Positions 1 to 45,447 of a stretch of DNA of 45,447 nucleotides are shown one piece after another (the first letter of the stretch is position 1; each line of letters begins with the position of its first letter). This DNA comes from Bacteroidaceae bacterium (GTDB lineage Bacteria > Bacteroidota > Bacteroidia > Bacteroidales > Bacteroidaceae): the NCBI GenBank assembly GCA_017547205.1, contig JAFYQH010000037.1:1-45447 (forward strand). Reading direction: 5' to 3'. The translations under genes and the position numbers were made by a program. The notes beneath the pieces were generated by a model. That model made no database searches. It was given only the letters and a program-made list of their open reading frames with translations, and was not told the origin of the DNA.

Positions 1-160
1 AGATAGGCTGTGTCTCCTCACAAATCTTGTAAGGGTCAATACCGTACTGCTCACAAATCTCGTTAGCCTCTTCGATAGAAGCGATACCGTTCTCGTTAAG
101 TACAGCGAGGATCTGCTTGATACGACGATCCTGACTTTCAAATTTTACGGGTCTTATCAT
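1..160 (-). CDS. GGGtGRT-family protein, N-terminal fragment (cut by window edge)
   Basis: The minus strand reads from an ATG at 158-160 through 53 codons without a stop and runs off the left edge. The visible protein starts MIRPVKFESQDRR and continues with a helical segment (IKQILAVLNENGIASIEEAN) and an EICEQYGIDPYKICEE-type stretch. This resembles the N-terminus of the GGGtGRT family, proteins of roughly 330 residues with no established function that are usually encoded beside a NifU-like scaffold protein. Such a scaffold gene lies immediately upstream here with a gap of only 14 bp, so the two are probably co-transcribed. The family name rests on N-terminal resemblance plus this neighbour, because the name-giving motif lies outside the window. 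Confidence 0.72.
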   Translation of the reverse strand, partial: MIRPVKFESQDRRIKQILAVLNENGIASIEEANEICEQYGIDPYKICEETQPI

Positions 161-169
161 AGCTCTTTT

Positions 170-176
170 CCTCCTT
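170..176 (-). promoter_or_regulatory. Perfect Shine-Dalgarno site before the GGGtGRT gene
   Basis: On the minus strand AAGGAGG lies 9 nt before the ATG at 160 and overlaps the stop codon of the upstream scaffold gene. Bacteroidota ribosomes generally do not use such sites because the anti-SD is sequestered, so a full-length match is unusual in this window. It supports the ATG at 160 as the start. Confidence 0.6.
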
Positions 177-876
177 ATTCTTTACGTGGGTCAATATACT
201 TAACAGCACCAGCCTCCTCAGAGAAACGTCCATAAGACTTTGTCAACTTCTTGACAGCCTCGTTAGCGTCAGTGCCTTTCTTGATCTCGTCCATGAGCTG
301 GCCGAGGTTAATGAACTCGTAACCGCAAATCTCGTCGTTCTTGTCGAGAGCGAGGCGTGTGATGTAGCCCTCTGCCATCTCGAGGTAGCGTGAGCCCTTA
401 GCCAATGTACCATAGAGGGTACCTGTCTGGCTGCGGAGGCCCTTGCCCAAGTCCTCAAGACCTGCACCGATGATGAGACCGCCCTCAGAGAAAGCTGACT
501 GGCTGCGGCCGTAAACAATCTGGAGGAACAGTTCACGCATAGCAGTGTTGATAGCGTCGCAAACGAGGTCGGTGTTCAATGCCTCAAGAATGGTCTTGCC
601 AGGGAGAATCTCAGATGCCATAGCAGCAGAGTGTGTCATACCTGAACATCCGATTGTCTCAACGAGAGCCTCCTGGATGATACCGTTCTTGATGTTCAAT
701 GAAAGCTTGCATGCACCCTGCTGGGGAGCACACCAACCGATACCGTGTGTAAAGCCAGAGATGTCGGCAACCTCCTTGGCCTTGATCCACTTACCCTCCT
801 CGGGTATTGGAGCAGGACCGTGGTTAGGACCCTTCTTTACTACACACATGTTTTCTACTTCGTGTGAATAAACCAT
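175..876 (-). CDS. NifU-like iron-sulfur cluster assembly scaffold protein
   Basis: This 233-residue protein resembles the N-terminal scaffold domain of NifU/IscU, which holds a nascent Fe-S cluster on cysteines. Candidate ligands are C49 and C56 (GWCAPQQGACKL), C77 in the IscU-like segment GCSGMTHSAAMAS, and C106 (LVCDAIN). Cysteine spacing differs from classical IscU/NifU, so it is a divergent branch. It also has its own N-terminal extension (first about 45 residues) and a C-terminal tail. The gene sits 14 bp upstream of a GGGtGRT-family gene; the two families often travel together in anaerobes, which suggests a shared unknown function. The start was taken at the first ATG after a well-formed promoter; a second in-frame ATG nine codons on is possible. 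No IscS, SufBCD or other Fe-S assembly gene is adjacent. Confidence 0.75.
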   Translation of the reverse strand: MVYSHEVENMCVVKKGPNHGPAPIPEEGKWIKAKEVADISGFTHGIGWCAPQQGACKLSLNIKNGIIQEALVETIGCSGMTHSAAMASEILPGKTILEALNTDLVCDAINTAMRELFLQIVYGRSQSAFSEGGLIIGAGLEDLGKGLRSQTGTLYGTLAKGSRYLEMAEGYITRLALDKNDEICGYEFINLGQLMDEIKKGTDANEAVKKLTKSYGRFSEEAGAVKYIDPRKE

Positions 877-920
877 AATTTTGTATGTTTTAAATGTGAA
901 ACATAGTCTCTTTCAATTTG

Positions 921-951
921 CGAAGATAAATAAAATAATATCTACAACAAA
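921..951 (-). promoter_or_regulatory. Predicted promoter of the NifU-like/GGGtGRT operon
   Basis: On the minus strand TTTG (948-951) is followed after exactly 19 nt by TATCTTCG (921-928). This is one mismatch from the Bacteroidota -7 consensus TAnnTTTG at the consensus spacing. It lies about 45 nt before the start codon at 876. Confidence 0.6.
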
Positions 952-1054
952 GCATGTCGCAATTTTTTTACATACATGTAACTTTGCTTTCATAAAAAAG
1001 CATAATAACATATAATATATTCATGCCGGGGTGTATGGTTTGGCTTTTTCTTTG

Positions 1055-1062
1055 TATCTTTG
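1055..1062 (+). promoter_or_regulatory. Predicted -7 promoter element for the NigD-like lipoprotein gene
   Basis: TATCTTTG is a full match to TAnnTTTG, 35 nt before the ATG at 1098. No TTTG is seen at the ideal distance upstream, so the -33 box is weak or absent. Confidence 0.5.
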
Positions 1063-1097
1063 CATCTTGAAATCCAATAAAAACACAAGATTTTAAA

Positions 1098-1850
1098 ATG
1101 AAGAATCTATTCAAACTATTTCCAGCTTTCGCGGCAATTGCAGTGATGTCGTTAATGTCGTGTGGCGAGGCTGAGAATGAAATCTCTTTCGACAGATATT
1201 ACGAAAGTATCTTTACAGTGAATAAAGCGACGATAGCTCCGGAACTTGAAGATACATCGTATATGGTGATGAATATGGACAAGTTCGAGCTCCAGACCGG
1301 TGACCGTGCCCGGATGGTTGTGCGCTATTACTACGATTCCAATGTGACGAAGTTCCCCGAGTGGACAATACAGAGTGTTGTGGAAGTGATTCCTACAAGG
1401 GAGATTGTTGCAAAAGATGCGATTGATGAGGCAGAGTATAATGCTCCTGTTCTTTTGAATGCGTCGTCCGGACGCTTGTATAGCTATACTATGGATAACA
1501 GGCCGGTTGATCCAATATGGGTCTGGAACAATATCCAGAACGTCTATGTACATTACAGGGGTATAAGTGACAATGCGCAGTTTGCCTTGTCGGTAAAAGG
1601 CGTGAAGGATGGATGTGTAGAGCTTCAGCTGCATATAAAGGCTACCGCATCGGGGAATGTAAAGAGTGACAAACTTGTCTCGTTCGACCTGCGTTCGCTC
1701 GAGAGTGTGCTTACAGAAAGCGAAAAAGCTTCGATAAGGAGCTATGACAAGCTTAAGACACAGGTGTTCCTTACTTACCTCACTTCTGCCGGCAAAACTG
1801 AGGTCGGTGCAACTCCTGCATGCGAGTTTGCAAACCCTTTCAAGAAGTGA
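1098..1850 (+). CDS. NigD-like lipoprotein
   Basis: The 250-residue product begins with a lipoprotein signal: basic MKNLFK, a hydrophobic core and the lipobox LMSC, with lipid attachment predicted at C22. No run of acidic residues follows the cysteine that would clearly mark surface export. The body is predicted mostly beta, with a segment (TGDRARMVVRYYYDSN) that resembles the OB-like N-terminal domain of NigD-type proteins, followed by a second beta domain. NigD-like lipoproteins are common in Bacteroidales; their biochemical role is unknown. It lies 25 bp before smpB on the same strand but the two need not share function. Assignment to NigD is by overall length, lipobox and the OB-like motif, not by a decisive signature. 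Confidence 0.55.
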   Translation: MKNLFKLFPAFAAIAVMSLMSCGEAENEISFDRYYESIFTVNKATIAPELEDTSYMVMNMDKFELQTGDRARMVVRYYYDSNVTKFPEWTIQSVVEVIPTREIVAKDAIDEAEYNAPVLLNASSGRLYSYTMDNRPVDPIWVWNNIQNVYVHYRGISDNAQFALSVKGVKDGCVELQLHIKATASGNVKSDKLVSFDLRSLESVLTESEKASIRSYDKLKTQVFLTYLTSAGKTEVGATPACEFANPFKK

Positions 1851-1875
1851 TGAACTTACCGTAACGTGAAGGACA

Positions 1876-2337
1876 ATGGACAGGAAATCGCCTAATATAA
1901 ACATAAAGAACCGCCGTGCGTCGTTCGACTATATTGTTACAGAGACATTCACGGCAGGCATTGTGCTGACAGGTACCGAGATAAAGTCGATACGTCAGTC
2001 CAAGGCTAGTCTTGTCGATACCTATTGCACCTTCATTAATGAGGAACTTTGGGTCAAGAACATGCATGTCGCCGAGTATTTCTACGGTTCCTACAACAAC
2101 CATGTGGCGCGGCGTGACCGCAAGTTGCTGCTCGAGCGCAAAGAGTTGCGCAAGCTCAAGGAGACGGTCAAGAACCCGGGTTTCACAATTGTGCCCATGC
2201 GGCTCTTCATAAACGAGAAGGGGCTTGCAAAGCTTGTAATAGCCCTTGCGCGCGGTAAGCATGAGTACGACAAGCGCGAGTCCATAAAAGAACGTGATGA
2301 CAAGCGCGAGATGGACCGCATAAGACGCTCCTATTGA
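1876..2337 (+). CDS. smpB: SsrA-binding protein SmpB
   Basis: SmpB binds tmRNA and delivers it to stalled ribosomes for trans-translation. The 153-residue protein has the family landmarks: [12 protein letters not shown] at the start, the [16 protein letters not shown] strand-turn near residues 33-48, and a basic C-terminal tail ([19 protein letters not shown]) that becomes helical in the decoding channel. Length matches bacterial SmpB (about 150-160). The ATG at 1876 is the natural start; a few other bacterial SmpB proteins begin the same way. No tmRNA gene was recognised in the window. The gene is followed by an inverted repeat and then metH on the same strand. Confidence 0.96.
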
Positions 2338-2368
2338 CAAGGCGGCTAATGCAATGATAAAGTTTTTG

Positions 2369-2393
2369 CTCTATCCTGTTATGCAGGGTAGAG
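2369..2393 (+). terminator. Inverted repeat between smpB and metH (terminator or leader structure)
   Basis: A 10-bp stem (2369-2378 with 2384-2393, one G-T wobble) closes a 5-nt loop. No strong T-run follows. A second small stem, 5 bp with a 5-nt loop, lies at 2417-2431 and is followed by six A residues, just before the metH start. The pair could be a weak smpB terminator or part of a metH leader. No known cobalamin or SAM riboswitch core was recognised. Confidence 0.4.
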
Positions 2394-2448
2394 TAAAATG
2401 CTTTTAATGGGATATGGCCGGTATTTCCGGCAAAAAACAGAAAAGAGA

Positions 2449-5184
2449 ATGACACTACAGAATGCCATAAAAGAGAGGATTCTTGTCCTCGACGGTGCCA
2501 TGGGTACCATGATACAGGGCTATGGTCTGCTGGAGAGTGACTTCCGCGCTAACCTGGAACTGCCCGGTGATGTTCAGCTCAAGGGGAACAACGATCTTCT
2601 TGTGCTCACGCGCCCCGATGTTGTGCGCGACATACATGCGAAGTATCTGGCTGCAGGTACCGACATAATAGAGACCTGCACGTTCAATGCCAACAGCATT
2701 TCCCAGGCAGAGTATGGGTGCGGGCACTTGTGCCGTGAAATAAATATTGCGGCAGCACGCCTTGCACGCGAGGTGGCCGACAGCTATTCCACGGCTGCAA
2801 AGCCCCGTTTTGTGGTCGGGTCGGTAGGTCCTACCGGCCGCACCTGTTCCATGAGCCCCGATGTGGAGAATCCCGCATTCCGCAATGTGACATTCGATAT
2901 GCTTGCCGCAGCATACAAGGAGCAGATAGCTGCCCTTATTGAGGGTGGTGTGGATGCCATTCTGTGTGAAACAATATTCGACACGCTCAATGCCAAGGCT
3001 GCAATATATGCGGCCGGGGAGGCTATGGACGAGCTCGGGTGCAGAGTACCGCTGATGCTCTCGTTTACGGTTGCCGATGCTCAGGGGCGTGTGCTTTCCG
3101 GCCAGACGATAGAGGCATTCCTCTCTTCGGTTGCCGGGCATGACATCTTTTCCGTTGGCTTGAACTGCTCTTTCGGCGCACGGGAAATGAAGCCGTTCCT
3201 CAAACGCTTGAGCGAGATAGCTCCATGTTACGTCAGTGTGTATCCCAATGCCGGTCTCCCGAACGAACTGGGGGTATATGACCAGACACCGTCTGAAATG
3301 GCTGCCATTGTCAAGGAGTATATCGATGAGGGACTTGTGAACATCGTGGGCGGCTGTTGCGGGACTACCGATGAGTTCATTGCTCTTTTTCCGCCGATGG
3401 TCGACGGAGTTGAACCGCGCCGTCCTTCGGCTTCACCGCAGGAACTTTGGCTTTCGGGGCTTGAGCGTCTTGTGGTCAACAGCAGTACCAACTTCATGAA
3501 TATAGGCGAGCGTTGCAACGTTGCCGGCTCGCGCAAGTTCCTGCGCCTCATAAATGAGAAGAACTATTCCGAGGCTCTCAAAATAGCAAGGCAACAGGTT
3601 GAGGACGGTGCCCAGGTTATAGACGTGAATATGGACGACGGTTTGCTCGATGCAGCTGCCGAGATGACTGCATTTCTCAATATGCTTGCCGGTGAACCCG
3701 ATATCGCAGCCCGTCCCATAATGGTCGATTCTTCAAACTGGGATGTCATCAAAGCCGGTCTCAAGTGCATACAGGGACGTGCGGTTGTGAACTCTCTCTC
3801 CCTGAAGGAGGGCGAGGAAATATTTGTTGAGCGTGCGCGCGAGGCGAAACGTCTTGGTGCGGTCGTGGTAGTCATGGCTTTTGACGAGGAGGGGCAGGCA
3901 ACCTCCTACGAACGCAAGATAGAGGTGTGCGCTCGTGCCTACAAGTTGCTTGTCGACAAGGCCGGCTTTGCACCATACGAGATAATATTCGATCCCAACA
4001 TACTTGCAATCGCAACAGGAATCGAGGAACACTCGGCATATGCGCTTGACTATATACGTGCCTGTGCTTGGATAAGGGAGAATCTTCCAGGTACTCATAT
4101 AAGCGGTGGCGTGAGCAATCTGTCGTTCTCATTCCGCGGCAACAATTATGTCCGCGAGGCACTGCATGCAGTGTTCCTCTACCATGCGATAGCAGCCGGA
4201 ATGGATATGGGTATCGTCAATCCTCAGTCAAGCGTGCAGTACGACGATGTTCCTGTGGAGCTGCGCAATGTAATGGAGGACGTTATCTTCAACCGTGACG
4301 TGGCTGCAACCGACAAACTCATAGCTCTTGCCGGCGAACTCAAGGAGATGGGGACCGCCACGCATGGTGTCTACAATGATGAATGGCGTAAAGGAAGTGT
4401 AGAGGAGCGGCTCAAGTATGCTCTGGTGAAGGGAACGGGTGATTTCCTTGAGGCTGATCTTGCCGAGGCCATTGCCAAGTACGGCACGGCCGTGGATGTG
4501 ATAGGCGGTCCGTTGATGGGTGGCATGGGACATGTAGGCGAGCTGTTCAGTGACGGAAGGCTTTTCCTCCCGCAGGTGGTAAAGAGTGCCCGCACCATGA
4601 AACAGGCTGTGGCTATTCTGCAGCCATCTATTGAGAGTGAGAAGTGTGGAATGGCTGCATCGGCAGGCAAGGTTCTAATGGCTACTGTCAAAGGTGATGT
4701 ACACGACATCGGCAAGAATATCGCAGCCGTGGTCATGGGATGCAACGGATACGAAGTCATTGACCTCGGGGTTATGGTCCCGTCGGAACGTATTGTAAAG
4801 GAAGCAGTGGAGAGAAAGGCCGATATTGTAATACTAAGCGGCCTAATAACCCCATCGCTCGACGAAATGGTAACTACTGTCAGGGATATGAAGGCGGCCG
4901 GCCTCTCGATACCGGTGATGATTGCCGGCGCTACTACTAGTTCCTTGCATACAGCACTGAAGATTGCTCCTGCATATGATGGTCCTGTAATTCATGTAAA
5001 GGATGTGTCGCAGAATGTGCTTGTTGCTGCCGAACTGCTTGGTGGCAATGAGCGTTATACGGCTTTTGTAGAGGCTTTGCATACTGCCCAGCAGGGCTTG
5101 CGTGACAGCGTGGTTTCAAAGACCGATACGCCTTTGCGTTCTCTTGATGATGCACGTGCGAACAAACTCAATCTTTTCAGTTGA
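2449..5184 (+). CDS. metH: Cobalamin-dependent methionine synthase, without the C-terminal reactivation domain
   Basis: MetH transfers a methyl group from 5-methyltetrahydrofolate through cobalamin to homocysteine. Domains in order: homocysteine-binding barrel (about 1-325) with zinc ligands in GLNCSFG and GGCCGTT (Cys near 302-303); pterin-binding barrel (about 345-610, NIGERCNVAGS near 350); cap and B12-binding domains (about 640-880) with the DxHxxG motif in DVHDIGKN near residue 750. The protein ends at 911 residues shortly after the B12 domain. The roughly 330-residue AdoMet-binding reactivation domain of E. coli-type MetH (about 1227 residues) is absent. The gene shows no frameshift, and shortened MetH proteins occur in Bacteroidota, so a separate reactivation protein is expected elsewhere. 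The start is set at ATG 2449 (MTLQNAIKERILVLDGAMG), where family homology begins; an upstream in-frame ATG at 2398 would add 17 residues unlike the family. Confidence 0.95.
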   Translation: MTLQNAIKERILVLDGAMGTMIQGYGLLESDFRANLELPGDVQLKGNNDLLVLTRPDVVRDIHAKYLAAGTDIIETCTFNANSISQAEYGCGHLCREINIAAARLAREVADSYSTAAKPRFVVGSVGPTGRTCSMSPDVENPAFRNVTFDMLAAAYKEQIAALIEGGVDAILCETIFDTLNAKAAIYAAGEAMDELGCRVPLMLSFTVADAQGRVLSGQTIEAFLSSVAGHDIFSVGLNCSFGAREMKPFLKRLSEIAPCYVSVYPNAGLPNELGVYDQTPSEMAAIVKEYIDEGLVNIVGGCCGTTDEFIALFPPMVDGVEPRRPSASPQELWLSGLERLVVNSSTNFMNIGERCNVAGSRKFLRLINEKNYSEALKIARQQVEDGAQVIDVNMDDGLLDAAAEMTAFLNMLAGEPDIAARPIMVDSSNWDVIKAGLKCIQGRAVVNSLSLKEGEEIFVERAREAKRLGAVVVVMAFDEEGQATSYERKIEVCARAYKLLVDKAGFAPYEIIFDPNILAIATGIEEHSAYALDYIRACAWIRENLPGTHISGGVSNLSFSFRGNNYVREALHAVFLYHAIAAGMDMGIVNPQSSVQYDDVPVELRNVMEDVIFNRDVAATDKLIALAGELKEMGTATHGVYNDEWRKGSVEERLKYALVKGTGDFLEADLAEAIAKYGTAVDVIGGPLMGGMGHVGELFSDGRLFLPQVVKSARTMKQAVAILQPSIESEKCGMAASAGKVLMATVKGDVHDIGKNIAAVVMGCNGYEVIDLGVMVPSERIVKEAVERKADIVILSGLITPSLDEMVTTVRDMKAAGLSIPVMIAGATTSSLHTALKIAPAYDGPVIHVKDVSQNVLVAAELLGGNERYTAFVEALHTAQQGLRDSVVSKTDTPLRSLDDARANKLNLFS

Positions 5185-5245
5185 CCATCTTGCCGCATGT
5201 GCTGTTAAAAGATGTTTTTGTAATATAATAGTAATAAACCGACAA

Positions 5246-5253
5246 TAATTTTG
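5246..5253 (+). promoter_or_regulatory. Predicted -7 promoter element for the Ca2+ ATPase gene
   Basis: TAATTTTG fits TAnnTTTG and lies 50 nt before the ATG at 5304. The best upstream TTTG (5217-5220) is 25 nt away, longer than ideal. Confidence 0.4.
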
Positions 5254-5303
5254 TCCTGTGGATATGCCATGTGATATGCCACGGAAACAAATATTGAGAA
5301 ACA

Positions 5304-7973
5304 ATGTCCGATAAAAAACTTAAGGGCCTTACCTCGCAGCAGGTCGAGGAAAGCCGTCGCCTTCATGGTACGAATGTGTTGACACCGCCCGAGCGCGTTT
5401 CGTTGTGGAAACAGTTCCTGGAAAAGTTTGAGGATCCCATCATACGTATTCTGTTGGTGGCATGGGTGCTGTCTATGGTTATTTCGGGTGTGCACTGTTG
5501 GGGACCGGAGCAGGAGGGCTTTTCGGCCTTTCTTGAGCCGCTTGGCATATTCTTTGCCATACTGCTTGCAAGCAGCATAGGATTCCTTTTTGAGGTGAAG
5601 GCAGCACGTGCGTTCGAAGTCCTCAATACAGTGAACGATGATGTCATGGTCACTGTAGTGCGTGACGGTAGGATAGTAGAGGTCCCGCGTAGGGATATCG
5701 TTGTCGGTGACATTGTCATGCTAGGCACAGGTGACGAGGCTCCAGCTGACGGAACATTACTCGAGGCACATTCGCTGCAGATAAACGAGTCGACCCTCAC
5801 CGGTGAGCCTGTCATTTCAAAGACGGTCGTAGAGGCCGATTTTGATAAGGAGGCTACATATCCTTCAAACCGCGTCCTTCGCAGCACGACGGTTGTTGAC
5901 GGTCATGGTATAATGTGTGTCGATCTGGTGGGCGATGCCACCGAATATGGTAAGGTGAACCAGGGCGCGCTCATTGACAATGACCTTGACACTCCCTTAC
6001 AGCTTCAGCTCAAGCGCCTGGCCGGCGTGATAAGCAAATTCGGCTATGTGGCAGCAGCCCTGACATTCATACTGCTATCCGTCAAGGTTCTTCTTGTTGA
6101 TGAGGCAACCGGTACCATGGATATGATATCGTCCATGCTCCACAACTTCATGATAGCAGTCACGCTCATAGTCGTTTCTGTTCCCGAAGGTCTCCCCATG
6201 TCAGTAACCCTGAGCCTTGCGCTCAGCATGAACCGCATGCTCAAATCGAACAACCTTGTCCGCAAGATGCATGCCTGCGAAACGATGGGTGCAGCAACGG
6301 TTATATGTACCGACAAGACCGGTACGCTCACCCAGAACCGCATGCAGGTACACGAGGCTGTTTTTATGTCACTCGATGGGCAGGCACTCGGTGCCGGCAG
6401 GTCGAGTTCATTGATAAAGGAGGGTATTGCCGTGAATTCGACGGCGAACCTCAACAAGGAGGGCGATTCGGTAAAGACCATAGGTAACCCCACCGAGGCC
6501 GCCCTGCTCCTGTGGCTCGACAGCCAGGGTGCCGATTATATGCAACTTCGTAGTGGTGCAAAGGTCATCAGTCAGCTGACATTCTCGACCGAGCGAAAGT
6601 ACATGGCAACAGTTGTGGAATCACCTCTGTTGGGCTGCAAGGTACTCTATGTGAAGGGTGCCCCCGAGATTGTACTTGCGAACTGCAACAGGGTAGAGAT
6701 TGCCGGTGGTTATGCTACTGTGGAGGAGAGCAGTGCAGGGATAGAAGAGAAATTGCTCTCTTACCAGAACATGGCCATGCGCACTCTTGGCTTTGCATAC
6801 CAGTTGCTCGATGAAGGTGATGATACCGCTCCTTATGCCGATGGCCGCTTGTCGGGCACAGACCTTACATTTGCCGGTTTTGTGGCTATATCCGACCCGG
6901 TACGCAGTGACGTGCCCGATGCAGTGAAGCAGTGTCTGCATGCAGGTATAGATGTGAAGATAGTTACCGGTGATACCCCTGGTACTGCGCGTGAGATTGC
7001 GCGCCAGATAGGCATATATGACAGCACGGCGACAGCCGATGCGATAATTTCCGGCCCCGATTTCGAGGCTCTTACTGACGATGAGGCTGCCAAGCGCGTA
7101 ATGGGGCTGAAAGTCATGTGCCGTGCCCGTCCGTTGGACAAACAGCGTCTTGTAAGGCTTCTGCAGGATCAGGATGCCGTCGTTGCCGTTACGGGTGATG
7201 GTACTAATGATGCCCCGGCTCTCAAGGCCGCACAGGTCGGCCTATCCATGGGTGACGGTACATCGGTAGCCAAGGAGGCCAGTGACATAACTATTATTGA
7301 CAATTCGTTCACAAGTATTGCGAAGGCGGTGATGTGGGGACGTTCACTCTACAAGAATATTCAGCGCTTCCTGCTTTTCCAGTTGACTATAAACGTTGCG
7401 GCATGCATCATTGTCATGGTGGGCTCGCTGATAGGTACCGACTCACCGCTTACCATAACACAGATGCTGTGGGTCAACCTCATCATGGATACCTTCGCTG
7501 CAGGTGCGTTGGCTTCGTTGCCCCCAAGCTGGAAGGTAATGAAGGAACGTCCACGCAAGAGCGGAGCGAACGGCGATTTCATAATTACCCGTTCCATGGC
7601 TTTGAACATCCTTGTAGTGGGTGCGATATTCGTTGCTGTACAGCTTGCCCTGCTGCTTTGGTTGGGCAAGGACGGTCTTACTCCTTATGAGCAGTCAGAG
7701 TTCTTCACGTTCTTCGTGATGCTGCAGTTCTGGAACATGTTCAATGCCAAGGCATACATGACAGGCGCTTCGGCCTTCAAGGGATTGGGCGACAACCCTG
7801 CATTCTTGCTTGTATGTGCGCTTATATTGGTGGGCCAGTTCCTTATTGTTACATTCGGAGGCGAGATGTTCAACGTGGTGCCGCTCACTGCAAGAAGTTG
7901 GGGTATAATCATAGCTTCCACATCCATAGTATTGTGGGTTGGTGAATTGTGTCGCCTCTTTAGAAAGAAATGA
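5304..7973 (+). CDS. PMCA-type calcium-translocating P-type ATPase
   Basis: This 889-residue P2-type ATPase is predicted to pump Ca2+ out of the cytoplasm across the inner membrane. Visible landmarks: a cation-ATPase N-terminal domain; M1/M2 around residues 50-105; the actuator TGEP (166-169); M4 with the ion-site motif VPEGLP (about 293-298); the phosphorylation loop DKTGTLTQ with D337; a nucleotide-binding domain with KGAPE; the hinge GDGTNDAPAL near 630; and six C-terminal membrane segments (about 690-885). The VPEGL motif and the C-terminal region match the plasma-membrane type rather than Zn/Cu P1B pumps, and there are no N-terminal heavy-metal domains. It stands in its own transcription unit or heads one with the CorC-like and DedA genes that follow within 20 bp. 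Confidence 0.9.
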   Translation: MSDKKLKGLTSQQVEESRRLHGTNVLTPPERVSLWKQFLEKFEDPIIRILLVAWVLSMVISGVHCWGPEQEGFSAFLEPLGIFFAILLASSIGFLFEVKAARAFEVLNTVNDDVMVTVVRDGRIVEVPRRDIVVGDIVMLGTGDEAPADGTLLEAHSLQINESTLTGEPVISKTVVEADFDKEATYPSNRVLRSTTVVDGHGIMCVDLVGDATEYGKVNQGALIDNDLDTPLQLQLKRLAGVISKFGYVAAALTFILLSVKVLLVDEATGTMDMISSMLHNFMIAVTLIVVSVPEGLPMSVTLSLALSMNRMLKSNNLVRKMHACETMGAATVICTDKTGTLTQNRMQVHEAVFMSLDGQALGAGRSSSLIKEGIAVNSTANLNKEGDSVKTIGNPTEAALLLWLDSQGADYMQLRSGAKVISQLTFSTERKYMATVVESPLLGCKVLYVKGAPEIVLANCNRVEIAGGYATVEESSAGIEEKLLSYQNMAMRTLGFAYQLLDEGDDTAPYADGRLSGTDLTFAGFVAISDPVRSDVPDAVKQCLHAGIDVKIVTGDTPGTAREIARQIGIYDSTATADAIISGPDFEALTDDEAAKRVMGLKVMCRARPLDKQRLVRLLQDQDAVVAVTGDGTNDAPALKAAQVGLSMGDGTSVAKEASDITIIDNSFTSIAKAVMWGRSLYKNIQRFLLFQLTINVAACIIVMVGSLIGTDSPLTITQMLWVNLIMDTFAAGALASLPPSWKVMKERPRKSGANGDFIITRSMALNILVVGAIFVAVQLALLLWLGKDGLTPYEQSEFFTFFVMLQFWNMFNAKAYMTGASAFKGLGDNPAFLLVCALILVGQFLIVTFGGEMFNVVPLTARSWGIIIASTSIVLWVGELCRLFRKK

Positions 7974-7991
7974 CGCTAATGGGAGAATTTT

Positions 7992-8210
7992 TTGCATGAG
8001 TTCCTTGACTATTTCGAGAGTGGTGAACTGTATGCAAACGAAGATTATACGACAGTGGCAGGTCTCTGTCTAAAGGAACTTGGGCATGTACCGGTGACTG
8101 GAGAGGTTTTTGAATGGAATTCATTCGTTTTTGAAGTTGCAGATATGGACGGTGCGCGCATTGATAAGCTGCTGGTAAGAATAAAGAATAGTGACGCAAA
8201 CAAAAAATAA
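7992..8210 (+). CDS. Stand-alone CorC/HlyC-type transporter-associated domain protein
   Basis: The 72-residue product matches almost all of a CorC_HlyC domain, the C-terminal module of DUF21-CBS cation exporters (HlyC/CorC, TlyC, GldE). The diagnostic pattern is present: DYTTVAGLCLKELGHVP, then TGEVFEWNSFVFEV, then ADMDGARIDKLLV. No membrane or CBS part precedes it: the frame meets a stop (TAA 7977-7979) just upstream. The only usable start is TTG at 7992, preceded at 6 nt by GGGAG. It lies 18 bp after the Ca2+ ATPase and 3 bp before the DedA gene, so all three are likely co-transcribed. It may be a free regulatory domain or the remnant of a larger HlyC-type gene. The intact domain, the tight spacing and the RBS favour a real gene. 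Confidence 0.68.
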   Translation: MHEFLDYFESGELYANEDYTTVAGLCLKELGHVPVTGEVFEWNSFVFEVADMDGARIDKLLVRIKNSDANKK

Positions 8211-8213
8211 TAT

Positions 8214-8849
8214 ATGGAAGCATTAGTAAAATTCTGTCTTGAACATTTGAATTATTGGACCGTGACTCTGTTCATGGCCATTGAGAGTTCTTTCATTCCC
8301 TTTCCCTCGGAGGCTGTTGTGCCACCTGCTGCATGGAAGGCTGCTGTGACTGGTGAAATGAATGTTTATATGGTTGTTGTTTTTGCCACCATTGGCGCCA
8401 TTATAGGAGCGCTTGTCAACTACTACCTGGCCTTGTGGCTGGGACGCCCGATTGTGTACCGTTTCGCCAACAGCAGTTTCGGGCATATGTGCCTCATAGA
8501 TGAGGCTAAAGTGAAATATGCCGAGGAGTACTTCGACAAGCATGGTGCGGTCTCAACTTTTGTGGGACGTCTTGTGCCTGCGGTACGTCAGCTTATATCC
8601 ATCCCTGCCGGTCTCGCACGAATGGGAATGCCCCGTTTTTTGCTGTTCACAACATTGGGCGCAGGTGTCTGGAATGCAATTCTTGCAGCTCTGGGCTATT
8701 ACATGTCCATGATTCCTGGAATGGACAGCGAAGAGGCTGTAATGTCTGCTGTGAAGGAACATAGCAGTGTCATAGGCTATGTATTCTTCGCGCTTGCTGC
8801 AGTGGCATTAGCCTATTTGGCCTATAAGGGGTTGAAGAAGGGCAAGTAG
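8214..8849 (+). CDS. DedA family membrane protein
   Basis: The 211-residue integral membrane protein belongs to the DedA/SNARE-associated (VTT) family, half-transporters linked to envelope integrity, membrane potential and, for some members, polyprenyl-phosphate or lipid flipping. Landmarks are ESSFIPFPSEAVVPPA near residues 24-39, the amphipathic FDKHGAVSTFVGRLVPAVRQLISIPAG segment containing the family arginines (about 105-130), and a C-terminal membrane helix ending in a basic tail. The start ATG lies 3 bp after the CorC-domain gene, suggesting translational coupling. Which DedA subgroup and substrate apply cannot be told from the sequence. Confidence 0.9.
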   Translation: MEALVKFCLEHLNYWTVTLFMAIESSFIPFPSEAVVPPAAWKAAVTGEMNVYMVVVFATIGAIIGALVNYYLALWLGRPIVYRFANSSFGHMCLIDEAKVKYAEEYFDKHGAVSTFVGRLVPAVRQLISIPAGLARMGMPRFLLFTTLGAGVWNAILAALGYYMSMIPGMDSEEAVMSAVKEHSSVIGYVFFALAAVALAYLAYKGLKKGK

Positions 8850-8871
8850 GTTTGTCTCTTTTTGTGAATGT

Positions 8872-8912
8872 TATAGCATGGCGGCCGGGCAATGCCCGGC
8901 CGCCATGCTATA
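8872..8912. terminator. Long GC-rich perfect inverted repeat between convergent genes
   Basis: Two perfect 20-nt arms (8872-8891 and 8893-8912) are separated by a single base, giving an extremely stable hairpin between the convergent DedA and RNase G genes (stops at 8849 and 8934). It most likely acts as a shared bidirectional terminator, although no clear T-tract follows on either strand. Confidence 0.75.
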
Positions 8913-8933
8913 GGTGCTGATTGTTCATTGCAA

Positions 8934-10514
8934 TCAATTCTTGATCTCCAATTCTTCCTTCATGTCTATCTCGTTGCCTTCCTTGTCATAGAAATGGTAT
9001 TCAAGGTAGGTTAACTTCTGGTCCGGAATCACGCGTATCCCCATGCCATACTTCATCTGCCACCTTCTGTAGAGGGAGAAGAATCCCTGTTTGATGAATG
9101 CGGCCACGTATGGGTGAACGTGCAGTCTGAATCCTTTTACTCCTGTTACGCTCGTCAAGGTGTCTATCTTGTTCTCGAGTGTCTCGGTAAACAATACCGA
9201 TGGTTGTATCTTTCCTTTTCCATGGCATACGGGGCAGCTCTCTTCCACTTCCATGTCGGTTGCCGGACGCACCCTCTGGCGCGTAATCTGCATTAGACCG
9301 AACTTGCTCAAAGGCAGGATGTTGTGCTTTGCCCTGTCACGGCTCATGTTCTCGGTCATCCTCTCATACAGTTTCTGACGGTTCTCGGCCTTGTCCATGT
9401 CGATGAAGTCGACCACTATTATTCCGCCCATATCGCGTAGCCTTAACTGTCGGGCAAGCTCATCGGCAGCCCCGAGGTTTACTTCCAGCGCATTCTCTTC
9501 CTGGTTGCTTGCATTGTTGCGGGCTCTGTTGCCGCTGTTCACGTCTACAACGTGAAGGGCTTCCGTATGCTCTATTACCAGGTATGCTCCACCCTTGAAC
9601 GATACAATCCTGCCGAATGAGGATTTTATCTGCTTTGTTATGCCGAAGTGGTCGAATATGGGCAAATCCCCGCGGTAGAGCTTTATAATTTCAACGCTCT
9701 CGGGTGCGATGATTGAAACATAGTCCCTTATTCTTTTGTAGACCTCAATGTTGTTCACGTGTATGCTTTCGTACGAAGGGTTGAATAGGTCGCGTAGCAG
9801 GGCTAATGTCCTGTCCGACTCTTCGTGAATCATTGTAGGCGGTTTGGTACTCTTCTGTACCTTTCCCACGAGTGACTCCCAACTGTTGACGAGCGACCTC
9901 AGTTCGCTGTCAAGTTCTGCTACCTTCTTTCCCTCTGCCACAGTGCGTACGATGATGCCGAAATTCTTCGGTTTTATGCTCTGTAGCAACTGCTTGAGGC
10001 GGGTGCGCTCCTCGGGGGACTTGATCTTTGATGATACCGATACCTTGTCCTCAAAGGGGATGAGTATCAGGAATCGTCCGGCAAACGACAGTTCGCATGT
10101 CAGGCGAGGGCCTTTTGTGTTTATGGGCTCCTTTGTGACCTGTACAAGAATCTCCTGTCCTGTCTGCAATGCTTCGGCAATGTTTCCCTCTTTCTTTTTC
10201 TCGGGCATGATTGATGCCTTTGAAATGGGAAAATTTTTCTTGCGATCGCTGGTGACCTGCTTCAGATACTTCTGAAGTGAGTAAAATTGTGGACCTAAGT
10301 CGGAATAGTGAAGGAAAGCTTCTTTCTCGGACCCTACATCCACGAAGCAGGCATTCAGTCCGGGCATAATTTTCTTGACTCGCCCATGATAGATATTGCC
10401 TACAGAGAACGTTTCGGTCTGTGCCTCTCTATGGAATTCTACTAACTGCTTTTCTTCGGTTATGGCAATTGAGATTTCATGGGAGTGTACATCTACAATA
10501 AGTTCGCTTGTCAC
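8934..10514 (-). CDS. rng: Ribonuclease G (RNase E/G family)
   Basis: RNase E/G endonucleases cut single-stranded RNA, mature 16S rRNA 5' ends and take part in mRNA decay. The protein has the S1 domain near the start (GNIYHGRVKKIMPGLNACFVDVG), the DNase I-like catalytic core with GGIIVVDFIDMD carrying the metal-binding aspartates, and the zinc-link motif ESCPVCHGKGK. The predicted protein has 526 residues, close to RNase G, with no long RNase E-type C-terminal scaffold. The start is a GTG at 10512-10514 (VTSELIVDVHSHEIS), where family homology begins. An in-frame ATG upstream at 10589 would add 25 unrelated residues and would run into the preceding terminator stem. The gene lies downstream of HU and the 29-residue mini-protein on the same strand. 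Confidence 0.93.
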   Translation of the reverse strand: MTSELIVDVHSHEISIAITEEKQLVEFHREAQTETFSVGNIYHGRVKKIMPGLNACFVDVGSEKEAFLHYSDLGPQFYSLQKYLKQVTSDRKKNFPISKASIMPEKKKEGNIAEALQTGQEILVQVTKEPINTKGPRLTCELSFAGRFLILIPFEDKVSVSSKIKSPEERTRLKQLLQSIKPKNFGIIVRTVAEGKKVAELDSELRSLVNSWESLVGKVQKSTKPPTMIHEESDRTLALLRDLFNPSYESIHVNNIEVYKRIRDYVSIIAPESVEIIKLYRGDLPIFDHFGITKQIKSSFGRIVSFKGGAYLVIEHTEALHVVDVNSGNRARNNASNQEENALEVNLGAADELARQLRLRDMGGIIVVDFIDMDKAENRQKLYERMTENMSRDRAKHNILPLSKFGLMQITRQRVRPATDMEVEESCPVCHGKGKIQPSVLFTETLENKIDTLTSVTGVKGFRLHVHPYVAAFIKQGFFSLYRRWQMKYGMGIRVIPDQKLTYLEYHFYDKEGNEIDMKEELEIKN

Positions 10515-10575
10515 AATTCTTTCTTTTGGTTTATTGGCTCCATTAACAAGAGGGTGGAGCCGACCCCCTCGCTTT

Positions 10576-10633
10576 AAAACAAAAAACAAACTTGAAGTCC
10601 TTTAACTCTCCTTGCAAGTTTGTTTTTTTGTTT
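10576..10633 (-). terminator. Terminator after the HU/mini-protein unit
   Basis: On the minus strand an A-rich run and CAAACTTG (10615-10622) pair with CAAGTTTG (10587-10594) followed by a T-rich run. This is an intrinsic terminator shape lying between the mini-protein stop and the rng start, so rng probably needs read-through or its own promoter. Confidence 0.6.
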
Positions 10634-10647
10634 GTGCAGACTAAAGA

Positions 10648-10737
10648 TTACTTGCTCTTATGTCTGTTCTTCCTCAATCTTTTTTTACGCTTGTGCGTAG
10701 ACATTTTATGTCTTTTTTTCTTTTTTCCGCTTGGCAT
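10648..10737 (-). CDS. AURKAIP1/COX24-domain mini-protein (bS22-like ribosomal protein)
   Basis: A 29-codon reading frame on the minus strand encodes MPSGKKKKRHKMSTHKRKKR followed by LRKNRHKSK, almost entirely Lys, Arg and His. It matches the short AURKAIP1/COX24-domain proteins annotated in Bacteroidota and resembles the mycobacterial ribosomal mini-protein bS22, whose core is also a KKRRKRMSKKKHRKLLRK-type basic helix. It is expected to be bound in the small ribosomal subunit. It lies between HU (31 bp upstream) and a terminator, so it is probably co-transcribed with HU. The reading frame is too short for routine gene callers, and the call rests on composition, the KM-[ST]-HKRKKRLRKNRHK motif and gene order. 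Confidence 0.82.
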   Translation of the reverse strand: MPSGKKKKRHKMSTHKRKKRLRKNRHKSK

Positions 10738-10768
10738 GGTTAAAAAATTAATTAAATGTTAACTATTA

Positions 10769-11044
10769 TTATTTCTTTACGTCATTCATGAAAGTCTTGG
10801 CGGGCTTGAATGCCGGTATGTCGTGTGCGGGGATGGTGATGGACTTCTCCTTGTGTATGTCACGGGCTGTCTTTTCAGCTCTGTGCTTGATGATGAAGCT
10901 GCCGAATCCACGCAGGTAAACTGGCTCCTGGCTTGCCAATGATGTCTTTACAACATCCATGAATGACTCAACAGTTGTCAGTACTACCGACTTCTCAATC
11001 CCTGTCTTCTTCGCAATTTCGTTTACAATCTCTGCTTTTGTCAT
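10769..11044 (-). CDS. HU family DNA-binding protein
   Basis: A 91-residue HU/IHF family protein that bends and compacts DNA as a dimer. Visible landmarks are the N-terminal helices (MTKAEIVNEIAKKTGIEKSV), the signature YLRGFGSFIIKHRAEKTARD leading into the beta arm, and the C-terminal IPAFKPAKTFMNDVKK. The conserved arm-tip proline region is represented by ITIPAHDIPAFKP. It has the usual HU length. It is transcribed from its own promoter, divergently from ssb, and is followed by the bS22-like mini-protein. Confidence 0.95.
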   Translation of the reverse strand: MTKAEIVNEIAKKTGIEKSVVLTTVESFMDVVKTSLASQEPVYLRGFGSFIIKHRAEKTARDIHKEKSITIPAHDIPAFKPAKTFMNDVKK

Positions 11045-11092
11045 CTCTATCTACGATTTTATTATAAAAGTATTTGTGTTTGTTTCGGATTA

Positions 11093-11100
11093 CAAATATA
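11093..11100 (-). promoter_or_regulatory. Predicted -7 promoter element for the HU gene
   Basis: TATATTTG on the minus strand matches TAnnTTTG, 48 nt before the HU start codon. The -33 position has only a degenerate TTTCG. Confidence 0.5.
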
Positions 11101-11266
11101 TAGCTTTTTTTGCTTTTGCCGAAATTTATATGGCATTTTTTGGAAAAATATCGTTTATTTCTCCTGTCGTGGCCTTAAAATAGGACCTGCCAGCCAATAT
11201 GTTACGTTTTCTATGCATTTTTGTGGCTGTAACTGTCAATAATTGAAAATAAACTTATACGTATTA

Positions 11267-11297
11267 TTGACAACTCGGCGCGAATTTCTTAACTTTG
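11267..11297 (+). promoter_or_regulatory. Predicted promoter of ssb
   Basis: TTG (11267-11269), a 20-nt spacer and TAACTTTG (11290-11297) form a good Bacteroidota promoter. The predicted transcription start is only about 15 nt before the ssb ATG at 11320. Confidence 0.65.
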
Positions 11298-11319
11298 CAG
11301 AGTCTAATGTATTTGGATT

Positions 11320-11706
11320 ATGTCAGTGAACAAGGTTATTCTAATAGGTAATGTGGGCAAGGAGCCCGATGTTCGTCATCTCGATCGTAATGTAGCAGTG
11401 GCCAATATGGTGCTTGCAACGACCGAGCGTGCTTATACTTTGCAGAACGGTACCCAGGTCCCTGAAAGGACTGAATGGCACAATATAGTGCTTTGGGGCG
11501 GTCTTGCCGAGGTGGCTGAGCGTTATGTGCATAAAGGTGACAGAATATATATTGAGGGTAAGATAAGGACTAATACCTATGAAGACCAGAACGGCATACG
11601 CCGTTACCGGACAGAGATCCTCGCAGAATCAATGGAGATGCTCTCGTCAAGGGGTGCGACACCTTCGCCGTCTGCGGAAGGTACGCCTTCCCAGTCTCCT
11701 TTTTAA
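11320..11706 (+). CDS. ssb: Single-stranded DNA-binding protein
   Basis: SSB coats single-stranded DNA during replication and repair and recruits partner proteins through its C-terminal tip. The 128-residue product has the OB fold core: MSVNKVILIGNVGKEPDVR, TEWHNIVLWGGLAEVAERYV, KGDRIYIEGKIRTNTYEDQNGIRRYRTEI. The linker is very short and the tail ends PSQSPF. The terminal P-F dipeptide is kept, but the acidic run (DDDIPF type) normally before it is absent, so this may be a reduced or specialised SSB with weaker partner binding. In many Bacteroidota ssb follows mutY; no mutY is seen here, the upstream neighbour being divergent HU. gldE follows 16 bp downstream, a common pairing in the phylum. 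Confidence 0.95.
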   Translation: MSVNKVILIGNVGKEPDVRHLDRNVAVANMVLATTERAYTLQNGTQVPERTEWHNIVLWGGLAEVAERYVHKGDRIYIEGKIRTNTYEDQNGIRRYRTEILAESMEMLSSRGATPSPSAEGTPSQSPF

Positions 11707-11722
11707 CTTAACCCGATAGATT

Positions 11723-13066
11723 TTGGAAACAGAAATTCCTGCTTTAGTCAATTTGTTGTCCGTTGCGCTTCCCGAAGACTTTGTGACGGCTCCGTCACCA
11801 AGTGCTGTAGTGGCGTTGTTGCTTGCCGCGTTCCTGTTGCTTTTTTCAGCGTTTGCTTCGGGTTCGGAAATTGCATTCTTTTCTTTGTCAAGAACAGAAA
11901 TTGATGAACTTGAGGATAGTAAAAGTTCTTCGGACAAGCGTCTGCTGAAGCTTCTTTCCGACCCGGACAGACTTCTTGCTACAATACTTATAGTGAACGA
12001 CTTTGTCAATGTAGGCGTTGTAATGCTACTCAACTTCTTCTTTCTCGATGTGTTGAACTTCGGCGGAGCTGTGTGGCTCGAGTTTCTTTTGATGACAGTA
12101 GTGCTGACATTTCTTCTCCTGTTGTTCGGAGAGGTGATGCCGAAGATATATTCAAAGAGCAATACGATGAAATTCGCACGCTTTGCGGCCAACGGTTTCT
12201 GTTTGTTGTCGTCAGTGCTGAGCCCCTTCTCCTCATTCCTTGTGCGTTCGACACTTTTTGCTCAGCGTCTTGTTTCAAAGAAGAATCATCTTCTCTCCGT
12301 GGATGAGCTTGAACAGGCATTGGAACTGACAGACAAGAAGGAAATCGGAGAACAGAAAAAGATGCTCGAAGGTATCATACGTTTCGGTGACGAGACTGTT
12401 AAGAATATAATGACCTCACGTCTTGATATGGTCATGCTTGATATCAGGACGCCATACAGCGAGGTGCTCAAGTGTGCAGCCGAGAATGCCTATTCCCGTA
12501 TCCCTGTATATGGCAAGACTCAGGACGATGTTAGGGGGGTGCTGTATATAAAGGACCTTATACCGCACTTGAACCGTGGCGAGACATTCCGTTGGCAGTC
12601 GCTTATCCGTCAACCGTTCTTCGTGCCCGAAACGAAGAAGATTGATGACCTGCTGTGTGACTTTCAGGCTGTGAAGGTTCACATGGCGATGGTGGTGGAT
12701 GAGTTCGGCGGAATATCGGGACTGATTACTCTTGAGGATATTATCGAAGAAATTGTCGGTGAAATAAATGATGAATTCGATGAACCGGATACATCTTATG
12801 AACTGCTCGGCGAGAATGTCTATCTTTTCGATGGAAGAACGATGCTTTCCGATTTCTACAAGATAACTGCGCTCGACAGTGACGATTTTGATGAAGTGTC
12901 GGGCGAGGCCGATACCCTGGCAGGATTGCTGCTCGAGGTAAAGGGTGAATTCCCCGTATTGCATGAGGAGATAGAGTGCAAAGGGGTCCTTTTCGAGGTG
13001 GTTCAGAAGGATAAGCGCCGTATAGTCAAGATTAAGGCGACGCTACCGGCTTCTCAAGGAATCTGA
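11723..13066 (+). CDS. gldE: GldE-like DUF21/CBS/CorC-HlyC membrane protein
   Basis: The 447-residue protein has the HlyC/CorC architecture. A DUF21 membrane domain (about 25-195) contains FASGSEIAFFSLSRTEIDELE. Paired CBS domains (about 215-335) follow, including IMTSRLDMVMLD and MVVDEFGGISGLITLEDIIEEIVGEI. A CorC_HlyC domain (about 350-440) ends with LFEVVQKDKRRIVKI. GldE was named as a gliding-motility accessory protein, but homologues are found in non-gliding Bacteroidota and may transport divalent cations. Placement directly after ssb is typical for GldE of this phylum. The start is TTG at 11723, 16 bp after ssb; no in-frame ATG gives a sensible alternative. No other gld genes are in the window. 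Confidence 0.85.
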   Translation: METEIPALVNLLSVALPEDFVTAPSPSAVVALLLAAFLLLFSAFASGSEIAFFSLSRTEIDELEDSKSSSDKRLLKLLSDPDRLLATILIVNDFVNVGVVMLLNFFFLDVLNFGGAVWLEFLLMTVVLTFLLLLFGEVMPKIYSKSNTMKFARFAANGFCLLSSVLSPFSSFLVRSTLFAQRLVSKKNHLLSVDELEQALELTDKKEIGEQKKMLEGIIRFGDETVKNIMTSRLDMVMLDIRTPYSEVLKCAAENAYSRIPVYGKTQDDVRGVLYIKDLIPHLNRGETFRWQSLIRQPFFVPETKKIDDLLCDFQAVKVHMAMVVDEFGGISGLITLEDIIEEIVGEINDEFDEPDTSYELLGENVYLFDGRTMLSDFYKITALDSDDFDEVSGEADTLAGLLLEVKGEFPVLHEEIECKGVLFEVVQKDKRRIVKIKATLPASQGI

Positions 13067-13155
13067 TTTAAAAAGCCTACGGATCTTTCAAGTATCTATG
13101 TCATGCGTTTTTTAAGTGCATGAAAGTTTTTTACACGTTCGCTTATTGAGCTTTT

Positions 13156-13342
13156 GCTCGTTTGTTACTATATTTGAGATAAATCTTGAATATATTCTTC
13201 ACTCGCTGTGAAATAACCAAGCAAGCTTTGTTTATCTCGCTCGTTTGTTACTATATTTGAGGTAAATCTCGAATATATTCTTCACTCGCTGTGAAATAAC
13301 CAAGCAAGCTTTGTTTATCTCGCTCGTTTGTTACTATATTTG
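13156..13342 (+). repeat. 83-bp tandem repeat (two full copies plus a partial) carrying promoter boxes
   Basis: Copy 1 (13156-13238) and copy 2 (13239-13321) are 83 bp each and differ at two positions. A third, partial copy of 21 bp (13322-13342) follows. Each copy boundary reads TTTG, about 21 nt, TATATTTG, which is the Bacteroidota promoter pattern, so the array is a set of tandem promoters pointing at the HdeD-like gene. It occupies most of the 347-bp gene-free stretch 13067-13413. The remainder of that stretch shows no gene. Confidence 0.85.
13310..13342 (+). promoter_or_regulatory. Promoter formed by the last repeat copy
   Basis: TTTG (13310-13313), a 21-nt spacer and TATATTTG (13335-13342) lie about 70 nt before the ATG at 13414. 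The same arrangement occurs 83 bp upstream (13227-13259). Confidence 0.55.
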
Positions 13343-13413
13343 CAGTGGTGCGGGCGCGGTTGTGGCGAACGTATTGCTTGGTCGAAGTGTTTTGTCTGAA
13401 AAACAGGGAATTT

Positions 13414-13947
13414 ATGGTAAATAATCTTGTACGTAGTTTGGCGACCATACTGGTGGGTGTGTTGCTGATATTCATGAACTCTGAGGCGATACTTCTCCTG
13501 GTACGCATCTTGGGTGTTGTGTTTCTGGTTCTGGCATTTGTCTCTGCTGTAAGAATTGTAATGAATAAAAGAGAACGGTTTGCTTCGAATGATGTCATCG
13601 TTTCTGTGATTGATTTGGGGTGCATTGCATTCGGGTTGTGGCTTCTTCTATCCCCCCACGTTTTTGTCGATTTTATTGTAGTACTACTTGCCTTGTCATT
13701 GATGGGGTATGCACTCTTCCAATTGTATGAACTGTTTCTTGTAAGGAAATTCGTGCGGCTGCATTGGAGTTATGTGATAGTTCCGTCTCTTCTTGTTGTG
13801 GCGGCTGTTGTAGCCATGCTGATTCCCGGCAAGACTTTGTCGCTGATGACAATTGCCATGGGAATCGGAGCTGTTATGTCCGGCTTATCAGATATTTTTA
13901 TATCTTTGTTGGTGGACGGGAGCAGATCCGAAGATACCGAGGGGTGA
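13414..13947 (+). CDS. HdeD/DUF308-like membrane protein
   Basis: A 177-residue protein made of about six hydrophobic helices arranged as repeated hairpins, resembling the HdeD/DUF308 family. HdeD of E. coli is an acid-stress membrane protein, and most homologues have no known role. The segments are LVRSLATILVGVLLIFM, LVRILGVVFLVLAFVSAVRI, the region around LGCIAFGLWLLLS, FIVVLLALSLMGYALF, the region around VPSLLVVAAVVAMLIPG and MTIAMGIGAVMSGLSDIF. The start is set at ATG 13414, preceded by AGGGAA, rather than the upstream GTG at 13345, which would add a non-hydrophobic stretch containing cysteines. Expression is predicted from the tandem-repeat promoters directly upstream. The C-terminus (DGSRSEDTEG) is polar and cytoplasmic. 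Confidence 0.68.
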   Translation: MVNNLVRSLATILVGVLLIFMNSEAILLLVRILGVVFLVLAFVSAVRIVMNKRERFASNDVIVSVIDLGCIAFGLWLLLSPHVFVDFIVVLLALSLMGYALFQLYELFLVRKFVRLHWSYVIVPSLLVVAAVVAMLIPGKTLSLMTIAMGIGAVMSGLSDIFISLLVDGSRSEDTEG

Positions 13948-14043
13948 TGCTGGCAGGGCTGTTGCTGGTAAATATTTATTTGCAGTGTAAAAAAAGTGCC
14001 GTTGAATAGATAAAAATTCATAAAAAAATGGCAACTTTGCGTT

Positions 14044-14736
14044 ATGAATGAGATAAACGAGCTGTTCAACACCATAATCTCTGAGATTACGCTCCTTGAG
14101 ATAGTTGTCAAAGGGGCAATAATCGGTATTGTCGCCTCTGCCCCTATGGGGCCGGTAGGTGTGTTGTGTGTGCAGAGAACTTTGAACAAAGGACGTGTCT
14201 ATGGTATTGTTACCGGTACAGGTGCAGCACTTAGTGATATACTGTATGCTCTTCTTACCGGTTATGGTCTCTCTTTCATATATGATTTTATCAGCAATCC
14301 GGGTACGCTATACTGGATACAGATAATAGGTGCGGTAATGATGTTTGTCTTTGGTGTACACACGTTCCGTACAAACCCTATGCAGAATACTCGCAATGTG
14401 AGCCGTAACAAGAGCAACTTGCTGCATAATGGAATAACCGGTTTTTTCATTACTTTGTCGAATCCGTTGATACTGCTGCTGTTCATGGCGCTGTTCACAC
14501 CGTTCAACTTCATGTTACCCGATATGCCTTTCGTTACACAATGCGTGGGCTATATCTCAATATTCGGCGGTGCAATGCTATGGTGGCTGTTCATTACATA
14601 TGTGGTGAACAAGTTGCGTGTGCGTTTCGATGTGCGCGGCATATGGATTATCAACCGTGTGATAGGTGTTATCGTAATGCTCTGTTCGCTGATAGGGGTA
14701 GTTCTCATTGCGACAGGTACATGGTCATTTCATTAA
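14044..14736 (+). CDS. LysE family amino-acid exporter
   Basis: The 230-residue membrane protein belongs to the LysE/RhtB superfamily of amino-acid and metabolite exporters. The N-terminal signature is clear: GAIIGIVASAPMGPVGVLCVQRTLNKG (about 23-49), followed by a G-rich second helix (GIVTGTGAALSDILYALLTGYG) and six predicted membrane helices. The family motif for the fourth region appears as ITGFFITLSNPLILLLFMALF. The substrate cannot be assigned. It starts at ATG 14044, very close to a near-consensus -7 element (CAACTTTG, 14032-14039), so the leader may be very short. It is followed by DUF4924, a common neighbour in Bacteroidales. Confidence 0.85.
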   Translation: MNEINELFNTIISEITLLEIVVKGAIIGIVASAPMGPVGVLCVQRTLNKGRVYGIVTGTGAALSDILYALLTGYGLSFIYDFISNPGTLYWIQIIGAVMMFVFGVHTFRTNPMQNTRNVSRNKSNLLHNGITGFFITLSNPLILLLFMALFTPFNFMLPDMPFVTQCVGYISIFGGAMLWWLFITYVVNKLRVRFDVRGIWIINRVIGVIVMLCSLIGVVLIATGTWSFH

Positions 14737-14872
14737 GAATGTCTTAATTATGTTCTTGTCAAGCATATCCTGTCTGCACCTTATTCTTGTATACAGTCTG
14801 TTGACGCAAGAAATGCCATGTCTGTGAAAACCAAACGGTATGAATAAGTAACATAATTAAAATTTTCAAGTC

Positions 14873-15427
14873 TTGTTAGTTTCGAAGGAGTTGAGAAAAA
14901 GCAATATAGCAGAGTATCTGCTGTATATGTGGCAGGTCGAGGACTTGTTGCGTGCCAATGACTTGTCATTGGAAAATATAAAGGCTGCGATAATTGAGCC
15001 CTACGGTCTTGATGCCGATGTAGCAAAAGAGATGGAGGAGTGGTATGGTAACCTTCTGGGTATGATGTCGTTAGAGGGGGTAAAAGAGAAAGGGCATCTG
15101 CAGATAAACAGGAATGTCATAATCAATCTTACCGACCTGCATCTGCGTCTGCTCAAATCGTCAAAAGTACCGTTCTATTCGGCTGCCTACTATAAGGCAT
15201 TGCCTTTTATTGTTGAATTCCGTACCAAGAGTGACGGACGTGACAAAGGGGAGATAGAAAACTGTTTCGATGCGCTTTACATGGTATGGCTGATGAAACT
15301 GCAGAAGAAGGAGATGAATGATGAGACACTGAAGGCGACAGCCGAGATAGGACGCTTCATATCAATGCTCTCTCTTTATTACAAGGAAGAGTCAGAATGT
15401 AGGCTCGACCTTGAAAGTGAAGAATAA
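14873..15427 (+). CDS. DUF4924 family protein
   Basis: The 184-residue soluble protein matches the Bacteroidota family DUF4924, whose function is not known. Recognisable segments are NIAEYLLYMWQVEDLLRAND near the start, EKGHLQINRNVIINLTDLHLRLL in the middle (about 79-103) and YYKALPFIVEFRTKSDG (about 113-130). It is predicted all-alpha with no signal peptide. The only plausible start giving the full N-terminus is TTG at 14873. It precedes prfC by 30 bp and follows the LysE-type exporter, so it may be in the prfC transcription unit. Confidence 0.85.
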   Translation: MLVSKELRKSNIAEYLLYMWQVEDLLRANDLSLENIKAAIIEPYGLDADVAKEMEEWYGNLLGMMSLEGVKEKGHLQINRNVIINLTDLHLRLLKSSKVPFYSAAYYKALPFIVEFRTKSDGRDKGEIENCFDALYMVWLMKLQKKEMNDETLKATAEIGRFISMLSLYYKEESECRLDLESEE

Positions 15428-15457
15428 AGGATGATTAATATAGAAAATATATTTTGA

Positions 15458-17035
15458 ATGAGTAATATACAGGAAGAGATAGGCAGGAGGAGAACCTTTG
15501 CGATTATTTCGCACCCTGATGCCGGAAAGACTACGCTTACCGAGAAACTGCTGTTGTTCGGAGGTCAGATACAGGTGGCTGGTGCCGTGAAGTCCAACAA
15601 GATAAAGAAGACTGCCACATCGGACTGGATGGAGATTGAGAAACAGCGCGGTATATCGGTAACCACATCGGTTATGGAATTCGATTACGAAGGGTACAAG
15701 ATAAACATTCTTGACACTCCGGGTCACCAGGATTTTGCCGAGGATACGTTCCGTACGCTTACAGCTGTCGATAGTGTAATAATCGTGGTGGACAGTGCCA
15801 AGGGTGTGGAGACACAGACACGCAAGCTCATGTCGGTGTGCCGTATGCGCAACACACCCGTTATAGTATATGTGAATAAGATGGACCGTGAGGGACGCGA
15901 TCCGTTCGAGCTTCTCGACGAACTGGAGAGCGAGTTGCAGATAGCAGTGCGTCCGCTCAGTTGGCCAATTGACCAAGGTGCGCGTTTTAAGGGTGTATAC
16001 AACATATACGAACAGAAACTCGACCTCTTCACTCCGAATAAACAGCGAGTGACCGAGAAGGTGGAGATTGATATAGATAGCGATGAACTCGACCGGAATA
16101 TAGGTGAGGATCTGGCATTCAAGCTCCGTTCCGATCTTGAACTCGTGGATGGCGTATATCCCGAGTTCAATGTACAGGATTATCTCGATGCCAAGGTAGC
16201 ACCAGTATTCTTCGGTTCTGCATTGAACAACTTCGGTGTTGAGGAACTCCTTAACTGTTTTGTGAAGATTGCGCCCAGCCCACGTCCCGTACAGGCCGTT
16301 GAGCGTATGGTCAGCCCTGAGGATTCCAAGTTTACAGGTTTCATCTTCAAGATAACTGCCAATATTGACCCAAACCATCGCTCGTGTGTGGCATTCTGCA
16401 AGATATGCTCCGGCAAGTTTGTGCGCAATACACCTTACCGCCACATACGCCTTGGCAAGGACATGCGTTTCTCGTCACCGACTCAGTTCATGGCCCAGCG
16501 CAAGAGTACCATTGAGGAGGCCTATCCCGGCGATATCATCGGTCTGCCCGATACGGGTAACTTCAAGATCGGCGATACCCTTACCGAGGGTGAGGAACTG
16601 CACTTCAAGGGATTGCCCAGCTTCTCTCCCGAGATGTTCAAGTACATCGAGAATGCTGATCCCATGAAGACCAAGCAGCTCGCAAAAGGTGTTGACCAGC
16701 TTATGGGCGAGGGTGTTGCACAGCTGTTCGTGAACCAGCATAACGGCCGTAAGCTTATAGGAACGGTAGGACAGCTTCAGTTCGAAGTTATCCAGTACCG
16801 TCTCGAGAACGAGTACAATGCCAAGTGCCGTTGGGAGCCGGTTAGCCTTTACAAGGCATGCTGGATAGAGAGTGATGACGAGGCCGAGCTCGAGGCTTTC
16901 AAGAAGCGCAAGTACCAGTATATGGCAAAGGATATTGAGGGACGTGATGTTTTCCTTGCCGACAGCAATTATGTGCTACAGATGGCCCAGAACGACTTTA
17001 AGTCGATACGTTTCCATTTTACAAGTGAATTCTAA
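15458..17035 (+). CDS. prfC: Peptide chain release factor 3
   Basis: RF3 is a GTPase that removes RF1/RF2 from the ribosome after termination and takes part in post-peptidyl-transfer quality control. The 525-residue protein shows all G motifs: G1 [10 protein letters not shown] (about 19-28), switch [25 protein letters not shown], and domain II/III features including [34 protein letters not shown]. Length equals the family norm (about 525-530). It starts 30 bp after DUF4924 and ends 11 bp before tsaC, so the three genes with clc and fmt downstream look like one operon centred on translation. Confidence 0.97.
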
Positions 17036-17046
17036 ACCATTATAGT

Positions 17047-17619
17047 ATGGGTACCATAGCTGATGAGGCAAAAAAATGTGTCGAGGTAATGCGTAAGGGT
17101 GGTGTGATACTTTACCCGACTGATACGGTGTGGGGCATAGGATGCGATGCCACAAATGCCGATGCGGTAAGGCGGGTATATGATATCAAACGTCGCTGCG
17201 ACAGCAAGGCTATGCTTCTGCTTGTCGACAGTGCCGATCGTCTGGCTCGTTATGTGGGTAATGTGCCGGCTGTCGCATGGGACCTTATTGAACTGACGAC
17301 AAACCCCCTGACAATAATATATGATGGGGCTCGTAACCTTGCCCCTAATCTGGTTGCCGAGGACGGCAGTGTCGGTATAAGGGTTACTTCGGAACTTTTC
17401 TCCAAGGAACTGTGCTACCGTTTTCAAAAGGCTGTGGTATCGACATCGGCCAATGTGAGCGGTGAGCCGACACCGAACAATTTCGGCGAGATTAGCCGTG
17501 AGATAATCGATGCGGTAGATTATGTGGTGAACTACAGACAATTTGAAAAAGGTAGTGCCAAGTCTTCTAGTATAATCAAACTTCAAGAAAACGGAACTGT
17601 AACAATCATAAGAGAATGA
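17047..17619 (+). CDS. tsaC: L-threonylcarbamoyladenylate synthase (Sua5/YciO/YrdC family)
   Basis: TsaC/Sua5 makes threonylcarbamoyl-AMP from threonine, bicarbonate and ATP, the first step of the universal t6A37 tRNA modification. The 190-residue product is a single YrdC domain: GGVILYPTDTVWGIGCDATN (about 19-38), KRRCDSKAMLLLV (about 54-66), and the late VVSTSANVSGEPTPNNFGEI segment. The KR-S-N type substrate residues are present. No Sua5 C-terminal domain follows. Its stop overlaps the clc start by 4 bp (ATGA), indicating translational coupling. Interestingly mtaB, which acts on t6A, is also in this window. Confidence 0.93.
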   Translation: MGTIADEAKKCVEVMRKGGVILYPTDTVWGIGCDATNADAVRRVYDIKRRCDSKAMLLLVDSADRLARYVGNVPAVAWDLIELTTNPLTIIYDGARNLAPNLVAEDGSVGIRVTSELFSKELCYRFQKAVVSTSANVSGEPTPNNFGEISREIIDAVDYVVNYRQFEKGSAKSSSIIKLQENGTVTIIRE

Positions 17620-19406
17620 TGGAACGTTACGGGGACAATACAACGCTTCTTGACCGTTTCATAGTATGGCGCGAGAAGCATATTTCACAGAACCAGTTCA
17701 TACTGGTGCTGAGTTTCATAGTCGGTATACTTTCGGCTCTTGCTGCTTTTGCCCTCAAGCATCTCATTCATTTCATACAGCATCTGCTTACAGGAGGTTT
17801 CGACCCGCATACCTTCAACTGGCTCTATCTGGTATATCCCGTAATAGGTATTTTCATTACAGGACTTTTTATACGAAGAATTGTACGTGATGATATCAGT
17901 CACGGTGTGACAAAGGTGCTCTATGCCATATCGTGCCGTCAGGGACGTATACGCCGTCACAACTCCTGGTCATCGCTCATAGCCAGCGGTATAACCATCG
18001 GTTTCGGCGGTTCTGTCGGTGCTGAGTCGCCCATTGTAATGACTGGTTCTGCCATAGGCTCCAACTTAGGCAGTTTCTTCAAAATGGAGAAGAAGGTGAT
18101 GATGCTGCTCATTGGCTGTGGCGCAGCAGGAGCGGTGTCGGGTATCTTCAAGGCTCCTATCGCAGGTCTAGTGTTCGTTCTTGAGGTACTCATGCTCGAT
18201 CTTACAATGTCGTCGCTTCTTCCCCTGCTTATTTCCAGCGTCACGGCCGCTACACTCTCGTACTTGCTACTAGGAACAGATGCAATGTTCGAGTTCCATA
18301 TGGAGGATGCCTTTAATCTTGCTCGTGTACCATATGTAATGCTGCTGGGTGTGACATGTGGTTTGGTATCGCTCTATTTTACACATGTGACTACAGCCAT
18401 TGAACGGCAGTTCAAGAAATTGTCCAATCCGTACTTGAAACTTGCCATAGGAGGCTCGATATTGAGTATACTCATATTCCTCTTTCCACCCCTTTACGGT
18501 GAAGGATATGACACTATTACACAACTTATAAACGGTACATCGGAGAATATAATCCTTGACAACTCGCTTTTCTACGGCCATGCGAGGTTTCTGTTGCTCT
18601 ATATGCTGCTGATAATACTTTTCAAGGCATTTGCCTCTACAGTCACGAACTGTGGTGGCGGTTGTGGCGGTATATTTGCTCCCAGTCTCTTTCTTGGCTG
18701 TGTTACCGGCTACCTGTTCGCAAGCCTGTGCAACATGAGTGGTATCGGCGTTCCGGTCTCGGACAAGAATTTCGCGCTTTTCGGTATGGCTGCCCTAATG
18801 TCCGGCGTGTTCCATGCACCATTGACAGGTGTGTTCCTCATTGCCGAGCTAACAGGCGGCTATGCATTGTTCCTTCCGCTTATGATAGTGTCTGTATGTT
18901 CATACCTTACTGTTAAAGTATTCGACAAGAACAATATCTATGCGATACGTCTTGCCCAGCGAGGTGAGCTGATAACCCATCACAAGGACCAGGCAGTGCT
19001 TACAATTCTTAAAGTTGCCGATGTTATTGAAAAGGATTTCATGCGCGTAGCTCCAGATATGGAACTAGGGGCGTTGACCTCTGTCGTTGCAAAGACAAAA
19101 CGAAATATATTCCCTGTTGTGGATGCCGGGAACCGCCTTGTCGGTATTCTTTATCTTGATGACATAAGGCACGTCATGTTCCGTCAGGAACTGTATCATC
19201 GTTTCAATGTAGCCTCGCTGATGCGTGAGGTCCCCTACAGGCTCAGTATTGAGGAGCCAATGGAGGCTGTCATGCGTAAGTTCGAAGAGACCGGTGCCTG
19301 GAATCTGCCTGTAGAGGATGTGACAGGCGAATATATAGGCTTTATCTCAAAGTCTGCGATATTCACGGCTTACAGGAAAACTTTATTGGAATTTACATCC
19401 GATTAA
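17616..19406 (+). CDS. ClC-family chloride channel/antiporter with CBS domains
   Basis: The 596-residue protein has a ClC membrane domain (about 20-430) and a C-terminal CBS pair (about 450-590). Anion-pathway motifs are visible: GFGGSVGAESPIVMTGSAIGS, in which the glutamate of GAESP occupies the gating-glutamate position, and GGIFAPSLFLG for the GxFxP region. The proton-glutamate equivalent of ClC-ec1 could not be confirmed by eye, so channel versus H+/anion antiporter is undecided. The CBS part contains FPVVDAGNRLVGILYLDDIR. It overlaps tsaC by 4 bp and ends 12 bp before fmt. The tsaC-clc-fmt order is a recurrent Bacteroidales arrangement. Confidence 0.92.
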   Translation: MMERYGDNTTLLDRFIVWREKHISQNQFILVLSFIVGILSALAAFALKHLIHFIQHLLTGGFDPHTFNWLYLVYPVIGIFITGLFIRRIVRDDISHGVTKVLYAISCRQGRIRRHNSWSSLIASGITIGFGGSVGAESPIVMTGSAIGSNLGSFFKMEKKVMMLLIGCGAAGAVSGIFKAPIAGLVFVLEVLMLDLTMSSLLPLLISSVTAATLSYLLLGTDAMFEFHMEDAFNLARVPYVMLLGVTCGLVSLYFTHVTTAIERQFKKLSNPYLKLAIGGSILSILIFLFPPLYGEGYDTITQLINGTSENIILDNSLFYGHARFLLLYMLLIILFKAFASTVTNCGGGCGGIFAPSLFLGCVTGYLFASLCNMSGIGVPVSDKNFALFGMAALMSGVFHAPLTGVFLIAELTGGYALFLPLMIVSVCSYLTVKVFDKNNIYAIRLAQRGELITHHKDQAVLTILKVADVIEKDFMRVAPDMELGALTSVVAKTKRNIFPVVDAGNRLVGILYLDDIRHVMFRQELYHRFNVASLMREVPYRLSIEEPMEAVMRKFEETGAWNLPVEDVTGEYIGFISKSAIFTAYRKTLLEFTSD

Positions 19407-19418
19407 ACAGTATCTAAT

Positions 19419-20405
19419 ATGGAAAATTTGAAAATAGTATATCTTGGCACACCCGATTTTGCAGTAGAACCATTGCGCCGTCTGCTTGAGCGTCAGAAGT
19501 CTGACCCTAAATGCGGATTTGAAGTGGTAGGTGTGGTTACAATGCCGGACAAGATGATTAACAAGCGTGGTAGCCAGCTCTTGATGAGTCCGGTAAAGCA
19601 GTTCGCAGTGGCAGAGAATCTTCCGGTCTTGCAGCCCGAGTCGCTCAAGGATGAGGATTTTCAGGCAGCTTTGCGCGGGTGGGGTGCCGACCTGCAGATT
19701 GTCGTTGCTTTTCGTATGCTACCCGAGAGTGTGTGGAACATGCCGCGCCTGGGAACATTCAATCTCCATGCGTCGCTGCTTCCGCAGTATCGTGGAGCAG
19801 CTCCAATAAACTGGGCAATTATCAATGGCGACAAGGAGACCGGCGTGACGACATTCTTCCTTAAACACGAGATAGATACAGGCGATGTAATTTATCGTGA
19901 TGTAGTGGTTATAGATGAAAAGGACAATGCTGGGACACTGCATGACAAACTTATGCTGCAGGGCGGTGATACCGTACTGCGTACAGTCGAAGCCATAGTA
20001 GGGGGTAATGTCACAGCAAAGTCGCAGGATACCATGTATATCTCTGAAGAAGAACTGCGTCCTGCTCCTAAAATATTCCGCGATACCTGTCGCATAGACT
20101 GGACAAGAAGTGTGGAGGAGGTTTACGATTTTGTCCGTGGAATGTCTCCGTATCCAGCAGCATGGTGTGCCTTGACCGATAATGATGGAAAGGAAATTGC
20201 CATCAAGGTATATGAGGTTGCAAAGGAACCTTGTGCTCATGGCAAGGAGAAGTGTACTCTTGTTACGGATGGAAAATCATTTGTCAAGGTTGCTGTCGAC
20301 GGCGGCTATGTATCGTTACTTGACGTGCAGCTGGCCGGTAAGAAACGCATGCCAGTGGCCGATCTCCTGCGCGGTTTCCAGTTCGACGGTCTTAAACTCA
20401 TATAA
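19419..20405 (+). CDS. fmt: Methionyl-tRNA formyltransferase
   Basis: Fmt formylates Met-tRNAi using 10-formyl-THF to start translation. The 328-residue protein has the formyltransferase Rossmann domain (about 1-205) with KIVYLGTPDFAVEPLRRLL, the catalytic region LGTFNLHASLLPQYRGAAPINWAI (Asn and His of the N-H-D triad) and EIDTGDVI supplying the Asp. A C-terminal OB-type tRNA-binding domain follows (about 215-328). Length is normal. It is the last gene of the prfC-tsaC-clc-fmt run and is followed 8 bp later by a very long hairpin. Confidence 0.96.
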   Translation: MENLKIVYLGTPDFAVEPLRRLLERQKSDPKCGFEVVGVVTMPDKMINKRGSQLLMSPVKQFAVAENLPVLQPESLKDEDFQAALRGWGADLQIVVAFRMLPESVWNMPRLGTFNLHASLLPQYRGAAPINWAIINGDKETGVTTFFLKHEIDTGDVIYRDVVVIDEKDNAGTLHDKLMLQGGDTVLRTVEAIVGGNVTAKSQDTMYISEEELRPAPKIFRDTCRIDWTRSVEEVYDFVRGMSPYPAAWCALTDNDGKEIAIKVYEVAKEPCAHGKEKCTLVTDGKSFVKVAVDGGYVSLLDVQLAGKKRMPVADLLRGFQFDGLKLI

Positions 20406-20413
20406 TGGACCGT

Positions 20414-20472
20414 GTTACATAACAAGCGGCAGGTTGCAAATTCAATATGCAACCTGCCGCTTGTTATGTAAC
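20414..20472 (+). terminator. 25-bp perfect hairpin after fmt
   Basis: Arms 20414-20438 and 20448-20472 are perfectly complementary (25 bp) around a 9-nt loop, starting 8 bp after the fmt stop. It is probably the operon terminator. It lacks a T-run directly after the stem, and it is far longer than a terminator needs. Confidence 0.7.
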
Positions 20473-20523
20473 GTCCGGGTATTTGGTTATATTGTACCAA
20501 AATGTAACTTTTTTTTCAAAAAG

Positions 20524-20555
20524 TTTGGATTTAAGACATTTATTTCTTTTCTTTG
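20524..20555 (+). promoter_or_regulatory. Predicted promoter of the ECF sigma gene
   Basis: TTTG (20524-20527), a 20-nt spacer and TTTCTTTG (20548-20555), one mismatch from TAnnTTTG. It implies a leader of about 70 nt before ATG 20633. Confidence 0.5.
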
Positions 20556-20632
20556 CCGTAGATAATTCGAATATTAACCTAAATACTATTGCCTATAGAC
20601 AGAATTCTACTCCAATATTAAACAATGACATA

Positions 20633-21226
20633 ATGGAGAATCTGAAGCAGTTGACCGATGATATGTTGGTCACACTATATTTGGAGGGCAATAATTCAGC
20701 ATTTGATATACTGCTGGACCGTCACAAGGATAGGTTATTCAACTACATATTCTTTATAGTACGTTCAAAGGAGGTGGCAGAAGACATATTCCAAGAGACT
20801 TTTGTCAAGGCTATTGTAACTTTGCAGCAGGGACGTTATACCAATGACGGCAAGTTTGCGGCATGGATAACACGTATTGCCCACAATCTTGTAATAGACC
20901 AGTTCCGTAACGAAAGAAACGAAAATCTGGTATCGAATGACGAGACTGAGGTTGATCTTCTGAACGATGCAAAACTCTCTGAAGGTACCGTCGAGAATCG
21001 TATGGTTAATGAACAGGTGCTCAGGGATGTACGTGCACTTATTGATGAATTGCCCGATTGTCAGCGCGAGGTTGTCTTCATGCGGTATTATCAGGATCTC
21101 TCATTCAAGGAGATTGCGGACATTACCGGGGTAAGCATAAATACAGCTTTGGGACGTATGCGTTATGCAGTCCTGAACATGCGCCGCATTGCTGCCGAGA
21201 AGTGCGTGTCACTTACAATGGAATAA
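20633..21226 (+). CDS. ECF-type RNA polymerase sigma factor
   Basis: A 197-residue group 4 sigma-70 factor. Region 2 (about 10-95) contains AFDILLDRHKDRLFNYIFFIV, SKEVAEDIFQETFVKAI and AAWITRIAHNLVIDQFR. Region 4 (about 130-190) contains LPDCQREVVFMRYYQDLSFKEIADITGVSINTALGRMRYAV with a helix-turn-helix. The start is taken at ATG 20633 (MENLKQLTDDMLVTLYLEG); the longer frame from 20447 would run through the fmt terminator hairpin. No FecR-type anti-sigma or SusC gene follows, so it is not a typical iron-starvation or polysaccharide-locus sigma. The next gene is a 59-residue conserved protein. Confidence 0.92.
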   Translation: MENLKQLTDDMLVTLYLEGNNSAFDILLDRHKDRLFNYIFFIVRSKEVAEDIFQETFVKAIVTLQQGRYTNDGKFAAWITRIAHNLVIDQFRNERNENLVSNDETEVDLLNDAKLSEGTVENRMVNEQVLRDVRALIDELPDCQREVVFMRYYQDLSFKEIADITGVSINTALGRMRYAVLNMRRIAAEKCVSLTME

Positions 21227-21251
21227 ACTTTTTTCATATTATTATATTCTG

Positions 21252-21288
21252 GTATATGCCACACGGAAAATTTTCGTGTGGCATATAC
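21252..21288 (+). terminator. Hairpin between the ECF sigma gene and the small-protein gene
   Basis: A perfect 14-bp stem (21252-21265 with 21275-21288) encloses a 9-nt AT-rich loop, 26 bp after the sigma stop and 51 bp before the next start. It could terminate the sigma transcript or attenuate read-through into the small gene. Confidence 0.6.
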
Positions 21289-21338
21289 TATTTGTTGCGC
21301 AGATACGTTATATATACAGAACATCAAAAAGAGTGCCT

Positions 21339-21518
21339 ATGAATAAAACATCTACTCAGGAATTTGAATTGTCGGAGTCTTTACTCAAGGACGCTTTGAG
21401 AATGGACTTTTTCCCAAAACCGGGTGCTGTGTCTCTGGAATTCATCAGGAATTTTGCAAGGAACTTCAGGGTGCAGAAGAATATTGAAGGTGACATAAGG
21501 GAGATGGTTCTTAATTGA
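21339..21518 (+). CDS. Small conserved protein of unknown function (59 residues)
   Basis: The protein starts at ATG 21339 and has two parts: an acidic N-terminal segment (FELSESLLKDALRMDFFPKP) and a basic helix (SLEFIRNFARNFRVQKNIEGD). It has no signal peptide or membrane helix. The pattern resembles short Bacteroidales proteins with an SLLKDALKMDFFPKP and FIRQFAR core that I recall next to ECF sigma genes, but no function is known to me. The reading frame could extend upstream to 21189, but that would run through the hairpin at 21252-21288 and the sigma gene. The stop overlaps the first base of a 22-bp terminator stem. A role as a sigma-modulating peptide is possible but only inferred from position. 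Confidence 0.65.
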   Translation: MNKTSTQEFELSESLLKDALRMDFFPKPGAVSLEFIRNFARNFRVQKNIEGDIREMVLN

Positions 21519-21565
21519 CCCAAACAAAAAATAGACCGCTTTTGCGGTCTATTTTTTGTTTGGGT
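21518..21565. terminator. Bidirectional terminator, 22-bp perfect stem
   Basis: Arms 21518-21539 and 21544-21565 pair perfectly around a TTTT loop. A6 in one arm and T6 in the other give a T-rich 3' side on both strands, so it can stop both the plus-strand small gene and the minus-strand lipoprotein gene that ends at 21590. Confidence 0.85.
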
Positions 21566-21589
21566 TTCATGTATTATATCGAACTCAAG

Positions 21590-22537
21590 TTATTTAATCT
21601 CTGTCATGCCATAGGTGACAGATACTTTTGCACCACTGGTAATCTGGGTCTCTTTTACAAGGAGCATATTGCCTGAGTATGATATGTCGCAAGTGCCGCC
21701 GTTGTTTATGTCGCTATGATCCCAAGAGTATCTTATGACATTCTCATTTTCGTTTTCCCATCTCCATGTAGAGATGCCAATTATCTCATTAGTGTAATGT
21801 ACCATGTATGATCCCGACTTCGTAAAGATGACATAAAGTGGCTTTGCTGCATTATATTGATCGATGTACTCATTTATCAACTCGTTAATCTCTTCTTCAG
21901 GGACTTCTACGCCTGGTGCAGATTGCTCTATTAACCAATTGATATAGTCCTTAAAAAGGCCCTTAAGGTTATCATGGTTTGCCATTTTGTCAAATTTCCT
22001 GCCGCCGATTTCAACTGCGATACCCATCTTGGATATTTCCCATGAGCGGCATAGGTTATCTGTTGCCGTACTTGATTTGAACTGTTCTTCTTTGCGTGCT
22101 CCAAATACCTCTTCTTTGCCATCTTTAACAATAGATATGTTTACATATTCACCCTCACTCTGGGTTATTGTTACGATTCCCCAACCCTCAAGATCATATT
22201 TGTTGTCACCAAGATTTACGAATTTTCCATATACGATGTTGTCGTATGCGGTAGCGCGTGTAGACTCTTCACGGTGCATGAAGATGTTGTAGGCAAGGCT
22301 TCTTTTCCCAGGAGCGTAGTAGCCATATTTTTTAACGATAATGTAGTTGCCGCTTGCGGTTAGCTCAATTGACTGGATATCTGCACTGCTTTCTGTAATT
22401 TTATATTTCGCGCTTGCAGACTCATATAATGGAGTTTTCAAGTCTGTATTTTCATCGTCGTCACTGCTGCACGAAACGAACTGCATACCCATGAATGCCG
22501 AAAGCATTAGAATAAATAGAATTTTGAGATTTTTCAT
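21590..22537 (-). CDS. Surface-exposed lipoprotein of unknown function
   Basis: The 315-residue product has a lipoprotein signal peptide (MKNLKILFILMLSAFMGMQFVSC) with lipid attachment predicted at C23. The residues after the cysteine, SSDDDENTD, resemble the acidic lipoprotein export signal that sends Bacteroidota lipoproteins to the cell surface. The body contains two beta-rich parts separated by a helical acidic segment (EVPEEEINELINEYIDQYNAAK). Phrases such as LCRSWEISKMGI and the terminal GAKVSVTYGMTEIK suggest a lipocalin-like C-terminal barrel, but I do not recognise the family. It is a single-gene unit between two terminators, with a -7 element upstream. Confidence 0.7.
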   Translation of the reverse strand: MKNLKILFILMLSAFMGMQFVSCSSDDDENTDLKTPLYESASAKYKITESSADIQSIELTASGNYIIVKKYGYYAPGKRSLAYNIFMHREESTRATAYDNIVYGKFVNLGDNKYDLEGWGIVTITQSEGEYVNISIVKDGKEEVFGARKEEQFKSSTATDNLCRSWEISKMGIAVEIGGRKFDKMANHDNLKGLFKDYINWLIEQSAPGVEVPEEEINELINEYIDQYNAAKPLYVIFTKSGSYMVHYTNEIIGISTWRWENENENVIRYSWDHSDINNGGTCDISYSGNMLLVKETQITSGAKVSVTYGMTEIK

Positions 22538-22565
22538 AATATTTGTTTTTTTTGTTTTTAAAACA

Positions 22566-22573
22566 CAAATATA
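22566..22573 (-). promoter_or_regulatory. Predicted -7 promoter element of the surface lipoprotein gene
   Basis: TATATTTG on the minus strand, 28 nt before the start at 22537. No TTTG occurs at the ideal upstream distance. Confidence 0.45.
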
Positions 22574-22653
22574 GTTTCCATTCCAAAATTTTTTTTACAA
22601 GCCATGGTTAATTTTTGTTAATATGCATTTTTTACACTTCTTAAAATCAATAT

Positions 22654-22703
22654 ATAACAAAAGGAGACATCCGCAGCTATATGCGAATGTCTCCTTTTGT
22701 TAT
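22654..22703 (-). terminator. Terminator after the MFS gene
   Basis: Arms 22654-22675 and 22682-22703 pair over 22 positions with one mismatch and a 6-nt loop, 18 bp beyond the stop of the minus-strand transporter gene. T-rich sequence follows on the minus strand. Confidence 0.75.
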
Positions 22704-22721
22704 TGTGCTACACAGTTTATA

Positions 22722-24248
22722 TCATTTCATGTTCTTCTCCTCGAGGCCATAGTGGTTTTTCTTGTCCACGACCTTTAGGGTAATGGCAATGAGTACGGCC
22801 AAAGCACCGAATCCTGCAAAAATGGTCATGGGCATAGTGTAGTCTGTGGTGCCGTTGGTTGTGTTGCTCTGTATAACGTTTCCAATGAGTACCGGTACCA
22901 TTGACAGGCCAATGTTCTGTATGTAGAATATGATGGCATATGCCGATCCCAACTGCTTCATTGGAATGATCTTGGGTACGGACGGCCACATTGCCGACGG
23001 AACAAGCGAGAATGCGATACCGAGCAGTATCATTACGATAACCGCAAACCACCATACATTCATCAACGGCATAGCGAAGAGTACATGTACAACGGTGAGA
23101 AGTACAGAACCGATAACCATGAGTGTAGCTCCCTTGCCTATCTTGTCATACAATGAACCGAATATAGGAGTGAGCAATATTGTTCCGAACGGTAGAAGGC
23201 CTGGGATGATACCTGCGAGGTCGGGGCTTACATGATACTTAATGATCATGAGGTTGGTGGCGAACTTGAGGAACGGAAATACTGCAGAGTAGAATATGAG
23301 GCACAGGAATGTAATGAGCCAGAATCCCTTGTTGCAGAATATCTCCTTGAGGTCGCTCAGCTTGAACTGCTCCTCGCTATCACCGGCAATCTCGCAGTCT
23401 GCCGCAGACTTGTCGAGTTTTTTGTCCATTACGCAATATACGACATAAGACAGGAATCCGATGCAGAGTGCTCCTGCGCCGAACAGAACAGGAGCCGATA
23501 CTAGGCCGAATGCCTGTGCGACCGGCAAAGCGAAGAACATGGCACATGCCGTTCCAACACGTGCAAGGGCTACCTGCAGTCCCATGGCAAGGGCCATTTC
23601 ATGGCCTGTAAACCATTTTGCGATAACCTTAGTGACTGTGATGCCGGCAATCTCGCATCCCATGCCGTATATTGCAAAGCCAAGGCATGCAATTGCCACC
23701 TGTGTGGGCAGCCCGAACATCTCACCGGTAAATGTTCCGTCTACAGCGTACCATTTTATGGCAGCACCGATGAACATCAATGCCGTACTCATGAGACCTG
23801 TGAAACGCACCCCCATCTTGTCGAGGATGAGTCCGCCGAAGAACAGCATGAAAAGGAATACGTTTATGTAGCCATATGCACCCGAGAAAATACCGTAGTC
23901 GTCACCGCCCCAGCCGAGGCCCTTGATTGTGGTGTCTACAGTGCGTTCCTCGCTTGCCATGTTGCCATTGTTGTCGGCATACATTATATTATATGTGTTA
24001 CCGGCAACGATATCCTCCTCGCTGGTTATTTTTTTTAGGCTTATCTTTGAAAGTGAATCGGCCGACATGTATGTTCCGTCAGTGAAATAGACGAGCTTTC
24101 CTTTTGTGGTAAGCGGTGCCTCGAGAGGGCCCATCACGTCGGTGAAAAAGTAGGCCATCATCATGGTGAGCGACACTATGATGAGTGCGCTCCAGCGTGC
24201 AGCCTTTGAGTCATTGAGTCTTTTTTGAATCTTTTGCGTTGTTGTCAT
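22722..24248 (-). CDS. MFS transporter, MFSD1-like
   Basis: This 508-residue major facilitator has twelve predicted helices. A long insertion of about 70 residues lies between the first and second helices (about 47-118, soluble and polar, with KITSEEDIVAGNTYNIMYADN), predicted periplasmic. Recognisable parts are GLILDKMGVRFTGLMSTALMFIGAAIKWYAV for the helix 2-3 loop and GSLYDKIGKGATLMVIGSVLL for the pseudo-symmetrical loop. The overall sequence resembles bacterial relatives of eukaryotic MFSD1, for which dipeptide transport has been reported. The neighbouring gene 53 bp upstream on the same strand encodes an S9 peptidase, supporting a peptide-related substrate. The substrate assignment is an inference. 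Confidence 0.72.
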   Translation of the reverse strand: MTTTQKIQKRLNDSKAARWSALIIVSLTMMMAYFFTDVMGPLEAPLTTKGKLVYFTDGTYMSADSLSKISLKKITSEEDIVAGNTYNIMYADNNGNMASEERTVDTTIKGLGWGGDDYGIFSGAYGYINVFLFMLFFGGLILDKMGVRFTGLMSTALMFIGAAIKWYAVDGTFTGEMFGLPTQVAIACLGFAIYGMGCEIAGITVTKVIAKWFTGHEMALAMGLQVALARVGTACAMFFALPVAQAFGLVSAPVLFGAGALCIGFLSYVVYCVMDKKLDKSAADCEIAGDSEEQFKLSDLKEIFCNKGFWLITFLCLIFYSAVFPFLKFATNLMIIKYHVSPDLAGIIPGLLPFGTILLTPIFGSLYDKIGKGATLMVIGSVLLTVVHVLFAMPLMNVWWFAVIVMILLGIAFSLVPSAMWPSVPKIIPMKQLGSAYAIIFYIQNIGLSMVPVLIGNVIQSNTTNGTTDYTMPMTIFAGFGALAVLIAITLKVVDKKNHYGLEEKNMK

Positions 24249-24301
24249 AGTAATATATGTTTCTTGTTTTCAAATTTGTCTGGGTTGAATGGGAATAAGT
24301 G

Positions 24302-26440
24302 TTACTTCTTGAGCCATTTGTCGAGCCATGCGAAGAAGGTGCGCTGCCACAATATGCCGTTCTGCGGTTTCAGCACCCAGTGGTTCTCGTCAGGGAACAG
24401 CAACAGCTGTGCCGGGATACCCTTGAGGCGGGCTGCGTTGAACGCTGCCATTGACTGCGACGACAGTATGCGGTAATCGCGGTCTCCGTGGATGAGCAGA
24501 ATGGGGGTGTCCCACTTGTCGACGAACTTGTGCGGTGAATTCGCGTATGAACGCTTTACCTCCTCCTTGTCCTCGTATGGTGCACCGCCAAGGTCCCAGT
24601 TGGGGAACCAGCTCTCCTCGGTCTCGTAGTACTGCTGCTCCATGTTGAAGAAACCATCGTGCGCGATGAATGCCTTGAAGCGTTTCTCATGGTGTCCTGC
24701 AAGCCACATAGCCGAGTAGCCACCGAAGCTTGCTCCCACGCAGCCGAGACGGTCGGTGTCGACATACGGTTCCTTGGCTATGTCATCGATGGCGCTGAGC
24801 AGGTCGCTCATGCAGTTGCCTCCGTAGTTGGTGCTTATCTCCCAGTTCCATGCGTGTCCGAATCCCGGCAATCCGCGGCGATTGGGGGCAATGATGATGT
24901 AACCGTTTGCTGCCATCATCTGGAAGTTCCAACGGTAGCTCCAGAACTGGCTTACCGGTGACTGCGGTCCGCCTTCGCAGAACAGCAGTGTGGGGTATTT
25001 CTTCGCAGGGTCAAAGTGTGGCGGGTATATTACCCATGAGTGAAGGTCCTTGCCGTCAACGGTCTTGCACCAGCGAGCCTCGACCTTTCCTGTCGATATC
25101 TGGTCGAATATGTGCTTGTTCTCATGGGTGAGCTGTTTTACCTCGGCACCGGACTTGGCTTCCATTGCATATATGTCGGCTGGTGCACTCATTGATACAC
25201 GTGTCATTATAAGGTTGTTGCCCATCATTGCAACAGAGTTGTAGTCGTGGTCACCCTCGGTCATTCTTGTAAGTTTGCCGTCGGTCGTGATGTTGTAGAC
25301 CTGCGTGGTGCCGTGCCATGTGCCTGTGAAATAGAGGCTCTTGCCGTCGGGAGCCCAGCAATAGCTGTCGACGTTGCTGTCGAATACAGCCTTTTCTTCA
25401 CCATTGGGGTGCTCTGTTATATATTTTCTCTCCCTTGTCTCGAGGTTCATGATGCTCAGGCGGTTCAGGTCGCTCTCGTAGCCGTCGTGCTCCATACTGA
25501 GCCATGCGATGGTCTTGCCGTCGGGCGAGAACTGCGGTGCAGTGTCGTAGCCATGGCTCGAACGTGCTGCATCAATCTTGCAGAGGTTCTCGGTCTCCTT
25601 GCTCTCTGTGTCGTACAGGTATATGTCCGTGTCGGTGCTGACGGTGTAGTCGCGTCCGGTCTTCTTGTTGCATGCGTATGCAATTTTCTTGCTGTCGTTG
25701 CTCCAAGCCAACTGCTCGACTCCACCGAACGGGCGGTTGGGGCAGTCGTATGCTGTACCTTCGAGCAGGTCAATTCCTTCGTTGATGCTGTTGCCGTCGA
25801 AGTCGGCAACGAAGGGGTGGGGCGCATCGGTCAGCCACTCGTCCCAGTGCTTGTACATCAGATCGTCGATGACAAACCCCTTTGCATCGGGAAGGTCGGG
25901 GTAGATATCGGCTGTCGTCGGCTTTATCTTTATGCGCTTGACCAGGATAGCCTTTTTTTCATCGGGCGAGAAGAGGAATCCTTCTATGTCGCTCTTGTCG
26001 TTGGTGAGCTGTCTGCGTCCGCTGCCGTCCGGGTTCATTTCCCATACCTGGCTGCTGCCGCTTGCATTTGAAAGGAATGCAATCTTTGCACCTCCCTTTA
26101 TCCATGCAGCACCCGATTCGTTGTCGGCCGTTGTCGTCAGCAGTACTTTATTGTTGCCGTCAGCATCCATGATGTTTAGTGTGTGGTGGCTCTTGTTCTT
26201 TTCAACGCTGTAGTAGCTTACACCATAGATTACCTGCGTGCCATCGGGCGACGGTGTAGTCTCGCCTATACGTCCCATAGCCCAGAGGGCTTCGGGTGTC
26301 ATGAGCCCGCCATCAATCTTTATTTCCGACTTGCCTATGATTCCATCGTCCTTTTTGCAGTCACAACTCTGTGACATGGTGATGCCTGCTATGCCTGCCA
26401 TTGCCATTGCTGCCATAATAAGATTTCTCCTTTTCATCAT
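24302..26440 (-). CDS. S9 family (DPP/prolyl-oligopeptidase-type) serine peptidase, exported
   Basis: The 712-residue protein has an N-terminal WD40-like beta-propeller (about 40-430, with repeated S-PDGK motifs such as QFSPDGKTIAWLS) and a C-terminal alpha/beta-hydrolase domain (about 450-712). The catalytic triad is visible: S571 in GASFGGYSAM, D655 in HGDRDYR and H687 in DENHWV. This is the S9C/DPP5-like layout that releases dipeptides or short peptides. The N-terminus is a signal peptide ending in MSQSCDCKKDDG, a relaxed lipobox with a KDD surface-export-like signal, so it is probably a lipoprotein. The start is set at 26440 (MMKRRN); the longer frame to 26542 is rejected because the predicted promoter lies inside it. 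It is probably co-transcribed with the MFS gene. Confidence 0.9.
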   Translation of the reverse strand: MMKRRNLIMAAMAMAGIAGITMSQSCDCKKDDGIIGKSEIKIDGGLMTPEALWAMGRIGETTPSPDGTQVIYGVSYYSVEKNKSHHTLNIMDADGNNKVLLTTTADNESGAAWIKGGAKIAFLSNASGSSQVWEMNPDGSGRRQLTNDKSDIEGFLFSPDEKKAILVKRIKIKPTTADIYPDLPDAKGFVIDDLMYKHWDEWLTDAPHPFVADFDGNSINEGIDLLEGTAYDCPNRPFGGVEQLAWSNDSKKIAYACNKKTGRDYTVSTDTDIYLYDTESKETENLCKIDAARSSHGYDTAPQFSPDGKTIAWLSMEHDGYESDLNRLSIMNLETRERKYITEHPNGEEKAVFDSNVDSYCWAPDGKSLYFTGTWHGTTQVYNITTDGKLTRMTEGDHDYNSVAMMGNNLIMTRVSMSAPADIYAMEAKSGAEVKQLTHENKHIFDQISTGKVEARWCKTVDGKDLHSWVIYPPHFDPAKKYPTLLFCEGGPQSPVSQFWSYRWNFQMMAANGYIIIAPNRRGLPGFGHAWNWEISTNYGGNCMSDLLSAIDDIAKEPYVDTDRLGCVGASFGGYSAMWLAGHHEKRFKAFIAHDGFFNMEQQYYETEESWFPNWDLGGAPYEDKEEVKRSYANSPHKFVDKWDTPILLIHGDRDYRILSSQSMAAFNAARLKGIPAQLLLFPDENHWVLKPQNGILWQRTFFAWLDKWLKK

Positions 26441-26511
26441 TCCGTATTTTGTTTGAATTTTGTGTTTTTTGTATAAAAGTTGTATATTATTGCATATTTG
26501 CGGTAATGTTG

Positions 26512-26542
26512 CAAATTTACTCATAAAAATGATTATTCCCAA
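26512..26542 (-). promoter_or_regulatory. Predicted promoter of the peptidase-transporter unit
   Basis: On the minus strand TTG (26540-26542), a 20-nt spacer and TAAATTTG (26512-26519). It lies about 70 nt before the chosen start at 26440. Confidence 0.6.
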
Positions 26543-26625
26543 TCTAATTGCAATAATTTCATGATGTTATTGTGGCTCTTTATTGACTGCTGCCAATCAA
26601 CTTTTATCCGCTTCCCAAAAAGCAA

Positions 26626-26659
26626 AGAGGGTGACCACAAAATAAATGGGTCACCCTCT
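26626..26659 (-). terminator. Terminator after the GH20 gene
   Basis: An 11-bp stem (26626-26636 with 26649-26659) with a 12-nt loop lies 25 bp beyond the GH20 stop and is followed on the minus strand by a T-rich stretch. Its core, GGGTGACC/GGTCACCC, recurs after the GH27-GH16 gene at 45050-45096. Confidence 0.75.
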
Positions 26660-26683
26660 CGGTTCTTGTGTTGTTAATGCCTA

Positions 26684-29600
26684 TTACTTGAGAAGTGTTT
26701 TCTTTCCGTCAATTATGTACAAGCCCTTTGTGGGGTTCTCTACTTTGCGACCCTGAAGGTCATAGATACCTTCTGTTTTGCCGTTTTCAGTTCTCACTTC
26801 GTCAATGCCGGTTTCAATATCTACATTTGACTTCTCGAATGTCCATACGCTGCCGCCCCATGTGTATGGCTTTGTAAGTACATAGTTCCATGCAGTCGGG
26901 TTTATGTACCATCCTGATGAACCATTGCCACTGACAATGCCAATGCCTTTGTTGCCCTGGTCTGTGGTTGTCTCCTTTAGAGTCCAGTTGTAATCACGGC
27001 CTACCATGACGGTCTGGTCGTCGGCGTTGCTGGCAATGTATGCCGACTGTCCATTAGCCTTGTTGTAGATGCAAACGGTGCCGTCACTGTTCTTTACCAG
27101 GCTCCAGAGGAAATTGTCGCCGGTAGCCTTGTTCTTCGGCTCAACCTTGTTGTTGCTGCTGTTGAATGCGGCATAATAGTTTGTGAAATATCCGTTGCGT
27201 ATATAATAGTATGCGTTTGTGTCAAGCGCGTCGGCAAGCGATGTGCGCGGCATCATCATGAACTGGTGGTAGAGTGCGACGTACGCATTGTACTGTTCCT
27301 CGGTTACCGCTCCGGCCTCTACAGCGTCGGTTGCTGGGGTAATGACGCTGTTCTGGAGGTAATCTAGTGCCTCTTGTGTTGGCTCTCCCAATTTACCCGG
27401 CTTCGCCTTTATGATGATGATCTCGCACTTCTTTACAAGACCTGCAAGCTGTGCGGTGAAGTCGACTACTTCAACGATTCTCCAAGTACCGTTGTAGCAC
27501 AATGCAGCCTCGTCCTTTGCATATACGTCGCCCGAAACCTCTGCGCTCAGACGCTTTACGCTGCCTGTAACAGCTGCATTATAGCCCTCAACAGCAGAGA
27601 TCGTTACTGCACCGGGAACGTATGTGAAGTTTCTTGTTGCTATTGTAGCCTTGTCGATTCTTACGGCAGTACCTGCATCGGTCATCTGTACTGCAGTGTT
27701 GTAGGATGTCATCGCAATCTGTTTGCCGCTGTAGAGGTTCTTCATTATATAACCGCCTGTTGTGGGAATGAACTGCCACAACTCCTCGGGCTCGGTCTGC
27801 GGTGTGTAGTGGAAACGTACACCGTTGCCGTTCTGGTACATTGTAGAGCCTTCGTACTGGCGCTTGTAGTATGTCGATGCCGATACAATCTGGTATGTCT
27901 TGCCTTCCTGTGGCTGAACAATCTCAGCGCCCTTGAATGCGTTGATAGCTGCATTCAGTGCTGTCGCGTCGTCACCGTCAACTGCATCAAGTGTAGCCTG
28001 CAATGCGTCATAAACCTCTGCTACGGGATAGCCTACGCCACCACGGATGCTGTTGGCAAGAAGCTCTTCGGCCTCCATGACAGCGGCTTCGATAGCAGTG
28101 TATTCCTTTGGCTCTATGTAGTGCTTTGCGTATGTGTAGCCAAGATAGTCAAGAATTTCATCGTGGCTCTGCAGGCGGTTGTAGAAACCGGCCCAGTTCT
28201 TCTTGCTTACATGCAACCAACCTACTTCGGCAAGTGCAAGCATACGGGGTAGAAGCTGGTACTCAAGTTCCTCTCCATCGTTGAGTGTCTCGGCCCACAG
28301 GTTACACTGCGCACCCCAGCAGAAATCCTCTTTGCCTTCGAGACTTGTCAATGGGTTTAGAGAATATACCCTGTCAATTGTATTTACCCAAGTGTCGCCC
28401 CAACCTCCATAGTATGGCTCGTCAACGAGTGTCTGGTTTGCAGGGACCTGCATGAAGTCGATATAAACATGTGAATATGGGCAGAGAATGCTGTTGAAAC
28501 CCAGGTCGGCAGCCTGTTTCGCATATTTCGCGCCACCGTCATTCCATGCCATGATTACGGGCTTTACCTTGTTATTGGTGTTCCAGTTCTTGAGAACCTC
28601 GTCCCAAACAACAATACCCTTGCTGTTCTTGCCAAGTGTCTTGAGGTATGCGCCAAGTTCTTCAACTAACCATGATTGCAGCTCGTGTACGCCAGCAAGG
28701 CCCTCTTCCTGTACGCGGCGTAAGCAGTCTGCGTTTGTCTCCCACTGTTCGGTGGGGCACTCGTCGCCACCCAGGTGTATGTATGGGAAGGGGAATATCT
28801 CGGCAACATTGCGCAGAACGCATTTCAGGAAGTCTACAACTTCGTCTTTACCAACGTTCAATACATCGTGTGATATACCTCCGGGGATTCGTACCGAATA
28901 CTCCTTGCTGGGGTCGCAGCTGAACTCTGGGTATGATGCCACTGCGGCAACCATGTGTCCGGGGAGGTCAATCTCGGGGAGAATGTCAATGTTGCGTTCA
29001 GTTGCGTATGCCACTATTTCGCGAAGGTCATCCTGTGAGAACCACATTCCACGACCGTATTCTGTATCGTCGAAGAACTGAGCTCCGTCACCGTTGCTTG
29101 TGAAAGAACCTGCACGGATAGAGCCTATTTCTGTCAGTTTCGGATATTCGGGGATTTCGATACGCCAGCCCTGGTCGTCGGTAAGGTGCCAGTGCAGACG
29201 GTTCATCTTGTAGAGTGACATGATGTCAAGCACTCTCTTTACCTGGTCTTTGTCGAAGAAGTGGCGTGCAACGTCCATCATGAAACCACGGTGCTGGAAC
29301 TGCGGGTGGTCCTTGATTGCAACAACCGGAATGCTCCATTCGATGCTGCACAACTCTTTTGCGAAGAACTCGCGTGGCAGCAGCTGTGTCAGTGTCTGCA
29401 ATGCATAGAACTCACCGCCGAAGTCCTTGGCCTTTATCTCAATCCCGTTTTCATTTACATTGAGTGTATAACCATCCTCGTTGAGCTCGCTGTCGGTTCC
29501 GAACCAAATTTCACCGGCAGCAGCTGCGCCTTCGGCCTTCTTCACGGCAAGCTCAATGCCAGCCGATTTCTTCAGTTGGGCAGCGAAACTCTCTGCATGG

Positions 29601-30220
29601 CCTTTCATCTCGTCGCTGTTGTATGCTATTGCATTCAGCTTTGTGAGGTCGAATGTGGTTTCGCCAATTGTGATTTCCTGTGGGTAAGGTATGAGTGTCA
29701 CCTTGCTCATGTTTTCGAACGCGCTTGCGTCCACGAACTTAACGGGGTTGTTCTGGTCGCCCTTGTTCCAGAGACCTACGCATGCGCGTGAGTCACCGGG
29801 GCCTCCCCAAAGGTTCATTGAGACCCCAGTGTTGCCTTTGGGCTGAATCTCATAACCGCCTATACTGTGTGTTGTCTTATTGATGAAGAATTTGCTCACG
29901 CCGCTTGGCGATGTGGCTGCGTTCACCATTTGGTTGGTTGCAGCGGAATTCACGTAAAGAGTGTATCCCTTCTTGTTTGTGAAAGTGTAACCGTCGGTGG
30001 CGTTACCGGTGATTTTCCACAACTGAGCGTTGCTACCCAATGCACTGCCGATGGTAATCTGTGTGCCCGAAGTGTTAGCCGTCAATGCGTCTCCACCATT
30101 CGAGAACTGGATGAGATACCACTTTGTGTCCTCATCGGTGCTGATTTCAGGGAAAGCCTGCGAGAATGTGTTTGCAAGACCCATTGTCATGCAAATCAAT
30201 GCAAAAAGAATCCGTTTCAT
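26684..30220 (-). CDS. Secreted GH20 beta-N-acetylhexosaminidase with lectin-like and T9SS sorting domains
   Basis: The 1178-residue enzyme is predicted to remove terminal beta-linked GlcNAc or GalNAc. Order of parts: signal peptide (1 to about 22); a lectin-like beta domain (about 25-165, KWYLIQFSNGGDALTANTSG); a GH20b domain (about 175-300, LIPYPQEITIG); the GH20 barrel (about 310-720) with catalytic D486-E487 in HLGGDECP; a helical linker; a second lectin-like domain (about 800-930); another helical stretch; a third lectin-like domain (about 1010-1115); and a C-terminal T9SS-type sorting tail (IYDLQGRKVENPTKGLYIIDGKK). The start at 30220 begins the signal peptide; a longer frame to 30262 adds non-signal residues. 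It is divergent from the GH2 gene, with a shared 222-bp intergenic region. No SusCD pair is adjacent. Confidence 0.93.
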   Translation of the reverse strand: MKRILFALICMTMGLANTFSQAFPEISTDEDTKWYLIQFSNGGDALTANTSGTQITIGSALGSNAQLWKITGNATDGYTFTNKKGYTLYVNSAATNQMVNAATSPSGVSKFFINKTTHSIGGYEIQPKGNTGVSMNLWGGPGDSRACVGLWNKGDQNNPVKFVDASAFENMSKVTLIPYPQEITIGETTFDLTKLNAIAYNSDEMKGHAESFAAQLKKSAGIELAVKKAEGAAAAGEIWFGTDSELNEDGYTLNVNENGIEIKAKDFGGEFYALQTLTQLLPREFFAKELCSIEWSIPVVAIKDHPQFQHRGFMMDVARHFFDKDQVKRVLDIMSLYKMNRLHWHLTDDQGWRIEIPEYPKLTEIGSIRAGSFTSNGDGAQFFDDTEYGRGMWFSQDDLREIVAYATERNIDILPEIDLPGHMVAAVASYPEFSCDPSKEYSVRIPGGISHDVLNVGKDEVVDFLKCVLRNVAEIFPFPYIHLGGDECPTEQWETNADCLRRVQEEGLAGVHELQSWLVEELGAYLKTLGKNSKGIVVWDEVLKNWNTNNKVKPVIMAWNDGGAKYAKQAADLGFNSILCPYSHVYIDFMQVPANQTLVDEPYYGGWGDTWVNTIDRVYSLNPLTSLEGKEDFCWGAQCNLWAETLNDGEELEYQLLPRMLALAEVGWLHVSKKNWAGFYNRLQSHDEILDYLGYTYAKHYIEPKEYTAIEAAVMEAEELLANSIRGGVGYPVAEVYDALQATLDAVDGDDATALNAAINAFKGAEIVQPQEGKTYQIVSASTYYKRQYEGSTMYQNGNGVRFHYTPQTEPEELWQFIPTTGGYIMKNLYSGKQIAMTSYNTAVQMTDAGTAVRIDKATIATRNFTYVPGAVTISAVEGYNAAVTGSVKRLSAEVSGDVYAKDEAALCYNGTWRIVEVVDFTAQLAGLVKKCEIIIIKAKPGKLGEPTQEALDYLQNSVITPATDAVEAGAVTEEQYNAYVALYHQFMMMPRTSLADALDTNAYYYIRNGYFTNYYAAFNSSNNKVEPKNKATGDNFLWSLVKNSDGTVCIYNKANGQSAYIASNADDQTVMVGRDYNWTLKETTTDQGNKGIGIVSGNGSSGWYINPTAWNYVLTKPYTWGGSVWTFEKSNVDIETGIDEVRTENGKTEGIYDLQGRKVENPTKGLYIIDGKKTLLK

Positions 30221-30259
30221 GTATGACTGTTGTTTATAAAAATAAAAATTTATTAAATG

Positions 30260-30267
30260 CAAATATA
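30260..30267 (-). promoter_or_regulatory. Predicted -7 promoter element of the GH20 gene
   Basis: TATATTTG on the minus strand, 39 nt before the start at 30220. The -33 box is not recognisable. Confidence 0.5.
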
Positions 30268-30381
30268 TGGAGAAAATATAATAATGCCTAAACTGGTCGG
30301 TGATTAATGGCAGATTGTGATTTTTTTTTCTTTTTTTTTGTATGCCTTACCGTCTATTGACGTTTTTTTTGTAGCTTTACA

Positions 30382-30389
30382 TAAATTTG
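30382..30389 (+). promoter_or_regulatory. Predicted -7 promoter element of the GH2 gene
   Basis: TAAATTTG lies 53 nt before ATG 30443. A TTG at 30357-30359 is 22 nt upstream, slightly beyond the ideal spacing. Confidence 0.5.
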
Positions 30390-30424
30390 CCATTGGTAAC
30401 AAAGGAGTGGTTGGATGATTTTAA

Positions 30425-34753
<4,329 letters not shown>

Positions 34754-34771
34754 CAAAATAATTCCCAGATT

Positions 34772-34810
34772 GTTATGCCCAGCTTCGTTTGAAGCAGGGC
34801 ATAACTTTTA
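34772..34810 (+). terminator. Terminator after the GH2 gene
   Basis: A stem of 9 bp, one A-A mismatch and 5 bp with a GTTT loop (34772-34805) begins 18 bp after the GH2 stop and is followed by TTTTATAATG. Confidence 0.8.
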
Positions 34811-34927
34811 TAATGTTTTTATGCGTTTTGTCATAAATTATTCTGTTCTTCTATTGCAATAGTGCCAATATTGATTGATTATTGTAAAAAAAATATTCAA
34901 AAAGGTTAATATTTAAATATTTTGTAC

Positions 34928-34935
34928 TAATTTTG
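34928..34935 (+). promoter_or_regulatory. Predicted -7 promoter element of the small lipoprotein gene
   Basis: TAATTTTG matches TAnnTTTG. The predicted start of transcription leaves a leader of about 65 nt before ATG 35007. The -33 region has GTTA instead of TTTG. Confidence 0.5.
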
Positions 34936-35006
34936 CACCCGATTTCAGACAGAGGTAGCCGAAACGCTAAAAAGGGAGTAGGCAAGACTTTAACTTATAT
35001 ATTGTT

Positions 35007-35234
35007 ATGAAGAAATTTTTCTATGTAGCAGTTTTGGCTCTTGCAATGACATCATGTGGTGGTAACAATGCAGCTAACGCTAACGCAGAGAAGGTTGCTA
35101 CAGACAGCATCGCTAATGTTGCAACAGCAATCGTTCCTGCAGCTGCAACAGATGTTCTTCCTGCAGCTGCTCCTTCTGAGGAGAACGGCGGTAAGGTTGC
35201 TACTGAGGTTATCCCTAACGAGCCTGCAAAGTAA
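35007..35234 (+). CDS. Small Ala-rich lipoprotein of unknown function
   Basis: The 75-residue precursor has a signal peptide (MKKFFYVAVLALAMTSC) with lipid attachment predicted at C17, followed by GGNNAANANA and an Ala/Val-rich, low-complexity tail of about 58 residues with repeated VATDS, ATDVLP and VATEVIP units. It has no globular domain I recognise. Codons are dominated by GCT, GCA, GTT, AAC and ATC, a narrower set than in neighbouring genes, which fits strong expression. It has its own promoter and is bracketed by hairpins, so it is a monocistronic unit. It may be an abundant envelope lipoprotein; homologues are likely confined to close relatives. Confidence 0.72.
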   Translation: MKKFFYVAVLALAMTSCGGNNAANANAEKVATDSIANVATAIVPAAATDVLPAAAPSEENGGKVATEVIPNEPAK

Positions 35235-35268
35235 TTTACGGACAAATCCAGAAGTTTAGTGGCCTTTT

Positions 35269-35295
35269 AATCTCTTGTCGAAAGACAACGGGATT
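35269..35295 (+). terminator. GNRA-capped hairpin after the small lipoprotein gene
   Basis: A stem of about 11 bp with a single bulged C is capped by a GAAA tetraloop (35269-35295), 35 bp after the lipoprotein stop. No T-run follows directly, so it may be an mRNA-stabilising 3' structure as well as or instead of a terminator. Confidence 0.45.
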
Positions 35296-35352
35296 GGGCT
35301 CTATACTTCTTTGTCTTTTTACTTGATTTTGTTTGCCTCCCTGGAGGTTATG

Positions 35353-35402
35353 ATATAAAACACTGCGGATAGATTGGAAGGTCTGTCCGCAGTGTTTTAT
35401 AT
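35353..35402 (+). terminator. 21-bp hairpin with downstream T-run
   Basis: Arms 35353-35373 and 35382-35402 pair over 21 bp (one wobble) around an 8-nt loop. GTTTTTATT follows, as in an intrinsic terminator. It lies before the mtaB promoter region and ends the lipoprotein unit. Confidence 0.8.
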
Positions 35403-35487
35403 GTTTTTATTATTGCCAGTTTCTCTATCTCGAAAAAAGATACTAATTTCGCATAAGTTTGGTTATAGAAGCCCCAAACATACAAAA

Positions 35488-36822
35488 ATGATAGACAAAT
35501 CTGTATTCAAGGATAAGAAAGCGATATATTATACTCTCGGTTGTAAACTGAACTTCTCGGAGACTGCAACTATCGAACGTCAGTTGCAGGAGGTTGGCAT
35601 ACGCACTGCCAAACGCGGTGAAAAAGCCGATATCTGCGTTGTGAACAGTTGTGCCGTGACACAGGAAGCCGAGAAGAAGTGCCGTCAGGCAATACACAAA
35701 CTTGTGCGCCAGAACCCCGGTGCCTATGTAGTGGTTACCGGCTGCTATGCCCAGCTCTCGGCCGAGAAACTGTCGAAGGAACTGGGTGTCGATGTTGTTC
35801 TTGGCATCGACAAGAAGGGCGAAGTGCTCGAACACCTGGGGAATCTTGTAAAGCACGAGGATGGAGGCGAGTGGTTTGCACAACCCACAAAGGATGTACG
35901 CAACTTTGTTCATTCCTGCTCGCGTGGTGACCGTACACGCTATTTTCTCAAGGTTCAGGACGGGTGCGACTACTTCTGTACCTACTGCACAATACCCTTT
36001 GCACGCGGCCGCAGCCGCAATCCCAAGATAGAGGAACTTGTGGCCCAGGCGCGTATGGCTGCCGGTGAAGGCGGCAAGGAGATTGTGATAACAGGTGTGA
36101 ACATAGGCGATTTCGGCAAGTCTACAGGGGAGAGTTTCGTCTCTCTTGTAAAGGCCCTTGATGCGGTTGAGGGGGTGGAGCGTTACCGCATTTCCTCAAT
36201 CGAGCCCAACCTGCTAACCGATGAGATCATAGAATATGCTGCCGTGTCGCGTGCTTTCATGCCTCATTTCCATATACCGCTACAGGCCGGCAGTGACGAG
36301 GTGCTCAAGCTGATGCATCGCCGTTACGACACTGCACTCTTTGCGCGCAAGATTGCAAAAGTGCGCGAGGTCATGCCAGATGCCTTCATCGGTGTCGACG
36401 TGATAGTTGGTACACGTGGTGAGACGGCAGAACTTTTCGACAAGGCCTACGAGTTCATCAAGGGGCTCGATATATCCCAACTTCATGTGTTCAGCTATTC
36501 CGAGCGTCCTGGAACAATGGCGTTGAGGATTGACGGTGCTGTTCCGCCTGCCGAGAAACATCGCCGCAGTCAACTGCTCATTGCTTTGAGCGAGGAGAAA
36601 CGTCTCGCGTTCTACGAGCGTCACATAGGCCGTGAGGCTCTCGTTCTTTTCGAGAAACCGCGTACTGGTATGCCCATGGGCGGTTTTACCGATAATTATA
36701 TAAGAGTAGAGACCGTGGCCGACAAAGAACTGGTTAACCGTCTGGTGCGTGTGCGTCTCGGTGGTTTCAACGAAGACAGGTCGGCGCTTGTTGCCGATGC
36801 TATATTGGGTTTTGCCGATTGA
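35488..36822 (+). CDS. mtaB: tRNA t6A37 methylthiotransferase MtaB
   Basis: MtaB is a radical-SAM enzyme that converts t6A37 to ms2t6A in tRNAs reading ANN codons. The 444-residue protein has the MTTase N-terminal domain (YYTLGCKLNFSETATIERQL, cysteines for one 4Fe-4S cluster including NSCAV and TGCYAQL), the radical-SAM motif CDYFCTYCTIPFARGRSRN (CxxxCxxC), and a C-terminal TRAM region. The TLGCKLN signature and length point to MtaB rather than MiaB or RimO. The start is set at ATG 35488 (MIDKSVFKDKKAIYYTLGCK); the frame open to 35374 would begin inside the terminator stem. The substrate t6A depends on tsaC, also in this window. GT2 follows 4 bp downstream. Confidence 0.93.
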   Translation: MIDKSVFKDKKAIYYTLGCKLNFSETATIERQLQEVGIRTAKRGEKADICVVNSCAVTQEAEKKCRQAIHKLVRQNPGAYVVVTGCYAQLSAEKLSKELGVDVVLGIDKKGEVLEHLGNLVKHEDGGEWFAQPTKDVRNFVHSCSRGDRTRYFLKVQDGCDYFCTYCTIPFARGRSRNPKIEELVAQARMAAGEGGKEIVITGVNIGDFGKSTGESFVSLVKALDAVEGVERYRISSIEPNLLTDEIIEYAAVSRAFMPHFHIPLQAGSDEVLKLMHRRYDTALFARKIAKVREVMPDAFIGVDVIVGTRGETAELFDKAYEFIKGLDISQLHVFSYSERPGTMALRIDGAVPPAEKHRRSQLLIALSEEKRLAFYERHIGREALVLFEKPRTGMPMGGFTDNYIRVETVADKELVNRLVRVRLGGFNEDRSALVADAILGFAD

Positions 36823-36826
36823 TGTA

Positions 36827-37840
36827 ATGGACAAGGTTGCTGTAGTCATATTGAATTATAATGGTGCGGAGATGCTGCGCACATTTCTCCCCGGGGTGGT
36901 AACGCACTCTGCCGGGGCTGCTATTGTCGTTGCCGACAATGCTTCGACCGACAATTCAGTTTCAGTCGTGCGTGAGCTGTTCCCGCAGGTACGGCTTCTG
37001 CAGCTCGACCGTAACTACGGCTTTGCCGACGGCTACAACAAAGCACTTGAACAGGTTGATGCCGAATATTATGTTCTCCTCAATTCCGATGTTGAGGTTA
37101 CGCCTGCGTGGCTCGATGCGCTGCTCTCTTTTATGGAGACACATACCGATGCCGTTGCCTGCCAGCCAAAGATACTCGCGTACAGGAAAAAGGACGCCTT
37201 TGAATATGCCGGAGCCTCGGGCGGTTTCATCGACCGCTATGGTTATCCCTATTGCAGGGGGCGTCTGTTCGATGCTGTGGAGAAGGACCAGGGGCAGTAC
37301 GACGACATCTGCCGGGTGTTCTGGGCGACGGGTGCGGCCATGATGGTACGCAGTGAGTCATATTGGGCTGCCGGTGGGCTCGACGGGCGTTTCTTTGCTC
37401 ATATGGAGGAGATTGACCTCTGTTGGCGCATGCTCTCAAGGGGCGGTGGCATATATGCCGTTCCACAGAGTACGGTCTATCATGTGGGGGGTGCTACTTT
37501 GAGCAAGAGTAATCCACGCAAGACATACCTCAACTTCCGCAACAATCTGCTCATGCTCTACAAGAACCTGCCCGATGCGGAACTCTCTGCAGTTATGCGC
37601 ATGCGTGCAGTTCTCGACTATATTGCCGCGTTCAAATTCCTGCTCACGGGCCATTGGAGCGATTTCAGGGCAGTCCTGTGCGCAAGGCGCGACTACGGTC
37701 GCATGCGTGGCGAGTATGCTGCGCTGCGCAAACAGAATATTGAACAGGCTGTTGTTGCGGAAATCGAGGAGCGCGCACGCTTTTCGTTGCTGTGGCAATA
37801 CTATATTAAAGGCAAAAAATATTTTTCAAAATTGAATTGA
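36827..37840 (+). CDS. Family 2 glycosyltransferase
   Basis: The 337-residue protein has a GT-A fold typical of GT2 enzymes that make surface polysaccharides or glycoprotein sugars: MDKVAVVILNYNGAEML at the start, VVADNASTDNSV, the DxD-like region VLLNSDVEVTP (about 84-94), and an acceptor-binding segment with FAHMEEIDLCWRMLSRGG. It resembles the rhamnosyl/galactofuranosyl-type branch, but donor and acceptor cannot be assigned. It lies 4 bp after mtaB, and its stop overlaps the start of the RsmI-like gene by one base (TGATG), so all three are translated from one message. There is no polysaccharide cluster nearby. A C-terminal stretch (about 270-335) is helical and basic, perhaps membrane-associated. 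Confidence 0.88.
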   Translation: MDKVAVVILNYNGAEMLRTFLPGVVTHSAGAAIVVADNASTDNSVSVVRELFPQVRLLQLDRNYGFADGYNKALEQVDAEYYVLLNSDVEVTPAWLDALLSFMETHTDAVACQPKILAYRKKDAFEYAGASGGFIDRYGYPYCRGRLFDAVEKDQGQYDDICRVFWATGAAMMVRSESYWAAGGLDGRFFAHMEEIDLCWRMLSRGGGIYAVPQSTVYHVGGATLSKSNPRKTYLNFRNNLLMLYKNLPDAELSAVMRMRAVLDYIAAFKFLLTGHWSDFRAVLCARRDYGRMRGEYAALRKQNIEQAVVAEIEERARFSLLWQYYIKGKKYFSKLN

Positions 37841-38547
37841 TGATGGAAACTGCACTATACCTTATACCCGTTACATTGGGTGATACGCCACTCGCAAATG
37901 TCCTACCGCAGTACAATAGCGAAGTGATTGCCGGTATACGCCATTTTATTGTGGAGGATGTGCGCTCGGCGCGCCGTTTCCTGCGCAAGGTCGACCCGCA
38001 GTTCGATATCGACGGCTCGCAGTTCTACGAACTGAACAAGCATACATCGCCACAGGATGTCGCCGGTTATCTGAGACCTTTACAGGACGGTAAGCCCATG
38101 GGAGTGATTTCCGAGGCCGGTTGCCCGGCCGTTGCCGACCCTGGTGCCGATGTCGTTGCCATAGCTCAGCGCAAAGGGGTGAAAGTGGTGCCGCTGGTTG
38201 GGCCTTCAAGCATAATCCTGTCGGTCATGGCATCGGGGTTCAACGGGCAGAGCTTTGCATTCAACGGTTATTTGCCAGTAAAGCCCGATGAGCGCGTAAA
38301 GGCTTTACGCAAGCTGGAGCAGCGCATATATAACGAGGACCAGACACAGCTGTTCATAGAAACTCCTTACCGCAACGGCAAGATGATTGATGACATACTT
38401 GCGACCTGCCGTCCGCAGACAAAGCTCTGTATAGCGGCGAACCTTACCTGTGAAGGCGAGTATGCCAAGACCCGCACCGTAAAGGAGTGGCGGGGCAAGG
38501 TTCCTGATTTGTCGAAGATTCCCTGTATCTTCCTGTTATACAAATAA
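37840..38547 (+). CDS. RsmI-like SAM-dependent methyltransferase (tetrapyrrole methylase fold)
   Basis: The 235-residue protein has the tetrapyrrole methylase fold of RsmI, which 2'-O-methylates C1402 of 16S rRNA. Visible are LYLIPVTLGDTPLANVLP, FIVEDVRSARRFLRK, VISEAGCPAVADPGADVV, VPLVGPSSIILSVMASGFNGQSFAFNGYLP and FIETPYRNGKMIDDI. The first motif reads PVTLGD where canonical RsmI has P-TPIGN, so this is the shorter Bacteroidota paralogue and its exact target is uncertain. Start at ATG 37840, overlapping the GT2 stop by one base; ATG 37843 is equally possible. It converges with uvrB across a 52-bp gap. Confidence 0.82.
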   Translation: MMETALYLIPVTLGDTPLANVLPQYNSEVIAGIRHFIVEDVRSARRFLRKVDPQFDIDGSQFYELNKHTSPQDVAGYLRPLQDGKPMGVISEAGCPAVADPGADVVAIAQRKGVKVVPLVGPSSIILSVMASGFNGQSFAFNGYLPVKPDERVKALRKLEQRIYNEDQTQLFIETPYRNGKMIDDILATCRPQTKLCIAANLTCEGEYAKTRTVKEWRGKVPDLSKIPCIFLLYK

Positions 38548-38599
38548 GACACTTCTGTAGAGAAGGGCGCGCTTTAGATGCTATGGAAACGGCTAAGAT

Positions 38600-40624
38600 T
38601 TATTCTTTAGCCTTCAATATTTCCTGTAGCCTGAACATCTCGTCGCGGTACTGGGCAGCTTCGACAAACTCCATCTTTTCTGCAGCCTTTTCCATCAGGC
38701 GACGTGTGCGTTCAATGCTCTTCTCCAGCTGTTCCGCTGTCATATATTCTACAATGGGGTCGCATGCGATGGTGGTTGTGACGGTATCTTCACTGTACAT
38801 GCGTGGCTTGCTGTCATCCTTCTCCCTCTTCTCGAGTGCGAGTGCGTTTGTTATGCTCTTCTTTATCTGTGTTGGAGTGATGCCGTTCTCCTCGTTGTAG
38901 CTCATCTGCTTCTCGCGACGGCGTTTGGTCTCGTCCATCGTGCGCTTCATGCTGTCCGTTATCTTGTCGGCATAGAATATCACCAGTCCGTTGACGTTGC
39001 GGGCAGCACGTCCTGCAGTCTGTGTCAGCGAACGGTGGCTGCGCAGGAATCCCTCGCTGTCGGCATCCAGTACTGCCACAAGCGACACTTCGGGTAGGTC
39101 AAGACCTTCGCGCAGCAGGTTCACGCCTATCAGCACATCGTACAGCCCCTCGCGCAGGTCGGTCATTATCTGTATGCGGTCGAGCGTGTCGACATCGCTG
39201 TGTATGTAGTTACAGCGTACACCGTTCTTCAGCAGGTAGTCGGTCAGCTCCTCGGCAGTACGTTTAGTGAGCGTGGTGACAAGTACGCGCTCTTCGCGCT
39301 CCACTCTCAACTGAATTTCCTCCATTAGGTCGTCGACCTGGTTTGCAAGCGGGCGTACTTCAATTACAGGGTCGAGCAGTCCGGTCGGGCGTATCACCTG
39401 TTCAACTACCACGCCTTCGCTCTTGGCGAGCTCGAAGTCGGCCGGTGTGGCACTAACATATATTGTTTGCGGCGTCATAGCCTCGAATTCTTCGAATTTG
39501 AGCGGTCGGTTGTCGAATGCTGCCGGCAGGCGGAACCCGAATTCCACAAGGTTGTTTTTTCGTGCCCTGTCGCCGCCGTACATTGCATGTATCTGCGGCA
39601 CACTCACATGGCTCTCGTCAATGATGAGCAGGAAGTCTTTCGGGAAGAAATCCAGCAGACAGTAGGGGCGGGTACCGGCCTCACGCCCGTCGAAGTAGCG
39701 CGAGTAGTTCTCTATTCCCGAGCAGTGTCCCAGCTCGCGCAGCATCTCAATATCGTATGTCACGCGTTCGTGCAGGCGTTTTGCTTCAAGCGGCTTGCCT
39801 ATCTCGCGGAAGTACTCTTCCCTGTCGGCAAGGTCCTTCTCAATTTCCGTTATGGCGCGTTCCGTGCTCTCCTTGGTTGTCATGAAGAGGTTTGCCGGGT
39901 ATATCCTGTAGTCCTCGAAACTGGCGATGCGTGTGCCGGTGACGCTGTCTATCTCCTCGATGCTTTCTATGTCGTCGTCCCAGAACGTTATTCGTAGCAC
40001 GTGGTCGCTGTAGGCAAGGCTCACCTCCACGGTGTCGCCCTTGACGCGAAAGTTGCCGCGTGACAGGTCCACGTCGTTGCGCGTGTACAGGCTGCCCACA
40101 AGCTTTCGCAGGAAAACATTGCGGTCAATCTTTTGCCCGGCATGAATCTCTATCACATTGTTGTAGAAGTCACTGGGGTTGCCCATACCGTATATACACG
40201 ATACCGATGATATTACTACCACATCCTTCCTTCCCGACAGCAGTGCCGACGTGGCAGCCAGACGAAGTTTGTCTATCTCGTCGTTTATGGCAAGGTCCTT
40301 CTCGATGTAGGTGTCGCTCGATGGAATGTAAGCCTCGGGCTGGTAGTAGTCGTAGTACGACACGTAGTACTCAACTGCATTGTTCGGGAAGAAGCCCTTG
40401 AACTCGTTGTAGAGTTGTGCGGCCAGTGTCTTGTTATGGCTCAATATGAGGGTAGGGCGGTTGATTTCCTTAATCACGTTGGCCATGGTAAAGGTCTTGC
40501 CCGATCCGGTGACGCCAAGCAGTGTCTGTGCCGGTGTCCCATCCTTTATGCCCTGCACGAGTTGTGCTATCGCTTCGGGCTGGTCGCCCATTGGCTTGTA
40601 GTCCGATACGAGGTCGAAATTCAT
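38600..40624 (-). CDS. uvrB: Excinuclease ABC subunit B
   Basis: UvrB verifies DNA lesions and hands them to UvrC in nucleotide excision repair. The 674-residue protein has all expected parts: the Walker [13 protein letters not shown] (about 35-46), the beta-hairpin region [25 protein letters not shown], the DESH-type Walker B ([25 protein letters not shown]), helicase motif VI region ([13 protein letters not shown]) and the C-terminal UvrC-binding UVR motif ([30 protein letters not shown]). Length is normal. Transcribed alone on the minus strand from a promoter at about 40648-40655. Confidence 0.97.
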
Positions 40625-40647
40625 ATAGCAGTTTTTTTATTGGAGTG

Positions 40648-40655
40648 CGAATATA
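40648..40655 (-). promoter_or_regulatory. Predicted -7 promoter element of uvrB
   Basis: TATATTCG on the minus strand, one mismatch from TAnnTTTG, 23 nt before the uvrB start codon. No clear -33 box. Confidence 0.4.
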
Positions 40656-40756
40656 GCATTAAAAAATGAGATATGCCATCACCCGTTGCGTTATGCTCTG
40701 TTTTTAACACTGATAGAATGTGGAATAACAAATGCATGTTAATATTAAGTTAATGA

Positions 40757-40786
40757 TTGTATTGTGATATCTTTATGCTATCTTTG
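40757..40786 (+). promoter_or_regulatory. Predicted promoter of the GH27-GH16 gene
   Basis: TTG (40757-40759), exactly 19 nt, then TATCTTTG (40779-40786). This is one of the best promoter matches in the window and lies 39 nt before ATG 40826. Confidence 0.65.
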
Positions 40787-40825
40787 CGATATATAGATTT
40801 ATGACTAACTCAAAATGATATTGTT

Positions 40826-43800
40826 ATGAAAGCAAGATTGTGTACTTTACTGCTTCTTTTGGCTTTGCCTTTTGCAGCAATGGCCGATAATCCGCCTCTT
40901 ATGGGCTGGAGTTCATGGAATACCTATGGTTTCCAAATCAACGATTCTGTTATCCAGGCCCAGGCCGATGCCATGGTGAAACTTGGGTTCAAGGATTGTG
41001 GCTACAACCACATAAACATTGACGACGGTTTCTTTGGCGGACGTGATGCCGAGGGCAACCTTCTCATTCACCCCGAGCGCTTTCCCAATGGTTTGCGCGG
41101 GCTTGTGGATTACATCCACAACAAGGGACTAAAGGCTGGTATCTACAGCGATGCAGGTCGCAATACTTGTGCATCCTATTGGGGTAATCCTAAGGATGAG
41201 ATAGGCCGAGGTGTGGGACTCTATGGCCACGATGCTGCCGATTTTGACCTTTATTTCAACCCCGACAAACTCAATTTTGACTTTATAAAAATCGACTACT
41301 GCGGTGCCGATGCAGGCAACAATGACGAGGGACTTGACCTTGATGTGGAACAGCGCTACAAGGAGATAGCCGCTGCTATCAAGGCTGTAGGACGTGACGA
41401 CATAACATGGAACATCTGCCGCTGGGCCTTCCCCGGCACATGGGCGTGTGAAATTGCCGATTCATGGCGTACAACAGAGGATATATACCTCGGTTGGGAA
41501 TCGGTAAAGAGTATCATCAACCAGAGTCTATACCTGTCGGCATACACAACATACGGCCACTACAACGACATGGATATGCTCGAGGTTGGTCGTGGACTCT
41601 CCGAAGAGGAGGATAAGACCCACTTTGGCATGTGGTGCATCATGAGTTCACCGCTGCTTATCGGCTGTGATATGAACGATATCAAGGGCAATGCTCTTGA
41701 ACTGATGCAGAACAAGGAACTGATTGCCCTAAACCAGAATGCTCTAGGTCTGCAGGCCTATGTGGTGAAACGTGATAATGGCGGATATGTACTTGTTAAG
41801 GATATCGAGGAAAAATATGGAACAAAGCGTGCTGTGGCATTCTATAACCCCACAAATTCTGCTATTGACATGAGCATCAGTTTCTCACAGCTAGATCTTG
41901 CCGGTGAAGTAAAGGTGCGCGATCTTTTTGAGAAAAAGGATAAAGGTCTTTTTGAGGAGTCTTATTCGGTAACAGTTCCAGCCCATGGCACAAGAATATA
42001 CAGGCTTGAAGCAGAGGAGCGTCTTGAACGTAAAGTATACGAGGCCGAGACAGCTTGGTTGACCGACTATCAGGAGATTAAGAATAATGAGGTTTATGGA
42101 ACAGCTGTTTATGCCGAGAAGAATAACTGCTCAGGTGGTGTGGCTGTAGGTTGGCTTGGTAACCGTGACAGCAATGACCTTCAGTGGCGTAATGTCTACA
42201 GCCGCGAGGGTGGCGAGTATACCTTGCGTGTATATTTTATTACCGGTGAAAACCGTACAATGAAGTTGAGTGTCAACGGTGGCGAGCCTCAGATCTATAC
42301 CGGAAATTCAGGTGGTTGGGGTACAGTCGGTTCAACTGAATTTGATGTAGTGCTTGAGAAGGGCGAGAATGTAGTGCGTCTCTTCAACGAGAGCGGATAC
42401 ATGGGTGACATTGACAAGATGGAACTGGTGAACAAGAATGCACCCGTTGTTATCGAGGATTATCCTATTATATTTGACAAGAACCAGGGTTATACTCACG
42501 GTAGCCGCCGTCTGAATAGTGTTTCGCTTGGTGGCCAGACATTGCATTTGCCGACTCCTTTGAAGGTTTACAGCAAGATAGACAACCCTACTTTCCAGGC
42601 AAAGGCCGGTGAGACCGTAACCCCTTCATTTGGTTTTGCAGGTACCTGGATGAACGGTTTTGTATATATCGACCGCGGACAGGATGGCGCTTTTGAAGCG
42701 AAACTGAATGCCGACGGTTCAATCCCCACCGGTAGTGATATCATGGCTTTCTCTTATGCCGAGCCTACATTGGGTTCTGGTACGGGTTACAATAGTAAGG
42801 GTGAGAGAGTGACAAATACGAACGTTCTCAACCCGCCGGCATTCACAATCCCGGCAGACATGGCTCCCGGTTTCTATCGCATGCGTTACAAGGTCGACTG
42901 GGCATCAATTGACCCTGCAGGCCGTGCCGAGGATGGCAACGGTATATTGCAGAACGGTGGTGCCATATGCGATGTAGTGCTGAATGTACACAACGACAAT
43001 GGTGCGCTTGAGGTTGTTGCCGAGAATGGTGCATTGCTTGCTGCCGACGGCTCGGCTTTGCCCGAAACCGTAGCGTTTGGCAAGGAACTTGAACTGAAGG
43101 CTGTGCCCGCTGATGGTTATATTCTCGATTATGTTAAAGTACTTCACGGCCACAATTTCAATGGCAATGAGATTCTGCATGGTGTCAAGCAGTACAGCGA
43201 AGAGTTCTATCCTGGCTATAACGTGAAAGATGGAGTCCTTGTTCTCCCGGCTGAGTATGTCGACGGTGATGTTATGTTGACTGCGTCTTTTGTAAAAGCA
43301 GGCAATAGTAACGGAGGTGACGGCTATGCACTCTCATTTGACAAGGATGCAGCTGCAACAAATATAGCTAATACCATTTCAGTAAATGGTGTTTCATTTG
43401 ATGTCAGTGGCAACAAGGCATATTACGACTTTACATCATCACCTGTTGTAATGTACGATACAAGAGCATTAAATGTCTCGTTTGCTGCCTCAACAGGCAA
43501 GAATGCCTATTTGTATGTCGACTTCAGCAATGACGGACGTTTTACAGCATTGTTGGGTGACGATGGCAAGCCTGCACTCTCGAGCGAGCTTGTTGCACTT
43601 GATGGTGAGTTGGCGTGTGAAATTCCGGGATTGCTTCCCGACGGCATCTATCGTGTACGCATAAAGGTGGATACAGACAATATCAACCCCGATGGCTCGG
43701 ACAATATAGTTGCCGATGGTGGTTACATTGCCGATTTCTTGTTGAATGTTCTGAGCGGTAACAGAAGCCTTTTGCAGTACACAACCAACGGAAGTATTGA

Positions 43801-45022
43801 CGGAAAAGGATATACAGCGTTACCTTTGATAGTTACCCCGGGACAAGGCTTCGACGTAGTGCTACGCGGTGCTCCAGGCTTTGCTGCCGACAAGCTCTTG
43901 GTTCGTCACGGACACAACCTGAACGGTGAGCAATATATTAACGGCAACCGTCAGTGGATCGAGACACATCTTGAGGCAACGTCCGGCGTAGCTGTTGTTG
44001 ATGCCGCACTTGTCGATGGTGACGTTGCACTTTATGCCGACTTTGATTCCGAGGAGGGTAACGAGTGGCGTCTTGTCTTCAGCGATGAATTCAATGCCGA
44101 GGATATGTCACAGCCTGTTGACGAGAAGTGGATGCGCTGCCAGCGTTATGGCGCTACATGGAACCGTTGGCTCAGCGACAGCAAGGAGGTTATCTACCTG
44201 CAGGGGGGCGACCTCGTTGCTCGCGCCATACCTAACCCCGATCAGGCGAGCGACCCAGTTCCAATGATTACCGGCGGTATAAAGAGTAATAAACGTTTTG
44301 GCTTTACATATGGCTATGTCGAGGCTCGCATCAAGTCCAATCCCTGGACTGGTAACTTCCCCGCATTCTGGATGATGCCCGAGGACCAGAGTGCTGGCTG
44401 GCCCGATTGTGGCGAGATTGACATTTGGGAGACCATTGACTCGCAGGAGCGCTCATGGCACACAGTACACAGCAACTGGACATACGACCTTGGAAATACA
44501 AATAATCCAAAATCAAGTTTCAATGTGGCAACATCGCACGACCGTTACCACACATACGGTTTGATGTGGGACGCGACATCATTGGTATGGTATGTCGACG
44601 GTAAGGAGGTTGGCCGCTATACAAAATCTACCAATCAGTCGCAACTGAACAATGGACAGTGGCCGTTTGATAAACATTTCCACCTGATTCTCAACCAGAG
44701 TGTAGGCAATAATGCATGGGCTGCTGATGCCGATGTTACACACACCTATGAGACTCGCTTCGATTGGGTACGCGTTTACCAGACCAACGGAATGGAAAAC
44801 ACTAATGGCACTGTAGGTATTGTAAATGTCAATAGCGATGCAGGTGCCGATGTCTCTGCTGTCGACGGTGGTGTTGCAGTCAGCGTTTCAACCCCTAAGG
44901 ATATTGCTGTCTATGACATCACGGGCCGTAAGTTGGGTGAGGTTAATGTACACGATATATACACCTTCGCGCTTCCCAAGGGTATATATGTTGTAGAGGG
45001 TGTAAAGGTTTTTGTGAAGTAA
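40826..45022 (+). CDS. Secreted bifunctional GH27 alpha-galactosidase / GH16 endo-glycanase fusion with T9SS sorting tail
   Basis: The 1398-residue protein has two glycosidase domains. Order: signal peptide (1 to about 20); GH27 barrel (about 21-300) with nucleophile D157 in KIDYCG and acid/base in NDMDMLEVG (D248 to D250); its beta C-terminal domain (about 305-395); a CBM6/35-like domain (about 400-535, VYEAETAWLTDY); two related modules (about 540-828 and 833-1075), each with a GEVED-like beta-sandwich and a segment ending HGHN[FL]NG..; a GH16 domain (about 1080-1325) with catalytic E1197, D1199 and E1202 in CGEIDIWE; and a T9SS-type tail (VAVYDITGRKL ... LPKGIYVVEGVKV). GH27 enzymes remove alpha-galactose (or beta-L-arabinopyranose); GH16 enzymes cut beta-glucans or beta-galactans internally, and some attack mucin O-glycans. 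The GWPDCGEIDIWE motif resembles the laminarinase-like GH16 subgroup. Both catalytic sites look intact. Confidence 0.93.
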   Translation: MKARLCTLLLLLALPFAAMADNPPLMGWSSWNTYGFQINDSVIQAQADAMVKLGFKDCGYNHINIDDGFFGGRDAEGNLLIHPERFPNGLRGLVDYIHNKGLKAGIYSDAGRNTCASYWGNPKDEIGRGVGLYGHDAADFDLYFNPDKLNFDFIKIDYCGADAGNNDEGLDLDVEQRYKEIAAAIKAVGRDDITWNICRWAFPGTWACEIADSWRTTEDIYLGWESVKSIINQSLYLSAYTTYGHYNDMDMLEVGRGLSEEEDKTHFGMWCIMSSPLLIGCDMNDIKGNALELMQNKELIALNQNALGLQAYVVKRDNGGYVLVKDIEEKYGTKRAVAFYNPTNSAIDMSISFSQLDLAGEVKVRDLFEKKDKGLFEESYSVTVPAHGTRIYRLEAEERLERKVYEAETAWLTDYQEIKNNEVYGTAVYAEKNNCSGGVAVGWLGNRDSNDLQWRNVYSREGGEYTLRVYFITGENRTMKLSVNGGEPQIYTGNSGGWGTVGSTEFDVVLEKGENVVRLFNESGYMGDIDKMELVNKNAPVVIEDYPIIFDKNQGYTHGSRRLNSVSLGGQTLHLPTPLKVYSKIDNPTFQAKAGETVTPSFGFAGTWMNGFVYIDRGQDGAFEAKLNADGSIPTGSDIMAFSYAEPTLGSGTGYNSKGERVTNTNVLNPPAFTIPADMAPGFYRMRYKVDWASIDPAGRAEDGNGILQNGGAICDVVLNVHNDNGALEVVAENGALLAADGSALPETVAFGKELELKAVPADGYILDYVKVLHGHNFNGNEILHGVKQYSEEFYPGYNVKDGVLVLPAEYVDGDVMLTASFVKAGNSNGGDGYALSFDKDAAATNIANTISVNGVSFDVSGNKAYYDFTSSPVVMYDTRALNVSFAASTGKNAYLYVDFSNDGRFTALLGDDGKPALSSELVALDGELACEIPGLLPDGIYRVRIKVDTDNINPDGSDNIVADGGYIADFLLNVLSGNRSLLQYTTNGSIDGKGYTALPLIVTPGQGFDVVLRGAPGFAADKLLVRHGHNLNGEQYINGNRQWIETHLEATSGVAVVDAALVDGDVALYADFDSEEGNEWRLVFSDEFNAEDMSQPVDEKWMRCQRYGATWNRWLSDSKEVIYLQGGDLVARAIPNPDQASDPVPMITGGIKSNKRFGFTYGYVEARIKSNPWTGNFPAFWMMPEDQSAGWPDCGEIDIWETIDSQERSWHTVHSNWTYDLGNTNNPKSSFNVATSHDRYHTYGLMWDATSLVWYVDGKEVGRYTKSTNQSQLNNGQWPFDKHFHLILNQSVGNNAWAADADVTHTYETRFDWVRVYQTNGMENTNGTVGIVNVNSDAGADVSAVDGGVAVSVSTPKDIAVYDITGRKLGEVNVHDIYTFALPKGIYVVEGVKVFVK

Positions 45023-45049
45023 GATACAAATTTTATTCAACTTCTCACA

Positions 45050-45096
45050 AACGAGGGTGTCCCTTTAATATTTTGGGTCACCCTCTCGTTTTTTGA
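45050..45096 (+). terminator. Terminator after the GH27-GH16 gene
   Basis: An imperfect stem (45050-45063 with 45075-45090, one mismatch and a 2-nt bulge) ends in a TTTTTT run, 27 bp after the stop. The GGGTCACCCTCTCG arm is shared with the GH20 terminator. Confidence 0.8.
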
Positions 45097-45321
45097 GATT
45101 TTGCTATCCGTATATGAGATATTGGATACATATTAATCGCTTATAATGATGTGGTGATTTCCCAATAGTTGTTTTACGAAGAATGCAACGAAGTCGCACA
45201 AAAAGTTATTTGCGAAGAAGAAAATCCCCATCAGAGTATGTCTGGTGGGGATTGCTTGTTCAAGAACAGGGCTTATGTATCACCCTTTCATGTATTCTTT
45301 TGTGTAGGTAATAATATAGCA
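45097..45321. other. Gene-free stretch with one hairpin
   Basis: No credible gene is seen. An 11-bp stem with a GTATG loop and one wobble lies at 45225-45253, followed by TTGCTTGTTC. It looks like a terminator for a gene entering from outside the window or an orphan structure. A short open frame across 45169-45393 has no recognisable features. Confidence 0.4.
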
Positions 45322-45441
45322 GTTGACCCACATACTAAAAACGCGTTGATGTCATATCGAACGAACGTGAGATATCTCGTATATTGTTGCTAGAGATCCC
45401 TCGTCGCTTTGCTCTGTCGGGATGAACATTGCTGGGTCAAC
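45322..45441. repeat. MITE/REP-like palindromic element at the right edge
   Basis: A stretch of 120 bp is bounded by 9-bp terminal inverted repeats (45322-45330 and 45433-45441). It contains an imperfect long palindrome (about 45348-45429) whose halves read GATGTCAT...GATATCTC and GAGATCCC...GATGAACAT. This resembles dispersed GAGATCCCTCG...CGGGATGA repeats found between genes in many bacteria. No coding capacity was seen. Confidence 0.5.
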
Positions 45442-45447
45442 ATCTAT

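What the first reader, a model, noticed from the sequence alone, without database searches (positions are those of the whole stretch)
40826..45022. A single secreted protein joining GH27 and GH16 catalytic domains
Seen: one uninterrupted 1398-residue frame with a GH27 active site at D157 and D250 and a GH16 EIDIWE site at 1197-1202, plus a CBM6/35-like domain and a T9SS-type tail. Known: GH27 is an exo-acting alpha-galactosidase family, whereas GH16 is endo-acting on beta-glucans, beta-galactans and, in some gut bacteria, mucin O-glycans. I am not aware of this pairing as a described architecture. Inference: the enzyme could uncap alpha-galactose and then cut the exposed backbone of one glycan, for example alpha-Gal-capped poly-LacNAc mucin chains or an alpha-galactosylated algal or plant polymer. 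The nearby GH2 and GH20 genes favour a host-glycan target.
Basis: partly seen in the sequence, partly recalled or inferred. Interest (0 to 1): 0.72.

Follow-up and report, generated by a model that had tools for sequence, protein, structure and literature searches.

The report
Fused sugar-cap remover and chain cutter
A gut bacterium carries one secreted protein that joins an enzyme predicted to strip galactose caps with an enzyme predicted to cut the sugar chain beneath; the evidence points to host mucus sugars as the target, and some relatives join the same cutter to a different cap remover.

Summary
Window 40826-45022 (+) encodes 1398 aa: signal peptide, GH27, CBM35-like module, two GEVED-type modules, GH16, T9SS-like tail. 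One correction: the GH27 acid/base is D219, not D250. It is not a misassembly: 24 distinct proteins (window's included) have both domains in one frame, and both are under strong purifying selection. The fusion was seen in 19 of 37 genomes of one unnamed Bacteroidaceae genus; 21 of 22 named fused loci come from ruminant cecum, colon or rectum.

The GH16 groups with three crystallised mucin O-glycanases, apart from five glucanases (100/99). The same GH16 clade is fused to GH84 in 4, and lies beside GH29 or GH95 fucosidases in 15, of 40 relatives fetched. The genome has GH20, LacZ-type GH2, sialidase-type, GH123 and sulfatase genes, one GH43 and no GH51.

Best reading: an outer-surface, two-step host-glycan enzyme in which GH27 removes alpha-galactose caps and GH16 cuts the poly-LacNAc chain. 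Specificity is inferred, not measured. My searches of open papers found no description of this architecture. New variant of a known kind: known families, with different cap removers joined to one endo-cutter.

The parts
40826..45022 (+). Gene for the GH27-CBM35-GEVED-GEVED-GH16-tail protein, 1398 aa
   Evidence: homologues in one frame
40826..40885 (+). Signal peptide (aa 1-20, read by eye)
   Evidence: sequence; no signal-peptide program was run
40886..42013 (+). GH27 catalytic barrel and C-terminal beta domain (aa 21-396); D157 matches the rice nucleophile, D219 the acid/base
   Evidence: Pfam; PDB alignments; D157 in 71 of 72 rows (one gapped), D219 in 72 of 72
42038..42436 (+). CBM35-like module (aa 405-537), closest by sequence to the D-galactose-binding CBM35 2wz8
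42443..43303 (+). First GEVED-type beta module (aa 540-826)
   Evidence: matches three other frames of the genome at 33-42% identity; one region of L188 matches both modules
43304..44041 (+). Second GEVED-type module (aa 827-1072), Pfam GEVED at 894-973
44042..44791 (+). GH16 catalytic domain (aa 1073-1322); E1197, D1199, E1202; platforms W1182 and W1192; F1178; W1112
44792..45019 (+). T9SS type A-like C-terminal tail (aa 1323-1398)
   Evidence: TIGR04183 below cut-off; SprA in genome
30443..34753 (+). Neighbouring LacZ-type GH2 with RicinB lectin, 1436 aa; possibly linked in function, not part of the fusion
26684..30262 (-). Neighbouring GH20 with RicinB lectin, 1192 aa, divergent from the GH2

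Best explanation
A secreted, outer-surface, two-step host-glycan enzyme. The CBM35-like module tethers it to galactose-terminated glycans (inferred). GH27 hydrolyses terminal alpha-galactose, for example the Gal-alpha1,3-Gal cap that non-primate mammals make (inferred). GH16 cuts the poly-N-acetyllactosamine chain inside, as an endo-beta-1,4-galactosidase (O-glycanase) (inferred). The two GEVED-type modules act as spacer or adhesion modules and the T9SS-like tail puts it on the cell surface (inferred). Shown by tools: one conserved frame, intact catalytic residues, purifying selection on both domains, placement of the GH16 among O-glycanases, and a different N-terminal partner in some relatives.
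Confidence: 0.68

Rival explanations
1. Plant type II arabinogalactan enzyme: GH16 is an endo-beta-1,3-galactanase and GH27 an alpha-galactosidase or beta-L-arabinopyranosidase trimming side chains.
For: PMC7419316 places the Amuc_0724/0875 branch relatively close to endo-beta-1,3-galactanases; the best GH27 match is 3a21 (1.6e-66), recalled as a beta-L-arabinopyranosidase; the CBM35 also matches that of a fungal exo-beta-1,3-galactanase (6.6e-7).
Against: GH84 and GH20 partners have no known role on arabinogalactan (general knowledge). GH51 is in 0 of 34 genus genomes with this GH16 and there is one GH43 in the genome. The 3a21 pocket has E where this protein has D67.
Confidence: 0.12
2. Two enzymes for two different polymers: a beta-glucanase (fungal, cereal or algal glucan) tied to an alpha-galactosidase for raffinose-type sugars or galactomannan, joined only for shared secretion.
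Against: Tree placement away from 5 of 5 glucanase structures and W1112; partners GH84, GH29 and GH95; no GH26 or GH5 among the 25 most frequent of 117 families beside GH27-only genes (capped list).
Confidence: 0.12
3. Host glycan target, but the two domains do not act in sequence on one chain: GH27 works on glycolipids or alpha-Gal N-glycans while GH16 works on mucin poly-LacNAc.
For: Amuc_1187 GH27 also cleaves globotriose; the O-glycanases tolerate blood-group caps in most cases (PMC7419316), so uncapping may not be required. Overlaps with the best explanation in the target.
Against: GH27 and GH16 stay joined in 24 distinct proteins, with both domains under purifying selection, and in four relatives another glycan-end enzyme, GH84, stands in the place of GH27.
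Confidence: 0.2

Closest known systems
GH16 endo-O-glycanases (BACCAC_02680, BF4060, BACCAC_03717, Amuc_0724; Crouch et al. 2020, PMC7419316)
   Same: Same side of the GH16 tree as the three chains tested, ExDxxE site, W1182 and W1192 platforms, W1112; F1178 shared with BACCAC_02680 and BF4060
   Different: The solved chains are 241-324 aa, catalytic domains only; here the domain is the C-terminal part of a 1398-aa protein with a second catalytic domain, and 67 of 70 clade rows have W or F where most others have M before the second catalytic Glu
Akkermansia muciniphila GH27 Amuc_1187 (PMC11790493)
   Same: GH27 with activity on Gal-alpha1,3-Gal caps in a mucin degrader that also has GH16 O-glycanases
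   Different: A separate protein there; fused to GH16 here. No direct sequence comparison was made
GH27-CBM35-like proteins of gut and rumen Bacteroidales (frames of about 540-1140 aa)
   Same: N-terminal part, 59-87% GH27 identity
   Different: They lack the GEVED modules and the GH16
GH84-RicinB-GH16 proteins of related genomes (L152-L155)
   Same: C-terminal GH16 (77-79% identity) and the end of the second GEVED module
   Different: N-terminal part is GH84 plus lectin instead of GH27 plus CBM35
Mucinolysome of Limousia (PMC12997984, passages)
   Same: Several mucin-active enzymes brought together outside the cell
   Different: Assembled by cohesin-dockerin pairs, not by covalent fusion

Membership tests
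GH27 | GH27 (Melibiase_2) homology over the catalytic barrel | tested here: met
   153 bits against a cut-off of 23
GH27 | Two catalytic aspartates | tested here: met
   D157 and D219 align with rice D130 and D185; 71 of 72 (one gapped) and 72 of 72 rows
GH27 alpha-galactosidase rather than alpha-N-acetylgalactosaminidase | No small Ser/Ala pair at the 2-position pocket (criterion recalled) | tested here: inconclusive
   R199 stands where rice has E163, in 72 of 72 rows; no Ser there, but Arg is unlike the rice enzyme too. Activity untested
GH16 | GH16 homology and ExDxxE motif | tested here: met
   72.3 bits against 22; E1197, D1199, E1202 in 70 of 70 clade rows
GH16 subfamily 3 | Three tryptophans in finger 3 (as described in PMC7419316) | tested here: inconclusive
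   W1182 and W1192 present, first is F1178; BACCAC_02680 and BF4060 also have F there. No dbCAN subfamily model was available
GH16 endo-O-glycanase | Phylogenetic grouping with characterised O-glycanases | tested here: met
   100/99 split from 5 glucanases, on the side of 3 of 3 O-glycanase chains included; endo-beta-1,3-galactanases not included
GH16 endo-O-glycanase | Endo-beta-1,4-galactosidase activity on poly-LacNAc | not testable with these tools
   needs enzyme assay
CBM35 | CBM35 homology and fold | tested here: inconclusive
T9SS type A cargo | TIGR04183 above cut-off | tested here: not met
   17.7 bits against 23; 'T9SS-like' only
T9SS type A cargo | T9SS translocon in the genome | tested here: met
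   SprA_N 5e-196 on contig C37; other T9SS parts not searched

The most novel reading that the evidence does not exclude
An evolving kit of bifunctional surface O-glycanases: one poly-LacNAc endo-cutter module (GH16 with its T9SS-like tail and GEVED spacer) is recombined with different removers of the chain's terminal sugar (GH27 for alpha-Gal, GH84 for beta-GlcNAc, GH29/GH95 as gene neighbours for fucose). Each protein uncaps and cuts one class of host chain, and the alpha-Gal version suits hosts that make the Gal-alpha1,3-Gal cap.
Probability: 0.45. Interest if true: 0.72.

Novelty: new variant of a known kind. Interest (0 to 1): 0.57.

Why it matters
Mucus breakdown is usually described as a relay of separate exo- and endo-enzymes. 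Here the relay appears to be hard-wired into single proteins, with the endo-cutter kept and the cap remover differing between relatives. That makes the question of whether cap removal limits chain cutting directly testable with natural pairs (GH27-GH16, GH84-GH16, GEVED-GH16 alone). It also points to an apparent host-mucus specialist lineage in the ruminant hindgut.

Tried and rejected

Biases to know: one search kept the best 80 of 428 relatives; the 40 relatives were picked from the strong hits, most outside the window's genus; the partner panel (GH84, RicinB, GH29, GH95, GH35, GH2, GH20) was chosen after the first partners were seen; the GH51 contrast follows phylogeny and is not independent evidence per genome, and two of the ten genomes without the GH16 (G016, G022) have copies cut by contig ends. 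The counts 34 of 44, 19 of 37 and 21 of 22 were made by hand from the listings. For papers in searches I saw listings only, except those named with a passage or section.

Full report
WHAT IS THERE. The frame 40826-45022 (+) reads 1398 residues without a stop. In order: signal peptide (by eye), GH27 (Melibiase_2 1.2e-44, Melibiase_C 2.1e-12), CBM35-like module, two GEVED-type modules (Pfam GEVED 2.9e-9, best stretch in the second), GH16 (4.5e-20) and a T9SS-like tail (tail TIGR04183 E 0.0026, below cut-off). The window is the whole contig C25 of a 2.23-Mb, 83-contig genome of 83% completeness (contig length 45447); the gene stops 425 bases before its end. This is the only GH16 match found in the genome.

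CATALYTIC RESIDUES. The GH16 triad E1197, D1199, E1202 is present. Among 72 GH27 rows, D157 is kept in 71 (one row is gapped there) and D219 in 72; among 70 GH16 clade rows the triad is invariant. W28, W31, D66, D67, K155, C198 and W200 are the same in the rice enzyme, but R199 stands where rice has E163, in 72 of 72 rows. What that arginine does is unknown.

CONSERVATION OF THE FUSION. One search kept the best 80 of 428 related stretches in named genomes (77 loci); one search covered 61 genomes, 37 of them in the window's genus. Over 100 loci, 97 frames held GH27 or GH16: 36 with all modules (a few cut at the 5' end), 2 short fusions without the first GEVED module, 47 GH27-CBM alone, 8 GEVED-GEVED-GH16 without GH27, and 4 others cut by contig ends. 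After removing identical sequences, 24 of 80 are fusions, the window's included. In one search, 19 of 37 genus genomes hold both domains in one frame: G000, G003, G004, G008, G010, G011, G014, G015, G018, G020, G026, G028, G032, G033 and G036 over nearly the whole length, G027 cut by a contig end, and G019, G024 and G031 in the short form. Seven have the GEVED-GH16 form without GH27 in its frame (G001, G005, G009, G013, G017, G030, G035). I saw no GH27-GH16 fusion outside the genus, but outside it only the 61 genomes, the relatives fetched, and the frame lengths were looked at; named loci cannot be matched to the genus codes. Of the 22 fused loci with a named record (L005-L020, L022, L024, L026, L030, L031, L041), 21 titles name the cecum, colon or rectum of a ruminant; L015 names no organ. 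The place is partly conserved: a uvrB 83-92% identical to the window's lies upstream in 11 of 19 fused relatives examined. Purifying selection is strong on GH27 (median dN/dS 0.062, 22 pairs) and GH16 (0.069, 47 pairs), weaker on CBM (0.10), GEVED 1 (0.12), GEVED 2 (0.19) and tail (0.39). In the GH27 tree all 22 fused rows lie in one 31-row set (100/100) that also holds 8 solo rows and one cut row; the labels need 3 changes. GH27 and GH16 distances of the fused rows correlate (Mantel r 0.63, 0 of 2000 permutations as high).

THE PARTNERS. Forty relatives were fetched around strong hits of the family search. Four carry the GH16 (77-79% identity to the window's) on a GH84-RicinB protein: L152, L153 and L154 from another genus, L155 from the window's genus. 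L155 reads GH2 - GH84-GH16 - 431 aa - GH20; L152 has GH2 and L154 has GH20 beside it; L153 has GH35 beside it. In 13 of the 40 a GH29 gene lies directly before (12) or one gene before (1, L167) the GH16 gene; in 2 (L144, L150) a GH95 lies directly before it. The other 21 have no GH84, GH29 or GH95 fused or adjacent; neighbours of 19 of them are mixed (L161 and L170 were left out as near copies). In the window's own genome the slot behind a GH29 gene holds a 729-aa protein that matches the N-terminal and first GEVED modules of the sister protein but has no GH16, which suggests that the GH16 module changed address. In roe deer locus L020 the gene directly upstream of the fusion is a GH84-RicinB-GH2 protein of 2311 aa.

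THE GENOME. GH29 x3, two of them at contig ends; sulfatase x4; sialidase-type repeats in frames of 1126-1922 aa, four of five over the cut-off. The stretches taken show GDSL plus sialidase (1761 aa), GH20-RicinB plus BNR (1840 aa), GEVED-GH123-BNR (1670 aa) with a GH95 relative before it, and GH84-RicinB (970 aa). GH43: one hit, 57 bits. GH51: 6 of 44 genus genomes, none of the 34 in which this GH16 was found at E 1e-60. T9SS SprA present. Mucin-active families listed by PMC12997984 (introduction passage) include GH2, GH20, GH29, GH33, GH84 and GH95.

MECHANISM. Shown: architecture, conservation, intact sites, GH16 grouping, different partners in relatives. Inferred: alpha-galactosidase activity, O-glycanase activity, CBM binding to galactose ends, surface display, and that the two steps act on one chain. 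[quoted passage not shown] Bovine tissue carries alpha-Gal glycans (PMC7329767, abstract; pericardium, not gut). [quoted passage not shown]

NOVELTY. Searches for the pairing in open PMC papers (listings) showed no described GH27-GH16 or GH84-GH16 protein, for the joined names, and one search returned no paper. A sheep and goat compendium on mucin use (PMC11155115, passages only) lists families, not this architecture, in the passages seen. Subscription papers, CAZy and preprints were not searchable. Both families and both proposed activities are known; the covalent pairing with a partner that differs between relatives is the new part.

Noticed in passing
window 26684-30262 (-) and 30443-34753 (+): Divergent GH20-RicinB (1192 aa) and LacZ-type GH2-RicinB (1436 aa) genes, a beta-HexNAc and beta-Gal removing pair about 6 kb from the fusion gene.
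   Followed up: partly
L020:136-7068 (+): GH84-RicinB-GH2 in one 2311-aa frame directly upstream of the GH27-GH16 gene: two exo-enzymes that could peel LacNAc units, in one protein.
   Followed up: partly
L182:6900-12182 (own genome C8): 1761-aa frame with GDSL esterase (two stretches) and a sialidase, possibly de-acetylating and removing sialic acid in one protein.
   Followed up: no
L185:1661-7180 and L186:3914-8923 (own genome C53, C13): GH20-RicinB-BNR (1840 aa) and GEVED-GH123-BNR (1670 aa, after a GH95 relative of 1238 aa): more multi-catalytic candidates.
   Followed up: no
L184:326-6091 (own genome C12): 1922-aa frame with a C10 peptidase domain, InlB-type repeats and sialidase-type repeats.
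   Followed up: no
L188:1233-3419 (own genome C23): 729-aa protein behind a GH29 gene that matches the N-terminal and first GEVED modules of the sister X-GEVED-GEVED-GH16 proteins but lacks the GH16; a different C-terminal part follows.
   Followed up: partly
window 41420-41422 (R199 of the fusion protein): Arginine invariant in 72 of 72 GH27 relatives at the position that is Glu in the rice alpha-galactosidase; role unknown.
   Followed up: partly
genus genomes G002, G012, G021, G025, G029, G643: The six genus genomes with GH51 are among the ten in which this GH16 was not found; possibly a separate plant-feeding branch.
   Followed up: partly
L040, L042, L046, L047, L049, L050, L058, L077: GH27-CBM proteins of 900-1139 aa with a C-terminal extension; the three scanned (L040, L049, L058) gave no Pfam hit in that part at E 0.001.
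   Followed up: no
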